In this document: piece by piece, positions 1-64,000 of the stretch
Numbering within the stretch: position 1 is the stretch's first letter
Layout of the letters: each line of letters begins with the position of its first letter
Assembly: GCA_039555135.1 (NCBI GenBank)
Contig: CP114179.1
Coordinates: forward strand, 4,402,001-4,466,000
Reading direction: 5' to 3'
Length of the DNA stretch: 64,000 bases
Origin: Phycisphaeraceae bacterium D3-23
Lineage (GTDB): Bacteria > Planctomycetota > Phycisphaerae > Phycisphaerales > Phycisphaeraceae
The notes under the pieces: generated by a model
The model's input: the letters and a program-made list of their open reading frames with translations, nothing else
What the model was told of the DNA's origin: nothing
Database searches by the model: none
Position numbers and translations under genes: made by a program

Positions 1-1808
1 GCAAGAGCGCGCGGGCGGCGCTGGTCACGACCACGGGCTTTGAGGATGTCCTGGCGATCGCGCGGCAGAATCGCCCGGAGCTTTATGCGCTTGAGCCCCG
101 GCGAGCAGCGCCCCAGATAGTACGAGCGCTGACGGTCGGCGTTCGTGAGCGTATCCTGTGCGATGGCTCGGTAGAAACAGCGCTAACAACCGGCGAACTC
201 GATACGGTGATAGCTCGACTCCAATCGCTCTTGCCGGAGTCGATTGCCGTCTGCCTGCTGCACAGCTACGTGAACCCTGAGCATGAACAACGTATTGCGC
301 GCTCGATACGCGACGCGATACCGGGCGTGCATCTGACGGTGTCGCACGAGCTGCTGCCGGAGCTTCGCGAGTACGAGCGCACGGCGACTTGTGTCGCCAA
401 CGCGGCCGTCGGGCCGGTGATGGCGCGGTACCTCGGCGCGTTAGAGGCGGCGCTCGGCGGCGATCGGCTGCGGATTATGGGCAGCGGGGGCGGCACGCTC
501 CCGGTAGATGTCGTGTGCGAACGCCCGATTGAGACGGTGGTCTCGGGACCCGCCGGGGGTGCGATCGGCGCGTGGGCGATGGCGAAGGCGGCGGGTATCG
601 ATCGTGTGATCGGATTCGATATGGGCGGGACGAGCACGGACCTGACGCTGATTGACGGGTCGCCGACGCGCACCACGCAGACAACGATCGCCGGGCTGCC
701 GATCCGCCTGCCGATGATCGATATCCACACCGTGGGTGCGGGTGGGGGCTCGATCGCCCGGCTCGATTTGGGCTCCGCGCTGCGCGTCGGGCCCGAGTCT
801 GCCGGCGCAGACCCCGGCCCGGCATGTTACGGCCGGCAAGACCCGGACGAGCTGTGTGCCACCGTGACGGATGCGCATGTCGTGCTTGGCCACCTGACAG
901 ATGATCGACGACTGGGCGACTCGCTCGCGATTCAGCGTGATGCAGCCATGGACGCAATAGCGCAACTCGCCGAGCAGGCCTCATTAACTGCCGAAGCAAT
1001 GGCGCGGGGGATCCTCCGGATCGCCGATGCGGCGATGGCCAGGGCGGTGAAGGCCATCAGCGTCCAGCGCGGCCACGACCTGCGCGGCTTCGCGCTACTC
1101 GCCTTCGGCGGAGCAGGCGGGCTGCACGCCTGCCGGCTCGCTGAGGCGCTGGGCATGACGCGCGTCCTGATCCCACGCCACGGCGGTCTGCTCAGCGCGG
1201 TCGGCATGCTCGCCGCACCGCCGCGTTACCAATTCGCGCGCAGCGTGGTCACGACGATCTCGCCCGATGAAGCGGGGCGTTACCCCGATCCGCTCGCCGA
1301 CGCGCAGGTGCGCGAAGCGCTTCAGGTGTTGGATAAGATGAGTCACGCAGCGTTAGAGAAGGACGGTGTTGCCTTGGCTGAACGCACGCTCACACGACAT
1401 CTCGACCTGCGCTACGCCGGGCAGTCGCATGAGCTGTCGATACGCTGCGATACAGGCGGTACCATCGATTCCTTTACCGTCGAACACGAGCGGCTGTACG
1501 GCTACGCGATGCCTCACCGCCCGATCGATGTCGTAACGGCAAGGCTTGAAGCAGAGGGCCCGGCACCTGCGATCCAATTGGATGTTGCAGCAAACCATGC
1601 GTCATCAAACCCAAGCGAAGAACGGCAAGTTTCGGTGATCGATCGCGCGGGTGAAGCACAGTGGGCCTGTCGTCAGCGCGAAACCCTCAAGCCGGGCCAG
1701 ATATTTTCCGGCCCGTTCATCATCGAAGAGTACGCAGCCACGACCGTGATTCCGCGTGGCTGGAACATGGAGGTGCTCGCCGATGGCCAGCTATCCGTTA
1801 CCCGATGA
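1..1808 (+). CDS. Hydantoinase/oxoprolinase subunit A family protein, 5'-truncated by window edge
   Basis: This is the larger ATP-binding subunit of the hydantoinase/5-oxoprolinase/acetone carboxylase superfamily, which couples ATP hydrolysis to ring opening or carboxylation; the substrate cannot be read from the sequence. The open frame runs back to base 3 without a stop and its first residues (TTTGFEDVLAIARQNRP) match the family's conserved N-terminal region, so the true start lies upstream. Further family signatures are the nucleotide-binding GFDMGGTSTDLTLI near 613-654, VGAGGGSIARLD, GPESAGADPGPACYG and FGGAGGLHA. The last ~150 residues form the HyuA C-terminal domain. It overlaps the start of the HyuB gene by 26 bases, so the two subunits are probably translationally coupled. 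Confidence 0.9.
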   Translation, partial: KSARAALVTTTGFEDVLAIARQNRPELYALEPRRAAPQIVRALTVGVRERILCDGSVETALTTGELDTVIARLQSLLPESIAVCLLHSYVNPEHEQRIARSIRDAIPGVHLTVSHELLPELREYERTATCVANAAVGPVMARYLGALEAALGGDRLRIMGSGGGTLPVDVVCERPIETVVSGPAGGAIGAWAMAKAAGIDRVIGFDMGGTSTDLTLIDGSPTRTTQTTIAGLPIRLPMIDIHTVGAGGGSIARLDLGSALRVGPESAGADPGPACYGRQDPDELCATVTDAHVVLGHLTDDRRLGDSLAIQRDAAMDAIAQLAEQASLTAEAMARGILRIADAAMARAVKAISVQRGHDLRGFALLAFGGAGGLHACRLAEALGMTRVLIPRHGGLLSAVGMLAAPPRYQFARSVVTTISPDEAGRYPDPLADAQVREALQVLDKMSHAALEKDGVALAERTLTRHLDLRYAGQSHELSIRCDTGGTIDSFTVEHERLYGYAMPHRPIDVVTARLEAEGPAPAIQLDVAANHASSNPSEERQVSVIDRAGEAQWACRQRETLKPGQIFSGPFIIEEYAATTVIPRGWNMEVLADGQLSVTR

Positions 1809-3402
1809 CGCCGACGCCGATCAAGACATGGACGCTGGATGCGCCGATCCGATCGAGCTTGAGGTCTTCCGCCACCTCTTCGCCTCGATCGCGGAGGAGA
1901 TGGGCGAACGCCTGATGCGCAGCGCGTTTTCGCCAAACATCAAGGAACGCCGGGACTTCTCGTGTGCGATGTTCGATGCGGGAGGCGAGATGCTGGCGCA
2001 GGCCGCACACATCCCGGTCCACCTGGGCTCGACGCCGATGTCGGTGCGCGCGGTGATCGATGCATTTGATCCAAAATCGATGCGCTCGGGCGACCGATTC
2101 ATCTTGAACGACCCGTACGATGGCGGGACGCACCTGCCGGACATCACGGTCGTCGAGCCCGTGATACTCCCCGGCAAAAACGACGGCCCCGCGTTCTACG
2201 TTGCCAACCGTGCACACCACGCCGACGTTGGCGGAGTCACACCCGGGTCGCTGCCGATTAGCCGACACATCGACGATGAGGGGCTGCGCATCGCGCCGCG
2301 ACGCATGGACAGCGCGGCCATCGACTGGATCGCCCACGCTTCGCGCACGCCCGACGAGCGGCGCGGCGACCTCCTCGCGCAGTCCGCAGCGCTTACGCTC
2401 GGAACGAATCGCCTGCGCGAACTGGCCGAAACATATTCGCTCCCCACTGTTGCCAGGCGGGGCAGCCAGCTGCAGGCCTACGCCCAACGCATCATGGCCC
2501 GTGTGATCAATGACCTCCCCGATGGTGTGTATCGCTTCGAGGATTATCTCGAAGACGACGGCCAAGGCACCATCGACATCACCATACGCTGCATACTCAC
2601 CATTGAAGGCGATCGTGCAACGGTCGATTTCGCCGCAAGCGACGACCAGGCCGCGGGGCCGGTGAATGCGGTCCGAGCGATCGCCGTGTCGGCGGTGGAC
2701 TACTGCTTCCGCTGCATCGCGCCGATGGAACTGCCGGGTAACGGCGGTGTGATGCGCAACATTACGACGCTGACCCGTCCCGGCTCGGTCGTCGATGCGC
2801 TCTACCCCGCGCCCGTCGCGGGCGGCAATGTCGAAACCTCCCAGCGGCTGGTCGATGTCGTCTTTGGTGCGATCGCACAGGCCGCGCCGGACCGCGTACC
2901 TGCCGCGTCGTGCGGCACGATGAACAACATCACGATCGGTGGCACCGACCCGCGCACCGGCAAGCCCTTCGCCTACTACGAAACGATTGCCGGCGGCGCA
3001 GGCGCAGGCCCGACAGGCCCGGGCGGCGATGCGATGCAGACCCACATGACTAACACCCACAACACGCCCGTCGAGGCACTCGAACACGCCTACCCGATAC
3101 GCATTGAACGCTACGCCTTACGCGACGATGCACCGCCCGCGCATGGGAAACACGCCGGCGGGCGCGGCATCGTCCGGGCCTACCGTTTTACATCGGCCGT
3201 CACTGTGACCCTGCTCACAGAGCGGCGCAGCCGGACGCCCTACGGCTTACGCGATGGCTCACCCGGTACCACGGGCATCAACACCCTCATCCACTCCGAC
3301 GGCCGACGAGAACAACTGCCCGGGAAGTGCTCGCTGGATGTCCCGCCGGGCTCCGCGATCGAGATCGCCACGCCCGGCGGCGGCGGCTGGGGTGCCGCAT
3401 GA
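1783..3402 (+). CDS. Hydantoinase/oxoprolinase subunit B family protein
   Basis: This is the second subunit (HyuB family, about 539 residues, near the usual length), expected to form a complex with the upstream HyuA product. Family hallmarks are the start DPIELEVFRHLF, ERRDFSCAMFD, IPVHLGSTPMSVRA, ILNDPYDGGTHLPD, HHADVGGVTPGS and the C-terminal GGGGWGAA. The frame is also open from a GTG at 1756, but the ATG at 1783 has a GGAGG about 9 bases upstream and is preferred; 1828 is another possibility. The pair could act on 5-oxoproline, hydantoins or a ketone. No transporter or dedicated regulator is visible nearby to decide. Confidence 0.9.
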   Translation: MASYPLPDDADADQDMDAGCADPIELEVFRHLFASIAEEMGERLMRSAFSPNIKERRDFSCAMFDAGGEMLAQAAHIPVHLGSTPMSVRAVIDAFDPKSMRSGDRFILNDPYDGGTHLPDITVVEPVILPGKNDGPAFYVANRAHHADVGGVTPGSLPISRHIDDEGLRIAPRRMDSAAIDWIAHASRTPDERRGDLLAQSAALTLGTNRLRELAETYSLPTVARRGSQLQAYAQRIMARVINDLPDGVYRFEDYLEDDGQGTIDITIRCILTIEGDRATVDFAASDDQAAGPVNAVRAIAVSAVDYCFRCIAPMELPGNGGVMRNITTLTRPGSVVDALYPAPVAGGNVETSQRLVDVVFGAIAQAAPDRVPAASCGTMNNITIGGTDPRTGKPFAYYETIAGGAGAGPTGPGGDAMQTHMTNTHNTPVEALEHAYPIRIERYALRDDAPPAHGKHAGGRGIVRAYRFTSAVTVTLLTERRSRTPYGLRDGSPGTTGINTLIHSDGRREQLPGKCSLDVPPGSAIEIATPGGGGWGAA

Positions 3403-3501
3403 CCGCTCGTTGAAACATCGCTCAATGCCAGCGCGGCGATGCAGGCTACGCGGACATGTCTTGTATAGTTGCACGCAGGACAACCTTTGATTGGAATCCA
3501 T

Positions 3502-5520
3502 ATGCGCTTTTTGCTCTCTCTACTTATCCTTACCTACACCCTCTGTCTTGGTTGCCTAACCGCACCAGCACAGGCGCAGGATCGCCCGCCCAACATCATC
3601 CTGATCTTCTGCGACGACCTAGGATATGGGGATATCGGGGTGTTTTGGCAGAACGACCGCGCCCTGGCCGGGCAGCCCGCGCACGCGACGCCACACATCG
3701 ATCGTATGGCCGAGCAAGGCGTGCAGATGGCGCATGCCTACTGCCCCGCGCCGGTCTGCGCACCGTCGCGCGCGTCGCTCATGCTCGGTGTCACACAGGG
3801 CCACGCCAACGTCCGCGACAACCAGTTCGACAAGGCCCTCGAAGACAACCACACCCTGGCCAGCGTCTTGGGCGAGGCCGGCTACGCGACGGCCGCGTTC
3901 GGCAAGTGGGGCCTACAGGGCAACGCCGGGCCAAACATCGAGAACGGCTTTGTTGCACACCCGATGAACCGCGGGTTCGACTATTTCCTGGGCTACATGC
4001 GCCATCGTGACGGGCATCGGCATTACCCACTCGAAGACGGCAAAGAGCTATACGACGGCGACACCAACATCGCCGACCAACTCGCGCTGTGCTATACGAC
4101 CGACCTGTTCACCGCGCGGTCAAAGAAGTGGATCGTCGACCATGTCGAGGCGACGCCGGGCGAGCCGTTCTTCGTCTACCTCGCTTACGACACACCGCAC
4201 GCGATCCTGCAGAACCCGCCCTGCGCCTACCCCGACGGCGGCGGGCTCGATGGCGGGGCGCAGTGGCTCGGCGAGCCGGGGACGATGATCAACACCGCGA
4301 CGGGCGACTACGACGCCTGGGTCCACCCCGACTACACCGATCAAGACTGGCCCGAGCAGTACATCCGCTACGCCAACGGGGTCCGCCGGATCGACGATTC
4401 GGTCGGCGACATCCTCCGACTGCTCGAAGACCTCGACATCGATGACAACACGCTGGTCATCTTTACCACCGACAATGGGCCCAGCGCCGAATCCTACCTG
4501 CAAGGCAAGCCGTACAGCCCGGAGTTTTTCCATAGCTACGGCCCCTTCGACGGCATCAAGCGTGACCTGTGGGAAGGCGGCATCCGCACCGGCGCGATCG
4601 CGCAATGGGCCGGGACGATACCCGCAGGCACCGTAAGCGCAACGCCGTTGACATTTGCAGATTTTCTCGCGACTTTTACCGATGCGGCTGGCGTCCCGGT
4701 GCCCGCGCGTAGTGATGGCGTGTCCCTGCTACCGGCTATGACCGCGCATGGTGAGCAGGCCCCTGCGAACATCTACATCGAGTATGCGAATAACGGCCGG
4801 ACACCGGGCTACCGTGATTTCGAAAGCTCGCACGCCGGGCGGCGTCGGGCGCAGATGCAGGCGATCCGCCTCGGCGACCATGTCGGCGTACGCTACAACA
4901 TTCAGTCGCACGACGACCCCTTCGAGATTTACCACATCGTCGACGATCCCAAGCAGACGACCGACCTCGCGGGTCGGCCGAACATGGTTGCGTTACAACA
5001 ACTGATGCATGACGAAGTACTGCGCCGCCGTGTGCCCAATGCCTCGGCCACGCGCCCCTACGACGACGTCCCGATCCCCGCGGTCGCCCCCCGCGAAACA
5101 GAACCCGGCCTGAATCTGCAGATCTATCGGCGTACGGTCAGCTACGTACCCCGCGTCGAGAACACCGACCCGATCCACGGGCATCACACCGCCCAGCCCG
5201 AGTTGATTGAGACCCGAAGAAATGCCACGCAGTGTTTCACGGGCTACCTCGTCGTCCCCGAAACCGGCGCCTACACACTGCGGCTTTCAACGCCCGGTCG
5301 TGCGATCCTCCGCCTGCATCATGCGACATGGATCGACGCCGACCGCCCGTTCGTAGCGGGGCAGGCCTATGAGGTTACGGTCCGACTGGAGCAGGGCCTG
5401 CATCCGATCCAGTTGTCTCTCAACACCGCGCGTGGTACAGATACCAACGGCTTTGCGTTGAGTTGGTCTGGGCCGGGCTTCGACATGAAGCCTATCGAGC
5501 CCGAGGCATGGGCACGTTAG
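3502..5520 (+). CDS. Secreted sulfatase with C-terminal PA14-like domain
   Basis: This is a type I (formylglycine-dependent) sulfatase of about 672 residues, likely acting on sulfated carbohydrates outside the cytoplasm. Residues 1-25 form a signal peptide ending in an Ala-rich cleavage region. The metal-binding CDDLGYGD follows near residue 37. The maturation motif CAPSR is at residues 86-90, with the Cys at 3757-3759 expected to be converted to formylglycine. The FTTDNGPS motif typical of the alkaline-phosphatase fold is present near residue 317. Residues ~578-663 (GYLVVPETGAYTLRLSTPG and on) resemble a PA14 domain, often a sugar-binding module. A TTG at 3469 also opens the frame, but 3502 begins a clean signal peptide. 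Its stop overlaps the stop of the convergent gene. Confidence 0.92.
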   Translation: MRFLLSLLILTYTLCLGCLTAPAQAQDRPPNIILIFCDDLGYGDIGVFWQNDRALAGQPAHATPHIDRMAEQGVQMAHAYCPAPVCAPSRASLMLGVTQGHANVRDNQFDKALEDNHTLASVLGEAGYATAAFGKWGLQGNAGPNIENGFVAHPMNRGFDYFLGYMRHRDGHRHYPLEDGKELYDGDTNIADQLALCYTTDLFTARSKKWIVDHVEATPGEPFFVYLAYDTPHAILQNPPCAYPDGGGLDGGAQWLGEPGTMINTATGDYDAWVHPDYTDQDWPEQYIRYANGVRRIDDSVGDILRLLEDLDIDDNTLVIFTTDNGPSAESYLQGKPYSPEFFHSYGPFDGIKRDLWEGGIRTGAIAQWAGTIPAGTVSATPLTFADFLATFTDAAGVPVPARSDGVSLLPAMTAHGEQAPANIYIEYANNGRTPGYRDFESSHAGRRRAQMQAIRLGDHVGVRYNIQSHDDPFEIYHIVDDPKQTTDLAGRPNMVALQQLMHDEVLRRRVPNASATRPYDDVPIPAVAPRETEPGLNLQIYRRTVSYVPRVENTDPIHGHHTAQPELIETRRNATQCFTGYLVVPETGAYTLRLSTPGRAILRLHHATWIDADRPFVAGQAYEVTVRLEQGLHPIQLSLNTARGTDTNGFALSWSGPGFDMKPIEPEAWAR

Positions 5521-7175
5521 GCCGATCGTCTTCGCCGCACCAACACCAGGCCCGCGAGGGTGACAAGCGCCAGCGTGCCGGGCTCGGGGATCTGGCCGAA
5601 GACGACATAGACCTGGCCTGCGCCGTTGATGCCGTTGGGGTCGGCGTTGGGCGACGAGATCACGAAGTCGTCGATGCCGTCCCCGTTGAGGTCGCCGGTG
5701 GCGGCGAGCGATGCGCCCAGGGAGTCCAAAGGCATTGCGCCGTCCAAGATGATGCCATTCGTGCCGTCGAGCGACATCGCCTCGAGTGTGCCGATGCTGT
5801 TGAGTGATTCACCGCCGTAGATGACGTAGGCCTGCCCGGCCGCGCCGTTGGCGCGGCCAAAGCCGACGACGAGGTCGTCGATCCCGTCGCCGTTGAAGTC
5901 GCCGGCTGCGGAACCCATCACCTCGCTGCCCGGGGAAGTGACGGCGCTGTCTGCGCCGTGTTCGATCACGAAGCCGGATTCGTCGGTGAACTGACGGACC
6001 CCGATGCCGCTGGCGACGGCTTCGGCCACGGAAAGCCCGGCCCGACCAAAGACCACGTAGCTCTCTGAGGCGCGTGTGTCAGCGTCCTGGTTCGCGAGAA
6101 GGGTGCTGATGAACAGGTCGTCGACGCCGTCGTTGTTCAGGTCGCCCGCATTGCTGACGGATCGGCCCAGGCCGTCGCCGGTGGCTTCGCCCAGGAGCAC
6201 AAACCCGTCTTCGCCCTCGAACGAGTCGCGTGTGAGGACACCCGTCCCGCCGGAAGCCGCGCCGCCCATGACGATGTACGCGCTGCCCAGCGATGGTGCG
6301 CCGTTCGAGACGCGGGCGGTGTTCGACCCGCCGACGACGAGATCGGGCAAGCCGTCGGCGTTAAGGTCGCCTGCGGACGATACGGAAACGCCGAGGTTGC
6401 CGTTCTGGTGGACCCCTTCGACACGAAAGCCGTTGGTGCCGTCGAGGGACTCCATGTCGAACTGGCCGTTGAGTAGCGGGAACGATGCACTACCGTAGAC
6501 GACAAAGGCGGCACCGGCCGAAGGTTCGTTGTTGATATCAAACCGCGGCGCGCCCAGCACGAAGTCGTCGAGGCCGTCGTCGTTGAAGTCGCCCAGCCCC
6601 GCGGCCGAAAGCCCCAGGGAGGTTTGGGAGAGCGACATGATGAAGCCGTTGTTGCCGTTGACCTCGGCGGCGACGATCGAGCCCGACGCACCGATGGTCG
6701 CGCTGCCGTAGATGAGGTAGGCGGTGCTGGCGTTGGGGTTGGCGACGATGATGTCGTCGAAGCCGTCCCCGTTGACATCGCCCGCGCCGGCGACGGTCTC
6801 GCCCAGGCGCTGGCTGGCACCCTTGCGGTTGCCGTCGATCGCGAAGCCGTTGGTACCGTCGAGCGCGCTGAAGCTGCTCAGGTGTAGGTCGGCGATATCG
6901 GTGCGGCCGAAGACGACGTAGGCCTGCCCGACCGTCGCGCCGTGGCTGGCCTGTTCGGCGAAAGGTGCGCCGACGATGAGGTCCATCATCCCGTCGCCAT
7001 TGATGTCGCCCGCAGAACTCACCGATCTCCCTGCGTCGTCGGCGATACCGTTGCCGTTGAGCGTGAAGCCGTTAACACCGTCGAGGTCCGCGACGTTGAG
7101 CGATACGGGCTGGGCAACCGCGAGTCCCGAAACGAGCAGCGAGGTTGCCGCGGCGGATGTAGCTTTCCAAGCCAT
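5517..7175 (-). CDS. FG-GAP/integrin-alpha-like beta-propeller PEP-CTERM protein
   Basis: This is a secreted protein of about 552 residues made of roughly seven FG-GAP repeats. Each contains a Ca-binding-like DxNxDGxxD core (for example AGDLNGDGIDDFVI) and a YVVFG/YVIYG strand, and together they predict a seven-bladed propeller. The N-terminus is a signal peptide starting at 7175, preceded by GGAGAG. The open frame extends upstream to 7364, but that stretch is out of character. The C-terminus IPEPGTLALVTLAGLVLVRRRR is a PEP-CTERM sorting signal, expected to be processed by an exosortase that is not encoded here. It is convergent with the sulfatase (stops overlap) and divergent from the next secreted gene. 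Confidence 0.88.
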   Translation of the reverse strand: MAWKATSAAATSLLVSGLAVAQPVSLNVADLDGVNGFTLNGNGIADDAGRSVSSAGDINGDGMMDLIVGAPFAEQASHGATVGQAYVVFGRTDIADLHLSSFSALDGTNGFAIDGNRKGASQRLGETVAGAGDVNGDGFDDIIVANPNASTAYLIYGSATIGASGSIVAAEVNGNNGFIMSLSQTSLGLSAAGLGDFNDDGLDDFVLGAPRFDINNEPSAGAAFVVYGSASFPLLNGQFDMESLDGTNGFRVEGVHQNGNLGVSVSSAGDLNADGLPDLVVGGSNTARVSNGAPSLGSAYIVMGGAASGGTGVLTRDSFEGEDGFVLLGEATGDGLGRSVSNAGDLNNDGVDDLFISTLLANQDADTRASESYVVFGRAGLSVAEAVASGIGVRQFTDESGFVIEHGADSAVTSPGSEVMGSAAGDFNGDGIDDLVVGFGRANGAAGQAYVIYGGESLNSIGTLEAMSLDGTNGIILDGAMPLDSLGASLAATGDLNGDGIDDFVISSPNADPNGINGAGQVYVVFGQIPEPGTLALVTLAGLVLVRRRRSA

Positions 7176-7500
7176 GATTCTTCTCTCCGGCAGGTTATGC
7201 GTTGATGCGGCCGGCAGCCCCGTGTCTGCCGTGGTCAATCCGCCCGTCAGGCAGGCAGATTCTACACACCCCGCTTGGCAAACCGAAGCGCGGGGTGGGC
7301 GGATTGTCTGCGTGTTTGCTGCGTTCAGCGTTGCGAGGTTCGCAGTCATTCGCAGCGATGACAAACTGGATAAGGAATGTATGCCCTCACTGGGTTTTCT
7401 ATGGTCCCCATCACCGTAACCCGCTAAACTGATACCGAAGACCGCCCGGCCATGTGTAGGGCAGGCGATCTATCCGATTTTCTAACGACTCCGGAGGGTC
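7176..7500. promoter_or_regulatory. Divergent intergenic region between two PEP-CTERM genes
   Basis: This 325-base stretch has no credible gene. It must hold the promoters of the FG-GAP gene (minus) and of the autotransporter-like giant (plus), but I cannot pick a convincing -35/-10 pair for either. It carries a nested inverted repeat (separate entry). The last bases, CCGGAGGGTC before 7501, supply a good Shine-Dalgarno for the plus-strand gene. Confidence 0.5.
7236..7306. repeat. Nested inverted repeat, two-level hairpin
   Basis: The outer arms CAATCCGCCC (7236-7245) and GGGCGGATTG (7297-7306) are perfect 10-base complements. Inside them CACCCCGC (7267-7274) pairs with GCGGGGTG (7290-7297), so the two stems share one base and stack or compete. 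It lies in the divergent promoter region, not at a gene end. It could be a REP-like element, an RNA structure in a 5' leader, or a protein-binding palindrome. No T-tract follows on either side. Confidence 0.6.
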
Positions 7501-10500
7501 ATGATGTCGCGACCTCGTGTTTTGGCCAAGCCGCATCTGGCGCTGCTGTTGTACTGTCTCCCCGCCGTGCCCGCCTTGTCCGCGACACAGACGTGGGACT
7601 TGCCCGGCGGAGGAGACTGGTTCGAGCCGCTGAACTGGGACGCCCAGACCCCCGATGCGGTCGGCGAAGTCGCGGCCTTCGACGCGGGGCTGAGCGAAGC
7701 ATCCGCAGCGATCTCGCTTGGCGGCCAACAGGCGACGCTCGGCGAGATCGACCACGGCAGCGGTGCCCAGCTCGCGCTGCTCAACGGCGTGTTGGCATTC
7801 GATGTCGTCGGCGTCGGCGGTACGGCACAGATCACGACATCGGCGGGGGGCGGGGACCTGTCCATTCTGACATTGGCATCGTTCTTAGACGATGACCTGC
7901 GTGTTTCGGCGGGTACGGGGACGTCGGTCTTTTGGGACGGGCTGATCACGGCGGGTTCGCAAGGGCTGGTCGCCGACGGCGCGGGGGCGTTGTGGCTGCG
8001 CGGTGACAACGCGGGCTGGGCGGGGCCGTTCACCGCGCTCGGCGGCGAGGTCTATCTCACCCACAGCCAGGCGCTGGGTGATGCGGATACGTCCATCATT
8101 GATGGCGCTTCGGTCTATCTGCGCGCGGGCTCGGGCGAGGCCTTCGATGTGCAGTCGGGCACGTTGTGGCTGGACACCGGGGCGGGCACACACACCGGCG
8201 GCGTGACGCTCTCGGGGGGGGCGCTTGCGTCGGCGCTGGGCGGCCAACTCGAAGGCGGGCTGGTGCTGTCGTCTGCCGCGGGCTCGACGGTCGGCGTGGA
8301 CGCGGGGCAGACCCTTGTTCTCTCGGGCGGCGTGAGCGGCACGGGCGAGCTGACGTTCGACTCCGCAGGGACACTACGTCTTGAGTCCATCGGCGTATCG
8401 CATACCGGCGCACTTGTTATTCAGGGCGGCGTGGTCGAACTGATGGTCAACGCGACGCACACCGGCTCAACAACGATCGCGGACGGCTCGTTAATTCTCA
8501 GCGGTGACGGTTCGCTCGCGGCGAGTGGCGGGCTCGTGACGGTCCAGACGGGCGGGCTACTCGGCATCGAACAGGGGGCGGGCGGTGATGCGCTATTGCA
8601 TGATGTCGCGGTGCAGGGCGTCGTGCTTCAGGGCGGTACGCTCATGATAGCGGACGACTTCGACCCGGCCGACCTGCTGAACGCCGTGTCGACCGGCGGA
8701 TCGTTGGTGCTTGAGCACGTCGTCGGCTATACGGCCGGGGGCAGCAACACGCTCGACCTCAACGCCCCCACGGGCGGCGGGCCGATCACCCTAGGCGCGT
8801 CGGGGTTTTCGTCGCTCGATGCCGGTCTCAACCTGATCCCCAATACCGCCGACCGGACCCTGCGCTTCGGGGCCGGGCCCGGGCTGCTGCAGGTCGGCGT
8901 CGTGTTGTCGGATGGGGCGGGTTCGGCGGTACATGTCGCCCATCAAGGCCCGGGTACGACGCGGCTCACCGCGGCCAACACCTACACCGGCGACACGCTC
9001 GTCACGCAGGGTGTCCTCCACGTCGCAAGCGCAGCAGGCCTGGGCACGCTCGACGGCGATACGTTCGTCAGCGGCACGGGCCGACTCGACCTCGATGTGG
9101 CGGTCGACGAGACGCTGCACCTCAGCGACGGCGCGGCGGTGCGCCTGCTCACGGCCGGGGACTACGGCAACGCGATCCATGTCGATAGCGGCGTGGTCAT
9201 GACGACCGGCGCGGGCCTGACGCAGGTCAGCGGCCTGATCGATGTCGCGACGTCGATCGAGTTCCAAGAGCTCTCAGACAGCGGCAGCACGCTGATCAGC
9301 GGCACCCTCAGCGGCCCGGGCGACGTCACCTACAACGGCGGCCAGTTCACCCTCGGCAGCGCCGCCACCTACACCGGCCAGACCGTTTTCACCGGGCTCT
9401 CTGCGATCGATGTGGACCACGCCGACGCGTTGGGCAGCGCCGCGGCTGGCACCGTGTTGCGCGGTGCCGTCGTCCATCTCAACGCCCCATCGTCCGAGCC
9501 CTTCCGCGTCGAGACGGGCACGCTCTATCTCGATCTGTTCGGCGTGGACTACACCAACCCGGTCACGCTCGCGGGCGGCACGCTCCGGGCGGGAGATGCG
9601 TTCACTTTCGGCACCGTCGAACTCAGCGGCGGGATCACGATGGACGGCAACGCGACCCTGCAAGCCGAGGACCCCCTCACGCTCTCGGGCGCGCTGACCG
9701 GCACGGGCGACCTGACCATCTTCGGCATCGGCGAAGTCTCCCTGACCGGCGGCGCAGACCTCAACGGCCAAATCATCCTCGACGGCAGCCCCGGCCTCAT
9801 TATCCAGAGCCCCGTCACGACGCGCTTTATGCGGGTGCTGCGCGGCGGGCTAATCATCGAAGACGACCTGACGGTGACCAACCTGCTTTCGCTCCAGAAT
9901 GCGACCTTCGACTGGCGCGGCGGCGAACTCGAACTCGAACATTTCGATGTGTTCCCGACCGTCAATCCATTCCTGCTCGGCACCGACGTCGATATCACCG
10001 CCCTGCTCGACGGCTCCCTGACGGGTGCGCCGCTCAACCTCATCGGCGGGAGTAGCGAGAACAACTTCCCGTACTTCGAGGTCACCCGCGGCGCGACCGT
10101 GCGGCAGACCGGCGACGACATCGGCGTGGGTGGTGCGGGGGGCCAAATCCTGGTCGGAAACACGGACGGCCCGGGAACACTCCGACTCGAAGGCGGCTCG
10201 CTCACCACGATGATCGTGAACGTACGCAGTGCCGGCAGCGTCATCGAAATCGCGGGCGGCACGCTCGACGCCATCGTCTCACTCGCAGACCAGCCCGGCT
10301 CTGCCGCCACTCTCCGAATCACGAGCGGCCTGCTCGACACCTCACAGGTCGTCGTCGGCAATGGCGGGACGGCGCTCGTCGAGCACAGCGGCGGCGCGGC
10401 CGACATCTTCAACCTCCAGTTCGGTGCGGGCGCTGGACCCGGCGGCGTGTATGAGCTCTCAGGCACCGGCACACTTGATGTCAACAACCTCTGGTTCCAC

Positions 10501-10953
10501 GACGGGGCGGCAGGCACCCTCCGCATCAATGGCGGGACGATGACACTCGCCAACGAACTAAACGAACCTTACGAAGGCCCCGGCATCGCGCGCGCATCGA
10601 AGTTAACGGCGGCGCGTTCAACGCCGGGCAGGTCATCGTCAGGGGATTGGGCTTCAGTCAGATGGCCTACACCCAGACCGGCGGCACCGCGAACTTTGCG
10701 CAGGGGCTCAACGTCGGCGGTAATGGCATTTTCCAGTTTACAGGCGGCACACTCAATGTCGGCGTCCTCGAGGTCGACAGCCAGCCAGACACGGTCACAC
10801 AGACCGGCGGCGACATCGTCGCCGACGAGTTCTACCTCAATGGCAACTCCACCTTCGACGACCTGCGCTACGAGTTCTCCGGCGGCAGCATCACCGTCAA
10901 CGAACGCTTCCAACTCGCCGGGCTCTTTTCGCCCCCGGTCCCTTCGTCCCTGA
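7501..10953 (+). CDS. Autotransporter-type beta-strand-repeat PEP-CTERM protein, N-terminal part (frameshifted)
   Basis: This is the first ~1030 residues of a giant secreted protein. A signal peptide (hydrophobic LALLLYCLPAVPALSA) leads into the module typical of Verrucomicrobia/Planctomycetes surface proteins (GGDWFEPLNW). Many Gly/Thr-rich repeats follow, including a clear autotransporter-associated beta-strand repeat near 8960-9040 (RLTAANTYTGDTLVTQGVL), so a long right-handed beta-solenoid is expected. After about base 10592 the frame turns into Arg/Pro/Ser-rich nonsense, while the repeat pattern continues in another frame. The genuine gene therefore runs on into the next entry, and the residues after ~1031 should be disregarded. 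The start has GGAGG 5 bases upstream; the ATG at 7504 is equally possible. Confidence 0.82.
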   Translation: MMSRPRVLAKPHLALLLYCLPAVPALSATQTWDLPGGGDWFEPLNWDAQTPDAVGEVAAFDAGLSEASAAISLGGQQATLGEIDHGSGAQLALLNGVLAFDVVGVGGTAQITTSAGGGDLSILTLASFLDDDLRVSAGTGTSVFWDGLITAGSQGLVADGAGALWLRGDNAGWAGPFTALGGEVYLTHSQALGDADTSIIDGASVYLRAGSGEAFDVQSGTLWLDTGAGTHTGGVTLSGGALASALGGQLEGGLVLSSAAGSTVGVDAGQTLVLSGGVSGTGELTFDSAGTLRLESIGVSHTGALVIQGGVVELMVNATHTGSTTIADGSLILSGDGSLAASGGLVTVQTGGLLGIEQGAGGDALLHDVAVQGVVLQGGTLMIADDFDPADLLNAVSTGGSLVLEHVVGYTAGGSNTLDLNAPTGGGPITLGASGFSSLDAGLNLIPNTADRTLRFGAGPGLLQVGVVLSDGAGSAVHVAHQGPGTTRLTAANTYTGDTLVTQGVLHVASAAGLGTLDGDTFVSGTGRLDLDVAVDETLHLSDGAAVRLLTAGDYGNAIHVDSGVVMTTGAGLTQVSGLIDVATSIEFQELSDSGSTLISGTLSGPGDVTYNGGQFTLGSAATYTGQTVFTGLSAIDVDHADALGSAAAGTVLRGAVVHLNAPSSEPFRVETGTLYLDLFGVDYTNPVTLAGGTLRAGDAFTFGTVELSGGITMDGNATLQAEDPLTLSGALTGTGDLTIFGIGEVSLTGGADLNGQIILDGSPGLIIQSPVTTRFMRVLRGGLIIEDDLTVTNLLSLQNATFDWRGGELELEHFDVFPTVNPFLLGTDVDITALLDGSLTGAPLNLIGGSSENNFPYFEVTRGATVRQTGDDIGVGGAGGQILVGNTDGPGTLRLEGGSLTTMIVNVRSAGSVIEIAGGTLDAIVSLADQPGSAATLRITSGLLDTSQVVVGNGGTALVEHSGGAADIFNLQFGAGAGPGGVYELSGTGTLDVNNLWFHDGAAGTLRINGGTMTLANELNEPYEGPGIARASKLTAARSTPGRSSSGDWASVRWPTPRPAAPRTLRRGSTSAVMAFSSLQAAHSMSASSRSTASQTRSHRPAATSSPTSSTSMATPPSTTCATSSPAAASPSTNASNSPGSFRPRSLRP
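10587..10595 (+). other. (CG)4C tract at which the reading frame breaks
   Basis: The sequence reads ATCGCGCGCGCATCGAAG here. Removing one CG unit joins GPGIA in the upstream frame to RIEVNGGAFNAGQ in the downstream frame, with uninterrupted beta-repeat character on both sides. This points to a one-unit (+2 base) expansion, either a consensus error or real slippage. Confidence 0.8.
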
Positions 10954-13484
10954 GCTTTGTCCAGACCGGCGGCACTGTGACGGCCCCCGACGAGCTGGTC
11001 CTTGTCACCGCGCGCTACGAACTCATCAACGGTTCGCTGGACACTGGTTCCGGCCTCGGGCTCAACACCGCCACCTTCGGCGACGAGGACGACAACCGCG
11101 CGGAGTTTCTCCAGACCGGCGGGGTCGCCACCTTCGACGAGTTGCGGCTGCTCAACGCGCTGGTCGAAATCAGCGCGGGGACGATGAACCTTAGCACGCT
11201 GGACATCACCGCCGACGGACCCAATGTGATGACACGGTTTGAGCAGACCGGCGGGGATGTCAGCGTCGTGGGGCTGCTCGACCTGGGCACCTCCCGCAGC
11301 GACAATGTCGATGCCCGCTATGCCCTGAGCGCCGGCAACCTGACCGCCGGGTCGGCACAGGTCGGTGGGGATGTAAGCCGCCAACTGGGCAACGTCGAAC
11401 AAACCGGCGGCACCGCGACCTTCGGCCTGCTGACGATCGGCACCGAGGGACTTTACGAACTCACCGGCGGGACGCTCGCCATCCAGGCCGGGCTGGTCAA
11501 CAAGGGGACGCTTGACCTTCAGCACTCGGCCGCCACAGTCCGGGCCGAAAGCGGCATCATCGACCTCGCGACCCAGCCCCTGCTCCGCGCGACCCACGCG
11601 AATATCGTCGGGCTCGCCGGGGCCGTCATCTCCCTGCCCGCCGGGTTCGACACCGCGACGGGCTTTGGCAGCTTCAACAATGCCGGCGTCACCCACTTCC
11701 AGGGCGACACCCTCTTCATCCCTGTGGGCCCGGCGCTCGTCGCCAGCGGCGACTTCCACGACCACATCGAGACCCGCGCCGACATCACCGCAGCATCCTT
11801 CGGTGTGTTCAACCCCCGCGGCGGGCTACGCATGATCGGCGGCGTCGATGTCGATCTCGGCGAAACCGGCCAGCTGCAAATCCAGAACACACTGTCCGGC
11901 ATGGACGGCGGATCGATCACGTCGCAGTCGATGTATGTCGGCACCTTCAGCACCAACGGGCCCCACGCCCGCTTCGAGATGGACGGCGGGGTCATCGACC
12001 TTGGGGCCGACGGCGACAGTGGGTTCCTTGATGTCGTCTCGCGCGTCGGCACGCAGTCCACGTTCATCATGCACGCCGGTCAGATCACCGTGCATGACGA
12101 CGATGGCGACGCACGCGTTGCGTTTGCCTCCTTCGGCGGCACGACACATACCGAAATGCACGGCGGGTCTATCACGGCGGAGGGCGGATCCTTCGGGGTC
12201 GGTACAAACGACAACGGCGGGACTTCGCGTTTCATTATGACCGGCGGCACGGTCCTCGCCGAGGACGGCAGCTTCAGCGAGGGTGCCGACGTCGATCTCC
12301 AGGGCGGTACGCTCACCTACACCCGATTTGTCCGCATCCGTCGATCTGACGATAGCCCCACCGACTTCTCTGTCTCCGGCGGCACGTTTATATCGCCGAC
12401 AGTGTTCCTTAACACGCATCAGACTGCCCAACTCAATAGCTTCAATGTCACCGACGGGCTTGTACAAGTCGGGCGGTTCGATATCAACACGACCCGCGTC
12501 ACCGTCTCTGGCGGCAGGCTCGAAGCCGAGGACCTGACGGTTACTGCCCCCAATTTCGCGGGCGGCGGCTTCTACAATGCCGAGTACCATCAGACCGGCG
12601 GGGTCACCGCAGCCAGCAATCAAATCCTCCTCGGCGACGGGGGCAACGGCCGCGCGCTCCTCCGGCTCTCTGGCGGCGACTTCGAGGCACCGACCATCAC
12701 ACTCTCCGACCGCGGCGCACCGACCACTGTCGAATTCCTCTCGTCTGGCGTCCGAATGCGGGCGACCGATCGGTTGATCTTTGGCGAGGGTGTGATCCTC
12801 TCCGCTATCGAAGGGGCGGCGATCCACCTCGATACCGCTTCGCTGGAAATGCACAGCACCTCGCCCACGAACATGAGCGGCCTGGAAAAACTCACGCTCC
12901 TTGTGGAAGGCAACCTCGACATCGAGGTCGGCGGGCAGGACCTGGGCGCGACCCTCGCCGGGTTCGACAACAACTTCGCGCTGCGCGAACTCGTCCTCGG
13001 TGACGACCAGGTCGGCCTGGCCCGCATCGTCGATGAGACCGACAACGCGCTCTCCGACACGCAGGACGAAGCGCTCTACGTCGACCGCCTCGTGCTGGGC
13101 GCGGGCTCGGGGCTCAACCTCAACGGGCTCAATGTCTACTACCACCAGTTCATCGACCTCGGCGGGCTGGTCCTCACCGACGGCGGGGCGTTGATCCATG
13201 TCCCGCTCAACGTGCTGGGCGACCTCTCGGGCGACGACTACGTCGGCGCGGCCGACCTCGACATTCTCCTCGCGAACTGGGGCGACAGCGTGACGCCCGG
13301 CGACCTCGCGGTGGGCGACGTCTCGGGCGACGGGTTCGTGGATCAAGACGACCTCGACATCGTTAGCGCGCAGTGGGGTCAGGGGATCGCGCCGCAGGGC
13401 ACGGTGCCCGAGCCGGCGACCGGGCTGGCGCTGGTTGCCGGCGTCCTCCTGCTGAGCCGCCGACGCCGACACGCCGGGGCCTAG
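10647..13484 (+). CDS. Same PEP-CTERM giant, C-terminal part with dockerin-like module
   Basis: This is the downstream part of the gene split at 10587-10595; its frame is coding from about 10596 and the TTG at 10647 is only a formal start. The protein continues as repeated QTGGT / LSGGxF / GGTLN strands of a beta-solenoid. Near the end lie two EF-hand-like loops (GDLSGDDYVGAADLDILLANWG and GDVSGDGFVDQDDLDIV), a dockerin type I-like pair. VPEPATGLALVAGVLLLSRRRR follows as the PEP-CTERM signal. Joined with the upstream part the product is about 1,990 residues. It is followed after 75 bases by another secreted giant on the same strand. Confidence 0.82.
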   Translation: MGFSQMAYTQTGGTANFAQGLNVGGNGIFQFTGGTLNVGVLEVDSQPDTVTQTGGDIVADEFYLNGNSTFDDLRYEFSGGSITVNERFQLAGLFSPPVPSSLSFVQTGGTVTAPDELVLVTARYELINGSLDTGSGLGLNTATFGDEDDNRAEFLQTGGVATFDELRLLNALVEISAGTMNLSTLDITADGPNVMTRFEQTGGDVSVVGLLDLGTSRSDNVDARYALSAGNLTAGSAQVGGDVSRQLGNVEQTGGTATFGLLTIGTEGLYELTGGTLAIQAGLVNKGTLDLQHSAATVRAESGIIDLATQPLLRATHANIVGLAGAVISLPAGFDTATGFGSFNNAGVTHFQGDTLFIPVGPALVASGDFHDHIETRADITAASFGVFNPRGGLRMIGGVDVDLGETGQLQIQNTLSGMDGGSITSQSMYVGTFSTNGPHARFEMDGGVIDLGADGDSGFLDVVSRVGTQSTFIMHAGQITVHDDDGDARVAFASFGGTTHTEMHGGSITAEGGSFGVGTNDNGGTSRFIMTGGTVLAEDGSFSEGADVDLQGGTLTYTRFVRIRRSDDSPTDFSVSGGTFISPTVFLNTHQTAQLNSFNVTDGLVQVGRFDINTTRVTVSGGRLEAEDLTVTAPNFAGGGFYNAEYHQTGGVTAASNQILLGDGGNGRALLRLSGGDFEAPTITLSDRGAPTTVEFLSSGVRMRATDRLIFGEGVILSAIEGAAIHLDTASLEMHSTSPTNMSGLEKLTLLVEGNLDIEVGGQDLGATLAGFDNNFALRELVLGDDQVGLARIVDETDNALSDTQDEALYVDRLVLGAGSGLNLNGLNVYYHQFIDLGGLVLTDGGALIHVPLNVLGDLSGDDYVGAADLDILLANWGDSVTPGDLAVGDVSGDGFVDQDDLDIVSAQWGQGIAPQGTVPEPATGLALVAGVLLLSRRRRHAGA

Positions 13485-13559
13485 TGACCGGCCGCACCGA
13501 TCCGAGTTTCAAGCCAAGCAAGACCAACCCCCAACCCACGGCGGTAGAAGGAAAGATCG

Positions 13560-16500
13560 ATGACGAACCGATTCAAGACACGGGTGCTACTCGCCGCTGC
13601 GCTGCTCGTACCCGCCGGGCTCGCGCGGGGCCAGATCACACAGATCCAGGCCGACTGGGTTAGCGCGACTGACGGCGACTGGAACGACCCGGCCAACTGG
13701 TCCTCCGTCGATTACCCCGACAACGCGGGGTTCAACTTCTACGACGTGCTGTTCGACGCGGCCGGCTCGCCCTACACCGCGACGCTGAACAACCTCAATG
13801 TCGATGTCGATTCGCTCACCCTCGACAGCACTGACGCCACGCTCCGGCTCTCCGGCGGCGCGATCCTCGACGCCAACACCATCGACCTGCGTAACGGCAC
13901 GCTCGAGATCACCTTCGGCACGATCGAGGACGCGACGATCACCGCCACCGGGGGCGTGATCCAAAACCCCGACCAGATCGCGTACTTCGAGGACGTGACC
14001 CTCGCCTCCGACCTCCAGATCATGGGGCGATCGCTCTACATCACCAACGCCATCACGCTCGCCAACGACGCGGTCATCGACCTCTCTCGCGCGGCGGGCG
14101 CCTCCTTCAGCAATCTCACCTTCGAAGGCACCGACCCCCGGATTTTTGGAAGCGGCACGCTTCGTTTCCATGACAATTTCACGATGTGGGTCGATACCGG
14201 CAATCGCGGCTTCATCGAGCCCGATGTCACGCTCCTGGGCCAAGGCGGCACGCTCTACTTTGGCAGTACCAACCCCAACACCGAATCGGGCCGGTGGGTT
14301 AACCGCGGCACGATCCGTCTGATGGGCAACGGTGCCGACCTGTTTATCTCAGACGGCGCAGACTCCTTCCGCAACACCGGCCTGATCGAGGGCTTCAACG
14401 ACGCGACCCTCCATCTGCAAAGCCAGTGGGACAACACCGGCACGATCCGGCTTCATGACACGGCGACGCTCAACCTCGGCGGCACGTTCGAGCTGAGCGA
14501 CATGGGAACCATCGAGGCACTCGATAACGCGGCGGTCCTGCTCTCGGGCCACCTCACGATGCAGCCGGGCGAAGTCTTCGAGGTCGATGGCAGCATCCCC
14601 CGGCTTGACGTCCACAACGGTCGGTTCATCGGTGGCCGAGTCCGCGGTGTCGGTGGCAACACGTTTAATGAAGTCCTCAACATCGTGTTTGATAACACGA
14701 CGCTCGAATCGATCGACATCCTGATCGAGAACAATGCGCGCATCTACAACGGATTGGTGCTCGACAACGCCGACCTCATCGCGGGGGACAACACGGCCAA
14801 CGAGACCTTCCAGTTCTACAACGGTCAAACTATTTCCGGTACCGGCCGGCTGGTCGCGGGGGCCGACACGGAATTCGAATTCGCGGGGGGCGGGCATACC
14901 GTCTTTGGCAGCGGGATCACGCTCGACGCGACGGCCGGCTTCCTCGTGATCGGTGATTCCAACATGTCTTGGGAGAATCAGGGCACGATCCTGGTTGGCC
15001 CAAACAGGGCGGTGTCGCTTGCGGGCGTGTGGACCAATAACGGCACGGTCCATGTCGATGGCGGCACGATCCTGCTCGATGACGATTTCACTACTGCCGA
15101 TATCGGCACGATCATCGCGACGGGTGACGCGACGGTCCGGTTGGCGGATGGCAGCGAGTGGGACAACACCGGTCAAATCACCGACCTGGCGACGCTGTTC
15201 CCCGGCATGCGCATCAACCTGGAAAAGGGCATCGTCACCGGCGGGACGTTGACCGCGTCTCAGCCGATCGAACTCCTCCCAATGCGGCTGCGTGATGTCA
15301 CGCTCGACTTCGATTGGGACCCGGGTATCTATGCCCGAGAGACCACCATTCGCCGCGGCCTGACCATCACCGCAGGCCACACCATCACGCTGCATCACGG
15401 AAACGACCTCCGCTGGATCAATGAGGGGCCCTTCACCCTCAACGGCGAGGGCACGATCGAGAGCATCCCCAATGGCGGCGCGGTCGAACTCGGCGGGGAG
15501 GGCATGGTCATCGCGTCGGGCATCACGATCCGCAGCGGCACCGCTGCTGGTGCCGGGGGGAATCTCGAGCTCGACTTCCAGACCAACCACGGCACGCTCA
15601 TCCAGCGGGCCACCACCTTCCGCATGATCTTCGAGGATACGGACGCGGTGAATCTCGGCACGATCCGTGCTCTGAGTGGGTCGGTCGAATCGACCGGCCT
15701 GGACAACCAGGGCCTGGCCGAGGCGGTGGGCGTCGGCGCGCTGCTCGACTTCGTCAACACCGGCAACACCGGCACGCTCCGCGCGGCGGACGGCGGGGTG
15801 GCCGAGCTCAACGGCCTGACCAACGACGGCCAGGTCCTCGGCGAGGACGGTGGCGTGATCCGGCTTGGCCCGGGCTGGACCAACCCGACCGGGACGATAA
15901 GCGTCTCCAACGGCGGGGTGCTTGAGTTGTTGGGCTGGTCCGCGACGCCGGGCACGGTCACGATCGACCAGTCCACCGTCCGCCTCGCGTTCAGTACCGA
16001 CCTTGCGCTGCTCAATACGCTACCTGTCGGCGCGGGCTCGACCGTCGAGGTGACCGGCACCCTCGACCTCACCGGCGGGACGCTTGACCTGGACGCACTG
16101 GCGCCCGAGTTTCTACTCATCGAAGGGACGCTGCGTAACGGCTCGGTCATCGGCACGCCGCCCTTGAACATCATCAACGCCCAGCCGCTCAGTATCAGCA
16201 CCCTCGACAACCTTACGGTTGAGACCGATGTCGACCTTGGCAACAGCGGTACAACCCAACTCCGCAACAACACCGCGTTTGTCGGCTCGACGATCCTGGG
16301 CAACGGCTCGCTCAACATCGTCTCGGGACACACCGCATCGCTTGATGCGGCCGCGATTGAGGGCAACGTGTTCGTCGACGCAGGCGCTACAATGATCGTC
16401 TCGAACGGCTTGGCGCTCGACGGCACGATCGCCTCGGGCGTGGGCGTGGGGAATCGCCCGCAGGTCCGTTTTGAGGGGACGCAAAGCGTCACCGGCACCG

Positions 16501-17498
16501 GCGCGTTCGTGGCTGGCACCGCCCAGGGGCTCAACCTCCGATTCACCGGCGACCTCACGCTCGGCGAAGACATCCAACTCGGCGCGCAGCAGGGCATCCT
16601 CTCGCTCAACGGGCTTGGCCAGACCCTCACGCTCCACGGCGTGCTCGATGTCGGGGCCTCACGGACAGCCATCGCCAATGTCGGCACCTTCGTGAATCAC
16701 GGCAGCATCATCCTTGGCAATAACGCTACCTTCCAACTCAACGCCGACACCTTCGTCAACCACACTACCCTCGACCCACGCGCCGCCAGCTTCGTGGCAC
16801 CCGGCACCGAAGTCGTCAACGCACCCGGCTCGGTCGTCATCGCCGACGGCACGATCGACCTCGGCAACGACGCCACGTTCAGCGTCGCCGGGCAGCTGCA
16901 AGGCATCGCAACTGCGACTAGCCGGCTGCTGATACTCGGCGACCTCGCGCTGCAGGACACCACGCAGACTTCACTCCATTTTATCGATGGGCGTAGTGAA
17001 GCCCTCGCCTTCCTCCACGCCACAGGCGACGCGTCGATTGACGGTGAACTGACACTCGACGCGGAGTCGCTCACGGCGGCCGTGCCTGGCCTGACACAGA
17101 CGCTTGTGTTCGCCAGCGGCGAATTCTCCGGCGTCTTTACGGAGGTGACGGGCCTGCAGATCGACGCGACGCACCGCTGGCACCTCGACTACCAGGCGGA
17201 CCGGCTGGTCGCAGAGGTCCGGTTGGCGGGCGATGTCACCGGCGACGGATTCGTGGGCGTCGAAGACCTGGATGTCATCCTCGCGAACTGGGGCAGCCAG
17301 GTCGTCGCCGGCGATTCGGCCGCGGGCGAATGGACCGGTGATGGCGTGGTCGGGCAAGCGGACCTCGACATCACCCTCGCGGGCTGGGGCGATGGTGTCC
17401 AGCCCGAGCCCAACGTCCCCGAGCCCGGGTCGGCCATGCTTGTCGCGGGCATGTTGTCGCTGCTGACCACCCGCAGGCGACGTCGGTCAAGCAACTAA
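13560..17498 (+). CDS. Large beta-solenoid PEP-CTERM protein with dockerin-like pair
   Basis: This is a secreted protein of 1,312 residues. The signal peptide (RVLLAAALLVPAGLARG) is followed by the module DGDWNDPANWSS, then a long array of short Gly/Asn/Thr-rich strands (NNGTVHVDGGTILLD, NTGTIRLHDTATLNL), predicting an extended solenoid. The tail has two Ca-binding-like loops (GDVTGDGFVGVEDLDVILANWG; WTGDGVVGQADLDITLAGWG) and NVPEPGSAMLVAGMLSLLTTRRRRR as the PEP-CTERM signal. A GAAGGAAAG Shine-Dalgarno precedes the ATG. The dockerin-like end is close in sequence to those of the neighbours, suggesting duplication or gene conversion. The binding partner is unknown. Confidence 0.88.
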   Translation: MTNRFKTRVLLAAALLVPAGLARGQITQIQADWVSATDGDWNDPANWSSVDYPDNAGFNFYDVLFDAAGSPYTATLNNLNVDVDSLTLDSTDATLRLSGGAILDANTIDLRNGTLEITFGTIEDATITATGGVIQNPDQIAYFEDVTLASDLQIMGRSLYITNAITLANDAVIDLSRAAGASFSNLTFEGTDPRIFGSGTLRFHDNFTMWVDTGNRGFIEPDVTLLGQGGTLYFGSTNPNTESGRWVNRGTIRLMGNGADLFISDGADSFRNTGLIEGFNDATLHLQSQWDNTGTIRLHDTATLNLGGTFELSDMGTIEALDNAAVLLSGHLTMQPGEVFEVDGSIPRLDVHNGRFIGGRVRGVGGNTFNEVLNIVFDNTTLESIDILIENNARIYNGLVLDNADLIAGDNTANETFQFYNGQTISGTGRLVAGADTEFEFAGGGHTVFGSGITLDATAGFLVIGDSNMSWENQGTILVGPNRAVSLAGVWTNNGTVHVDGGTILLDDDFTTADIGTIIATGDATVRLADGSEWDNTGQITDLATLFPGMRINLEKGIVTGGTLTASQPIELLPMRLRDVTLDFDWDPGIYARETTIRRGLTITAGHTITLHHGNDLRWINEGPFTLNGEGTIESIPNGGAVELGGEGMVIASGITIRSGTAAGAGGNLELDFQTNHGTLIQRATTFRMIFEDTDAVNLGTIRALSGSVESTGLDNQGLAEAVGVGALLDFVNTGNTGTLRAADGGVAELNGLTNDGQVLGEDGGVIRLGPGWTNPTGTISVSNGGVLELLGWSATPGTVTIDQSTVRLAFSTDLALLNTLPVGAGSTVEVTGTLDLTGGTLDLDALAPEFLLIEGTLRNGSVIGTPPLNIINAQPLSISTLDNLTVETDVDLGNSGTTQLRNNTAFVGSTILGNGSLNIVSGHTASLDAAAIEGNVFVDAGATMIVSNGLALDGTIASGVGVGNRPQVRFEGTQSVTGTGAFVAGTAQGLNLRFTGDLTLGEDIQLGAQQGILSLNGLGQTLTLHGVLDVGASRTAIANVGTFVNHGSIILGNNATFQLNADTFVNHTTLDPRAASFVAPGTEVVNAPGSVVIADGTIDLGNDATFSVAGQLQGIATATSRLLILGDLALQDTTQTSLHFIDGRSEALAFLHATGDASIDGELTLDAESLTAAVPGLTQTLVFASGEFSGVFTEVTGLQIDATHRWHLDYQADRLVAEVRLAGDVTGDGFVGVEDLDVILANWGSQVVAGDSAAGEWTGDGVVGQADLDITLAGWGDGVQPEPNVPEPGSAMLVAGMLSLLTTRRRRRSSN

Positions 17499-17540
17499 GA
17501 ATGCTCCTTGGACACATGAAATCAACACGAGATAAGACCA

Positions 17541-19388
17541 ATGCCACTCATCGCTAACACTGCTCTACGATCGGCCGTCCTCGTTACGGCTGCCTGTGCG
17601 GCTGCGATTGGCCCGCGGCACGACGCCCAAGCTCAAGCGGTCTACGACACGCGTGCCCTGACCGGCGAACTCGCGCCGGGCACGGGGGCCGGCGTCGTGT
17701 TCAGCGGCCTTCATGGCCACAGCGCCATCGCCCCTGCCCTCAACGCCGACGGCGACATCGTGTTCCGCGGCCAACTCGCCGGGCTGGGCGTGGACAGTTC
17801 GAATGGGGTGGGCGTCTGGTCTGACGCGAGCGGGACAAACTTGCTGGTCGCACGTGAAGGGGACCCCGCCCCAGGCACGGACCCGGCCTCGGTCTTTACG
17901 GGATTCAGCGGGCCGTATCTCAACAGCGCAGGGCAGGTGGCTATCCTTGGCGGCGCGGGTGCCGGTGGCGGCGGCATCTGGTCCGAGCGCACCGGCGTGC
18001 TCGGACTGACCGTGCGCAGTGGCGACCCCGCGCCGGTCGGCGGTGCTGGCGTGAACCTCGGCAGCATCAACGGATTCGTCTATAACGACGCCGGGCAGAC
18101 CGGCTTCCGTGGCTACCTCAGCGGCCCGGGGATCCACAACGACAACAGCGATGGCATCTGGCTACAGACCGATGGCGTCGTCTCAGTGGTAGCACGTGAA
18201 GGCAACGCCGCGCCCGGCACGGGGGTGGTCTTCAGCCACATGAGCACCCCCATCATGAACGGTTCGGGCGATATCGCATTCCAAGCCCGCGTCAACGGCG
18301 GGGGTATCAACGAATTCAATAACGAAACCCTGTGGCTGCATACCGGCGGAGCGCTGACTCTGGTCGCGCGCGGGGGCCAAGCCGCACCGGGGGCCGGGCC
18401 CGGTGTCGCGTTCATGCGCCTCTATGCCCTCAGCGGCATCAATGATGCGGCCCAACTCGCCTTCCACGCCACACTCACCGGCGCCGGCGTGGACGACCAC
18501 AACGACAGCGGCATCTGGGCACAGCTCAGCGGTGCGCCCGAACTGGTCGCCCGTGCGGGTGACGCCGCCCCGGGCACCGGGCCCGGCGTCGTGTTCGACG
18601 GGTTCAACAACCCCTTCCTCAACGCCGCAGGCCAAGTCGCCTTCGAGGCGACCCTCGACGGCACCGGAGTCGACGACACGAACGACCGCGGGATGTGGTC
18701 GCAGGGCAGTGGGTCACTCGAACTCATCGCACGCTCGGGGAGTAACGCACCCGGGACCGACACCGGCGTCCTGTTTCGTGCGTTCAGCAGCCCCGTCTTC
18801 AACAACGCGGGGCAGACCGCCTTCTTCGCAGACCTCGAAGGCACGGGCGTGGACTTCACCAACGACGAAGGCATCTGGGCGACCAACCTCGCCGGGCAGC
18901 TGACCCTCGTCGCGCGTTCGGGCGACACGTTTGATATCGACGACGACCCGCTCACCGAGGACCTGCGCACGATCTCGGCGGTGATGCTGACAACCGGCTC
19001 GGGCGGTGAGGACGGCCGACGCACCAGCCTCAACGACGCGGGCCAGCTCGCCTTCTCCCTGCGATTCACCGACGGCAGCGAGGGCGTCTTCGTCGCCACG
19101 ATCCTCGATATCCTCCTGGGTGATGTCACCGGCGACGGCTTTGTCGGTGCCCAAGACCTCGACGTGCTGCTCGCCAACTGGGGCGAGACGGTCACGCCCG
19201 GCACCACAGCAGCGGGCGACCTGTCGGGCGACGGTGTCGTCGGCCAAGCCGACCTCGACATCGTCTTGGGCGCGTGGGGCGATGGCACCCCCGCAGGCTC
19301 TACGATCCCCGAGCCCGGCTCGCTGGCATGGCTCGCACTGGGCACGACAGTGCTAATGAAGCGACGTCGCTCAACCCGCCTAAAGTGA
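17541..19388 (+). CDS. NxxGxxAF tandem-repeat PEP-CTERM protein with dockerin-like pair
   Basis: This is a secreted protein of 615 residues. After a signal peptide it has about eight repeats of roughly 55 residues, each with LNxxGQVAF-type strands (FLNAAGQVAFEATLDGTGV, FNNAGQTAFFADLEGTGV) and an IWxxxxGxLxLVARxGDxAPGT segment. This is the choice-of-anchor NxxGxxAF repeat class, probably a beta-propeller. The end carries two EF-hand-like loops (GDVTGDGFVGAQDLDVLLANWG; GDLSGDGVVGQADLDIVLGAWG) and TIPEPGSLAWLALGTTVLMKRRR as the PEP-CTERM signal. It lies 42 bases after the preceding giant, so co-transcription is plausible. Function beyond a surface location is unknown. Confidence 0.87.
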   Translation: MPLIANTALRSAVLVTAACAAAIGPRHDAQAQAVYDTRALTGELAPGTGAGVVFSGLHGHSAIAPALNADGDIVFRGQLAGLGVDSSNGVGVWSDASGTNLLVAREGDPAPGTDPASVFTGFSGPYLNSAGQVAILGGAGAGGGGIWSERTGVLGLTVRSGDPAPVGGAGVNLGSINGFVYNDAGQTGFRGYLSGPGIHNDNSDGIWLQTDGVVSVVAREGNAAPGTGVVFSHMSTPIMNGSGDIAFQARVNGGGINEFNNETLWLHTGGALTLVARGGQAAPGAGPGVAFMRLYALSGINDAAQLAFHATLTGAGVDDHNDSGIWAQLSGAPELVARAGDAAPGTGPGVVFDGFNNPFLNAAGQVAFEATLDGTGVDDTNDRGMWSQGSGSLELIARSGSNAPGTDTGVLFRAFSSPVFNNAGQTAFFADLEGTGVDFTNDEGIWATNLAGQLTLVARSGDTFDIDDDPLTEDLRTISAVMLTTGSGGEDGRRTSLNDAGQLAFSLRFTDGSEGVFVATILDILLGDVTGDGFVGAQDLDVLLANWGETVTPGTTAAGDLSGDGVVGQADLDIVLGAWGDGTPAGSTIPEPGSLAWLALGTTVLMKRRRSTRLK

Positions 19389-19473
19389 TTGATTCGACGG
19401 TCAACGCCACATCCAGATTCTGCAGATTAGCTATTGATGTCGTGGCCGACGGGACATCGAGAAACCGAATCAA

Positions 19474-19546
19474 AGCGGGCGAAGAGACTCGAACTCTCAA
19501 CATTCAGCTTGGAAGGCTGACGCTCTACCAATTGAGCTACGCCCGC
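19474..19546 (-). tRNA. tRNA-Gly (anticodon UCC)
   Basis: The minus strand folds as a complete cloverleaf: acceptor GCGGGCG/CGCCCGC, D-stem GCTC/GAGC with the AATTGGTA loop, anticodon stem TCAGC/GCTGA around CTTCCAA, and T-arm GAGAG-TTCGAGT-CTCTT. The anticodon is TCC and the discriminator base is U73, as expected for glycine. CCA is not encoded. Confidence 0.96.
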
Positions 19547-19729
19547 GGTGGCTGGGAGCCAAGCGGCTAGTGTAGCCGGGTCGGTGGGGGGGTGCCAGTA
19601 GTCCGCGGCGTGCTGGCCAGTGCAAGTCCGATGAGAATTGCGCTTGCTTTACGTGAATATTGGGGTAGGCTTCCCGCGCAGCGGCTTGGTTTGCGGCGTC
19701 GGCTACGCAATTCCCATTGATCCGGCTTC

Positions 19730-20494
19730 ATGGCACAGCCCCCCTCTAACATTCCACGCACGGCTTTGAGGGTGCTATTGGTTTTTACCCTTGGGCTGGT
19801 GGGACTGCACTTGTTGACGCAGTGGCAGATGGACCGGTCGGCGGTGGAGGACGTTGTGCGGTTTGATCAGCCGACGTATCGGCTGCGGTATCGGCTGCTG
19901 AATCTGGACCGTGAGATGTCGCTGCCGATGTGGTTCAGCGCGGCGCTGATGGCGGGCAACGGCGGGCTGATGCTGCTTGCGGGCTGGGCTCAGCATCGGC
20001 GCGGTGGGGGGGGTGTGCTGGGCTGGTTGTTTTTGGGGCTCTTCTTTCTTGCGCTCTCTGTCGATGAGGCGTCGGCGATCCATGAGGTGCTGGTCGATCG
20101 GGTCCAGGGGTTTCTGGGTGAGTATGCGACGGGGCTGCTGTTTTATGCGTGGTACGTGCCGGTGCTGGCGTTGGGTGCTGTGATCCTGATCGGGCTGGTG
20201 CCGTTTCTACGCGGGCTCCCGCGCCGAACGTTCTGGCTCCTGGCGCTGTCGGTGGGGGTGTTTTTGCTGGGGGCAGTCGGTTTTGAGTCGTTGATGGGGA
20301 TGGCGGTTGAGCCGACGGGGAGCGACGAGCCACCGCTACAGTCGCCGGGGTGGCGGTTTGTCGCGCTGGTGGTGATGGAGGAGGGGCTTGAGCTGTTGGG
20401 GATGGCGCTGCTTTGCTATGCGATGCTGTCGTACCTGAGCCTGCGGGTCCGGCTGACGCTGGTCGACGCAGATGATGCGGCCCCCCGCGTTTGA
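19730..20494 (+). CDS. Multi-pass membrane protein with conserved acidic/His motifs, function unknown
   Basis: This protein of 254 residues has about six hydrophobic helices; I do not recognise a named domain. Polar residues sit inside or beside helices: SVDEASAIHE near residue 110 and MEEGLELLG near residue 222. DExxxxHE and EExxE clusters in membrane helices could bind a metal or be catalytic, but that is inference. It lacks the Cys and Arg residues expected of an exosortase, so it is not the PEP-CTERM processing enzyme. It is the first plus-strand gene after the tRNA and lies 49 bases before the GT4 gene, so it may belong to the polysaccharide locus. Confidence 0.75.
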   Translation: MAQPPSNIPRTALRVLLVFTLGLVGLHLLTQWQMDRSAVEDVVRFDQPTYRLRYRLLNLDREMSLPMWFSAALMAGNGGLMLLAGWAQHRRGGGGVLGWLFLGLFFLALSVDEASAIHEVLVDRVQGFLGEYATGLLFYAWYVPVLALGAVILIGLVPFLRGLPRRTFWLLALSVGVFLLGAVGFESLMGMAVEPTGSDEPPLQSPGWRFVALVVMEEGLELLGMALLCYAMLSYLSLRVRLTLVDADDAAPRV

Positions 20495-20543
20495 TCCGGC
20501 CGCGCATCCATCCGAAGGGACTCGGTAGACTGTTCGGGCTCTA

Positions 20544-21773
20544 ATGAGGCCGCTGTTGAATATCATCCAATGCCACAACTACTACCAGATCCCCGGCGGG
20601 GAGGACGCCGTCGTCGAAGACGAACGTGCGCTGCTGGTGTCTCACGGCCATAACGTCACTCAGTTCACCAGGCACAACGACGATGTCAAAGACGTCGGCG
20701 CGGTCCGGCTCGCGGCCGGGACAGTCTGGAGCCGGGCGGCCGCGCGCGACTTGGAAGTAATGGTCCGTAAGGAAAAGGCCGCCGTTGTACATTTCCACAA
20801 CACGATGCCGATGATCTCGCCCTCGGCCTATTACGCCGCGCGACGCGCGGGGGCGGCGGTCGTGCAGACGCTCCACAACTACCGGCTGCTCTGCCCCAAG
20901 GGCACGTTCTTCCGCGAAGGCACCGTCTGCGAAAAATGCCTAGGCAAGCCCGTCGCCTGGCCCGCAGTCCGGCACGCCTGCTACCGCGACAGCCGAGTGG
21001 CCAGCGCAGTCCTGACGGTGATGGGCACGACCCATCGTTTGTTCCGAACCTACCACCGCGCAGTCGATGCGTACATCGCGGCGTCCGAGTTCACGCGCGG
21101 CAAGATGCTGGTCGGCGGCCTGCCCAAGGACCGGCTGCACGTCAAACCGAACTTCGTGCTGGATGATCCCGGCGTGGGGTCGGGTGACGGCGGGTATGCG
21201 TTGTTCCTGGGTCGGTTATCGCCTGAGAAGGGGCTGGACACCCTGATCGCGGCGTGGGACCGGATGGAGTGCTTGGTACCGTTGAAGATTGTCGGCAGTG
21301 GGCCGATGGAGGATGAGGCCCGGCAGCTGGCAGCGCGTCATGAGCATGTGGAATGCCTCGGCTGGGTCGGCCAGCCCGGTCTGGGTGAGGTGATTCGGGG
21401 GGCAAGGGTGCTTGTGCTGCCTTCTTTGAACTACGAGGGTTTCCCAAAGGTGATCGTCGAGGCGTATGCGGCTGGGCTTCCGATCGTCGCATCGCGGCTG
21501 GGCTCGATGGGCGACGCCATCGTTGAGGGCACGACAGGCCGACTCTTCGAGCCGGGCGATGTCGACGATTTAGCGAAAACCATGGCGTCACTGTTTCACG
21601 ACACTGATTTGCTTGCTTCGATGCGCGGCGCATCTCGGGCGGCTTACGAGACTTACTACACGGCGCAAGTGAACTACGCCAAGTTGCTTGATGTCTATCA
21701 CGTGGCGCTTGAACGCCGTGCGTCTGCGTCTGAACTAACCTCTGACCCGGCTGCAACAGAACAGTCGCGGTAG
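20544..21773 (+). CDS. Glycosyltransferase family 4
   Basis: This is a GT-B fold retaining glycosyltransferase of 409 residues, presumably adding a sugar to the lipid-linked repeat unit on the cytoplasmic face. The N-terminal half has the HNYYQIPGGEDAVVEDE start and the Cys-containing CPKGTFFREGTVCEKCLG insert seen in a known subgroup of GT4 enzymes. The C-terminal half has LFLGRLSPEKGLDTL and the nucleotide-sugar-binding E-x7-E motif in EGFPKVIVEAYAAGLP near residue 299. Donor and acceptor cannot be deduced. It opens the recognisable glycan-assembly genes of the cluster. Confidence 0.9.
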   Translation: MRPLLNIIQCHNYYQIPGGEDAVVEDERALLVSHGHNVTQFTRHNDDVKDVGAVRLAAGTVWSRAAARDLEVMVRKEKAAVVHFHNTMPMISPSAYYAARRAGAAVVQTLHNYRLLCPKGTFFREGTVCEKCLGKPVAWPAVRHACYRDSRVASAVLTVMGTTHRLFRTYHRAVDAYIAASEFTRGKMLVGGLPKDRLHVKPNFVLDDPGVGSGDGGYALFLGRLSPEKGLDTLIAAWDRMECLVPLKIVGSGPMEDEARQLAARHEHVECLGWVGQPGLGEVIRGARVLVLPSLNYEGFPKVIVEAYAAGLPIVASRLGSMGDAIVEGTTGRLFEPGDVDDLAKTMASLFHDTDLLASMRGASRAAYETYYTAQVNYAKLLDVYHVALERRASASELTSDPAATEQSR

Positions 21774-21864
21774 AGCGCCAAGCGGCCTATCACGTGCGCA
21801 GTCTACCCAAGTTACCAATCTAGGTTTGCCTGCTTTACAAAGTTTGAGGGATGGGCCTGCGCCC

Positions 21865-21894
21865 TTGTAAATGGGGTCTGCGTATTGCTATACT
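21865..21894 (+). promoter_or_regulatory. Sigma-70-like promoter for the sugar transferase operon
   Basis: TTGTAA at 21865-21870 and TATACT at 21889-21894 are separated by 18 bases, about 100 bases before the likely start codon at 21997. It lies in the 223-base gap after the GT4 gene, which otherwise shows no gene. Predicted from consensus only. Confidence 0.5.
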
Positions 21895-21996
21895 CCACGA
21901 TTGGTTCACTGCGGTATGGATACTGCGGTAAGTGGAGGTGGATCGTTCGTGGCCTGTTCATGGCGCGTGCGCTCTGAGATCGGAGAGAAAGAAAAA

Positions 21997-23166
21997 ATGC
22001 TTGGTCGATTCCTGTTGCACCGCAGACGCCGGCGTGTGCCGAAACTCACGTCCCACGTCGCAAAGCGCTCCGCACAACTCAACCGGATGCTGGAGCGCGA
22101 GCGTGCGCGTGCCGACCGTAGCGGCCACGAGCTGTCGCTACTCCTGCTGGGCCTCGATGGCCGGAAGTCCAAGTCAGCCGACCTTGAGAAACTGATCGAA
22201 GTGATCGAGCATCGCTGCCGGATCACCGACGACGTCGGTGAGTTTGACCGGCACACGGCGTTTATCCTGCTGCCCGATACTGTGTCGCAGGGCGCGCGCC
22301 ATTTCGCCGAATCGATCCAGGCGGTGATGCAGCGTCACGATGTCAAGACGTCGTACGGAATCTACAGCTATGCACCTGCCAACGCATCCAAACGCAAGCC
22401 ACCTAGCGATGGTGACTCGGGCTCGGGTGGGGGACGGCGATTCGATGAGACGCCAGCGCCTGTCGCGCGGCGGATCCCCGATGACCAATCGCCTCGGCCA
22501 TCCATCTCGGTAGCGGCGAAAGCGCTTGCGAAACCGGCCTACGAACTTGAAACGGTGATGACGCGCGCCCTGCCGCGATGGAAGCGTGCCGTGGACCTTG
22601 GGGTCGCCGGGACGATGCTCCTGGCGCTTTGGCCCTTGATGGTGGCGATCGGTATCGCGATTAAGATCGAGTCACGCGGCCCCGCGATGTTCCGCCAGCG
22701 CCGTGCGGGGCTTGGTGGCCGCCCGTTCTGGATCAACAAGTTCCGCACGATGGTCGATGGTGCCGAGCGACACCGCGACAACCTGCTGCACATCAACGAG
22801 CAGGATGGCCCGGCGTTCAAGATCAAGAACGACCCGCGAATCACCCGGTTTGGCGCGTTGCTGCGTAAGACCAGCCTCGATGAGCTGCCACAATTGGTCA
22901 ATGTCCTACTAGGCGAGATGACACTGGTTGGCCCCCGGCCGCTGCCTTGTCACGAGTCCGATGTTTGCGAGGGCTGGCAGCGACGGCGACTCGACGTAAC
23001 GCCGGGGCTGACGTGCATCTGGCAGATCTCGGGCCGGTCGACGGTGAGCTTCGACGACTGGGTCCGTATGGATTTGGCTTATCAGAAGCGGCTGACGTTC
23101 TGGCACGATGCGCGCATCCTGTTGGCGACGGTGCCCGCCGTGCTCTCGCAGCGCGGTGCACAGTAA
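21997..23166 (+). CDS. Polyprenyl-phosphate sugar-1-phosphate transferase with degenerate GGDEF-like N-terminus
   Basis: This is the initiating enzyme of exopolysaccharide assembly: it transfers a hexose-1-phosphate to undecaprenyl phosphate at the membrane. The C-terminal ~200 residues are a bacterial sugar transferase domain: membrane helix AGTMLLALWPLMVAIGIAI, then SRGPAMFRQRRAG, FWINKFRTM, RKTSLDELPQLVNVLLGEM, LVGPRP and PGLTCIWQISGRS. The first ~150 residues resemble a GGDEF domain (RSGHELSLLLLGLDG, DDVGEFDRHTAFILLPDT) but lack the GGDEF signature, so a regulatory rather than catalytic role is likely. The start at 21997 follows GGAGAGAAAG; the frame is open from 21871 without a better start. 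Confidence 0.9.
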   Translation: MLGRFLLHRRRRRVPKLTSHVAKRSAQLNRMLERERARADRSGHELSLLLLGLDGRKSKSADLEKLIEVIEHRCRITDDVGEFDRHTAFILLPDTVSQGARHFAESIQAVMQRHDVKTSYGIYSYAPANASKRKPPSDGDSGSGGGRRFDETPAPVARRIPDDQSPRPSISVAAKALAKPAYELETVMTRALPRWKRAVDLGVAGTMLLALWPLMVAIGIAIKIESRGPAMFRQRRAGLGGRPFWINKFRTMVDGAERHRDNLLHINEQDGPAFKIKNDPRITRFGALLRKTSLDELPQLVNVLLGEMTLVGPRPLPCHESDVCEGWQRRRLDVTPGLTCIWQISGRSTVSFDDWVRMDLAYQKRLTFWHDARILLATVPAVLSQRGAQ

Positions 23167-23202
23167 GAACAGTTTTTCCGATTCACGCTGGAGCGATTCA
23201 CG

Positions 23203-24057
23203 TTGACGACAACGTATTCATCTGATCTTGTTGCGCCGGTCTGCCTGGACGCCCCGCCTACTGAGGTAACGCCTGACGAGGCGGTGCATCTGGATACTGG
23301 CGTCGCAAATCCGCCTGAGAAGCTGGATGTGCTGGGCGTACTGGTCAGCAAGGCCGGGCCAGAGCAGGTCGCCGATTGTATCATGAGTTGGGCGGCGTCG
23401 GGTCGGCCGGGGATTGTCGATTTCATGCCGGTGCACGGCCTGATCGAGGCGCGTCGCCCCGACCGACGCGATGCGATGAACCAGTTCGACATCGTCGCCT
23501 GCGACGGCCAGCCCGTGCGGTGGGCGATAAACAAGCTGCACGGCTCGGGCATCACGCAGCGGGTGTACGGCCCGACGTGTATGGAAGACGTCTGCTCACG
23601 CAGCGCTGAAGAAAACATTGGCGTCTACCTCTACGGCAGCAGCCAGGAAGTCATCGACATCCTCTGCCAGATTCTGCCCGAGCGTTTCCCGGGGCTTCGT
23701 ATTGTGGGTGCGGAGTCGCCGCCTTATCGAGCGCTCACGGCAACTGAAGAGGCCGAAGCGATCGACCGAATCAACGCGAGCGGCGCGGGCGTACTGTTCC
23801 TGGGGATCGGCTGCCCGAAGCAAGAAGATTTTGCGTTCAAACACCGCAAACAGATCCGCGCGGTGCAGATGTGTGTCGGCGCGGCGTTCGATTTCCACGC
23901 GGGCAAGGTCACGATGGCGCCCCGGTGGATGCAGCAGCGCGGGCTCGAGTGGCTGTACCGGCTGTACAAAGAACCACGCCGTCTCTGGAAGCGGTATGTC
24001 ACGACCAACAGCGTCTTTGTATTCCTGCTGGCCCGGCGGATCGTGGTCGGCCGATAG
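23203..24057 (+). CDS. WecG/TagA/CpsF-family glycosyltransferase
   Basis: This is a GT26-family enzyme of about 284 residues, which typically adds the second sugar (a ManNAc-type residue) to the lipid-linked primer. Recognisable blocks are VDFMPVHGLIEARR, the donor-site region IVACDGQPVRWA, VYGPTCMEDVC, GVYLYGSSQEVID, LFLGIGCPKQEDF and the C-terminal APRWMQQRGLEWLYRLYKEPRRLWKRY. The start appears to be TTG at 23203, with a GGAG about 10 bases upstream, and the first ~40 residues are poorly conserved. It follows the sugar transferase by 36 bases, fitting consecutive steps in repeat-unit assembly. Confidence 0.9.
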   Translation: MTTTYSSDLVAPVCLDAPPTEVTPDEAVHLDTGVANPPEKLDVLGVLVSKAGPEQVADCIMSWAASGRPGIVDFMPVHGLIEARRPDRRDAMNQFDIVACDGQPVRWAINKLHGSGITQRVYGPTCMEDVCSRSAEENIGVYLYGSSQEVIDILCQILPERFPGLRIVGAESPPYRALTATEEAEAIDRINASGAGVLFLGIGCPKQEDFAFKHRKQIRAVQMCVGAAFDFHAGKVTMAPRWMQQRGLEWLYRLYKEPRRLWKRYVTTNSVFVFLLARRIVVGR

Positions 24058-24065
24058 CCCCGGGT

Positions 24066-25529
24066 ATGGAATCGCCCCCTGAACATTCGGACAGCCGTGA
24101 GCCGCCCCCCGACAGCCCGGGCGGTAAGGGACGCGGTTTGGCCCGTCGCGCGGGGCGTGGCGCGTGGCGCGGCGGCTGGGCCCTCGCAGATCATGTGCTC
24201 TTTGCCGGGGCCAACTTTCTAGTACAACTCGGGCTGGCCCGGCATTGGCTCAGCGAACACGAGTTCGGCGCGTTCGCCGCCGCGTATGTCAGTTTCCTCG
24301 TCCTCGGGGTCATGCAGACCGCACTGCTGACCGAGCCCGTCGCCGTCTTCGGTGCGGAGCGTTACCGCGATCGGCTATCGAACTACCTCGGCAAGGCCGT
24401 CGGGATTCACCTCATGATCTCGGTGGTGGGCGGAGTCCTGCTCGCTGCGATCGGGCTGAGCCAAGTGTTCTTCGGGGAACGCACACTGGGCATCGCGCTT
24501 TGCGCGCTCTCGGTCGCGCAGGTGTTTCAGCTGCTGCCCTGGACACTGCGGGTCGCGTGCTATCTCGACTCGGACCCGATGCACGCTGGGCTGTCGGGGC
24601 TGCTCTATCTCTTCGTCGTCGTCGGGCTGCTGTTGGGCTTCGACGCGATGGGTTGGATGAGCATCCCTACGGCGATCGCGGCGATGGCGTTGTCGTCCCT
24701 GGCGGTGTGTGTCTACTTGATTTTCTTCTTACGCGTATCGCTCAGCGCCGTGTTTGAGCGCTCGGGCTACCGCGAGGTGATCCGCGACCACTGGCGCTAT
24801 GGCAAGTGGGCGACGCCGACGGGCATGATGCGGTGGGTCCCCGAGCACATGCCGATCCTCGCGACGCCGCTGGTCCTGGGCTGGGCGGTCGGCAGCGATC
24901 CGGATTTTGAATCGGGGGGCGCACTCAAGGCGATGCTGCACCTGTCTGTGCCGTTCGTCTTGTTCACTTGGGCGCTCTCCACACTGCTCGTCCCGATGCT
25001 CGTGCGGCGGCGCGGGACCCGAGCGTTTGGCACGCTGTCGTGGCAGATGGTCGGCGTCACGCTCGCGGTCACACTCATCGCCTGGCCCATCATCGGGCTC
25101 AACCACGAACGCATCATCGACCTGGTCTATGCGGGCCGGTTCATCGAGCATGCCTGGCTGCTCTGGCTCGTCGGGCTGATCCCGGTCACGGTCGCGGTCG
25201 ATTCTGTGCTGCACGCGCAGCTACGCGCCGTGGAGCGGCCCGACCGTTTGTTCTATGGCTCGGCCGCGTCGTCGGCGGTGCTGGTCCTGGTCGGGCTGCC
25301 GATGCTCGCGGCGTGGGGGCTGCCCGGCATCTTGAGCGCGGTGCTGGTCTGCTACGCCGTGCAGGCAGGCGTGCTGTGGATCGTCGGCGGAAAGATCATC
25401 CGTGCGGCGTGTCAACCTGGGGATTCATTGGCATCGCCCGATGTAGGCTGCACACTACAAGCAGCCGCTAACGCCGATGCCGGTGTGGTCGGATCTGACA
25501 TATTGAACGGCGCGGAGGTCGTCGACTAA
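24066..25529 (+). CDS. Wzx-like polysaccharide flippase (MATE/MVF-type membrane protein)
   Basis: This is a polytopic membrane protein of about 487 residues with some 12 hydrophobic segments and few polar loops, the size of O-antigen/EPS flippases that move lipid-linked repeats across the membrane. The N-terminal helix LADHVLFAGANFLVQLGLARHWLSEHEFGAF resembles the start of Wzx proteins. The start at 24066 was chosen because the upstream part of the frame (from 23871) overlaps the WecG-like gene and is non-physiological. It ends 6 bases before the polymerase-like gene. Assignment rests on topology and context rather than a strict motif. Confidence 0.8.
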   Translation: MESPPEHSDSREPPPDSPGGKGRGLARRAGRGAWRGGWALADHVLFAGANFLVQLGLARHWLSEHEFGAFAAAYVSFLVLGVMQTALLTEPVAVFGAERYRDRLSNYLGKAVGIHLMISVVGGVLLAAIGLSQVFFGERTLGIALCALSVAQVFQLLPWTLRVACYLDSDPMHAGLSGLLYLFVVVGLLLGFDAMGWMSIPTAIAAMALSSLAVCVYLIFFLRVSLSAVFERSGYREVIRDHWRYGKWATPTGMMRWVPEHMPILATPLVLGWAVGSDPDFESGGALKAMLHLSVPFVLFTWALSTLLVPMLVRRRGTRAFGTLSWQMVGVTLAVTLIAWPIIGLNHERIIDLVYAGRFIEHAWLLWLVGLIPVTVAVDSVLHAQLRAVERPDRLFYGSAASSAVLVLVGLPMLAAWGLPGILSAVLVCYAVQAGVLWIVGGKIIRAACQPGDSLASPDVGCTLQAAANADAGVVGSDILNGAEVVD

Positions 25530-25535
25530 CGGCCC

Positions 25536-26978
25536 ATGCCCACGCAATCCCCTACGACAACAGTTGATCGTGACGCCGCAGAAACGCCGGGCGGAATTGC
25601 CGCGCAGCCAACCCCGCTCGCCCCACAGCGTCTTACCGCCGGGGGGCGCTGGCTCGCGGTGTGGATGCTCCTGCTCGCCGGGCTCGCGCTGGGGGGCAAG
25701 GGCACGGCGTACATCGGCTACGCACCGGCCTTCATCTCCGAGATCGTCCTTCTCGCCGGCTGCTTCGTGCTGCTGTTCCAGCGCGGGTGGCGCGACCTGC
25801 TCATGATGCCGACGGTCGTGCTGATCCTCGCCTTCATCGCATGGGGGCTGGTGCGCACGCTGCCGTACCTGGGCACGTACGAGTTCGACGCGCTGCGTGA
25901 CGGCGTGATCTATGGCTATGCGTTGGTCGGGCTCGTGGTCGCGGGCATCCTGATTTCGCAGCCGGCGCTGCTGCCGTGGGTCTTGCAGAAGTACCGTGGG
26001 TTTGCGCGGGTGTTTTTATTGCTGATGCCGGTGTTCTGGATCGCGGGGCAAGCGCTGGACGACAAGGTGCCCGAGTGGCCGATGGCCCCGGGTATCCCCG
26101 TCATCGACCTGAGCCCGGGCGATGCGCCGGTGCACCTGGGCGGCATCGTCGCCTTCGCGATCGTCGGGCTCTTTCGCCCGGCGTTCTTCGGGCTGCCGCG
26201 CTGGTTCCTTGGTGTGCTCTGGCCTTTCATGACGCTGGTGCTGGTCGCCATCGCCGGCGCGGTGAGCCGGGGCGGGCTCGTGTCGTTTGGCCTGGCATGC
26301 ACCGCCGCATTCACGATGCGCCCCAAGAGCTCGTGGGCGCGCAACTTGCTGCTCACGGTCCTTATCGTGCTGCCCCTGGTTGCGCTCATCGACCCGCGCA
26401 TCCCCGTGCCCGGGCGCACACGCGAATTCTCCGTGCGCCAGCTCGTGCTCAACATTACGAGCATCGTCGGCAACGACGACATGGAAGGCGACCTCGACGA
26501 GACCAAGACCTGGCGATTGCAGTGGTGGGGCAAGATCATCGACTACACGTTCAATGGCGAATACTTCTGGCAGGGCAAGGGCTTTGGCGTAAACCTCGCC
26601 GACAGCGACGGGTTCCAGGTCGAGTTCGACGACACGCCGCTGCGAAGCCCGCACAACGGCCACCTCACGGTGCTCGCGCGGATGGGCGTGCCCGGGTTTG
26701 CGCTGTGGATCGCGCTGCAGTTGTCCTGGCTCTACGCGATGGTCAATGCGTATGTCCGTGCACGGCAGCGGGGCGATGTCACATGGATGATGCTCTTCGT
26801 GTTCCTGGTCGCGTACTGGCTGGCGATGCAGTTCAACGCGTCGTTCGATGTCTACTTCGAGGGGCCGATGGGCGGGATCTGGGTCTGGTCGATCATCGGC
26901 TTCGGCCTCGCCGCCGCGTGGATCTATGAGCGCCAGCCCGAGCTGCTCTGGGGCGACGACTTCGAGGTGCAGCCATGA
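25536..26978 (+). CDS. O-antigen ligase/polymerase-like membrane protein (Wzy/WaaL type)
   Basis: This protein of 480 residues has about 11 predicted membrane helices and one large external loop around residues 290-390. The loop ends in RSPHNGHLTVLARMGVPGF, which matches the conserved S/P-HN-x-x-L-x-x-L-x-x-x-G signature of the O-antigen ligase superfamily. In this context a Wzy-type polymerase is the most likely role, joining repeat units in the periplasm. Its stop overlaps the start of the deacetylase gene (ATGA at 26975-26978). Confidence 0.82.
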   Translation: MPTQSPTTTVDRDAAETPGGIAAQPTPLAPQRLTAGGRWLAVWMLLLAGLALGGKGTAYIGYAPAFISEIVLLAGCFVLLFQRGWRDLLMMPTVVLILAFIAWGLVRTLPYLGTYEFDALRDGVIYGYALVGLVVAGILISQPALLPWVLQKYRGFARVFLLLMPVFWIAGQALDDKVPEWPMAPGIPVIDLSPGDAPVHLGGIVAFAIVGLFRPAFFGLPRWFLGVLWPFMTLVLVAIAGAVSRGGLVSFGLACTAAFTMRPKSSWARNLLLTVLIVLPLVALIDPRIPVPGRTREFSVRQLVLNITSIVGNDDMEGDLDETKTWRLQWWGKIIDYTFNGEYFWQGKGFGVNLADSDGFQVEFDDTPLRSPHNGHLTVLARMGVPGFALWIALQLSWLYAMVNAYVRARQRGDVTWMMLFVFLVAYWLAMQFNASFDVYFEGPMGGIWVWSIIGFGLAAAWIYERQPELLWGDDFEVQP

Positions 26979-27748
26979 CCGCGCCTCATGCCGCGATCAC
27001 GACGAGCTGGGACGACGGCCACCCGCTGGACCTGCGCGTTGCAACGATGCTGGTCGAGCATGGGCTGGCCGGGACGTTCTATGTGCCCCGGCAGTGGGCC
27101 CGGCCGACGATGCCCGATGCGCAATTGCGCGAGCTGGTAGACGCGGGGTTCGAGCTCGGCGGGCACACGATCGACCACGTCGTCCTGACCGACACGCCCG
27201 ACGATGAAGCGGCTGCGCAGATCAAGGATTCACGCACCTGGCTGACGGACGTCGCGGGGCGCGACTGCACGATGTTCTGCCCGCCGACGGGGCGTTTCAA
27301 TGCGCATCACGCGGCGATGATCGCCCAGGCCGGCTACACCGGGTTCCGCACGGTCGAGCTGTGGAGCACCGACACGCCGCGTCCATACACCAACGGCCTT
27401 CTCGAGATGCCGACATCCCTCCAGGCCCAGCCCCACGGCAGGCTGCCGGTCCTGCGCAACATCGCGAAACGCCGCAGCGCGGCAAACCTGATGCGTTTCT
27501 ATCGCCTGGGCCGATCGGGCGACTGGCTGATGCAGCTCGAACGACTGGCCACACACGTCGAGGCACACGGCGGCGTCCTGCACCTGTGGGGGCATTCGTG
27601 GGAGATCGACGAATTCAAGCAATGGGACCGACTCGACGAGGCGTTTGCGATGCTGGGCTCGCTCACCGACCGTATCCCCGCGCACACCAACGGCGAACTC
27701 TGCCGACTCTATTCGTCCGATTCCTCCCATAGTCCCGAAGTTGCCTAA
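26975..27748 (+). CDS. Polysaccharide deacetylase (NodB-like)
   Basis: This is a carbohydrate esterase 4-type deacetylase of 257 residues, probably removing N- or O-acetyl groups from the exopolysaccharide. Motif 1 is TTSWDDGHPLD near residues 9-19, and motif 2, GGHTIDH near residue 56, supplies the metal-binding His pair. CPPTGRFN (motif 3-like) and LHLWGHSWEID (late His motif) follow. No signal peptide is seen, unlike many exported CE4 enzymes, so a cytoplasmic or unusual substrate is possible. It is translationally coupled to the polymerase-like gene. Confidence 0.88.
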   Translation: MTAPHAAITTSWDDGHPLDLRVATMLVEHGLAGTFYVPRQWARPTMPDAQLRELVDAGFELGGHTIDHVVLTDTPDDEAAAQIKDSRTWLTDVAGRDCTMFCPPTGRFNAHHAAMIAQAGYTGFRTVELWSTDTPRPYTNGLLEMPTSLQAQPHGRLPVLRNIAKRRSAANLMRFYRLGRSGDWLMQLERLATHVEAHGGVLHLWGHSWEIDEFKQWDRLDEAFAMLGSLTDRIPAHTNGELCRLYSSDSSHSPEVA

Positions 27749-27936
27749 AGTCTGAGACAGGGCGGCTAATCGCGCGAAAAACCGGCTTACGGGCTTGGCG
27801 ATCCCCTTGTTATCGGATACCTTATGGTGTTCAGCGGCGGGTTTGCCGCAAGTCGAGGAGGGACCTGCATTTCCGTGCAGCGGCTTACCAATTCGCGACG
27901 GGTCTACATTCGCCGGGCAGTGGGGATAGGAAGACT

Positions 27937-30129
27937 GTGAGTCAAGACACACGCGTTTCGCGTCAGGTACTGAGTCCGCACGGCAACCATGCCATGGGTG
28001 CGGCTGCCGCGCGCGCATCGGTCGGCCCCCAGGCATCGGCTCCGCCGCCGCGCAGCCTGATCGAGATCCTTCTCCATCGTAAATGGACCGTGCTGTTCTG
28101 GGTCGTGCTCGCGCTTGGGCTAGGCGCGTTGTACCAGCACTACACCCCGCCCAAATACGAAAGCCGGGCCGAGCTCGTTGTCCTCCGCGCCAACCCGGAC
28201 GCCCCCGCCTCGCCGCTTTCCTCGGCCGGCCTTTCCGCGAGTGCGCCTTCCACGCACGCTTCAATCCTCCTATCGACAACCGTGCTAGAGCAGGCGCTCC
28301 AAGACCCCGCCGTCGCGCGGAGCACGCTGCTGGAGGGCGTCGAGCACCCGCTCCACTACCTACGCAAAGAACTCGAAGTGTCCGCGTCGGACGAGACCGA
28401 GACCGTCTCAATACGATTCATCGGCGAGAACCCGAACGAGGCGGCCGCGCTGATCACGGCGATCGTCCACGCCTACTTCGCCGAGCAGGGGCTGCCGGTC
28501 CGTGGGATGACGCATGCCAAGGACGATCGACCAACAACATCGGTGATGGATGAACAGGTGATCGCATCGCAGTTGTTGTTCCTCTCACAGCAGGTGGGTG
28601 AAGCGAAGATCAAGGCGGACCTCGCGCGGTCTCGCCGCGACCGGGCGATCGCCTCGGGGCGTGACATCAATCAACTCCAGCAACTGCTCAAGGAGGCGGG
28701 CGCAGATACGCAGACGATCGGCATTATGAATCTCATGTCGATGAACGACCAGCTCAGCCGGCTCGAGCAGCAGCTTCGGTCGATGCCCGAGTCCTGGGGC
28801 GCGGAGCACCGCCTGCGCGTCCCGGTGCAGCAGCAGCACGACGCATTGGTCGATCGGTACTTCCTCTCCGAACAGCGGGTCCGCCAGCAGGCCATCGCGC
28901 AACTCGAATCGGCCTACGGCCAGGCCGATTCGCACCGAGCCGAACTCGAAGCCCAATTTACACAGCTCCAGACGCAGGCCGAGCAGGCGCGGACCTCACC
29001 CGTGCGTGTTATCGACCCGCCGCGCGTCGCGACGCGCAAGTCCTCGCCGATCGCGATGAAGTCGTACGGCGTCGCCGGGTTCCTCGGCCTAATCCTCGGT
29101 GGGTTCTTCGCCGTGCGTTCAGAGATGCGCAGCCCCATCAACCCCGCACCGGCTGCGCAGCACACTCGGCCACAGGCGGAAGGCCCATGGGAAGTCGCAC
29201 CCGCCTCACTCACCGCGCTGATGCGCAGCCAGGACGACCTCGAACAGGTCGAAACCATCCGAGACATCCCACTGCTGGGGGCCGTGCCTGAGCTGTCCAC
29301 CGGCGATCGCCTCACCACCCCGAACTTCACCTCCACCGCCTCGTCGATCCACCAGATCCGGGCCGTGCTCCAGGTCCAGGCGCATGCGCAAGGCACGCAG
29401 TCCTACGCCTTCACCAGCCCGCGCCGGGGGGCGGGCAAGACCAGTGTCGCGATCGGCGTCGCCTCGTCACTCGCCGTCGCCGGGACCCGCACGCTCGTCG
29501 TCGACTGCGACCTCGCCGGCCGCATCGTCCGCGGGCAGACCGGGCGACCCGCCAACCCCGGCCACATCGCCCCGTTTGGTCCGATCGACCGGCAGATCGG
29601 CTCGTCACAAAATCAATCGCTCGACGACATCGCCGTCGGTCAGGGCTACATCAAAGATGAGCGGCATCTGCCCCCCGTCTCCTCATCGCACCCACCCCGG
29701 GTCGGCATCGTCGGCATGCTCGAAGGCCGATCACTCGAACAGTCCGCGGTCAAAGCCACCGTCGAGGGGCTCTGGCTACTGCCCGCCTCAGAGGCAGAGA
29801 CGCGACATATCGGCCAGATGTCAGATGCCTTCATTCGCGACCTGCTCGACCAGGCGCGCGGCCAATTCGACCTCGTCCTCTTCGACACGGGCCCGGTGCC
29901 CGGGAGTGTCGAAGCGCTCCTGGTGACTAGCCAGGCCGACGGCGTCATCATCGTGGTCCCGCACGGCGAATCGGGCAAGGCCCTTGACCACACGGTCTCT
30001 TACCTCAAGGTCGTCAGCGCCCAAGGTGATCGGCACGGTCTTCAATCACGCCAAAACCACCGGCCCCGACAGCTTCGAAGCAGCGACTGCGCAGGCCGAT
30101 CAGCACGAGCCCACCCCGACGCACGATGA
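27937..30129 (+). CDS. Wzz-type chain-length regulator fused to BY-kinase-like ATPase (3' end frameshifted)
   Basis: This is an inner-membrane co-polymerase controlling polysaccharide chain length. A Wzz domain has TM1 near residues 50-70 (VLFWVVLALGLGALYQHY) and TM2 near 373-395 (GVAGFLGLILGGFFAV), with a coiled-coil-prone Gln-rich periplasmic segment between. A cytoplasmic ATPase domain has Walker A SPRRGAGKTS near residue 495, Walker A' TLVVDCDLAGR and Walker B-like FDLVLFDTGPVPG. The start is GTG at 27937 after AGGAAG. From about 30022 the frame becomes implausible (SRQNHRPRQLRSSD...), while the family's lGtVfN motif continues in the +1 frame. The true C-terminus is the next entry. Confidence 0.85.
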   Translation: MSQDTRVSRQVLSPHGNHAMGAAAARASVGPQASAPPPRSLIEILLHRKWTVLFWVVLALGLGALYQHYTPPKYESRAELVVLRANPDAPASPLSSAGLSASAPSTHASILLSTTVLEQALQDPAVARSTLLEGVEHPLHYLRKELEVSASDETETVSIRFIGENPNEAAALITAIVHAYFAEQGLPVRGMTHAKDDRPTTSVMDEQVIASQLLFLSQQVGEAKIKADLARSRRDRAIASGRDINQLQQLLKEAGADTQTIGIMNLMSMNDQLSRLEQQLRSMPESWGAEHRLRVPVQQQHDALVDRYFLSEQRVRQQAIAQLESAYGQADSHRAELEAQFTQLQTQAEQARTSPVRVIDPPRVATRKSSPIAMKSYGVAGFLGLILGGFFAVRSEMRSPINPAPAAQHTRPQAEGPWEVAPASLTALMRSQDDLEQVETIRDIPLLGAVPELSTGDRLTTPNFTSTASSIHQIRAVLQVQAHAQGTQSYAFTSPRRGAGKTSVAIGVASSLAVAGTRTLVVDCDLAGRIVRGQTGRPANPGHIAPFGPIDRQIGSSQNQSLDDIAVGQGYIKDERHLPPVSSSHPPRVGIVGMLEGRSLEQSAVKATVEGLWLLPASEAETRHIGQMSDAFIRDLLDQARGQFDLVLFDTGPVPGSVEALLVTSQADGVIIVVPHGESGKALDHTVSYLKVVSAQGDRHGLQSRQNHRPRQLRSSDCAGRSARAHPDAR
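30020..30022 (+). other. CCC run at which the BY-kinase frame breaks
   Basis: Reading AGC GCC AAG GTG after dropping one C joins VVSA to KVIGTVFNHAKTTG, the sequence expected after the last strand of a BY-kinase. As given, an extra C shifts translation by one base. Confidence 0.65.
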
Positions 30130-30373
30130 CCTGCCCGACGAAGATGAACTCGCCGACGACATCGGCCACGACATCGACGAGGCCATGGGCAGTGTCCCGC
30201 TAGGCTCAGGCATCCTCGCCGCGGCCGTCTTCGCCGACAAGAACTCCGGCTTCGCCAGCGATGACTGGGAACTCAAAGGCACCAGCGAGTTCCCCGGCGA
30301 AACGCAAGACACAAAGAACAAGCATGAGCGCGCTGCGCCGGTCGAAGTCAGCGACATCCTACCGCCCGACTAG
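30022..30373 (+). pseudogene. Displaced C-terminal tail of the Wzz/BY-kinase
   Basis: This segment is open in the +1 frame relative to the upstream ORF and begins KVIGTVFNHAKTTG, matching the C-terminal end of the ATPase domain. A ~95-residue acidic, Asp/Glu/Thr-rich tail follows. The tail contains no tyrosine at all, whereas classical BY-kinases end in a Tyr cluster that is autophosphorylated. If the upstream C insertion is an error, this is simply the end of the gene and not a pseudogene. Confidence 0.65.
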
Positions 30374-30485
30374 GCGGTGGGCGATCGGGCTGCAGGACGA
30401 TGCGGGTAAGGGGCAACCAGTGACGGCCCAGTGGGGGCCACGAGAATCCGGGCGCGATGACGACTCATCCCGGCCGATACGTGAG

Positions 30486-31553
30486 ATGCAGGAGATGATT
30501 CACAACCCGACGCTCAGCATCGGCCTGCCGGTCTACAACGGGGAGAACTACCTCGAACAGGCCGTGCGCTGTCTGCTCGCGCAGACCTTCACCGACTTCG
30601 AATTGATCCTTTGCGACAATGCCTCGACCGACCGTACGCAGTCGATCTGTGAAGCATTTGCGCGTGAAGACCCGCGGATACGCTACGTACGGCACGACAC
30701 CAATCTGGGGCTCATCCGCAATTTCAACCACGCTTTCGAAGCTTCGCATGGCGTCTATTTCAAGTGGATGGCCCACGACGACCTGATCGACGAAGACTTC
30801 ATCCGCCGTTGTATCCGCGCGCTGCAACTGGATGCCGACATGGTCGTGTGCTGTACCGCGGCTGCGGTGATTGATGCCGAAGGTTTTGTTCTCGAAGCCC
30901 CCGAAGGTCTTGGCGATACCACACGCGATCCGCTCGGCGTCACAAGGCTGCGCGACCTGCCCGGGGCACAGCGTGGCCTCGAAAATGTACGACCACACAT
31001 CCGTCATCGCGGCGTGCTGCTCGGGTCCACCCGCTGCTATGAAGAGTTTGGCGTGATCCGCTCTTCCGCGATCCGCAAGACACCACTGCGTGAGTATTAC
31101 CCCGGCTCCGAGAAGGTCTTCCTGACCGAACTCAGTCTGCTCGGCACGATCAAGGTCTTGCCAGAGCCGTTGATGTTTATGCGCGTCCACGACGACCGGC
31201 TGTCCTCACAGGCCGGGTCCAGCGACCGACAAGCACTCTACCTCGCACCGGGCCAGGGCAAGCGTAAACGCTCACTCCCGCCGCAGGTACGCTGTGCGTG
31301 GGGCTATTGGGCTGCGATTTGGCGTCAACCGTTAACCTTCGGCGAACGCCTCTGCTGTGCCCTGAATTTCACACGTTTCCTTTTCCAAGTCCGCAAATGG
31401 AGCGCCATCTTCCGCATCGCGCTGCTCGGCAAAGAACCCGTCGTCACGGCCCCTGCGCCCACGCGCGGCCGCCGTATCGAGACTACCCCTACACCCGATC
31501 GCTCCAAGCCAGCCCCGCCCACACTCCAACCCCACCCGGCTCAACATGCCTGA
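30486..31553 (+). CDS. Glycosyltransferase family 2
   Basis: This is a GT-A fold transferase of about 355 residues. It has the canonical N-terminus TLSIGLPVYNGENYLEQAVRCLLAQTFTDFELILCDNASTD, a metal-binding-type motif in KWMAHDDLID, and RVHDDRLSSQ near the end of the catalytic domain. The start is uncertain: the frame is open from 30261, overlapping the tail of the preceding gene, while ATGs at 30486 and 30495 lie just before the domain. The C-terminal ~40 residues are Pro/Thr-rich. It overlaps the next gene by 8 bases and is part of the polysaccharide operon. Confidence 0.87.
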   Translation: MQEMIHNPTLSIGLPVYNGENYLEQAVRCLLAQTFTDFELILCDNASTDRTQSICEAFAREDPRIRYVRHDTNLGLIRNFNHAFEASHGVYFKWMAHDDLIDEDFIRRCIRALQLDADMVVCCTAAAVIDAEGFVLEAPEGLGDTTRDPLGVTRLRDLPGAQRGLENVRPHIRHRGVLLGSTRCYEEFGVIRSSAIRKTPLREYYPGSEKVFLTELSLLGTIKVLPEPLMFMRVHDDRLSSQAGSSDRQALYLAPGQGKRKRSLPPQVRCAWGYWAAIWRQPLTFGERLCCALNFTRFLFQVRKWSAIFRIALLGKEPVVTAPAPTRGRRIETTPTPDRSKPAPPTLQPHPAQHA

Positions 31554-32697
31554 ATCCTCCGCGCCTACCCAGCCTGCCGTAGCAGACCTCAACGACGATG
31601 TCACCGCACTCGACCTCGAGCTTCTGTTGCATGCTTTGCATGACGAGTTCGAGACGATGGCGGGGACGTCTTTGCTCATCACCGGCGGAGCAGGGTTCTT
31701 GGGCTACTACCTCGTACAGTCCGTGCTCGCATGGAACCGACGCACCGAGTCCACCGACCAGACAATCCAAGTCACGGTGTACGACAACTACTTCCGTGGT
31801 GTGCCCGACTGGCTGACCGCCCTTGAATCGGACCCTACGCTGACGCTGTGCAGGTACGACCTGATCAAGCCGCTCCCCGGAGAGATGCCGGACTTCGACT
31901 ACATCATCCATGCGGCCGGGATCGCCTCGCCCAAGTACTACCGGCTGCACCCGCTGGAAACGATGGACGCCAACATTAACGGGCTCCGCTCACTGCTCGA
32001 ACATGCGCGCGATCGGCAACACACCGACCGGCCCGTCAAGGGCCTGCTCTTCTTCTCCAGCAGCGAGATCTACGGCGACCCCGACCCCGCTCACATCCCG
32101 ACGAGCGAAGACTATCGTGGCTACGTCTCGTGCACCGGCCCGCGTGCGTGCTACGACGAGTCCAAACGCTACGGCGAAACGCTCTGCGTCGTTTTCGCCC
32201 AGCAGTACGGCGTGCCGGTGAAGGTCGCTCGGCCTTTCAACAACTACGGGCCCGGGCTCAAGATCAGCGACCGCCGGGTGATCCCCGACTTTGCGCGGGA
32301 TGTCTTGGCGAACAAACCGATCGTGATGCTTTCGAGCGGCACCCCCAGCCGAACGTTCTGCTATTCCGCCGACGCGATTGCGGGTTACCTGAAGGTGCTC
32401 GTGCGCGGCCGGGCAGGCGAGGCGTACAACATCGGGACCGAGTCGCCCGAGATCAGCATGATGGACCTGGCCGAGCGAGTCGTCGCCGTGGGGCGTGACC
32501 TCCTCGGGTACACCGGCGAGGTCGTCCGGCAGGCGAGCGAAGAGAAGGACTACCTCGTCGACAACCCGCAACGCCGCTGCCCGTCGATCGCCAAGGCCCG
32601 CGCAGAACTCGACTACAATCCCGCGATCGGGCTGGACGAGGGCCTGCGCCGATCGCTCGTCTGGTACCACCAGAACCCCCACGCGGAGGACGCGTGA
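31546..32697 (+). CDS. NAD-dependent nucleotide-sugar epimerase/dehydratase (UXS-like)
   Basis: This is an extended short-chain dehydrogenase of 383 residues. It has the Rossmann motif LLITGGAGFLGYYL near residue 43, IIHAAGIASP, FFSSSEIYGDP supplying the Ser region, and the catalytic YDESK in GPRACYDESKRYGET. These last motifs resemble UDP-glucuronate decarboxylase (UXS). With the adjacent UDP-sugar dehydrogenase it could convert UDP-glucuronate to UDP-xylose or a 4-keto-pentose, but dTDP-glucose dehydratase-like activity is not excluded. An unusual ~35-residue N-terminal extension precedes the Rossmann fold. Confidence 0.87.
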   Translation: MPESSAPTQPAVADLNDDVTALDLELLLHALHDEFETMAGTSLLITGGAGFLGYYLVQSVLAWNRRTESTDQTIQVTVYDNYFRGVPDWLTALESDPTLTLCRYDLIKPLPGEMPDFDYIIHAAGIASPKYYRLHPLETMDANINGLRSLLEHARDRQHTDRPVKGLLFFSSSEIYGDPDPAHIPTSEDYRGYVSCTGPRACYDESKRYGETLCVVFAQQYGVPVKVARPFNNYGPGLKISDRRVIPDFARDVLANKPIVMLSSGTPSRTFCYSADAIAGYLKVLVRGRAGEAYNIGTESPEISMMDLAERVVAVGRDLLGYTGEVVRQASEEKDYLVDNPQRRCPSIAKARAELDYNPAIGLDEGLRRSLVWYHQNPHAEDA

Positions 32698-34058
32698 TGG
32701 ACCTCTGCATCGTGGGCACCGGGTATGTCGGCCTGGTCACCGGCGTCTGCCTCGCGGAGAAGGGCCACCGTGTGACGTGTGTGGACCTCGACGCGGACAA
32801 GGTTGCGCGCATCAACCGCGGTGATCCACCGATCTTTGAAGATGGGCTTGAGCCGCTGTTACAGAAACACATCGGTGATCGATTCCGCGCAACCACCGAC
32901 CTGCGCGAAGCAGTGCTCGCCGCGCAGATAACGATGATCGCCGTGGGCACACCGTTCGATGGCGAGCAGATCGACCTGAGCTTCATCCGGGCGGCAACCC
33001 AGCAGGTCGGCGAAGCGCTGCGCGAGTACGAAGGCTACCACCTCGTCGTCATCAAGAGCACAGTGGTCCCCGGCACGACAAGCGGCTTCGTCCGCCCGCT
33101 GCTCGCCGAGGCGTCAGGCAAAGAACATGGCGTCGGCTTCGGCGTCGGCATGAATCCCGAGTTCCTCAGTGAGGGCGTCGCGGTCAACGACTTCCTTGAG
33201 CCCGACCGCATCGTGCTGGGCTGCGACGACGGCCAAGGCATGGCACTGCTGTGCGAACTGTACTCGCCGTTCGACGCGGCCGTGCCACGCATGGAGACCA
33301 ATCCCGGCACGGCTGAGATGATCAAATACGCCAGCAACGCGCTGCTCGCGACGCTGATCTCATACGCCAACGAGGTCGCAGGGCTGTGTTCGAAACTCAG
33401 CGGGATCGATGCGGCCCAGGTCATGCGAGGCGTCCACCTCGCGGGCGGTTTCCGCATGCAGCCCCCGGGGACTGATCCATCAAGCAACGGGCGTGCGGCG
33501 CCAAACGTTGCGCCGATCACAGCCTTCCTCGAAGCCGGCTGTGGGTTTGGCGGGAGCTGCCTGCCCAAGGATGTCAGCGCCTTGGTCGCGCACGGCCAAC
33601 AGTACGGCCAACAGATGCCACTGCTTCGGGCCGTACTGGACATCAACCGCGACCGGCCCGCAGAGATGTTGCGCCTTCTACGCAAGCGTTTTGATTCACT
33701 CGAAGGACGCCGTGTCGCTGTCCTCGGGCTTGCGTTTAAACCGGGCACGGACGACATCCGGCTCTCGCCCGCGCTGCCGCTGATCGATCTGATCCACGCG
33801 CAAGGCGCATACGTCACACTTTACGACCCGCTCGTCACGGCAGATGCCGACCCACGTTTCGGCCCGCCCGCGCGATTTGCCGATTCCCTGGAAGATGCGT
33901 TGGCCGGGCAAGACGCCGCATTGATCGTCACACGGTGGAAAGATTTCATCGAAATCCCGGGTTTGATCGCCAGCAACGGGCATGCACCCGTCGTGATCGA
34001 TGGGCGTCGCATGATCAAACCCGACAGTGTCCCCGTCTACGAAGGGATCGGCCGCTAA
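32697..34058 (+). CDS. UDP-glucose/GDP-mannose dehydrogenase family protein
   Basis: This enzyme oxidises a nucleotide-sugar C6 alcohol to the acid in two NAD-dependent steps, giving for example UDP-glucuronate. It has an N-terminal Rossmann fold (CIVGTGYVGLVTGVCLA), VGTPF, VIKSTVVPGTT, NPEFLSEG, the central YASNALLATLISYANE, and the catalytic Cys near residue 288 in GCGFGGSCLPKD. LGLAFKPGTDDIRLSPAL marks the C-terminal domain. The ATG at 32697 overlaps the preceding stop and has GGAGG 8 bases upstream; a GTG at 32694 also opens the frame. It probably supplies the epimerase immediately upstream. Confidence 0.93.
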   Translation: MDLCIVGTGYVGLVTGVCLAEKGHRVTCVDLDADKVARINRGDPPIFEDGLEPLLQKHIGDRFRATTDLREAVLAAQITMIAVGTPFDGEQIDLSFIRAATQQVGEALREYEGYHLVVIKSTVVPGTTSGFVRPLLAEASGKEHGVGFGVGMNPEFLSEGVAVNDFLEPDRIVLGCDDGQGMALLCELYSPFDAAVPRMETNPGTAEMIKYASNALLATLISYANEVAGLCSKLSGIDAAQVMRGVHLAGGFRMQPPGTDPSSNGRAAPNVAPITAFLEAGCGFGGSCLPKDVSALVAHGQQYGQQMPLLRAVLDINRDRPAEMLRLLRKRFDSLEGRRVAVLGLAFKPGTDDIRLSPALPLIDLIHAQGAYVTLYDPLVTADADPRFGPPARFADSLEDALAGQDAALIVTRWKDFIEIPGLIASNGHAPVVIDGRRMIKPDSVPVYEGIGR

Positions 34059-34073
34059 GCGAGTCGTGTCGCC

Positions 34074-34628
34074 ATGATCTTTACCGAAACACCCCTGTCC
34101 GGCGGCTATCTGATCGAGCCCGAACGTCACGAAGACTTGCGCGGCCATTTTGCGCGGATCTGGTGCGAGCGTGAGTTTGCCGACCACGGCCTGAGTACCG
34201 CGCTGGTGCAAGTCAACGTCGGGTACAGCACGCGTAAAGGTACGCTGCGTGGCATGCACTACCAAACCGCGCCGCACGCCGAGGTAAAGCTCGTCCGATG
34301 CACGCGCGGCGCGGTCTACGACGTCATGGTCGACCTCCGCCACGATTCCCCAACGCACTGCCAGTGGTACGGGACCGAGTTGACACCCGACAACGGCCGA
34401 ATGCTCTATATCCCCGAGGGGTTCGGGCACGGCTATCTCACGCTCACCGATGACGCGGAGATCAGCTACCAGACCAGTCACACCTATGCCGCCAGCGCCG
34501 CGACGGGCGTCGCGTACGACGACCCGGCGTTTGGCATCGACTGGCCGATGGCGCCAGCCGTCCTCTCAGACGCCGACCGCGCCTGGCCGCGTTACGTACC
34601 CGAGACCGCCGAGGAGCCCACACCATGA
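34074..34628 (+). CDS. dTDP-4-dehydrorhamnose 3,5-epimerase family protein (RmlC-like)
   Basis: This is a cupin of 184 residues, the usual RmlC length. Key features are the DLRGHFARIWC start, QVNVGYSTRKGTLRGMHYQ with the catalytic His near residue 62, VKLVRCTRGAVYDVMVDLR and IPEGFGHGYLTL. No RmlA, RmlB or RmlD is present in the window, so ordinary dTDP-rhamnose synthesis is not supported. It overlaps the next gene by 4 bases (ATGA), suggesting it works on the same sugar as the SAF-domain oxidoreductase. Confidence 0.88.
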   Translation: MIFTETPLSGGYLIEPERHEDLRGHFARIWCEREFADHGLSTALVQVNVGYSTRKGTLRGMHYQTAPHAEVKLVRCTRGAVYDVMVDLRHDSPTHCQWYGTELTPDNGRMLYIPEGFGHGYLTLTDDAEISYQTSHTYAASAATGVAYDDPAFGIDWPMAPAVLSDADRAWPRYVPETAEEPTP

Positions 34629-35929
34629 TCATCGTCGACAGCGCACTCAAGCAACGCGAGCAGGGCGGCAAGCCCATCCGCGTCGGTATCGTCGGCACGG
34701 GCTGGATGGCGCGTGGTATCGTGCACCAGCTGCTGACCCCGATCCAGGGAATCCGCCTCGTCGCGGTCTACAACCGAAATGCCCAGCGCGCACGCGACCT
34801 GCTCAATGAAGCCGGCGTCACGTCGGTCGCCGAGGTCGCCAGCACGAAGGCCCTCGAAGAAGCCGTCAATAACGGCAAGCTCGCAATCGCCGATGACCCG
34901 ATGCAGCTCTGCGAAGCAGGCAACATCGACGTACTGATGGAATGCACAGGCCACCCGGAGTTTGGCGCACAGGTCGCGGTCGCATCGATCGAGAACGGTA
35001 AGCACACGATCCTCGTCAACGCCGAACTCGACGCGACGGTCGGCCCGATCCTCAAGCACAAAGCAGACAAGGCCGGCGTTGTCATCTCGAACGTCGATGG
35101 CGACGAGCCTGGCGTCGCGATGAACCTGCTGCGTTTTGTCGAGACCCTCGGCTACCGCCCGGTCGCGGCGGGGAACATCAAAGGATTCATCGACCAATAT
35201 CGAAACCCCGACACGCAGAAAGGCTTCGCCGACAGCGTGAACCAGGGGCCCAAGATGATCACATCGTTTGCCGACGGCACGAAGCTGTCGATGGAGACAT
35301 GCATCCTCGCCAACGCTGCGGGCTTCGGTGTCGCCAAGCGCGCGATGCACGGCCACAATTGCGAGCATGTCATGGACCTACCCGGCTACCTTGAAGGCGA
35401 AACCGACGCGCTCCTCGAACGCGGCATTGTCGACTACGTCCTGGGCGCGAAGCCCGGCAACGGCGCATTTGTCGTGGGCTACAACGATAAGCCCGTTAAG
35501 CAGGAGTACATGCGTTACTTCAAGATGGGCGATGGGCCGCTGTATGTTTTCTACACGCCGTACCACCTACCCCAGCTCCAGGCCGCGGTGACGATCGGCC
35601 GAGTGGCACTCTTCGGCGACGCCGCAGTGACACCGATCGGCCCGCCGATGTGCGACGTCGTGGCGATCGCCAAACGCGACCTGAAGCAAGGCGATACGCT
35701 CGATGGGATCGGCGGGTTTGATGCGTATGGTGTCATCGAGAACGCGGCCCAGGCCCGACAGGAAGACCTGCTCCCGATGAGCTTGTCCGAGGGCTGCCGG
35801 ATCCGGCGCGACGTGCCCATAGATACGGCCCTGACGTACGCAGATATCGAACTCCCCGCAGATCGGCTGGTCGATGCGCTGCGGGCGGAACAAAACGCGC
35901 TGTTTTTTCCGGCAATCGTACAAGTGTAG
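34625..35929 (+). CDS. NAD(P)-dependent oxidoreductase with SAF domain (COG4091-like)
   Basis: This protein of 434 residues has an N-terminal Rossmann fold (IRVGIVGTGWMARGIVHQLL, VAVYNRNAQRARDL) like that of homoserine dehydrogenase, followed by a catalytic-type middle region and a C-terminal SAF domain (KRDLKQGDTLDGIGGFDAYGV). This is the COG4091 class, which is often found beside sugar-nucleotide genes. The substrate is not established to my knowledge. It is flanked by an RmlC-like epimerase and a cytidylyltransferase, which favours a role in making an unusual sugar rather than an amino acid. Confidence 0.85.
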   Translation: MIIVDSALKQREQGGKPIRVGIVGTGWMARGIVHQLLTPIQGIRLVAVYNRNAQRARDLLNEAGVTSVAEVASTKALEEAVNNGKLAIADDPMQLCEAGNIDVLMECTGHPEFGAQVAVASIENGKHTILVNAELDATVGPILKHKADKAGVVISNVDGDEPGVAMNLLRFVETLGYRPVAAGNIKGFIDQYRNPDTQKGFADSVNQGPKMITSFADGTKLSMETCILANAAGFGVAKRAMHGHNCEHVMDLPGYLEGETDALLERGIVDYVLGAKPGNGAFVVGYNDKPVKQEYMRYFKMGDGPLYVFYTPYHLPQLQAAVTIGRVALFGDAAVTPIGPPMCDVVAIAKRDLKQGDTLDGIGGFDAYGVIENAAQARQEDLLPMSLSEGCRIRRDVPIDTALTYADIELPADRLVDALRAEQNALFFPAIVQV

Positions 35930-35983
35930 GGTACTCTTTGGCGTGGGCCGTAAAGCCACGGTGCCGGAAGCGAGAACCAAGTA

Positions 35984-36796
35984 ATGAAAGTTGTTCTGTT
36001 TTGTGGCGGGATGGGGATGCGCATGCGTGAAGCAAGCGAGACGATCCCCAAGCCCATGGTGTCGGTCGGGTCTCGGCCGATCCTGTGGCATGTGATGAAG
36101 TACTACGCGCATTTCGGCCACCGAGACTTCATCCTCTGCCTCGGCTGGCAGGCCAACGCGATCAAGGACTACTTCCTCAGCTACGAAGAAAGCGTCTCCA
36201 ACGACTTTGTACTCCACGGTAATGGCAAAGGCATCGAACTTCTCAACAGTGATATCGACGACTGGAACATCACCTTCGTCGACACCGGCATCAAGGCCAA
36301 CATCGGCGAGCGCCTGATGAAGGTCCGCCCGTTCCTCGAAGGCGAAGAGACTTTCCTCGCGAACTACACCGACGGTGTCAGCGACCTCCATCTGCCCGAC
36401 CTCGTCGACTTCCACCACAGGCACCACGCCGTCGCGACTTTTGCGAGTGTCCGGCCCCAGCAGAGCTTCCATCTCGTCGACCACGCCGAGGACGGTAGTG
36501 TTTCCAACATCAAAACGATCTCGCAGTCCGATGTCTGGATGAACGGCGGCTTTTTCGTTCTGCAGCAGGAGATCTTCGACTACATCCAAAACGGCGAAGA
36601 CATGGTGCTCGAACCTTTCGAGCGATTGACGCGGGAAGGCCGTCTCTTTACGGTGCGACACCGCGGGTTCTGGGGCTGCATGGACACATACAAGGAGAAG
36701 CAGGCACTCGACGACCGTGTCGCGCGTGGCGATGCGCCGTGGGAACTCTGGAAGCAGGGCGGCACCTCACGGCCCGCTGTCGGGGCGCCGGTATGA
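35984..36796 (+). CDS. Sugar-1-phosphate nucleotidyltransferase (glucose-1-phosphate cytidylyltransferase-like)
   Basis: This enzyme of 270 residues activates a sugar-1-phosphate with a nucleotide. The N-terminal signature VVLFCGGMGMRMRE and ETIPKPMVSVGSRPILWHVMKYY match the RfbF (CDP-glucose pyrophosphorylase) family more closely than RmlA. NYTDGVSDL is the DxD-like metal region, and GGFFVLQQEIFDYI and RGFWGCMDTYKEKQAL are also typical. No CDP-glucose 4,6-dehydratase accompanies it here. It overlaps the following PIG-L gene by 4 bases. Confidence 0.88.
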   Translation: MKVVLFCGGMGMRMREASETIPKPMVSVGSRPILWHVMKYYAHFGHRDFILCLGWQANAIKDYFLSYEESVSNDFVLHGNGKGIELLNSDIDDWNITFVDTGIKANIGERLMKVRPFLEGEETFLANYTDGVSDLHLPDLVDFHHRHHAVATFASVRPQQSFHLVDHAEDGSVSNIKTISQSDVWMNGGFFVLQQEIFDYIQNGEDMVLEPFERLTREGRLFTVRHRGFWGCMDTYKEKQALDDRVARGDAPWELWKQGGTSRPAVGAPV

Positions 36797-37434
36797 TCTC
36801 CGCTATCTTTGGCAACCTCCACACCGTCTTGTGCATAGGTGCGCATGCCGACGATATCGAGATCGGCTGTGGGGGGACACTGCTCAAACTGATCGAACAG
36901 CACCCGGGGTTGTCGGTGGACTGGGTCGTGTTCAGCGCCAACGAACATCGCGCAGACGAGGCGCGACAAAGCGCCAAAGCGTTCCTAAACGGTGCCGGCA
37001 AACACTCGGTCACGTTGCACACGTTCCGCGATAGTTTTTTCCCGTATCAGGCCGAGGCGATCAAAGAGACGTTTCATGCACTCGCGGCAACTCTCTCACC
37101 AGACCTGATCTTCACACACCGGCCGGACGATGCCCATCAGGACCACCGCGTCTTGTCAGAGCTGACTTGGTGCGCGTTCCGTGACCACACCATCCTCGAA
37201 TACGAAATCCCAAAGTACGAGGGCGACCTTGGCCAGCCTAACCTGCTGGTGTCGCTGTCGCCCGAGCAGGCGCAGCGTAAAGTCGAACACCTCATGTCGG
37301 CTTTTCCGAGCCAGTGTGATAAGCCTTGGTACACCGAAGATACGTTCCGCGCGTTGCTGCGGCTGCGCGGATTGGAGTGTCACGCACCCAGCCGATTCGC
37401 CGAGGGGTTCTACGCCCGCAAGCTCGTAATGTAA
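36793..37434 (+). CDS. PIG-L family deacetylase
   Basis: This is a LmbE/PIG-L type zinc-dependent N-deacetylase of about 213 residues, likely acting on an N-acetylated sugar or sugar nucleotide. The metal motif reads CIGAHADDIEIGCGGTL (the family consensus is AHPDD; here Ala replaces Pro), and the second motif is THRPDDAHQDHR. The start at 36793 overlaps the preceding stop (ATGA); the frame is open from 36739. It is the last gene of the polysaccharide block. Together with the NodB-like deacetylase it suggests a polymer with free amino groups. Confidence 0.88.
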   Translation: MISAIFGNLHTVLCIGAHADDIEIGCGGTLLKLIEQHPGLSVDWVVFSANEHRADEARQSAKAFLNGAGKHSVTLHTFRDSFFPYQAEAIKETFHALAATLSPDLIFTHRPDDAHQDHRVLSELTWCAFRDHTILEYEIPKYEGDLGQPNLLVSLSPEQAQRKVEHLMSAFPSQCDKPWYTEDTFRALLRLRGLECHAPSRFAEGFYARKLVM

Positions 37435-37464
37435 CGGGCAAGACTCGCCGGTACACTGTTCCTC

Positions 37465-38390
37465 ATGGCCAAACGCCCCCGCATCTTGCTGCTCTGCAAC
37501 CACGGCAAGCCGCCGGTGCAGGCGGCGCTTGAATCGTTCCGTCCTTGGCTGGCCCAGCGCGCGGTGATCGTGGCGGAGCACGGTACGCGCGCGAGATGAC
37601 CGCCAAGGCCGCCAAGGCACTCCCCGACGCCGACCTCGCGCTGATCCTCGGCGGTGACGGCACCGTCCTCTCGCAGGCCCGTGCGCTGGTCGACCGCGGC
37701 ATCCCCATGCTCGGTATCAACTTCGGCAAGCTGGGTTTCCTCGCCGAGTTTACGATCGATTCGGTCAAGGCGCATTGGGACGCGATCGTTGCTGGGCGCT
37801 GCCGGGTCTCCGATCGCATCATGCTGCAGGTCACGGTTTACGCTGAAGGCACGCCGCTCTGGGGCGGGGCGAACGGAGGTGGTGACGAGCCGACGCGGAT
37901 GCCCGAGCCCGTGTTTTCCGGTCTCGCGCTCAACGACGCGGTCATCAACGCCGGCGAGCCGTTCCGCATGGTCGAGATCGAGCTCATCATTGAGCCAACA
38001 TGGTCACGCCAGAGCGCTACAACCTTCCTCGGGGATGGCGTGGTGGTCTCGACGCCTTCGGGATCGACGGCCTACAACCTCTCCGCCGGCGGGCCGATCG
38101 TCTCGCCAGGCATCGATGGGCTGTGCGTCGCGCCGCTCAATCCGCAGTCGCTCGCGTTCCGACCGATCGTGTTCTCCGGCGGCTGCGACGCCTGGATGGC
38201 GCTCCACCGCGCGAACCCCGGCACGACGCTCGTCCTTGACGGCCAGGTCTCGATTCGGCTCGAAGTCGGCCAGCAGGTCCGCGTCACGAAACACACGCAG
38301 ACCTTCAAGCTCATCCACAACCCCGAGTTGAGCTACTGGTCGATGCTCGCCAATAAGATGCACTGGGCGGCCCGGCCAAGGCGCGACTAG
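37465..38390 (+). CDS. nadK: NAD kinase, interrupted by a frameshift near its N-terminus
   Basis: This is the ATP-NAD kinase that makes NADP. The body of the protein has LILGGDGTVLSQAR, INFGKLGFLAEF, LALNDAVINAG, the catalytic-site TPSGSTAYNLSAGGPIV and LAFRPIV. The gene evidently begins at the ATG at 37465 (MAKRPRILLLCNHGKPP...), but that frame hits TGA at 37595. The body lies in a different frame, open from a TTG at 37545, with an ATG at 37596. Dropping one CG from the (CG)4 run at 37586-37593 gives a continuous protein of ~307 residues. It starts 31 bases after the PIG-L gene but is a housekeeping gene, so it probably marks the end of the EPS locus. Confidence 0.87.
37586..37593 (+). other. 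(CG)4 tract at which the NAD kinase frame breaks
   Basis: The text reads GGTACGCGCGCGAGATGACC. With one CG unit removed it translates as HGTREMTAKAAK, joining the two halves of NAD kinase. The context and unit size match the break in the PEP-CTERM giant. Confidence 0.75.
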
Positions 38391-38488
38391 CGGCAGGCCC
38401 GGGTTAGGCCTTGCAAACTCGCGATTCATTGCACCAATAGTCAATCACTGCAACGCGACCCGCGCCACGCGGTATCGGTGGGTATGCA

Positions 38489-39571
38489 ATGGGAGTCAAT
38501 CCGATGCGTTACACCAACATGAAACTCAATACGCTGTTCATCATTCTGATCGCCGCACTCTGCACACTGGCCAGCGCCGCCGCTTACGCGGAGCCGTACA
38601 AGCCAGATGCCGGGCCGTACAACGTCGAAACGTACACCGAGGACTGGCACGACGCCGAGCGTGACCGCACGGTGCCGGTGCGTGTGTATCGCCCAACGGA
38701 TGCGGAGGGTGCCCGGCCGATCGTTGTCGTGTCGCATGGGTTAGGTGGGACGCGCGATGCGCTGAGCTACCTCGGCCAGCACTGGGCATCGTACGGCTAT
38801 GTCTGCGTCCACATGCAGCACCACGGCAGCGACGACGCCGTCTGGCGTGACGTCCCCGCGCGGGAACGGCTGCGCGCGATGAGACGCGCGACACTCAACT
38901 ACGAGGCTGCGGCTAACCGCGCGTACGATGTGCCCTTTGTGCTCGATACGCTAGAAAACCAACAAGTTGACGCCGACTCTCCGTTGCACGGCCAACTCGA
39001 CCTCGAACACATCGCGATCGCAGGGCACTCCTACGGGGCTTGGACATGTATGGCCCTCGCCGGGCAATCACATGGGCTCCGCGGGGAACGAAACTATCGC
39101 GACGAACGCATCGATGTCGCCATCCCGCTCAGTAGCCCCGTCCCCCGCGACGAATCCACCTACGAACGCGCGTTCGCACCAGTCTGTATCCCCGCGTTTC
39201 ACATCACGGGCACCCTTGACGAGAGCCCGGTCAACGACACCACCGCCGAGCAGCGGCAAGAGCCGTACAACCACACGCCCGGGCGCGAGGATGGCGGCGC
39301 AGCGCAGTACCTCGTCGTTTTCGACGGCGGCGACCACATGGTCCTCGGCGGGCCGCCACTGGACGGCCGACGCAACCGCGTCATGGAACGCATGCGCGAA
39401 CGGGATGGCGTCGATCTCGATCACGACCCAATCATCCACGACCTGATCCGCCAATCGACTACTGCGTTTCTCGACGGCTGGCTGATGGGCGATGAAGCGG
39501 CGCTGGCCTGGCTCGATGAGGGCGGGCTCGAAGAGACGGTCGATGACGACGGTGTAGTGGAATCCAAGTAG
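38489..39571 (+). CDS. Secreted alpha/beta hydrolase (dienelactone hydrolase/PAF acetylhydrolase-like)
   Basis: This is an exported hydrolase of 360 residues or slightly fewer. A signal peptide (LFIILIAALCTLASAAAYA) precedes an alpha/beta fold with VVSHGLGGTRDAL (oxyanion region), the nucleophile elbow AGHSYGAW with Ser near residue 180, an Asp candidate in GTLDESPV and the catalytic His in DGGDHMVLGG. The closest classes are the predicted dienelactone hydrolases and bacterial PAF-acetylhydrolase/cutinase-like enzymes; the substrate is unknown. Starts at 38489, 38504 and 38519 are all possible, and 38504 leaves a typical signal peptide. It stands alone between NAD kinase and a structured intergenic element. 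Confidence 0.85.
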   Translation: MGVNPMRYTNMKLNTLFIILIAALCTLASAAAYAEPYKPDAGPYNVETYTEDWHDAERDRTVPVRVYRPTDAEGARPIVVVSHGLGGTRDALSYLGQHWASYGYVCVHMQHHGSDDAVWRDVPARERLRAMRRATLNYEAAANRAYDVPFVLDTLENQQVDADSPLHGQLDLEHIAIAGHSYGAWTCMALAGQSHGLRGERNYRDERIDVAIPLSSPVPRDESTYERAFAPVCIPAFHITGTLDESPVNDTTAEQRQEPYNHTPGREDGGAAQYLVVFDGGDHMVLGGPPLDGRRNRVMERMRERDGVDLDHDPIIHDLIRQSTTAFLDGWLMGDEAALAWLDEGGLEETVDDDGVVESK

Positions 39572-39590
39572 TCCGGTTTTTCATCCCTAA

Positions 39591-39686
39591 CGTGCCACGG
39601 CCGATCCACTTTTGCGATCGACCGTGAGGGAGTGGGGCCATGGGGACACGGCCGACCGCCCAGAGCAGCGGATCAACCGTGGCACG
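39591..39686. repeat. Inverted-repeat element containing GACCGTGAGGGAGTGGGGCC core
   Basis: The outer arms 39591-39607 and 39670-39686 pair over 17 positions with two mismatches (GTGCCACGGCCGATCC against GGATCAACCGTGGCAC). Between them, 39620-39639 is nearly identical (18 of 20) to 47686-47705. It sits between the ends of the hydrolase and the convergent ispD gene. It looks like a dispersed non-coding repeat, possibly also acting as a terminator. Confidence 0.6.
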
Positions 39687-39718
39687 GGGCGATGCGCGTG
39701 TCGTTCAAGAGATGTGTA

Positions 39719-40546
39719 TCAGTCCTCATCGTCGCCGAACAACACGCGCTCGGCAGCCTGTTTCGCCGACGACTCGGCCCGCATCCGAAGCACCGCCTCG
39801 AGCAGCTCCGCGTCGGCGGGTTGGGTGAGCTTGAGGTTCAGCGGGTCGCCTTCGACCACAAAGACCGAATGCCCCGCACGCTCGACGATACTCGCGTCGT
39901 CTGTGATTCCGTCGGCGTTGGTCGCATCGACTTTGGTATAGCACGCTTCGAGCAGCGTGCGTTCAAACACCTGCGGCGTCTGAACACGCCAGAGCCCTTC
40001 GCGCGGCACAGTTTCGATCACCTTCGTCGCAGTTGGCCGCGCTCCCGCGCCGCCCAAAAGCACATCGAGCGGGTCGGCCTCGGCAGCGCTTGATGCTTCC
40101 TGCTCGACACGCTTGACAGTATCACCCATAGCCAGCCCCGGGACGACGGCGTCGTGTTCCTCTACCGCTGCGAACACACGGTCAATCATCGCGGCCGACG
40201 CCAGCGGCCGCGCCGCGTCGTGGATCGCGATGTGTGATGCTTCGGGCGACACATGGGCAAGTGCGTTCTTGACGGTCTCCCACCGGTCTTGCTTCCCGCC
40301 CGGAACGAGCGTCATGCCGAGGAAAGACAGCTTGTCCTCCCAGCGGAATCGAAAATCCTCTAGCTTGTCCGGGTCGACCGCGAGCAGCACCTGTACTACC
40401 TCTGCTCGGCCGAGGAAACGCTCGGCCGCGTGAAGAAACACGGGCTTACCGTCCAACTCGAATTCGACCTTGCTCGACGCCGAAGCCCCCCCGACGGCGA
40501 AACGACGGCCAAGCCCGGCGGCGGGGAGGATGACACCGATGTTCAT
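39719..40546 (-). CDS. ispD: 2-C-methyl-D-erythritol 4-phosphate cytidylyltransferase
   Basis: This is the third enzyme of the MEP isoprenoid pathway, joining CTP and methylerythritol phosphate. The N-terminal nucleotide-binding motif ILPAAGLGRRF is followed by SKVEFELDGKPVFLHAAERFL, the substrate-site IHDAARPLAS, a block VIETVPREGLWRVQTPQVF and the C-terminal TDDASIVERAGHSVFVVEGDPLNLKLT. At 275 residues it is slightly longer than E. coli IspD because of an insert near residues 150-170 (Ala/Gly-rich). Its start overlaps the stop of the small upstream gene by 4 bases, implying coupled translation. Confidence 0.94.
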   Translation of the reverse strand: MNIGVILPAAGLGRRFAVGGASASSKVEFELDGKPVFLHAAERFLGRAEVVQVLLAVDPDKLEDFRFRWEDKLSFLGMTLVPGGKQDRWETVKNALAHVSPEASHIAIHDAARPLASAAMIDRVFAAVEEHDAVVPGLAMGDTVKRVEQEASSAAEADPLDVLLGGAGARPTATKVIETVPREGLWRVQTPQVFERTLLEACYTKVDATNADGITDDASIVERAGHSVFVVEGDPLNLKLTQPADAELLEAVLRMRAESSAKQAAERVLFGDDED

Positions 40547-40785
40547 GGCGTGTCCTTGCCGATCCTCAGGTTCTTCTTACTCACCTTCAGCTGCTTCCAC
40601 AGCTTCTGGATCCGCTTGTACGTATCCCCTGGCGGCAGCTTGCCGCTCGACTCCAAGGCACAGAGAAACCCGACCTGCGTCGCGAACTCACGCAGGTTGT
40701 CATCGAAAATCATCTCCTCGGGCGTGCTGGGCCCGGGCGTATCCTGCGGGTTAGGCCGCGACGGTTCAGTCATCTCGGGGCTCAC
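40543..40785 (-). CDS. Small DUF7219-like protein
   Basis: This protein of about 80 residues has a disordered Pro-rich N-terminus followed by DDNLREFATQVGFLCALES, SSGKLPPGDTYKRIQKLWK and LKVSKKNLRIG. The pattern NLxEFAxxVxxxCxLExxGKxxPxxxYxxIKxLWKxLKxSKK is one I associate with DUF7219, a small family best known from cyanobacteria. The function is unknown. It is translationally coupled to ispD through an ATGA overlap and lies 52 bases downstream of the TPR metallopeptidase. A Met at 40773 is an alternative start. Confidence 0.65.
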   Translation of the reverse strand: MSPEMTEPSRPNPQDTPGPSTPEEMIFDDNLREFATQVGFLCALESSGKLPPGDTYKRIQKLWKQLKVSKKNLRIGKDTP

Positions 40786-40837
40786 TTACTCTCTTGCTGC
40801 TGGCAACAGGTTGAAGGCGATGCGAGGATCGCCACAC

Positions 40838-43591
40838 CTATTCTAACGCTTCGAGTTGCTCGGCACGCGCCCGCGCCTCCGCAGCGTCGCTATCTCGTTC
40901 CAGCCGGGTATAAACAACCACGAGGCGGCGCGGGTGGATCGACCGATCGGGCTCCATCAACGCGAGCGCCTCGATGTGGAACGCGCCAAGCTCCCAGTCC
41001 CCCGACTGCACCGCGACCGCCGCGACGAGCTCCCGATACGTCGGATTGTACGGCTCGCGCAACACCGCCCGCTCCGCGAAATGCAGCGCCTCAACAAGAC
41101 GACCCGCCCGGCGATGGACGCGCGCCAGCTCAACCGCGTACTCGGGCGCATCGCCCTCAATTTTGTCGAGGTACGTCATCGACTCCATAGCATCAGCAGC
41201 TTGCCCTTGCTCGATCGCGATGCGCGTGAGTTGCCGATGACTCCACGGGTCGGCGGGGCGGGCGTCACGGTATGCGTTCAGTGCTTCGACTGCTTGCGCG
41301 ATGTCGTCGCCCAGCAGCGCGTGCTCGGCCAATCGCCGCAGCCCACTCGGGTCTGCTAAATGCTCGCGCATCGCGTCGTCCAGTTCAACATCGCCCGCGT
41401 CGCGCATCTCCAGCCAGGTCAGCAATTCGTCGATGTCAGGCAATTCGGCTTCCTTTCCGTAACCCGTCATGCCCCACGACGCGACGTCATTCCCCGCCCA
41501 TTCGAGGAATGCATCCATGAATTCATCCACGGGCAGGCCGAACGTCTGCTCCATCGCGTCGTGCTCGCCCGTCCCCTGCTCGAAGTGGGCGAGCAGTTCG
41601 TGCGCCTTATCCCAGCCGTATGCGGTCTCGATGTATTGCATGATCCACGCCGACTGCGCGTAGGCGAGTGGGCGGTGGTAGTCCTCGGTGGGGCGGATGA
41701 AGCCCCAGTTCAGTTCGTCGAAGGCGAAGAGTTTGTCGTTGTTGTAGCACTCGGCGAGCAGTTGGTACTGGCTCCAGCGGCGGCCGGTGGTTTCCATGTT
41801 GACCGCGCAGCCCTCGGTAAACCAGTGTGGGACGCGGTTGTGGGTCTGGCCGAGGTTGACGGTGTGCGTGTACTCGTGGCGCATGACGTTGAGCCAGTTG
41901 AACGTGCCGAACGCTCGTTTGGGTCCAGGGCGTGGGGGGGTCATCGCGATGACATCGCCGGTGCAGGCCGCGATCGTCCAGATGTCGGGCATGCCGGTGA
42001 CGCGCACGGCGAAGTGCTCGTCGTCAGGCATTAGATCGACCTGCGTCTTCGCGACGGGCGTATGCCCGAAACGCTCGGTAAACAGGTCGGCCATCGGCTC
42101 GAGCCGACGCGCCATATCGCGTGCCAAGACTTCATCGATACCGGAACGGTAGCGGATGATGAAGTGGTCGGTCTCGATCGTTTCGTAGCCGAGCATCTCC
42201 TGTGCGAGCCGTAGCGAGTTCGTGATGTCCTTGTGGAACGGGTCGAGTGCCGCGGCCTGTTGGAGCTGCGCGGCGGCGCGCCCGAGGTCGCCCCATTGCA
42301 TATAGAGCTGGCCGAGCTCGAGTTGCGGCGTTGACCAGCCGGGCTGCAGGTCGATCGCGGCTTCGAGGCAGGTCTCGGCGAGTTCGTATTGCCGGGCATC
42401 TGCGAGCGTTCGCCCCACGTGGAACAGCGCTAGCGGATTGCCCGGGGAGAGTGTCTCAAACGCCTCTAGCGCTGCAGCCGTCGCGGCGGGTTCGTAGCTC
42501 ATCGCTTGGGTCGCGGCGTCGAGCGCCAGGAGCAGCCGCATCTCCGGGTAGCGTTCCAGCCCGGCGCTCACCGCGTCCTGAGCGGCCGCCACATCTTTCT
42601 GCCGCAGCGCGATCTGTACGGTTAGCGCATCACCGAGCGGGTGGGCCGGATTGATGTCGTAGAGCTTTTCGGCCGCCCGGTTCGCGGCGTCGAAGTTGAA
42701 GTAGCGCGTCATCATCGTACCCAGCAGGTACCACGCATCGCTGGCGTTGGGGTTGAGCGCGAGGGCTTCACTGACGGCTTCGATCGCCTGCGACGGGTTG
42801 CCGTGCTCGAAGAGCAGCCGGGCCTCGGTGACATAGGCGGGCCAGTACAGCGGGTCGGCTTCCTCATGCGCCCGACTGAGCAGCTCGTTGGCGAGGTGGA
42901 AGTCGGCGGACGGTCGGCCCTCGAGCCGGGCGAGCATGAGGACCGCCTCGGCCGCGGCGGACAGGTCGGCGGCGGAGGTGAGTGCATCGGGGTCAGCCAA
43001 CACCAGCCCGCGCAAGGGCATGAGCTGGGCGATCGCTTCTTCAGTTCGGCCCAGGTCTACGTATGCACGCGCAAGTAGTACGCGCCAAGGCAATCCCGAC
43101 ACGTGATGGCCAAGCTCGTCTGCGGCGGTCGTTGCCTTCTCCGGCTCCCCTGTCCGCTGGTACAGCGTCGCGATCTTAAGCAGGGCCTCGTTCAGCGCCG
43201 CATGATCCCCGGCATCGAGGCCTCCGTCTATGTGTGGAGCGAGTACTTCGGCGATATCCCCCGCCCCGCGCAGATACGAGCCGTCGCAGGTCGCCACGGC
43301 GATGCGCAAACGTTCCGATTCGGTCAGCGCATCGAGCAGCGCCCACTGCCCATGGAAGATCATCGCGTCGCGGCGCTGCGCCGCGGTGAGCAGGTCGTCG
43401 TCGAGCATTCGCTGGACGAGTGGGTCCAGCGTGTCGCCGGGCTGGGGCACTTCGGGCTGGGCAAGGGCGGGCAGACAGAGGACGCAGGCGAGCACCGTGC
43501 AGAGCCACCGGTTGATGCGGGCGCCCACCGCGTGAGACGCGGCGGCTGATCGGGAGAGTCGGGAGTTACGTCGTCGGGATTGCGTCATCAT
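40838..43591 (-). CDS. TPR-repeat gluzincin metallopeptidase, secreted (peptidase MA-like)
   Basis: This exported protein of about 917 residues has a signal peptide after a basic N-terminus (WLCTVLACVLCLPALA), about 11 TPR-like helix pairs before the catalytic domain (for example PNASDAWYLLGTMM, WSTPQLELGQLYMQWGDL), and more TPRs at the C-terminus. The peptidase core has RHEYTH, an HExxH zinc site near residue 569, followed by VPHWFTEGCAV, whose Glu is the third zinc ligand of gluzincins. This matches the peptidase MA family common in Planctomycetes. The start at 43591 gives the signal peptide; the open frame to 43963 covers the divergent aminotransferase. Substrate unknown. Confidence 0.88.
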   Translation of the reverse strand: MMTQSRRRNSRLSRSAAASHAVGARINRWLCTVLACVLCLPALAQPEVPQPGDTLDPLVQRMLDDDLLTAAQRRDAMIFHGQWALLDALTESERLRIAVATCDGSYLRGAGDIAEVLAPHIDGGLDAGDHAALNEALLKIATLYQRTGEPEKATTAADELGHHVSGLPWRVLLARAYVDLGRTEEAIAQLMPLRGLVLADPDALTSAADLSAAAEAVLMLARLEGRPSADFHLANELLSRAHEEADPLYWPAYVTEARLLFEHGNPSQAIEAVSEALALNPNASDAWYLLGTMMTRYFNFDAANRAAEKLYDINPAHPLGDALTVQIALRQKDVAAAQDAVSAGLERYPEMRLLLALDAATQAMSYEPAATAAALEAFETLSPGNPLALFHVGRTLADARQYELAETCLEAAIDLQPGWSTPQLELGQLYMQWGDLGRAAAQLQQAAALDPFHKDITNSLRLAQEMLGYETIETDHFIIRYRSGIDEVLARDMARRLEPMADLFTERFGHTPVAKTQVDLMPDDEHFAVRVTGMPDIWTIAACTGDVIAMTPPRPGPKRAFGTFNWLNVMRHEYTHTVNLGQTHNRVPHWFTEGCAVNMETTGRRWSQYQLLAECYNNDKLFAFDELNWGFIRPTEDYHRPLAYAQSAWIMQYIETAYGWDKAHELLAHFEQGTGEHDAMEQTFGLPVDEFMDAFLEWAGNDVASWGMTGYGKEAELPDIDELLTWLEMRDAGDVELDDAMREHLADPSGLRRLAEHALLGDDIAQAVEALNAYRDARPADPWSHRQLTRIAIEQGQAADAMESMTYLDKIEGDAPEYAVELARVHRRAGRLVEALHFAERAVLREPYNPTYRELVAAVAVQSGDWELGAFHIEALALMEPDRSIHPRRLVVVYTRLERDSDAAEARARAEQLEALE

Positions 43592-43619
43592 GTCACCATA
43601 GTCTAGGATCGTCACGCCG

Positions 43620-44768
43620 ATGCAGCTTACTCCAACCCTGACGCTTGACCTGGAAGCCGAGTTCCCCGTGCTGGGGGAGGTCGATTTCTTTAACCACGCG
43701 GCGGTCGCGCCGATGTCGGGCCGGGCGGCCAAGGCGATGCAGGACGCGGCAGAGGCCTGCACGAAGCGGGCGTACCTGACGCCGGGCTGGTACGGCGAGG
43801 TGGTGCGTGTCAAGCAGACCGCCGCCGACTTGGTCCATGCGCGCGGGCCGCACGAGATCGCGTTTATCCCGAACACGACGACCGGGCTGGCGATGCTCGC
43901 CGGGGGGCTGGACTGGCAGGCCGGCGACCGCGCCGTCATCACCGATGTCGAGTACCCGGCCAACCGCTACCCGTGGACCGACCTCAAACGCCACGGCGTC
44001 GAAGTCGTCGAAGCAAGGCAGCGGGACGACCTGCGCATCGATGTCCAGGATGTCATCGACCTGATCGACGATCGCACGCGCATCGTTGCGTTGTCGCACG
44101 TGCAGTACGCCAGCGGGTTCCGCATCGATCTCAAACCGATCGCCGAGGCGGTCCACGCGGTAGGGGGGCTCTTGTGTGTGGACGCGATCCAGAGCGTGGG
44201 CATGCTGCCGGTCGATGTGCAGGCGATGGGCATCGACTTCCTATCGGCGGACGGGCACAAGTGGATGCTCGGGCCGGAGGGCGCGGGGTTTCTGTATTGC
44301 CACGAAGACCTCGCGCCGACCGTGAAGCCGCCCATCGCGGGGTGGATGGGGCGGGTCAATGCGTTGGACTACGGCTCTTACGACGAGCGGTACCAGCCCG
44401 ACGCGCGGCGGTTTGAGCCGGGCACCTGGAATATCCCGGGGATCAAGGCGATGGGCGCGAGTTTGTCGCTGCTCAACGAGGTCGGCATCGACACGGTCTG
44501 GAAACGCATCGATGCGCTCAATCAGCATCTGCGTGGCGGGCTTGCCGACAAGGGCTACCGCGTGGTGACGCCAGGCGGCCCCGACGAGCGGAGCGGGATC
44601 CTGAGCTTTCTTCCCCCCGCGGGAGTCGACCCGGCGGCGATCGAGCAACAACTCCAGGCCAATCGCATCATCCTCGCGATGCGTGGCGGCCGACTGCGCG
44701 CCAGCCCGCACTTCTACAACAGTATTGAGCAGGTGGATCGGTTGCTGGCCGAGTTGCCAACGGGGTAG
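43620..44768 (+). CDS. Class V aminotransferase (cysteine desulfurase-like fold)
   Basis: This is a PLP enzyme of 382 residues with DFFNHAAVAPMSGRA at the N-terminus, FIPNTTTGLAMLAGGL for phosphate binding, VDAIQSVGMLPVD with the cofactor Asp, and SADGHKWMLGPEGAGFLY with the Schiff-base Lys at about residue 214. The C-terminal region lacks the Cys-bearing loop that defines cysteine desulfurases, so an isopenicillin-epimerase-like or other class V role is more likely than IscS. It is divergent from the metallopeptidase gene with a 28-base gap, so their promoters must overlap coding or be very compact. Confidence 0.87.
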   Translation: MQLTPTLTLDLEAEFPVLGEVDFFNHAAVAPMSGRAAKAMQDAAEACTKRAYLTPGWYGEVVRVKQTAADLVHARGPHEIAFIPNTTTGLAMLAGGLDWQAGDRAVITDVEYPANRYPWTDLKRHGVEVVEARQRDDLRIDVQDVIDLIDDRTRIVALSHVQYASGFRIDLKPIAEAVHAVGGLLCVDAIQSVGMLPVDVQAMGIDFLSADGHKWMLGPEGAGFLYCHEDLAPTVKPPIAGWMGRVNALDYGSYDERYQPDARRFEPGTWNIPGIKAMGASLSLLNEVGIDTVWKRIDALNQHLRGGLADKGYRVVTPGGPDERSGILSFLPPAGVDPAAIEQQLQANRIILAMRGGRLRASPHFYNSIEQVDRLLAELPTG

Positions 44769-44777
44769 GGCATCTGG

Positions 44778-44858
44778 CGGGTGCCACACAGCAGAGCGGT
44801 GTGCGGGACCTGCAAGGTTTGTTCTCGCAAAGCACATAGCTTCGCTATGTGGCACCCG
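44778..44858. repeat. Cruciform-type inverted repeat between convergent genes
   Basis: CGGGTGCCACA (44778-44788) pairs perfectly with TGTGGCACCCG (44848-44858). Each arm also overlaps a smaller hairpin: CACAC/GTGTG on the left, and CACATAGC/GCTATGTG (44833-44840/44844-44851) on the right. The two folds are mutually exclusive. It lies between the ends of the aminotransferase and LolA-like genes and could be a bidirectional terminator or a mobile REP-like unit. Confidence 0.6.
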
Positions 44859-44883
44859 TCAATACTGGTTGGCAACCTCACTC

Positions 44884-45732
44884 CTACCCCAACGGCACAT
44901 CCTGCACGTCCCACCCATCCGCCTCGTCAGGCAGCGTGGTGTCGAACGTCCCCGGCGCGATCTCGGCGTTGGGCTGCATCTCGCTGGGGGCGAAGAGCAG
45001 CTCGATCTGGTCGTTGCCTTCGACCGTGACGACCTTGGTCAGCAGCAGCGTGTCGCTGTCGAACCACAGGTGCAGCGCGGCCGGGTCGTCATCGCCCTGC
45101 GCCGCGTCCTGCTTGGGGGTGAGTTCGAGGTGGTGCAGTGTCCAGTCGCCGACGGTGTCGTCGTCAAGCTGCACGGCGTCGTACTGCGCAAGCACGTCGT
45201 CTTTCTTGAGCCGAAGCGGGATCGGGATCGTCCCGCTGTCCAGCGCGAGGGTGTCCTCGTCCTCGGCATCGGCCGGCCGCATCTCGCGGCGGGTTGCGGT
45301 CTGGTCGTCTTGGTTGCGTTCGAGCAGGAACCGGCTGTCGTAGATAAACCATTGGTCGATGGTCCGCATCCGGTCGTCGAGCACGAGCCCATCCAAATGC
45401 ACGGCGAAGCGTGTGGGCGCATCCTCGTTCGCCGCGGCGTAGAACAGGTCGCCGAAGCGCTGCTGCTCGTCGCCGAGCAATCCCTGCACACGGGTGTAGC
45501 GGACCCGGCAGCGCAGCGTCTGCATCTGCGCCGCCGCCTGCTCGATGCGTTCGAGCAGTTGCTCAGCTTCCGCGACGCCTTCCGCCTTGGCGTCGGCTAC
45601 ATCGCCCGCGACCTCCTGCACCAGCTTCACCGGAGGTTCAGCGGGCTCGCTCTCCAGCACAGGCGGGCTATGCGCCATCGACGCGAGGTACGCGGCGAAC
45701 AGGGCGGTCGGCAGGGTGGCGTGGGTCTTCAT
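44884..45732 (-). CDS. LolA-like outer-membrane lipoprotein carrier family protein, secreted
   Basis: This protein of 282 residues has an N-terminal signal sequence and a conserved stretch EQLLERIEQAAAQMQTLRCRVRYTRVQGLLG, reminiscent of the start of LolA/LolB-fold proteins. Beta-strands follow (RFAVHLDGLVLDDRMRTIDQWFIYDSRFLLER; DTLLLTKVVTVEGNDQIELLF). Such planctomycete proteins usually fall in the LolA-like lipoprotein-carrier superfamily, but a lipid role is not proven. The protein is very acidic. It is on the same strand as the DUF1080 lipoprotein gene, 53 bases downstream, so they may be co-transcribed. Confidence 0.72.
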   Translation of the reverse strand: MKTHATLPTALFAAYLASMAHSPPVLESEPAEPPVKLVQEVAGDVADAKAEGVAEAEQLLERIEQAAAQMQTLRCRVRYTRVQGLLGDEQQRFGDLFYAAANEDAPTRFAVHLDGLVLDDRMRTIDQWFIYDSRFLLERNQDDQTATRREMRPADAEDEDTLALDSGTIPIPLRLKKDDVLAQYDAVQLDDDTVGDWTLHHLELTPKQDAAQGDDDPAALHLWFDSDTLLLTKVVTVEGNDQIELLFAPSEMQPNAEIAPGTFDTTLPDEADGWDVQDVPLG

Positions 45733-45785
45733 GGGTCACACCTCGGGTTACGGATGAAGTGCGTCGGTCGGGTGCGGGGTTCAAT

Positions 45786-46517
45786 CTACTCTTCGATTTC
45801 GCGGATGCGGATGTTGCGGAACCAGACGTCGTCGCCGTGGTCCTGCAGCGCGATGTGGCCCTCGCCTTCACGGGCGAAACGCGGCCAGTCCTTGAACTTG
45901 CTGCCCGCGATCAGGGCGGCGAGCTCGTCGCTCTCCAGTTCATATTCAACAACTTGTTCGCCGTTGAGCCAGTGCTCGACGTGGTTGCCCTCGACCAGGA
46001 TGCGCGAGGTGTTCCACTCGCCGACGGGGGCGAGTTCCTTCTTATCGTTGCAAGCGATCAGGGCGTACAGCGCACCCGAGCTGGTGAGTTCACTGCGCCC
46101 GTCGCCGTGGTTCTCATCTTCCAGGATCTGGTACTCCGGGCCGGTCAGGTACGTCGCGCCCAGGTCGTCGGCCTCGGCGACGTGGTACATCACACCCGAG
46201 TTTGCGCCCTCGGCGACCCGCCATTCCCACGCCAGCTCGAAACTGTCATAGCTCTCGCGGGTGATGATGTCGCCGCCGCCTGCGCCGGCGATCTTGTGCA
46301 GCTCGCCGTCGTCGGTGATCCCCCAGCCCCGGTCGGGGAAGCCATCCTGGCGGTAGCCGCGCCAATGGTCGGTGTTGCTGCCGTCGAAGAGGACGACCCA
46401 GCCGTCGCTGTCGTCGGCGTCGGGGCCGCCAGTGGCTTTGGCGTTATTCGCGCAGCCCATGACGGCGGCGGAGAGTGTTGCGAGGCCCAGCCCCATGATC
46501 CAGTGACGAGTGCGCAT
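45786..46517 (-). CDS. DUF1080 (3-keto-disaccharide hydrolase-type) lipoprotein
   Basis: This lipoprotein of about 243 residues has a lipobox ending AAVMGC with Cys near residue 22. The single domain is DUF1080/laminin-G-like: WVVLFDGSNTDHWRGYRQDGFPDRGWGITDDGELH, SYDSFELAWEWRVAEGANSGVMYHVAE, GPEYQILED, GEWNTSRILVEGNHVEHWLNGEQVVEYEL and the end GHIALQDHGDDVWFRNIRIREI. Members of the family have been described as 3-keto-glycoside hydrolases, and many are abundant in Planctomycetes. The start at 46517 has GGAG upstream; the frame is open to 46604. Confidence 0.9.
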   Translation of the reverse strand: MRTRHWIMGLGLATLSAAVMGCANNAKATGGPDADDSDGWVVLFDGSNTDHWRGYRQDGFPDRGWGITDDGELHKIAGAGGGDIITRESYDSFELAWEWRVAEGANSGVMYHVAEADDLGATYLTGPEYQILEDENHGDGRSELTSSGALYALIACNDKKELAPVGEWNTSRILVEGNHVEHWLNGEQVVEYELESDELAALIAGSKFKDWPRFAREGEGHIALQDHGDDVWFRNIRIREIEE

Positions 46518-46645
46518 GTCCGGCTCCAGCGTGCGGTTTTCTTCGGTTCCACCCCCAATGACGCGGCTGCGCCGGCGGGGGTTACGAACCTGCAAGGATA
46601 GCACGATCGCTCGGAAGGTGGACCGGGCGGTCGCGTTAGAAAATA

Positions 46646-46666
46646 CCCACGGATGAAATCCGTGGG
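46646..46666. terminator. Perfect 9-bp hairpin in intergenic space
   Basis: CCCACGGAT (46646-46654) and ATCCGTGGG (46658-46666) form a perfect stem around a 3-base GAA loop, between the DUF1080 gene and the end of the GH2-like gene. There is no long T-tract on the minus-strand side (only scattered T), so it may be a weak terminator for the upstream minus-strand gene or a REP-like palindrome. Confidence 0.5.
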
Positions 46667-46696
46667 CTTCAGGTGCGTGTTTTGTCTTACTGTTTT

Positions 46697-47485
46697 CTAT
46701 GCCGCGCCGTCGAGCGGGAAGCTCGTGAAGACGGCGCGGGTCGGGTCGAGGACACGGAGCTTTTGCGCGATGGGTCCGCTCAGCTCGCCGAGGTGGCCGA
46801 CGTAATAGCCCGCCAGGCTCGGGTGGCCCGCGAGCCGATCGACCTGCCGGTGGACCTGCCGCATCGGGTCGGCCTGCGGGTCGATGGGCACGGCCTGGAC
46901 GGCGAGGACACCCGCCATATCTGCGGCCTGGTACAGCCGTTCTTCGCCGAAGTGGTCGCGCACGAGCAGAAGCGACTCGCCGTTGGCGGGGAGCAGCTGA
47001 TTCTCGTCGACCTGGTCGACGACAAGGACCTCGACGACCTCGCAGATCTGGCCGTTGACCAAAAGCGAAGGCGGCAGGTCGCGGCCGAGCACGCGGTCAC
47101 GTCGGATCGACGCGAGGCCGATCTGCACCTTCTGCCGATCCGCGACCTCGTCGCCGACGATCAAGCTAACGGACAGCGTATACAGCGGCTGCTCGCCCAT
47201 ACCCGAAGGCCACCACCGCCGGGGCTGTTCGATGCCGAAGCGGAAGCCGCCCTCGTAATGATCGCCTTCACGCTTGAGCGCGAGTCGGCCACAGCCCTCG
47301 TCGTGGAAACCGTCGGCCCCTTCGAGCTCGGCCATCACGTACACCACCGGGTGGTCGGCGGTGCGGTGCGACGTATCCGTCGGCAGCACGGGCAGCGTCG
47401 TGATACGCGTATCGACCACGGCTTGTTCGCGGTCCACATAGCGGACCAGCGGGCGGATCGACGCAATCTTGATCGGTCGGACCAT
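46697..47485 (-). CDS. Compact GH2-like (beta-mannosidase-related) protein without full catalytic barrel
   Basis: This protein of about 262 residues contains RWWPSGMGEQPLYTLSVSLI followed by KVQIGLASIRRDR. This is the hallmark WWPNGxGxQxLYxLxV...GxRxI transition of GH2 beta-mannosidases from the sandwich domain to the barrel. The end (ADMAGVLAVQAVPID, HPSLAGYYVG, LDPTRAVFTSFP) recalls shortened barrel strands (GxxVWQE, HPSxxxWxxxNE, DPTRP), but the acid/base NE and nucleophile Glu are not preserved. No signal peptide is visible, although GH2 relatives in such genomes are often exported. It is probably a non-catalytic derivative. The frame is open to 47617, and the start at 47485 begins the conserved region. 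Confidence 0.6.
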   Translation of the reverse strand: MVRPIKIASIRPLVRYVDREQAVVDTRITTLPVLPTDTSHRTADHPVVYVMAELEGADGFHDEGCGRLALKREGDHYEGGFRFGIEQPRRWWPSGMGEQPLYTLSVSLIVGDEVADRQKVQIGLASIRRDRVLGRDLPPSLLVNGQICEVVEVLVVDQVDENQLLPANGESLLLVRDHFGEERLYQAADMAGVLAVQAVPIDPQADPMRQVHRQVDRLAGHPSLAGYYVGHLGELSGPIAQKLRVLDPTRAVFTSFPLDGAA

Positions 47486-47783
47486 CGAGTAAAACCCTTT
47501 CCGGTGGAAGGACGCGGCCCCGGTGATTCCATTATCGGTTCCCCGCCCGCGCCAACCCGAAAACGCAAGACATCCTATCCGTGAATATGGGATTCGGCAC
47601 CGCAACAGCCAGGCCAAGCCATGCAGACGCTACAGACCCATCCCGGGCGAGTTGTCGGGAGGCGGGTGCGGTTCCAACGAGCCGCGACCGTAAGGCAGTG
47701 GGGCCGGCACCTTGCCGCCTGTCATTTGCCCCGCTCCCTTACGGTCGCGGCTCGTCAAGGCAACGAAACTACCTGTACACCCG
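47486..47783. other. Intergenic region with long inverted repeat
   Basis: No credible gene is seen in these ~300 bases between two minus-strand genes. Short ORFs present are made of the repeat described separately (47677-47755) plus a smaller palindrome TCCCG...CGGGA around 47641-47660. The promoter of the GH2-like gene is expected near 47486-47600 but is not obvious. Confidence 0.5.
47677..47755. repeat. Long inverted repeat, 19-bp perfect arms (GAGCCGCGACCGTAAGG type)
   Basis: The arms at 47677-47695 and 47737-47755 are perfect complements over 19 bases. After a 3-base mismatch region they continue as TGGGGC/GCCCCG, so almost 30 bases pair around a ~20-base loop. The internal 47686-47705 matches 39620-39639 at 18 of 20 positions. 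It lies downstream of the NfeD gene's stop and is probably a dispersed repeat that may terminate transcription. Confidence 0.7.
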
Positions 47784-48341
47784 CTAAGCATCCGGCGCGG
47801 GCTTGACCTTGATCGTCGTGCCCTCCACCGAAACAACGCGGACCGCCGTGCCCGACTCGATTACGCCGGCCAGCGCGATGCAATCGGTCCGAAGACCCTC
47901 AAGCCGGCACGCCCCGACCGGGCGCAGGTCAGTGATCGCCGTGCCCCGGGTGCCCACGGCGATCGCGCCGGCATCCTCGTTCACGCCCGCCTCTTGCTCG
48001 TCTGCCGGCTCATCGTCGAGCGTCACCCATCGGCCAAACGCCGTGTTGGGCCAGACCCAGATCAACGCCGCGATCAGGAACGGCAACGAGATCAAGGTGA
48101 TCGCCATCGACAACATGCCCCAGAGCGTGTCGACGTTGAAAAACAGAACGATCCCGACCACCGCGCACAGCCCGGCCAGCGCGCCGACGATCCCGCCCGA
48201 AGGCATAAACGCCTCAACCACCACCAGCAGGATCGCGAGCCCGAACGCCACCACCGCCCAGATCAAGAGCGTGCGGTCCGAGCCCGAGTTCTGGGCCGAC
48301 TGCGCCAGGGTGAATCCAAGGGTCGCGAGGGAGGTCGTCAT
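47784..48341 (-). CDS. NfeD family membrane protein
   Basis: This protein of about 185 residues has three or four membrane helices, including VEAFMPSGGIVGALAGLCAVVGIVLFF, the typical NfeD helix pair. A C-terminal OB-fold follows: GTRGTAITDLRPVGACRLEGLRTDCIALAGVIESGTAVRVVSVEGTTIKVKP. NfeD proteins partner with stomatin/SPFH or membrane ClpP-class proteases in membrane quality control; no partner is encoded next to it here. The start at 48341 was chosen over 48371 because the latter adds a non-hydrophobic stretch. Confidence 0.88.
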   Translation of the reverse strand: MTTSLATLGFTLAQSAQNSGSDRTLLIWAVVAFGLAILLVVVEAFMPSGGIVGALAGLCAVVGIVLFFNVDTLWGMLSMAITLISLPFLIAALIWVWPNTAFGRWVTLDDEPADEQEAGVNEDAGAIAVGTRGTAITDLRPVGACRLEGLRTDCIALAGVIESGTAVRVVSVEGTTIKVKPAPDA

Positions 48342-48411
48342 GCAAGCATTATCGCCGAGACCGCGCGGCATGGCCAGCGAGTCTGCGCCCGTTTATCGCA
48401 GGCCTGAAAGT

Positions 48412-49413
48412 TCACGCCGCCCTGGGCTGCGAGAGCTGGTCGACGACCTGGCCCGTGCTGCCCGAGTTGCCACAGATCACGACCTGGTCGTCTGGGTGGA
48501 CGGGCGTCGTCTCGCCGGGCCTTAGCATGCGCGTGCCGTCGGCCCGCATCAGCGCGATGACGCTCGTGCGTTCGCCCAGGAGCCCGTGGAGGTCGCCGAT
48601 GACCTGGCACTTCGCCTCGGGGAACTGGCTGAGGCGGACCATCGCGATCTCAAGATCGGGCCAGGCCCCGTCGAGCTCGACCATCTCCTCGACCTGGGGG
48701 TTGAGCAGGTGGTCGGAGGCGCGCTGCGCGCCGATCACCGCCGGGCAGATGACGCGGTCCGCGCCGGCGCGGCGGAGCTTCGGGTCCGTCGCCGCGTCTT
48801 CACAGCGCGCACTGATGTGCAGGTCCGGCCCAAGTCCCCGCGCAGAGAGCACCACAAACACATTGTCCGCATCGCGCGGCAGACAGGCCGCCAGCCCCGA
48901 CGCCCGGTCGATCCCGGCGTGCATCAGCGTCATGTCCTCCGTCGCGTCCCCCGACACAGCGAGGTAGCCACGCGCTTCCGCTACCGCCAAGCGCTCCGGG
49001 CAGTTCTCGATCAGCACGAACGGCCGATCGTGGTACGCCAGCGTCGAACATAGCGCCTGCCCCATCCGTCCAAAACCGATGATGATGTAGTGCGACTCCA
49101 GCTTCCGGATCTGCTCATTCACTTTGTGTCTCCCAATCATGTCCCGGAGCTGCCCCTCGATAAAGAAGGACACGACCTGGCCCGTCGCGTAGATCACCGT
49201 GCCCACGCCGGCGATCATCAAAAACAGGCCCCACGCCCGCTCGGCGTCGCTGTTGGGGCCCTCCATCCCGACCGTCGTCAGGATCACCACCGTCAGGTAG
49301 AACGCCTCGAAGGCACTCCGCCCGCCCAGCACCATCAGCCCCAGCGCGCCAACGACCGTCAGCCCGACCAGCAGCAGGGCACTGATCCACAGGTTTCGCA
49401 GCGGGCCGTTCAT
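48412..49413 (-). CDS. Ion-channel/TrkA-N (RCK) protein with atypical filter
   Basis: This protein of 333 residues has the layout of single-gene two-TM potassium channels: TM1 (LWISALLLVGLTVVGALGLMVLG), pore helix and filter, TM2 (AWGLFLMIAGVGTVIYATGQVVSFFIEG), then an RCK/TrkA-N NAD-binding domain (HYIIIGFGRMGQALCSTL) and a TrkA-C-like end (GERTSVIALMRADGTRMLRPGETTPVHPDDQVVICG). The filter reads TTVGMEG instead of the usual TVGYGD or TVGFG. It probably gates K+ or another monovalent cation in response to a bound nucleotide. It lies 70 bases upstream of nfeD on the same strand. Confidence 0.87.
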   Translation of the reverse strand: MNGPLRNLWISALLLVGLTVVGALGLMVLGGRSAFEAFYLTVVILTTVGMEGPNSDAERAWGLFLMIAGVGTVIYATGQVVSFFIEGQLRDMIGRHKVNEQIRKLESHYIIIGFGRMGQALCSTLAYHDRPFVLIENCPERLAVAEARGYLAVSGDATEDMTLMHAGIDRASGLAACLPRDADNVFVVLSARGLGPDLHISARCEDAATDPKLRRAGADRVICPAVIGAQRASDHLLNPQVEEMVELDGAWPDLEIAMVRLSQFPEAKCQVIGDLHGLLGERTSVIALMRADGTRMLRPGETTPVHPDDQVVICGNSGSTGQVVDQLSQPRAA

Positions 49414-49651
49414 CGTGACAATCCGTCTCCATTGCCCGGCTTAACTAAAGCGGGGCGATCGGTCTTGATCCTCCTCGGCGTTTCGCGGCACGATATTCAG
49501 GTCCCGGCGCGTTATCGCAGGCCGATCGCCCCATAAAAAATCACTTTGCCTTGCCCCGTGCTAGGGGGCGGCGTATGCTATCGGGGCTGCGGAGATACGC
49601 CGTAGAGCAATACAACTGGGTGGAATCAGTCGCTCATCGCTAGGAAACCGC
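49414..49651 (+). promoter_or_regulatory. Divergent promoter region with TTGCCC-N17-TATGCT
   Basis: These 238 bases separate the channel gene (minus) from the CotH giant (plus) and contain no gene. A sigma-70-like pair, TTGCCC at 49551-49556 and TATGCT at 49574-49579 with a 17-base spacer, lies about 70 bases before the CotH start. Predicted from consensus only. Confidence 0.4.
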
Positions 49652-52600
49652 ATGTTTTTTTCTGCGCCTTCCCAACGCTCGGCTTACGCTGCGCGCCGCC
49701 GTCCCGCCACCCCATCGGGCCAGCCCGTACCACTCGAGTCTCTCGAGCCACGGCTGCTCTTCACCGCGGTCCCGATCATCACCGAGTTCCTCGCGTCCAA
49801 CGACACCGTTCTGGACGATGAAGACGGCAACAGCTCCGACTGGATCGAGATCTATAACGCCGGTGACACCGCGCTCGACCTCGACGGCTGGCACCTCACG
49901 GACGATGCGGACGAACTGACCCATTGGACGTTCCCGGCGGTGTCAGTCGCTCCCGGCGAGTACCTCGTCGTCTTCGCGTCCAACAAAGACCGCGCCGACG
50001 CGGACGGCACCGAGCTGCACACCAACTTCGCGCTGAGCGCGGGCGGCGAGTACCTCGCACTCGTCGAAGCCGACGGCACCACGATCGCCTACGAGTACGC
50101 GCCCGAGTACCCGGCGCAGAATACCGATGTGTCCTACGGCATCGCGGTCGATCGCGACGAGACTGTACTCATCGAAGAAGGCGCTGACGCGCGCTACATC
50201 GTCCCGACCGGCCCGATCGCGGGGTGGAACACGGTCGGCTTCAACGACAGCGGCTGGACCCTGGGACCGACCGGGATCGGCTACGAGAACAGCCCGGCCG
50301 ACTACGACGCGCTGATCGAATCGACCGTGCCGCAGGGGACCACCTCGACCTACCTGCGCCAGACGTTCAATGTCGCCGACCCAAGCGCGATCGATGAGCT
50401 CGAGCTCCGCGTCCGTTACGACGACGGCTTCGTGGCCTACCTCAACGGCACATTGGTGATGAGCCAGAACGCGCCGGGCTCGCCCGTCTACAACAGCGCC
50501 GCCACCGGGAACCACGACGACGGCGAGGCCGTTGACTTTGTGGGGTTTGATATCTCGGCCTTTACCGGGGCGCTGCAGACCGGGACCAACGTCCTCGCGA
50601 TCCAGGCGCTCAACCGGCCGTCCAACTCGGACATGCTCATCGAGGCCCGTCTGCTCGCGATCGAAGTCGGCGAAGAAGCGGTCCAGGGCTTCATGACCAC
50701 CCCGACCCCGGGGACCGCAAATATCATCACCGGCCCGATCATCGAATCGGTCACCCAGGACCCACCCCAGCCCACCGCGTCGCAGAGTCTCGTGATTGAA
50801 GCGGCCGTCAGCGAGAACGCGGGCAACGGCATCGATCGCGTCGACCTCTACTACCGCGTGAACTTCGGCAGCGAATCGTTCCTCCAGATCTTCGATAACG
50901 GTCTGGGCAGCGACGCGGCTGCGGGCGACGGCATCTTCACCGGCGTCATCAGCAGCGGACTCTACGCCGCGGGCGACATGGTCCGTTGGTATGTCACAGC
51001 CGAGGACACCCTCGGCACCGTCTCTCGTGCGCCGACCTTCGTCGACCAGGACGGCAACAACCAGTCGGCCGAGTACTTCGGTACCGTCGTCGCCGACCCG
51101 GGCCTGGGCACGACGCTGCCCGTCTTCCAGTGGTTCACCCAGGATGAGTCGGCGTCGCACAACCGCAACGGCACCCGGGCCTCGGTCTACTACAACGGAC
51201 GGTTCTACGACAACATCTTCGTCCGCCAGCGCGGCGGGTTCACCAACGCCGCCGTGTCGCAGAAATTCGATTTCAATAAGGGCGAAAAACTCTACATCAG
51301 CGAAGAGCTCGGGTCGGTCGGCGAGATCAACCTCAACGGCAACGGCGCGGACAGCTCGTTCCTGCGCCAGCCCATGGGCTTTGGCGCGTTCGCCGCCGCG
51401 GGCAACGCGTCCTCCGCCTCGTTCACGACCTACATGTCGCTCAACGGCTCGTTCGACCGCGTCGGCATCTGGGTCGAACAGCCCGACGAAGACTACCTCG
51501 AACGTCACGGCTACGACCCCGACGGCGACCTCTACAAATTCGTCCAACGCGGCAACCTCAACCCCGGTCTCAGCGACACCACCCAAGGCATTGAGAAGAA
51601 GACCAACGACGAGAACGACCTCTCCTCGGCCGAGCACCTCGTCGCCGGGCTCGCGCTGCCCAGCGAAGCCGAGCGTCAGGCCTTCATCCGCGATTTCCTC
51701 GACATCCCGCAGATCATCAACTACCTCGCGGCCCGCACGCTCATCCAGGGCGCCGACGATGTCCGAAAAAACTTTTACCTCTACGTCGATAACACACCTG
51801 ACGGCGACGGGCTGTGGCGCATCTTCCCCTGGGACCTCGACTTCACCTTCAACATCCCGGGCGGCCACGACAACCAGGACTCTGAACGCACCGAGCACCC
51901 GTTCTTCGGCGTCGAAGAATTCCCAACCGCCGACGGGGCGAATCAGTGGAACGTGATGTACGACGTCCTGCTCGAAACCACCGAGATCCAGGAGATGTAC
52001 CTCCGCCGGGTCCGCACGCTGATGGACGAGCTCTACAACGGCGCATCGGGCGGCGCGACCTGGTTCGCGAACTACGTCAACACCAACTTCCCTGACATCG
52101 ACCCGCACTTGGGCAGTGGGGCGACCAACGGTAAAAACGGGCTGCTCAGCGATATCGAAGACCGGCGTGACGAGCTCTACGTCACCTACTCCAACAACAT
52201 CCCGGGCTACTCGGTCGTGATCCCCGGCGCCCAGCCCGCCAACCCTGCCCTGTCCATCGGCACGATCGAGCACACGCCCTTCGGCGACCAGGACCAGGAG
52301 TACATCCAGGTCATCAACCCCAACGCCTTCGCCGTCGACCTCACCGGCTGGACGGTCGAGGGGGCGATCACGCACACGTTCGCACCGGGCACCGTCGTCG
52401 CGGCGGGGGCGACGCTGTACATCACGCCGTCGAGCAGCGCGTTCCGCGCACGCGCGACCGGGCCTTCGGGCGGACAGGGTTTGTTCGTCCAGCAGTGGGA
52501 CAGCGGCCACCTCTCGTCGTTTGGCGAGACCGTCACGATCAAACGCGCCAACGGCACGACCGCCGCATCAAAGGCCTACGTCGGCGACCCGTCGCCCGAG

Positions 52601-54322
52601 CAGGAACACCTGCGCATCGTCGAGCTGCACTACAACCCCACCGGCCCGACGCCGGCCGAGCAGCTGGCCGGCTTCACCGACGGCGACCAGTTCGAGTTCA
52701 TCGAGCTCATCAACACGTCGGCCACGCAGACGCTCGACCTCGCCGGCGTGTCGATCGACACCGGGCTCGGCGACGCCTTGTTCGTCGGCACCTCGACCAC
52801 CCTCGCCAGCGCGACGTTCAACGGCGGGCAGGGCGGGTTCACGTTCGGCGAAAACACGTTCAACAACACCGGCGAGTCCGGCGTCGCGTCGGGCCTGCAG
52901 GATGTCACCGGCGGCAACGGCGGCGGCGGGGCATTACGCGTCGACCTCGCGTCGGCCGACGGCGGGCCGGACCACGGCCCGTCCTCGGGCGCGTTTTCAC
53001 GCTCATTTACAGTCGATTCGGCCGGGCCCGTCACACTCAGCTTCGACTTCCGCTTCCTCTACGACGGCGGGTTCGAGGCCTCGGAAATCGGCCAGGCCAT
53101 CGCCGAGCTCGACGGCGTCCGCCTGGGCAGCGACGTCGACGGGTCGCTCAAGTCCTACACCGGCGACGGCAACAACGGCCCGGCCAGCGACACCGGCTGG
53201 CAGAACTTCAGCATCACGCTCGACCTCGACGCCGGGGTCCACACCCTGTCGCTGGGCGCGTACTACCTCCGCTCCACCTTCGACGACGAAGGCGTCACCG
53301 CCTGGTTCGACAACCTCGCCGTCACCGCCGCCGGCCCCGTCCCCCTCGCGCCCGGACAACGCGCACTGCTCGTCGCCGACCTCGCCGCGTTCACCCAGCG
53401 CTACGGCCAGCAGGTCGTCGACAGCGTCGACGCCATCGCCCAGTACACCGGCAACCTCGCCAACGGCGGCGAATCACTCAAGCTCAACGACGCCAACGGC
53501 TCCACCATCCTCGACTTCGCCTACGAAGACGGCACCGGCCCCGGCGAAGCCGACTGGCCCACCTCCCCCGACGGCGACGGCCCCTCCCTCGTCGTCAACG
53601 ACACCGAGGCCGACTACAGCGACGGCAACAACTGGCGCGCATCGCTCACTAACCACGGCACACCCGGCAGCGACGAAGCCGCCGGCGTCCTGGGCGATAT
53701 CACCGGCGACGGATTCGTCGGCGCGGCCGACCTCGACGCGCTCCTCGCGCTCTGGGGCGACGCCGCAGCATCAAGCCCCGAAGCCGCCAACGCCGACCTC
53801 GACAACTCCGGCACCGTCGGCAGCGGCGACCTCAACATCGTCATCAACAACTTCGGCAACGGCACAACACCCAACAACCCCACCAGCAACGGTAACATCG
53901 TCGACGACAACGATAACGATAACGTGGGCAACGACACCCCCGGAAACCCCGGTAGCAGCGCCGACGCCGACGCCGACGCAGGCAACAACAACGGCGCAGG
54001 CAACGAAACCCCCTTCCCCAGCCAACGCCCCCGCCCCGACCAGCCTACGCCCCAACCCGAACCCCAACCCGAACCCGCCACGCCCCCGGCCACCCCACCC
54101 GCCACACGCCACGCCAACGCCAACGCGGCCGACAGACCCAACGCCAACATCCACGCCAACGCCAACACCCCCCTCACCCCCGCCCAACAGCAAGCCGCCA
54201 ACGCCCAACGCACCCCCAGCGTCCTCGACCTCGTCAAACCCAAACCCACCGACCAGACGCCCCAGCCCGCCGCCGCGACCCCCCCACCCAAACCCCGCTT
54301 CAACGCCATGGCACTACGCTAA
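49652..54322 (+). CDS. CotH kinase-like, lamin-tail and dockerin-like secreted giant (LEPR-XLL protein)
   Basis: The product has 1,556 residues. The N-terminus carries the planctomycete LEPR-XLL signal (LESLEPRLLFTA, residues 28-39). A lamin-tail domain follows (ITEFLASNDTVLDDEDGNSSDWIEIYN), then a second strand-rich region, a CotH kinase-like domain (about residues 510-790; RASVYYNGRFYDNIFVRQRG, LWRIFPWDLDFTFN) and two more lamin-tail segments (EYIQVINPNAFAVDLTGWTV; QFEFIELINTSATQTLDLAGV). An EF-hand-like dockerin pair follows (GDITGDGFVGAADLDALLALWG). The last ~150 residues are low complexity (DNDNDN, PQPEPQPEP, NANAN) without a PEP-CTERM tail. CotH proteins are Ser/protein kinases in spores; here a surface role is inferred. 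Confidence 0.9.
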   Translation: MFFSAPSQRSAYAARRRPATPSGQPVPLESLEPRLLFTAVPIITEFLASNDTVLDDEDGNSSDWIEIYNAGDTALDLDGWHLTDDADELTHWTFPAVSVAPGEYLVVFASNKDRADADGTELHTNFALSAGGEYLALVEADGTTIAYEYAPEYPAQNTDVSYGIAVDRDETVLIEEGADARYIVPTGPIAGWNTVGFNDSGWTLGPTGIGYENSPADYDALIESTVPQGTTSTYLRQTFNVADPSAIDELELRVRYDDGFVAYLNGTLVMSQNAPGSPVYNSAATGNHDDGEAVDFVGFDISAFTGALQTGTNVLAIQALNRPSNSDMLIEARLLAIEVGEEAVQGFMTTPTPGTANIITGPIIESVTQDPPQPTASQSLVIEAAVSENAGNGIDRVDLYYRVNFGSESFLQIFDNGLGSDAAAGDGIFTGVISSGLYAAGDMVRWYVTAEDTLGTVSRAPTFVDQDGNNQSAEYFGTVVADPGLGTTLPVFQWFTQDESASHNRNGTRASVYYNGRFYDNIFVRQRGGFTNAAVSQKFDFNKGEKLYISEELGSVGEINLNGNGADSSFLRQPMGFGAFAAAGNASSASFTTYMSLNGSFDRVGIWVEQPDEDYLERHGYDPDGDLYKFVQRGNLNPGLSDTTQGIEKKTNDENDLSSAEHLVAGLALPSEAERQAFIRDFLDIPQIINYLAARTLIQGADDVRKNFYLYVDNTPDGDGLWRIFPWDLDFTFNIPGGHDNQDSERTEHPFFGVEEFPTADGANQWNVMYDVLLETTEIQEMYLRRVRTLMDELYNGASGGATWFANYVNTNFPDIDPHLGSGATNGKNGLLSDIEDRRDELYVTYSNNIPGYSVVIPGAQPANPALSIGTIEHTPFGDQDQEYIQVINPNAFAVDLTGWTVEGAITHTFAPGTVVAAGATLYITPSSSAFRARATGPSGGQGLFVQQWDSGHLSSFGETVTIKRANGTTAASKAYVGDPSPEQEHLRIVELHYNPTGPTPAEQLAGFTDGDQFEFIELINTSATQTLDLAGVSIDTGLGDALFVGTSTTLASATFNGGQGGFTFGENTFNNTGESGVASGLQDVTGGNGGGGALRVDLASADGGPDHGPSSGAFSRSFTVDSAGPVTLSFDFRFLYDGGFEASEIGQAIAELDGVRLGSDVDGSLKSYTGDGNNGPASDTGWQNFSITLDLDAGVHTLSLGAYYLRSTFDDEGVTAWFDNLAVTAAGPVPLAPGQRALLVADLAAFTQRYGQQVVDSVDAIAQYTGNLANGGESLKLNDANGSTILDFAYEDGTGPGEADWPTSPDGDGPSLVVNDTEADYSDGNNWRASLTNHGTPGSDEAAGVLGDITGDGFVGAADLDALLALWGDAAASSPEAANADLDNSGTVGSGDLNIVINNFGNGTTPNNPTSNGNIVDDNDNDNVGNDTPGNPGSSADADADAGNNNGAGNETPFPSQRPRPDQPTPQPEPQPEPATPPATPPATRHANANAADRPNANIHANANTPLTPAQQQAANAQRTPSVLDLVKPKPTDQTPQPAAATPPPKPRFNAMALR

Positions 54323-54441
54323 GCCTCAAGGTCCCTACACCAAAACGCACAACCCACCCAACCCAACCCGAGGCGGGGGGGCTTAAGAGTATGCGTGTTG
54401 ATTGGATCGCACAGATCAAAGAATGGGAAGTGATCCGCTTG
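54323..54441. other. Convergent gap, C-rich
   Basis: These 119 bases lie between the ends of the CotH gene and the kinase gene. They are rich in CCCAACCC motifs on the plus strand and contain a G7 run near 54375-54381. No gene and no perfect terminator hairpin were found. Confidence 0.4.
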
Positions 54442-57408
54442 CTATTCCGCGCCTTCACTAATCGCGCGGAACTCGGCTTCGCGTTCCGGCTTGCCCCATG
54501 TGGCGTAGAGATCAGCAGTGAACATGGCGGTGCGTCTGCGGTTTGCGCCGCCGGGCTCGTCGATGAGCATCTCGTAACTCGTAAGCAGGTGTTCTTCGGC
54601 AAGCTCGAACTGTTCGTCGGCCATCGCGTATCGGCCTGCGTTGCGGTGGAGCTGCGCGATGACGGGGTCGGGCAGGGTCTCTGCCGCGTTTTCGATGCAC
54701 GCCTCACCGATATCCAACGCCTCGGTGTTGCGGCCTAACTCGAACAGGGTCATGGCATAGTTGTTGGCCTGAATAATCGTCTTGGGGTGCGTCTGGCCCA
54801 GAGTGGCCTCTAAGCGTTCGAGGCCGAGCTTGAGCAGCGGCAGGGCTTCGTCGCTGCGTTCGACGTTGCTCAGCGCGACGGCGTAGTTCTGCTCGGCCTG
54901 CCAGACAAGGGGGTGCGCCGAGCCGAGCTGCGCACGTGCGCCCTCGTAGGCGGCCTGTGCGACGGCGACGCCCTCGTCGTGCCGCCCGGCGTAGCCAAGC
55001 TGGACCGCGTAGTTGTTCATCGCCAGGAACGTGTCGATGTGGTCCGGGCCGAAGTGTTCGCGCCGTAGCTCGACGACACGGCCAGAGAGTTCGCAGGCCG
55101 CGTCGGCGCGCCCCAGCGACATCAGTGTCGTGGCGTGGGCCATCATCAGCGACATCGTGGTCGTGTGGCCTTCCCCCAGTGCTTCGGTGACGAGTGGGAC
55201 TGTTTCGCCGTAGATCGCCTCGGCCTCGTCATATCGGCCCAGGGATTCGAGTACGCCCGCCAAGTTAGATCGCGCAATCGCGCGGTCCTGGACCGACACG
55301 CCCGGGTCGGCCTCGCGGTGCTTGACGACGGTCCTGAGCAGCGACTCGGCGCTTTCGTAGTCGTCCTGTTCGATCAGGAATCCGCTGTAGTTGTTCATGT
55401 AGGTGAGCGTCAGGGTGTGCGTGGGGCCGAGCGCATCCTGCGCGGTGTCGATGGTTTCGATGAACTGCGCGTCGGCCTGTCGGTAGAGACCGCGGTGGCT
55501 GTAGAGCGCGGCCTGCATCATCTGCAGATGCAGCACGGCGTCGTTGCCCTTGCCCAAGGCCTCGATCGCGACGGGCAGCCGATCCGCCAGGAGTTCATCG
55601 AGCGCGTCAAAATCCCCGCTCTCCTCGTAGACGCTGGCGAGGTGATTCACGGCGAGGTAGGTGTCATAGGCATGGGGGCCGAGGGTCTGTTCGTAGAGCG
55701 TGATCGCGTTTTGGAGGATGGGCTGGGCCTTGTCGTAATCGCCGACGGCGAAGTAGACCCAGCCGAGGGTGGTATAGATCTCTGCGCGGGTCTGCGGCTG
55801 GTCGGCGAAGGCGGTTTCGACCTGCCCGATGTAGTAGTCGATGGTTTCGAGGAGTGTGACATTGCGGCCCAGCTCATCGGGGTCGGCGGCGCCAAGCATG
55901 TCGTTCATGAACCGGTTGATGGCCTGGGCACGTTGTTGTTCTTCGACGGCCTTGTCGCGCTCGATAGCGGTTTCGGCGCGGGCGGCTTGAGCTTCCTGCT
56001 CCCGGTCACGGGCCAAGTTGCGCTGCGCAAGGGCTTCCTCGGTGGCGGACTGCGCGATGTTGCGTTGGTCGAGCGCGTCGGCGGTGGCGTCCTGGGCGAT
56101 GGAGCGCTGCGCTTGCGCCTCGTCGCGGGCGGCGACGGCGTCTTTGCGTTGCGATTCGGCGCGGAGGAAGCCGACGCTGGCGAGGATGGTCGCGCCGAGG
56201 AGGAGCAGGACGAAGGCAACGGCGGCAATGAGCGGGCCGCGGTGACGCTGCGCGAATTTCGTGAGCAGGTAGCGCGTTGTCGGCGGGCGGGCCGCGATGG
56301 GGTCGTTGGCGAGGTAGCGTCGCAGGTCGGCGGCGAGCTCGGAGGCCGAGCCGTAGCGGCGTGCGGGGTCGTGCTCCATCGCGGTGGCGATGATGGTCTG
56401 GAGGTCGCTGTCGTAGCCGACGCCGAGGTGGATCGTGCGTTCTTCACTGATGCGCTGGAGCGCGACGGGCAGGGGCTGGTTCTTGACATCGACGGGCGGC
56501 TTACCCATGACGATCTCGTAAAGCATGACGCCCATCGCGTAGACATCCGCGCGGGCGTCGGCGGCGGAGGCGTTGCCCTTGACCTGCTCGGGGCTCATGT
56601 AGGCGAGCGTGCCGAGGATCGCGCCGGTCGCGGTGTGGCTGGTAAAGTCGATGGAGTTTTCGTCGGCGAGGCGGGCGATGCCGAAGTCCAGGACCTTGGG
56701 CTCGCCGTCGCGGTCGACGAGGATGTTCGCGGGCTTGAGGTCGCGGTGGATGATGGCCTGCTGGTGTGCGGCGTGGACGGCGTCGGCGACCTTGATCATC
56801 AGCGTAAGCTTGTCGTCGAGGTTGTCTGCCTTGTTGCGGGCGTAGTCGGTGAGGGAGCTTCCGTCGACGTACTCCATGACGAGGTAGGGGAGCTTGGAGC
56901 CCTCGGCGGGTCGGTAGACGCCGGCGTCGTAGATCTGCGCGATGTTGGGGTGCTTGAGCCGGCCCAGCGCGGTGACCTCGCGGCCAAAGCGCATGCGGGT
57001 GGAGTCGGCGACGCTGCCGGGTCGGAGGACCTTGAGCGCGACGGTGCGCGCGCGGGGCGTTCCTGTTTGGCGGCGTAGACCGCGCCCCATACCGCCTTCG
57101 GCGATGAGACGTTCGACGGTGTAGCCGCCGATGACCTTATTGATGAGGGCGTAGGGGTCGGGCCCGTCGTTGCCGACGTAGGCGTCGAGGCCCGGGTGGA
57201 GCTGCGCGGTCGAGCTCGAGGCGGCGCGGAGCATGGCGGTGGCCTGCTCGATGAGTTCGGTGTCGGCTCCGAGGGCCTTGGACAGGGCGTCGGGCCAGCG
57301 GTCGGGTTCGAGGTCCATCGCGTCGGCGACGGCGTCCTTGAGCAGGACCCAGGTCGGGTCGGCCGAGGGGGCGGGCGGGGGTGTTGCGGGTGGGTCGGTA
57401 GGGGGCAT
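54442..57408 (-). CDS. Membrane Ser/Thr protein kinase with coiled coil and TPR sensor region (P-loop garbled)
   Basis: This is a Hanks-type kinase of 988 residues. The kinase domain occupies about residues 93-360: YLVMEYVDGSSL, the catalytic HRDLKPANILVD, KVLDFGIARL and GTLAYMSPEQVKG. A membrane helix lies near 393-415 (GPLIAAVAFVLLLLGATIL), an Ala/Gln/Glu coiled coil runs to ~500, and about ten TPRs extend to the C-terminus. It follows the ECF sigma gene by 42 bases, a pairing common in Planctomycetes. The glycine loop reads EGGMGRGLRRQTGTPRARTVALKV; two nearby insertions (G in a G4 run, CG in a (CG)4 run) seem to have scrambled a canonical EGGMGAVYAAKQERPARTVALKV. Confidence 0.88.
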   Translation of the reverse strand: MPPTDPPATPPPAPSADPTWVLLKDAVADAMDLEPDRWPDALSKALGADTELIEQATAMLRAASSSTAQLHPGLDAYVGNDGPDPYALINKVIGGYTVERLIAEGGMGRGLRRQTGTPRARTVALKVLRPGSVADSTRMRFGREVTALGRLKHPNIAQIYDAGVYRPAEGSKLPYLVMEYVDGSSLTDYARNKADNLDDKLTLMIKVADAVHAAHQQAIIHRDLKPANILVDRDGEPKVLDFGIARLADENSIDFTSHTATGAILGTLAYMSPEQVKGNASAADARADVYAMGVMLYEIVMGKPPVDVKNQPLPVALQRISEERTIHLGVGYDSDLQTIIATAMEHDPARRYGSASELAADLRRYLANDPIAARPPTTRYLLTKFAQRHRGPLIAAVAFVLLLLGATILASVGFLRAESQRKDAVAARDEAQAQRSIAQDATADALDQRNIAQSATEEALAQRNLARDREQEAQAARAETAIERDKAVEEQQRAQAINRFMNDMLGAADPDELGRNVTLLETIDYYIGQVETAFADQPQTRAEIYTTLGWVYFAVGDYDKAQPILQNAITLYEQTLGPHAYDTYLAVNHLASVYEESGDFDALDELLADRLPVAIEALGKGNDAVLHLQMMQAALYSHRGLYRQADAQFIETIDTAQDALGPTHTLTLTYMNNYSGFLIEQDDYESAESLLRTVVKHREADPGVSVQDRAIARSNLAGVLESLGRYDEAEAIYGETVPLVTEALGEGHTTTMSLMMAHATTLMSLGRADAACELSGRVVELRREHFGPDHIDTFLAMNNYAVQLGYAGRHDEGVAVAQAAYEGARAQLGSAHPLVWQAEQNYAVALSNVERSDEALPLLKLGLERLEATLGQTHPKTIIQANNYAMTLFELGRNTEALDIGEACIENAAETLPDPVIAQLHRNAGRYAMADEQFELAEEHLLTSYEMLIDEPGGANRRRTAMFTADLYATWGKPEREAEFRAISEGAE
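57046..57054 (-). other. (CG)4C tract with surplus unit in the kinase glycine-loop region
   Basis: On the minus strand CGCGCGCGC, 30 bases downstream of a G4 run at 57085-57088 (minus strand), restores the frame lost there. Deleting one G and one CG gives the canonical GxGxxGxVYxAKQ...VALK motif with no net frame change. Confidence 0.7.
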
Positions 57409-57450
57409 GGGCGGCCGATCCGTGGCGGGGTAGGGGGCAGGCGTAGACGT

Positions 57451-58077
57451 CTACTCCCCTATGCGTTGAATGAGCCAGCCGCGGGCCACCGACCATTCTC
57501 TTTTGACGGTCCGGGGCGAGACCTCCATCGCCGCGGCCGTCTCCTCGACCGAGAGCCCGGCGAAGTAGCGGAGCATGACGACCTCATGCATCCGGGGGTC
57601 CTGTTTCTTGAGTTCGTCCAGCGCTTCATCCAAGGCGAAGACCGTGTCGGAGGGCACATCGGCCGCGAGGTCCAGGTCGTCCATCGAGACCCGGCCGCGG
57701 TCCCCGCCGCGCTTCAAAGCCCCCTTTTCACGTGCTTTTTCGATGAGGATCCGCCGCATAGACTCGGCGGCGGCAGCGAAGAAGTGCCGCGGGTTGGCCC
57801 AGGCGACCTCAGGGTCCTTCATGAGCCGAAGGTACACCTCGTGGACCAAGGCTGTGGGCTGGAGAGTCTGACCCACACGCTCGTGTCGCATACGGTTTTG
57901 TGCGAGTCCGCGTAGCTGGTCGTAGACCACGCCGAACAGCGTTGGGGTGCCGCCACCTTGCTCGTCGCCGGCTTCGCCTTGAGCCGTGAAACCGCTCTGG
58001 GCATTGAGACCCGCTGAGGGCTTGTCGTCGGCTGGGCCTTCGGATTGGGGGGCGTCGTCTGGGCCCATAGATGCCAT
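57451..58077 (-). CDS. ECF sigma factor (sigma-70 family, TIGR02999-like)
   Basis: This is an RNA polymerase sigma factor of about 208 residues. Region 2 is recognisable as LFGVVYDQLRGLAQNRMRHERVGQTLQPTALVHEVYLRLM, region 2.4 by HFFAAAAESMRRILIEKARE, and region 4 by HEVVMLRYFAGLSVEETAAAMEVSPRTVKREWSVARGWL. It belongs to the ECF type that Planctomycetes pair with Ser/Thr kinases; there is no anti-sigma gene nearby, so kinase phosphorylation is the likely control. The start at 58077 (or 58068) is preferred; the frame is open to 58248 through implausible sequence. The first ~60 residues are disordered. Confidence 0.88.
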   Translation of the reverse strand: MASMGPDDAPQSEGPADDKPSAGLNAQSGFTAQGEAGDEQGGGTPTLFGVVYDQLRGLAQNRMRHERVGQTLQPTALVHEVYLRLMKDPEVAWANPRHFFAAAAESMRRILIEKAREKGALKRGGDRGRVSMDDLDLAADVPSDTVFALDEALDELKKQDPRMHEVVMLRYFAGLSVEETAAAMEVSPRTVKREWSVARGWLIQRIGE

Positions 58078-58192
58078 GTCTGTAGGGTAGATGCTCCCTC
58101 CTATTCTGACACAGAACCTCGGCTTGGGCCAGTGCGGACGGCTAGGGCGATCCCTAGTGGCGATTTTCTTATGTAACAGGTCCGATTTCGGG

Positions 58193-58245
58193 TATAGTAC
58201 TTTTGAAGGAGGACGCCGAGCGCTGCCCGCAGCGCTCGGCGTTTT
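58193..58245 (+). terminator. Strong intrinsic terminator directly behind a -10-like element
   Basis: CGCCGAGCGCTG (58214-58225) pairs perfectly with CAGCGCTCGGCG (58230-58241) around CCCG and is followed by TTTT (58242-58245). Just upstream are TATAGT (58193-58198) and GAAGGAGG (58205-58212). A transcript from that -10 would be about 40 bases. It could be an attenuator in the leader of the thioesterase gene or a tiny RNA. Confidence 0.6.
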
Positions 58246-58300
58246 CATTTGCGGTGCCCGTGATTCGCCTGACTGCCGTGCCCTGCGTTACCTTGTCTGG

Positions 58301-58702
58301 ATGCCTCAAGCCGATCCACGACCGACGCGTACCATCGTGCCGATCCGAGTGCGCTACTGCGAGTGTGACCCGATGCGGGTCGCGCATCATGCGTCATACC
58401 CGGTGTGGATGGAGATCGCGCGGACAGAACTGATGCGTGAGCAGGGGGCCTGCTACCGCGACTGCGAGTCGGCAGGCGTTTTCTTCGTCGTCGCACGCAT
58501 GAATCTGAGGTACCGCAAGCCGGCGAAGTACGACGACACGATCGAGGTCGTGGTGATATGCCTGCCGTGCGCCGGGGTGAAGGTCGAGCACCGGTACGAG
58601 ATCAAGCGCGGCGACGAACTGCTCGCGACGGCGGAGACGACCCTGGTCTGTGTTGATGCGACGGGCAAGGCGGTGCCGGTGCCTTCGGGGCTGCTGCCGT
58701 GA
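58301..58702 (+). CDS. Acyl-CoA thioesterase (YbgC/4-hydroxybenzoyl-CoA thioesterase-like hotdog fold)
   Basis: This is a hotdog-fold thioesterase of about 133 residues, the usual size, hydrolysing acyl-CoA or acyl-ACP. The signature is RVRYCECDPMRVAHHASYPVWMEIARTELMRE, matching VRYxExDxxGxVxHxxYxxxxExAR with the catalytic Asp. The end PAKYDDTIEV and EIKRGDELLATAETTLVCVD are also typical. The ATG at 58301 is used because the upstream part of the frame (from 58091) covers the intergenic hairpin. The physiological acyl group is not known. It starts 55 bases after the terminator-like hairpin. Confidence 0.87.
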   Translation: MPQADPRPTRTIVPIRVRYCECDPMRVAHHASYPVWMEIARTELMREQGACYRDCESAGVFFVVARMNLRYRKPAKYDDTIEVVVICLPCAGVKVEHRYEIKRGDELLATAETTLVCVDATGKAVPVPSGLLP

Positions 58703-58963
58703 AGACTAGAGTTGACGGGTTGGCAATAGCTGCGTCGTTGCGCTACGCAGTTGTATTGCGCTAATCCATACAGATGGCTGATTGGATCTGCCCAGCGCTC
58801 CACCGTCCCAGCCGTTACACAACGCACCGAGCCGATAGTTTCGGGCTCTGCATGGGTGGCGTGCGCGAAGTCCGGCCCATAACCCGCCGACTCCCTGACT
58901 TACCGGCCGACACTTCCGTGCCGCCGGCGCGGCCGCGATATCCGTGCGGCCCGGAGGTCAGGC
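58703..58963. other. Intergenic region
   Basis: No gene is seen in these 261 bases. A small imperfect palindrome (CTGCGT/ACGCAG) lies about 30 bases after the thioesterase stop, and CGGAGG just before 58964 serves as the next Shine-Dalgarno. Confidence 0.4.
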
Positions 58964-59851
58964 ATGTCAGCTTCATTGGGTTGGTTCATCGGGACGGCGG
59001 TCATGCTGCCGTTGATGTGGTGGGCGGGGGTCCGCGTCGGCCGGGTCACGGACCCGACTCGGCGCGGCGTGTACATTGCGGGGGTCATGGGCTTGCTGTT
59101 CCTGTGGTGCTGGCTGATCCGAAACCCTTCGGTCGCGGTGGAGGTCTTGCCGCTGTCGATGCTTGCGCGGATCGAGGGCATCGGTGCCGCGCCGCTGTTT
59201 ATCTTCGTCGTCGGCGTCGCGTGGGCGCTGGGCCACCTCAAACGCCAACGCGCGATCGTCGCTGTTGCGCTCGTGATGGGCGCGGGCTACTTCGTGCAGG
59301 GCGGCTGGTGGATGCTGCAGCAGACCCCCGCCGGCGCGTTCGCCATGGAGAGCCACGGCCCGTCGATGGATGTCCTCCAGAGCCAGGACTACTCCTGCGT
59401 CCCCGCCGCGTGCGCGACGTCGCTCCGGCTGCTCGGCGTCGAGACCGACGAGGGCGAGATGGCCCGACTCACCGAGACCCGCCCCGGCAGCGGCGCCACG
59501 CTCATCCGCGCGATGCACGGCCTCGAAAAACGTCTCGCCCACGAAGGCCTCCAGCCACAGCTCATCGAGCCCAGCTACGACCAACTCATGGCCCTGCCCA
59601 CACCCGTACTCACGCCGCTGCAGTACGAGGCCGCCCAACTCCACATGGTGTCGATCTTGAACGTCATCCCCGAGGGCGTCTATGTCGCCGACCCGGCCGT
59701 GGGCATTGAGTTCATCCCCCGCGCCCGCTTCGAGGAGATCTACCGCAAACAGGCCATCGCCTTCGAGTACACCGAACAGACACCCCCCGCAGCAGTCGTG
59801 CAGGCACGCACCTCATGGCTTCGTACCTCGGCCCACCCGACCGGCTGGTAG
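58964..59851 (+). CDS. Membrane-anchored C39-like peptidase domain protein
   Basis: This protein of 295 residues has an N-terminal half of four hydrophobic segments (WFIGTAVMLPLMWWAGV, GVYIAGVMGLLFLWCWLI, GAAPLFIFVVGVAWALG, AIVAVALVMGAGYF) and a C-terminal domain like a C39-type papain-fold peptidase. QSQDYSCVPAACATSLRLLG carries the candidate catalytic Cys near residue 145, LHMVSILNV the His near 227, and VADPAVGIEFIPRARFEEIY the Asp. C39 domains cut double-Gly leaders in bacteriocin exporters, but many stand-alone members have no known substrate; no leader peptide or ABC exporter partner is adjacent. GGAGG precedes the start. Confidence 0.8.
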   Translation: MSASLGWFIGTAVMLPLMWWAGVRVGRVTDPTRRGVYIAGVMGLLFLWCWLIRNPSVAVEVLPLSMLARIEGIGAAPLFIFVVGVAWALGHLKRQRAIVAVALVMGAGYFVQGGWWMLQQTPAGAFAMESHGPSMDVLQSQDYSCVPAACATSLRLLGVETDEGEMARLTETRPGSGATLIRAMHGLEKRLAHEGLQPQLIEPSYDQLMALPTPVLTPLQYEAAQLHMVSILNVIPEGVYVADPAVGIEFIPRARFEEIYRKQAIAFEYTEQTPPAAVVQARTSWLRTSAHPTGW

Positions 59852-59861
59852 CGGATCGGGG

Positions 59862-59889
59862 TTGACAACGCCCAAAGCCATGACATACT
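59862..59889 (+). promoter_or_regulatory. Promoter for the aromatic leader peptide and DAHP synthase
   Basis: A perfect -35 TTGACA (59862-59867) is followed after 16 bases by CATACT (59884-59889). The predicted start of transcription, about 7 bases further on, is at or next to the leader ATG at 59897. The leader may therefore be translated from a leaderless transcript. Confidence 0.6.
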
Positions 59890-59896
59890 TGCCCTG

Positions 59897-59971
59897 ATGC
59901 ATCGCCCCGACAGCTTCTATTTTGACGCGTTCTGGTTTGCCCGGCTACAAGCCGAGTCAGGGACCGTCTAA
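59897..59971 (+). CDS. Aromatic amino acid leader peptide of DAHP synthase (putative)
   Basis: This is a 24-codon ORF whose product contains six aromatic residues within eight positions: FYFDAFWF at residues 7-14, covering Phe, Tyr and Trp. Such a composition is typical of attenuation leader peptides, where ribosome stalling at aromatic codons decides between an antiterminator and a terminator. It lies between a TTGACA promoter and a GGGG-T7 terminator-like signal, directly ahead of the enzyme for the first step of aromatic synthesis. There is no convincing Shine-Dalgarno, and the predicted transcription start coincides with the ATG. That this peptide controls attenuation is inference. Confidence 0.7.
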   Translation: MHRPDSFYFDAFWFARLQAESGTV

Positions 59972-60029
59972 CACGCTGCCAACCCCAGCCGACGAATTCG
60001 CCCTGACGCCCACGCGCCGGGGTTTTTTT
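59942..60029 (+). terminator. Putative attenuator: alternative hairpins ending in GGGG-T7
   Basis: CGGCT (59942-59946), at the end of the leader ORF, can pair with AGCCG at 59950-59954 or with the second AGCCG at 59987-59991. The latter overlaps the 5' arm of a later stem in which AACCCC (59981-59986) pairs with GGGGTT (60019-60024), followed by T7 (60023-60029). The last stem is only six pairs plus a short extension, so folding should be confirmed. Confidence 0.55.
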
Positions 60030-60108
60030 ATTGACCTTCGAAACGACCCCCACACACCCGACACCACACCTCAGCCCGACCCCGATCGGCCGACCCCGGA
60101 GCCCCGCC

Positions 60109-61155
60109 ATGATTATCGTGATGCAAGCCGACGCCACCGACGAACAGGTCCAGGGCGTCTCCGACCTGATTACCGAGATGGGGCTCACCCCCCAGCCGAT
60201 CCAGGGCAGCGACCTCGTCGTCGTCGCGGTCATCGGCGACGACCGGCTCAAGGACGGCTCGAAGCTCGAGACCGCGCCGGGCGTCGACCGCGTCATGCGC
60301 GTGATGTCGCCTTACAAAATGGCGGCCAAGGAGGCCACCGGCGGCGAGCGCACGCAGGTCCGCGTCGGAAAAGGCGACGGCTGTGTGTTCGGCGGGACCC
60401 AGGTGCCGGTCATCAGCGGGCCCTGCAGCGTCGAAGGCGAGGCGGAGATCCTTTACGCCGCCGAGCAGGTGAAGTCGGCAGGGGCACACGCGCTACGGGG
60501 CGGGGCGTTTAAGCCGCGCACCAACCCCTATGCGTTCCAGGGCCACGGCGAGGACGGGCTCAAGATGCTCGCCAATGCACGCGCCGCGACCGGGCTCCCG
60601 ATCGTCACCGAGGTCATCACGCCCGGCGACGTCGACCTCGTCGCCGAGTACGCCGACATGCTCCAGATCGGCACCCGCAACGCGCAGAACTTCAAGCTGC
60701 TCGAGGCCTGCGGCAAGGCGGGTAAGCCGATCCTGTACAAGCGTGGGATGTCGATGAACATCGACGAGTACCTCCAGGCGGCCGACTATATCCTCGCAGC
60801 GGGCAACGCGGACCTCGTGTTGTGCGAGCGCGGCATCCGTACGTTCGAGAACCACTCGCGCAACACGCTGTCGCTCTCGGTCGTGCCGGAGATCAAGCGG
60901 CGCAGCCACCTGCCGATCGTCATCGACCCCAGCCATGGCACGGGCCACGCCTACCTCGTGCCCGACATGGCCCGCGCCGCGATCGCCGCGGGCTGCGACG
61001 GTCTCGCGATCGAAAGCCACCCCGACCCCAAGCATGCATTCACCGACGGTGCGCAGTCGGTGACGCCCGAGGTGCTGGCAGAACTCATGCGTTCGCTCGC
61101 ACGCGTCGCCGAGGCGGTGGATCGGACGTGCCTGCCGTTGGCAAAAGTTGTCTAA
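60109..61155 (+). CDS. aroF: 3-deoxy-7-phosphoheptulonate synthase (DAHP synthase, type I with N-terminal regulatory-like domain)
   Basis: This enzyme condenses phosphoenolpyruvate and erythrose 4-phosphate to DAHP, the entry into aromatic biosynthesis. At 348 residues it has an N-terminal ferredoxin-like domain (MIIVMQADATDEQVQGVSDLI) as in Bacillus/Thermotoga-type enzymes. The barrel then has VISGPCSVEGE (metal Cys), ALRGGAFKPRTNPYAFQG, TEVITPGDVDLVAEYADMLQIGTRNAQNF, PILYKRGM, IDPSHGTGH (metal His) and AIESHPDPKHAFTDG. The upstream aromatic-rich leader suggests transcription attenuation, in addition to any feedback on the enzyme. Its stop overlaps the convergent hypothetical gene. Confidence 0.93.
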   Translation: MIIVMQADATDEQVQGVSDLITEMGLTPQPIQGSDLVVVAVIGDDRLKDGSKLETAPGVDRVMRVMSPYKMAAKEATGGERTQVRVGKGDGCVFGGTQVPVISGPCSVEGEAEILYAAEQVKSAGAHALRGGAFKPRTNPYAFQGHGEDGLKMLANARAATGLPIVTEVITPGDVDLVAEYADMLQIGTRNAQNFKLLEACGKAGKPILYKRGMSMNIDEYLQAADYILAAGNADLVLCERGIRTFENHSRNTLSLSVVPEIKRRSHLPIVIDPSHGTGHAYLVPDMARAAIAAGCDGLAIESHPDPKHAFTDGAQSVTPEVLAELMRSLARVAEAVDRTCLPLAKVV

Positions 61156-61898
61156 TGCAGATCGTACCAACCGCCCTGAACGTCTTCATCAGGCGGCAGG
61201 GTCGTGAGGACAAAGATAAACGGCGGGAACCTTGATTCGTGTTCCGTAACGCGTTTGGCGATGTCTTGGTACCGCTCGTCCTTGGCAAGCCCGCGCTGGC
61301 GCAATGCGATGTATGCCACGCCGATCACCGCCACGCCAGCCGTTGCAAACCAGAGCCAGGGCATTAGAGCAGCTAGCACCCAACTGACCACGCCCATTAT
61401 GACGACAAGGGTGAACAGTAAACACCCCGATGTGCAGCCATCGAATCGACTCCCGTAGTAGACCAGGTCTTCACGTCCGACAAACTGTTCCAAATGCGTG
61501 GCGCACTGTTCATGGTCTAACTCGTAAAAACGTAGCGCATACCGTCCCGGCTCGACAGAGAACTCATCTTGCTTGGTTGTGATTTGAGGATTACAGCTGC
61601 CATAATCTTCTAGCCCACCCGCAATAAGCTGCCCCGATTGTGATTCGATCAGAAAAACCCGGTCCAGCGTCTGATAGAGACCTAGCTGTTCGGCGTCGGG
61701 TCGCTCATTGACGTATATGTCAGATGGGTAACCGCCGTCGCTCGCGGTGTTGATAAAAAAAAGCCGACCCGCCTCGGACTCAGCTTCAAAGAAATCTATG
61801 TTGTCACCGTACTGGGTTGCGACATCCGGATAAATCCGCCCCGGGTCCCATACACCAACCATGGCCACGTCCGTCCCGAGTTCGATACGCTTGAGCAT
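61152..61898 (-). CDS. Hypothetical protein with C-terminal membrane hairpin
   Basis: This protein of about 248 residues is of unknown family. The N-terminal part is soluble and contains strands and acidic stretches (DVAMVGVWDPGRIYPDVATQYGD, GRYALRFYELDHEQCATHLEQFVGREDLVYYGSRFDGCTSGC). Two adjacent membrane helices follow (LLFTLVVIMGVVSWVLAALMPWLWFATAGVAVIGVAYIAL), then a charged tail ending in GGWYDLH. It looks like a cytoplasmic domain held to the membrane by a hairpin. The codon pattern is less GC-skewed than its neighbours, which may hint at transfer. The start at 61898 is used; the frame is open to 61952. Confidence 0.7.
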   Translation of the reverse strand: MLKRIELGTDVAMVGVWDPGRIYPDVATQYGDNIDFFEAESEAGRLFFINTASDGGYPSDIYVNERPDAEQLGLYQTLDRVFLIESQSGQLIAGGLEDYGSCNPQITTKQDEFSVEPGRYALRFYELDHEQCATHLEQFVGREDLVYYGSRFDGCTSGCLLFTLVVIMGVVSWVLAALMPWLWFATAGVAVIGVAYIALRQRGLAKDERYQDIAKRVTEHESRFPPFIFVLTTLPPDEDVQGGWYDLH

Positions 61899-62039
61899 GT
61901 GACTATCCTGGCAAGACTTGAGGGCGTGCTGACAGTGTCTTGACGCAAGCAATTAGTGTAGCGGCGGCCGAAAAACCAGCGGCCGCAACCCCATCGCTCC
62001 GCCGCGCGTATGATCTGATGAACTCAAGGCGTTTGGCTC

Positions 62040-62966
62040 ATGATTCAAATCTCCGATATGCGCGTGGACTACGACGGCTTCACCGCCGTGCGTGGCCTGT
62101 CGCTTGAGATCGAGGCCGGACAGGTCTTCGGGCTCATCGGGCCCAACGGCGCGGGCAAAACCAGCACCATCCGCGTCCTCGCGACGCTCCAGGAACCCAC
62201 CTACGGCGAGGTCCATGTCGGCGGGTTCGATGTCGCCGAGCAGCCCGACCAGGTCCACGGCATCCTCGGCTTCATGCCCGACCTCGCGCCCGTCTACGAC
62301 GACCTCAAAGTCTGGGAGTTCCTCGACCTCTTCGCCTCGGCCTACTTTATCGACCGACGCGAACGCAAAAAACGCATCGACGAAGTCCTCGACATGGTCG
62401 AGCTCGGCGGGAAACGCGACGTCAAGGGCGGCACCCTGTCGCGCGGGATGACACAGCGCTGCGTCCTGGCCAAAACGCTGCTGCATCGGCCCCGGGTCCT
62501 GCTGCTCGACGAGCCCGCGAGCGGCGTCGACCCGATCGCGCGCATCGAGTTTCGCAAGATCCTCCGCCGACTCGCGGCCGAGGGGCGCACGGTGCTCGTC
62601 TCGTCGCATATCCTCACCGAGCTGGCGGACATGTGCGACTCGATCGGCGTGATGCAGCAGGGCGAGATGATCGAGTCGGGCCGGATCGACGACATTGTCG
62701 CGCGGATGCAGCCCAAGCGGGTCGTCGAGATCGACTGCCCCGGCGCGGCCGACACGGCGGTGGGGCTGCTCGCCGGTCGGCCCGGCGTCGTCGCGATCAC
62801 CCACGAGGGCAAGAAGCTCTCCATCGAGTTCGAGGGCGACGAGGTCGAGCTCGCCGGGCTCCTGCGCTACCTCGTCGCCAGCGGCGTCGCGGTGACGCGC
62901 TTCGTCGAGCACAAGATGAACGTCGAGGACATCATGATGGAGCTCGGCGCCAAGGAGGTCTCGTGA
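62040..62966 (+). CDS. ABC transporter ATP-binding protein (ABC-2 exporter type)
   Basis: This ATPase of 308 residues belongs to an ABC-2 type exporter. Walker A is GLIGPNGAGKTS near residue 36, the Q-loop is replaced by FMPDLAPVYDDL, the signature is LSRGMTQR, Walker B is VLLLDEPASGVDP and the switch His is in VLVSSHIL. The last ~80 residues form a small regulatory domain common in the CcmA/NatA class. The substrate is unknown; the permease encoded next should be its partner. It overlaps the permease start by 4 bases. Confidence 0.92.
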   Translation: MIQISDMRVDYDGFTAVRGLSLEIEAGQVFGLIGPNGAGKTSTIRVLATLQEPTYGEVHVGGFDVAEQPDQVHGILGFMPDLAPVYDDLKVWEFLDLFASAYFIDRRERKKRIDEVLDMVELGGKRDVKGGTLSRGMTQRCVLAKTLLHRPRVLLLDEPASGVDPIARIEFRKILRRLAAEGRTVLVSSHILTELADMCDSIGVMQQGEMIESGRIDDIVARMQPKRVVEIDCPGAADTAVGLLAGRPGVVAITHEGKKLSIEFEGDEVELAGLLRYLVASGVAVTRFVEHKMNVEDIMMELGAKEVS

Positions 62967-64000
62967 CAAACCCTCCAACGACCGCGCTGGGCCGAGTACT
63001 CAAGCTGCTGGGCGAACTCAACATCGCTGCCAACCCGCTGGTGCTGCGCGGCATCCGGACGCGCCTGCGACTGAACGCGCTGATCAGCGCGGCGCTCATC
63101 ACGATCACGATCTCGGGCTTCCTTTACATCTTTGTCTACAACGGCACGATCAATAACCTTCAGCCCGAGAACGCCACGCCAGAGGAGCTCGCGCGGCTCG
63201 GCCGCGCCGCCGCGAAGTCCGCGCTGATGCCGCTCATCTTCCTGCAGGGCATCATCCTCATGGTACTGGGCACAGGTGCCGCGGCCGGCGGGATCGCACG
63301 CGAACGCTCCGACCGCCTGCTCGACTACCACCGCGTCTCGCCCATGCCCCCGCACGCCAAGATCCTCGGGCTCCTCTTCGGGCTCCCGATCCGCGAATAC
63401 TTCATGTTCGTCCTCACGCTCCCGTTCGTCGGCTACGCCGCGTACAAGGGGCATGTCCCGTTCATCGCGCTCCTCCAGTTCTACATCGTCTTTATCACCT
63501 CCGTCTGGCTCTACCACCTCACGGGCATGGTCTCGGGCATGATCGTCGACCGGCCGTGGCGCGCGGGCTTCGTCGTGCAGGGCCTCGTCATCGGGCTCTA
63601 CATCGGGCTGCCCCAGCTTTCCGCCCTCGGGCTCACCTCCTTCGAGTTCCTCACCGCCAGGCCCGCGTTCTACGGCATCGTCCAGCAACACCTGCTTACC
63701 GACTGGAACGAGATCGACTCGATGAACCGCGGCTGGGAGGAGGCCCGACTCCGCCTCGCCGCGCTGCGCTGGAGCGAGGTCGCCTTCTTCAACGTCAAGA
63801 TGCACCCGCTGGTCTTCTCGCTCATGGTGCAGTCCTTCGTGCTCGCGATCCTCTACACCGTCATCCACCGCAAGTGGCTGGGCGAGGCGCGCCTCGCGCT
63901 GTCTAAACCCACCGGGCTCATCTTCTTCGCGCTGCTCCAGTTCTTCGTGCTCGGCTCGCTGCTCGGGCTGCTCTGGGACACCGCCTCCTTCACCGAGATG
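62963..64000 (+). CDS. ABC-2 type transporter permease, truncated by window edge
   Basis: The frame from GTG 62963 is open through the last base, giving at least 346 residues. AAGGAGG lies 5 bases before the GTG. The sequence has membrane helices around ALITITISGFLYIFVY, LIFLQGIILMVLGTGAAAGGI, EYFMFVLTLPFVGYAAY, FYIVFITSVWLYHLTGMV and GLVIGLYIGL. The motif GGIARERSDRLLDYHRVSPMPPHAKILG between helices is the typical ABC-2 coupling-loop ExxxGTLEx-type region. It pairs with the upstream ATPase; the substrate is not evident. Confidence 0.88.
   Translation, partial: MTNPPTTALGRVLKLLGELNIAANPLVLRGIRTRLRLNALISAALITITISGFLYIFVYNGTINNLQPENATPEELARLGRAAAKSALMPLIFLQGIILMVLGTGAAAGGIARERSDRLLDYHRVSPMPPHAKILGLLFGLPIREYFMFVLTLPFVGYAAYKGHVPFIALLQFYIVFITSVWLYHLTGMVSGMIVDRPWRAGFVVQGLVIGLYIGLPQLSALGLTSFEFLTARPAFYGIVQQHLLTDWNEIDSMNRGWEEARLRLAALRWSEVAFFNVKMHPLVFSLMVQSFVLAILYTVIHRKWLGEARLALSKPTGLIFFALLQFFVLGSLLGLLWDTASFTEM

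Follow-up and report, generated by a model that had tools for sequence, protein, structure and literature searches.

Most work on ribosome-mediated attenuation concerns Proteobacteria and Actinobacteria. In enterobacteria, attenuators such as the trpL, pheL and pheST leaders consist of a short leader ORF with runs of regulatory codons, an antiterminator and an intrinsic terminator, followed by a biosynthetic gene. The aroF enzyme of C. glutamicum is presumably another type of DAHP synthase than the one considered here. This C. glutamicum gene is preceded by a predicted leader (cg1129) containing Phe-Tyr-Phe, for which attenuation has been proposed (PMC4046766). Leaders of trp, leuS, ilvB, leuA and cys have been described in Actinobacteria, in a paper in which the words aroF and aroG are absent and which saw no conserved terminator hairpins for the mycobacterial cys leaders (PMC1262725). 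Leaderless attenuating ORFs have been reported in Actinobacteria (PMC4633059), and an actinobacterial ilvBNC leader without ribosome binding site and mycobacterial polycysteine leaderless ORFs are likewise reported. In view of these actinobacterial and C. glutamicum reports, the kind of element described here is already known. Such leaders were not found described for Planctomycetota in the open-access literature, the coverage of which leaves out most subscription journals, and within the reach of that search three points are new: the lineage, the combination of all three aromatic amino acids with an apparently leaderless start, and the range of genes in the set.

The element lies in a 64,000-nt stretch of DNA (the window) from Phycisphaeraceae bacterium D3-23, the genome of which comprises 4.62 Mb in one contig. 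A first-pass annotation of the window had pointed to a 24-codon ORF with FYFDAFWF, a TTGACA-N16-CATACT promoter, CGGCT with AGCCG partners and GGGG-T7 upstream of aroF, and all of these are found in the sequence at that site (Table 1). The AroF protein carries the domains PF00793 and PF18152 (N-terminal ferredoxin-like) and belongs to the families NF006421 and TIGR01361; its closest solved structure is 1rzm/3pg9, which we take to be the Thermotoga DAHP synthase, and its closest named relative, labelled Phycisphaerae bacterium in agreement with the lineage given in the first-pass annotation, is 92% identical. The gene upstream of the promoter (58964-59851) gives a weak match to Peptidase_C39 (E 2e-7). 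Rfam covariance models, T-box included, gave no match at E up to 1 in 58500-61500, and the sole Rfam match at gathering score in the window is a tRNA gene at 19474-19546 on the minus strand.

Table 1. Predicted and observed features of the aroF locus (window coordinates)
Feature	Position	Strand	Remarks
Promoter	59862-59889	+	-35 TTGACA 59862-59867, N16, -10 CATACT 59884-59889
Leader ORF MHRPDSFYFDAFWFARLQAESGTV	59897-59971	+	24 codons plus stop; start 7 nt past the -10 box
Regulatory codons FYFDAFWF	59915-59938	+	TTC TAT TTT GAC GCG TTC TGG TTT
Small hairpin CGGCT-ACA-AGCCG, possible 1:2 hairpin	59942-59954	+	Within the leader ORF
Putative antiterminator strand (strand 2), GTCAGGG	59956-59962	+	Last leader codons; covariation of the homologous helix; masking folds
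Leader stop codon	59969-59971	+	Ends leader ORF 59897-59971
Second AGCCG	inside 59983-59994	+	Present in the window sequence
Strand 3, CCCTGAC	60001-60007	+	Predicted partner of strand 2 (antiterminator) or part of the terminator
Predicted terminator	60001-60029	+	Hairpin 60001-60022 ending in GGGG, then T7 60023-60029; fold and covariation of the homologous stem
aroF, DAHP synthase, 348 aa	60109-61155	+	ATG at 60109; gene thought to be controlled

Like the trpL, pheL and pheST leaders, this locus combines a leader ORF bearing a codon run, a predicted antiterminator and terminator, and a biosynthetic gene downstream. Unlike them, it mixes Phe, Tyr and Trp codons, it precedes a DAHP synthase gene, and its ORF is placed at or near the predicted 5' end of the transcript. 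With the C. glutamicum aroF leader it shares a Phe-Tyr-Phe leader peptide ahead of a DAHP synthase gene, whereas that leader belongs to another phylum and has, as described, a shorter aromatic run (PMC4046766); the comparison is one of peptides. The likeness to the actinobacterial leaderless ORFs is that a regulatory leader would be translated without a ribosome binding site; the phylum, the genes and the amino acids differ. For mycobacterial cys leaders no conserved terminator hairpins were seen (PMC1262725), in contrast to the covarying terminator and antiterminator of the aroF leaders.

Apart from this promoter, no sigma-70-like site was found in 59700-60200 (shuffled mean 0.0), and no Shine-Dalgarno sequence is seen by eye in the window leader. 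Since the leader ATG follows so closely on the -10 box, the mRNA is probably leaderless. The same arrangement is found in relatives: in 52 of 66 leaders, 6-10 nt separate the end of the best promoter from the leader ATG, and a promoter at 5-9 nt from the ATG is present in 63.6% of leaders vs 7.8% of 167 control ATGs.

Conservation of the leader was assessed by scanning for ORFs with an aromatic run, defined loosely as at least four of eight residues F/W/Y or strictly as at least five of eight. AroF was matched in 181 genomes, with a close AroF in 44 of the 51 genomes of the window's family, and the upstream regions covered were those of the genomes among the 181 to which loci were assigned, and of 80 more. 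Of 165 non-redundant regions upstream of aroF, 75 hold such an ORF under the strict rule, whereas reverse complements give 2 of 165 and Markov sequences 2.8 of 165 on average; the loose rule gave 86 of 165, with 14 in reverse complements and a Markov mean of 17.8. Among the 40 non-redundant regions of the family, 34 satisfy the loose rule and 32 the strict one. This comparison of related aroF upstream regions, which had been proposed along with the first reading, bears out the leader ORF and its aromatic codons in most family relatives. Across leaders, it is the aromatic codons and the RNA-pairing end that are kept, and the remainder varies.

The six family regions that fail the scan (L006, L028, L083, L086, L186 and L190) count against the attenuator. 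A tRNA gene occupies the place of the leader in L028, L083 and L186. The leader of L190 (genome G046) looks diverged, since the leader model matches directly before its aroF (E 3e-8). In L006 (G016, of the same genus), whose AroF is 79% identical to that of the window, the upstream region is without visible leader or terminator, which suggests recent loss or a rearranged 5' region. By group, the strict rule was satisfied in 5/5 "f3-like" loci (a name given in this analysis), 9/10 in f10 and 10/18 in f8. It was also satisfied in 9/14 among loci L052-L066 (labelled as planctomycetes of some kind in 12 cases, as a bacterium in one and as Chloroflexi in one) and in 10/10 among L072-L081, labelled mostly Kiritimatiellota or Lentisphaeraceae. 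It was nearly never satisfied in several other families of the class (f14 1/19, f19 0/10, f18 0/8), which likewise counts against the attenuator, and in neither of L068-L069. A contig labelled Helicobacter cetorum, with an isolate name referring to a sulphur cave, has this AroF type (L069); the label is doubtful.

The structures proposed downstream of the codon run were examined in 67 leaders, 18 of 85 candidate ORFs having been set aside for lack of a scanned terminator, as probable chance ORFs or for another architecture; hairpins were assigned by hand in L031, L033, L131 and L172, which the scan had missed, and L032 and L084 were trimmed. A fold scan placed a terminator between leader ORF and gene in 71 of the 85 candidates. 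The window terminator hairpin folds at -10.9 kcal/mol; its stem has mismatches, and a simple terminator scan does not list it. With a z of -0.29, the window leader does not stand out in fold energy, which is counted against an attenuator, folding of the window alone being uninformative. Covariation was sought in alignment A1, made of 32 of the 39 family/order leaders; the seven with other spacing (L017, L019, L046, L050, L051, L087 and L088) were excluded. Its terminator stem is paired in 93.4% of cells, and 6 of the 9 pairs show changes on both sides (8 cells vs 1.8 shuffled). Columns 71-80, in the last leader codons, pair with columns 129-138, in the 5' strand of the terminator, in 87.3% of cells. 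Both sides have changed at 7 of the 10 pairs of this helix (14 cells vs a shuffled mean of 4.0), and sliding it by 1 to 3 columns reduces pairing to at most 42.8%; the shuffles do not remove relatedness, and the slides keep it. Both helices thus covary, in answer to the check that the first-pass annotation had suggested for the hairpins.

That annotation had also listed CGGCT with two AGCCG partners. All three motifs are present, but pairing of CGGCT with the second AGCCG was rejected as antiterminator because this AGCCG is not kept in A1; the antiterminator supported by the aligned sequences is strand 2 with strand 3. As strand 3 is shared with the terminator, the two helices are mutually exclusive. 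The possible in-frame 1:2 (pause) hairpin CGGC/GCCG is paired in 69.5% of cells of the 32 leaders without covariation, a difference from enterobacterial leaders that counts against the attenuator.

The pairing was also examined by recoding. When leader ends were rewritten with synonymous codons, all but two of the 39 family/order leaders (37 of 39; Wilcoxon p 1e-10) paired more weakly, and the native pairing lies beyond the synonymous 5% level in 19 of these 39 and in 25 of 67 overall; the window leader taken alone is borderline (0.063), again a point against. In 58 of 67 leaders, pairing with the leader's own terminator strand is stronger than the mean over the corresponding strands of other species. 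The distance from leader stop to terminator is 25-35 nt in 59 of 67 leaders (median 30).

Leader conservation, the match between codon type and pathway, terminator and antiterminator covariation, spacing and promoter position are read from the sequence. Together they make it very probable that a ribosome-mediated transcription attenuator controls aroF, as the first reading had proposed and as conservation of the leader in the family and covariation of both helices support; from there we infer the transcription start, translation, stalling and amino acid response as follows. Transcription would begin at the leader ATG or only a few bases away from it, and the ribosome would load on a nearly leaderless mRNA. 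If charged Phe, Tyr or Trp tRNA were short, the ribosome would stall in the FYFDAFWF run and leave strand 2 free to pair with strand 3, so that no terminator would form and aroF would be transcribed. With all three amino acids plentiful, it would reach the stop codon and cover strand 2; the terminator and its T7 would then form, and transcription would stop before aroF.

This scheme was followed in masking folds, in which the ribosome is assumed to cover 12 nt beyond the A site, and which are equilibrium estimates with the order of synthesis outside the model. A ribosome placed at the stop codon gives a terminator probability above 0.8 in 67/67 leaders. One placed at the best stalling codon lowers this probability by more than 0.3 in 44/67, and in the other 23 the fall is 0.3 or less, with no clear switch; with the ribosome at the last aromatic codon, the probability is below 0.5 in only 17/67. 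Both results are counted against the attenuator. In the window the probability is 0.99 for a ribosome at the stop codon, 0.03 for one at the last aromatic codon and 0.19 for one at the first. It is also 0.03 without ribosome, and the model thus predicts read-through of a window leader that is not translated. The order of synthesis should favour the antiterminator.

Similar leaders occur at other amino acid genes, and codon type fits pathway in four gene sets (Phe/Tyr/Trp with aroF, Leu with leuA, Ile with cimA, and Trp with some trpE); the host genome has the aroF and leuA versions. In a scan for residue runs, F/W/Y runs precede aroF in 37/45 regions vs 0/66 regions of trpE, pheA, cimA and leuA, Ile runs precede cimA in 12/17 vs 0/94 elsewhere, Leu runs leuA in 9/10 vs 8/101, and Trp runs trpE in 6/22 vs 2/89. 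The loci scanned were 22 of 25 for trpE (L193-L217, with L218-L222 excluded), 17 of 21 for pheA, 17 of 19 for cimA and 10 of 11 for leuA. The scan has some noise: 3 of the 17 reverse complements of cimA regions show Ile runs, and Ser and Pro runs are scattered over several sets. A model built from aroF leaders (R1; its 32 source sequences match it by construction) also picked up elements before citramalate synthase genes (TIGR00977) with Ile-rich leaders such as MSHAAAIIIGIAIQTSHR; among 10 matches away from aroF that were read, 6 precede cimA-like genes. The off-target matches G041:C6 (E 4e-6) and G017:C218 (E 9e-5) resemble ordinary terminators that lack a leader run, as do the others read, at E above 0.001. 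Ile-rich leaders with terminators were seen before citramalate synthase of relatives in L254-L256, L258-L262, L265, L266, L268 and L270. The host leuA (TIGR00973), outside the window (G000:C1 near 3416247), has a Leu-rich leader MHRDLLLTGDLASGLLGLLLIHPAGQG and a terminator at L273:1248-1331. Many leaders of cimA and leuA have their stop codon inside the predicted antiterminator strand. Trp-rich leaders precede trpE in L194, L195, L201, L203, L209 and L211 (L207 in another scan), and the scans gave no Trp leader for the host trpE (L206). No aromatic run was detected before pheA in 17 regions, nor in 21 when 700 nt before the PDT domain were taken with guessed gene starts, nor before pheS in 20 regions. 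The second DAHP synthase gene of the host (L001, TIGR00034) is without aromatic leader, and the third PF00793 match of this genome (L003) is presumably KdsA.

Some features of the leaders would also suit an arrest peptide like TnaC, in which the exit tunnel senses the free aromatic amino acid and not uncharged tRNA, and a stall near the end of the leader favours termination. A W-F pair is common in family leaders, encoded as TGG TTT in 29/29 leaders that have it, and the stop codon is placed where a stalled ribosome would cover strand 2. However, the aromatic residues interchange, W-F is missing from many leaders of L052-L066 and L072-L081, and the same design with Leu, Ile or Trp precedes leuA, cimA and trpE, which argues for the reading of codons, so that an arrest peptide appears improbable. 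Slightly less probable still is that the ORF encodes a small functional protein with a terminator of its own, aroF being transcribed by read-through or from another promoter. The ORF and its start codon are indeed conserved, but this conservation is limited to the aromatic codons and the RNA-pairing end, the leader end is shaped by pairing beyond its synonymous versions, the peptide is without Pfam match, and 59700-60200 holds no second sigma-70-like promoter. As for aromatic-rich ORFs and hairpins arising upstream of genes by accident, the ordinary fold energy and the 14 to 18 of 165 regions expected by chance at the loose threshold would agree with chance, which is contradicted by the counts at the strict threshold, by the covariation of both helices and by conservation in relatives, and can hardly be maintained.

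Codon choice in the leaders differs from that of the genes. In up to 35 family/order aroF leaders, Phe is encoded by 107 TTT and 51 TTC, where the corresponding aroF genes have 21 and 163, and Tyr by 32 TAT and 18 TAC, vs 27 and 182. Of the 245 other leader codons that precede the last aromatic one, 188 have G or C in the third position. In 11 of 12 cimA leaders (the one with a GTG start being excluded), Ile is encoded by 32 ATT and 23 ATC, vs 21 and 208 in cimA genes. CTT and CTA make up 26 of 62 Leu codons in nine leuA leaders vs 13 of 320 in the genes, and TTG is rarer in these leaders (1 vs 53). From these counts, most regulatory codons are disfavoured synonyms, as holds for most of those for Phe, Tyr and Ile. 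Such codons may sharpen stalling; alternatively, they may keep the RNA unpaired.

Altogether, attenuation appears to operate in Planctomycetota and in genomes labelled Kiritimatiellota or Lentisphaerota, both where the aromatic pathway begins and at genes for other amino acids in the same relatives, apparently from leaderless transcripts. The mechanism is classical, and the lineage, the leaderless start and the multi-gene set are the points of interest. The element offers a codon-based route to amino acid regulation in little-studied phyla, and allows ribosome-polymerase coupling to be tested in the absence of a conserved pause hairpin. Tentatively, and with a little less than even confidence, we propose a Phycisphaerae-related set of leaderless attenuators (aroF, leuA, cimA, some trpE and perhaps ilvB and hisG), in which immediate ribosome loading at a 5'-terminal AUG would replace the pause hairpin by which enterobacteria keep ribosome and polymerase in step, and in which the aroF leader would act as a Phe/Tyr/Trp OR gate of disfavoured codons.

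For ilvB, 12 of 17 loci were scanned (five below the family cut-off being excluded), with a left flank of 1500 bases assumed. Val/Ile/Leu runs were found in 5 of the 12, host genome included, vs 1 of 12 reverse complements, and Val runs alone in 4 of 12 on both strands. The host ilvB (L294, G000:C1, before 1294157) is preceded by a candidate Val/Ile/Leu leader, MRPLRSLNALDHNAVIAALVLVS, and a similar one is present in L295. His-rich leaders (HHHH, HHHVH) were seen in 2 of 15 hisG loci, L314 and L315, from two genomes of family f2.
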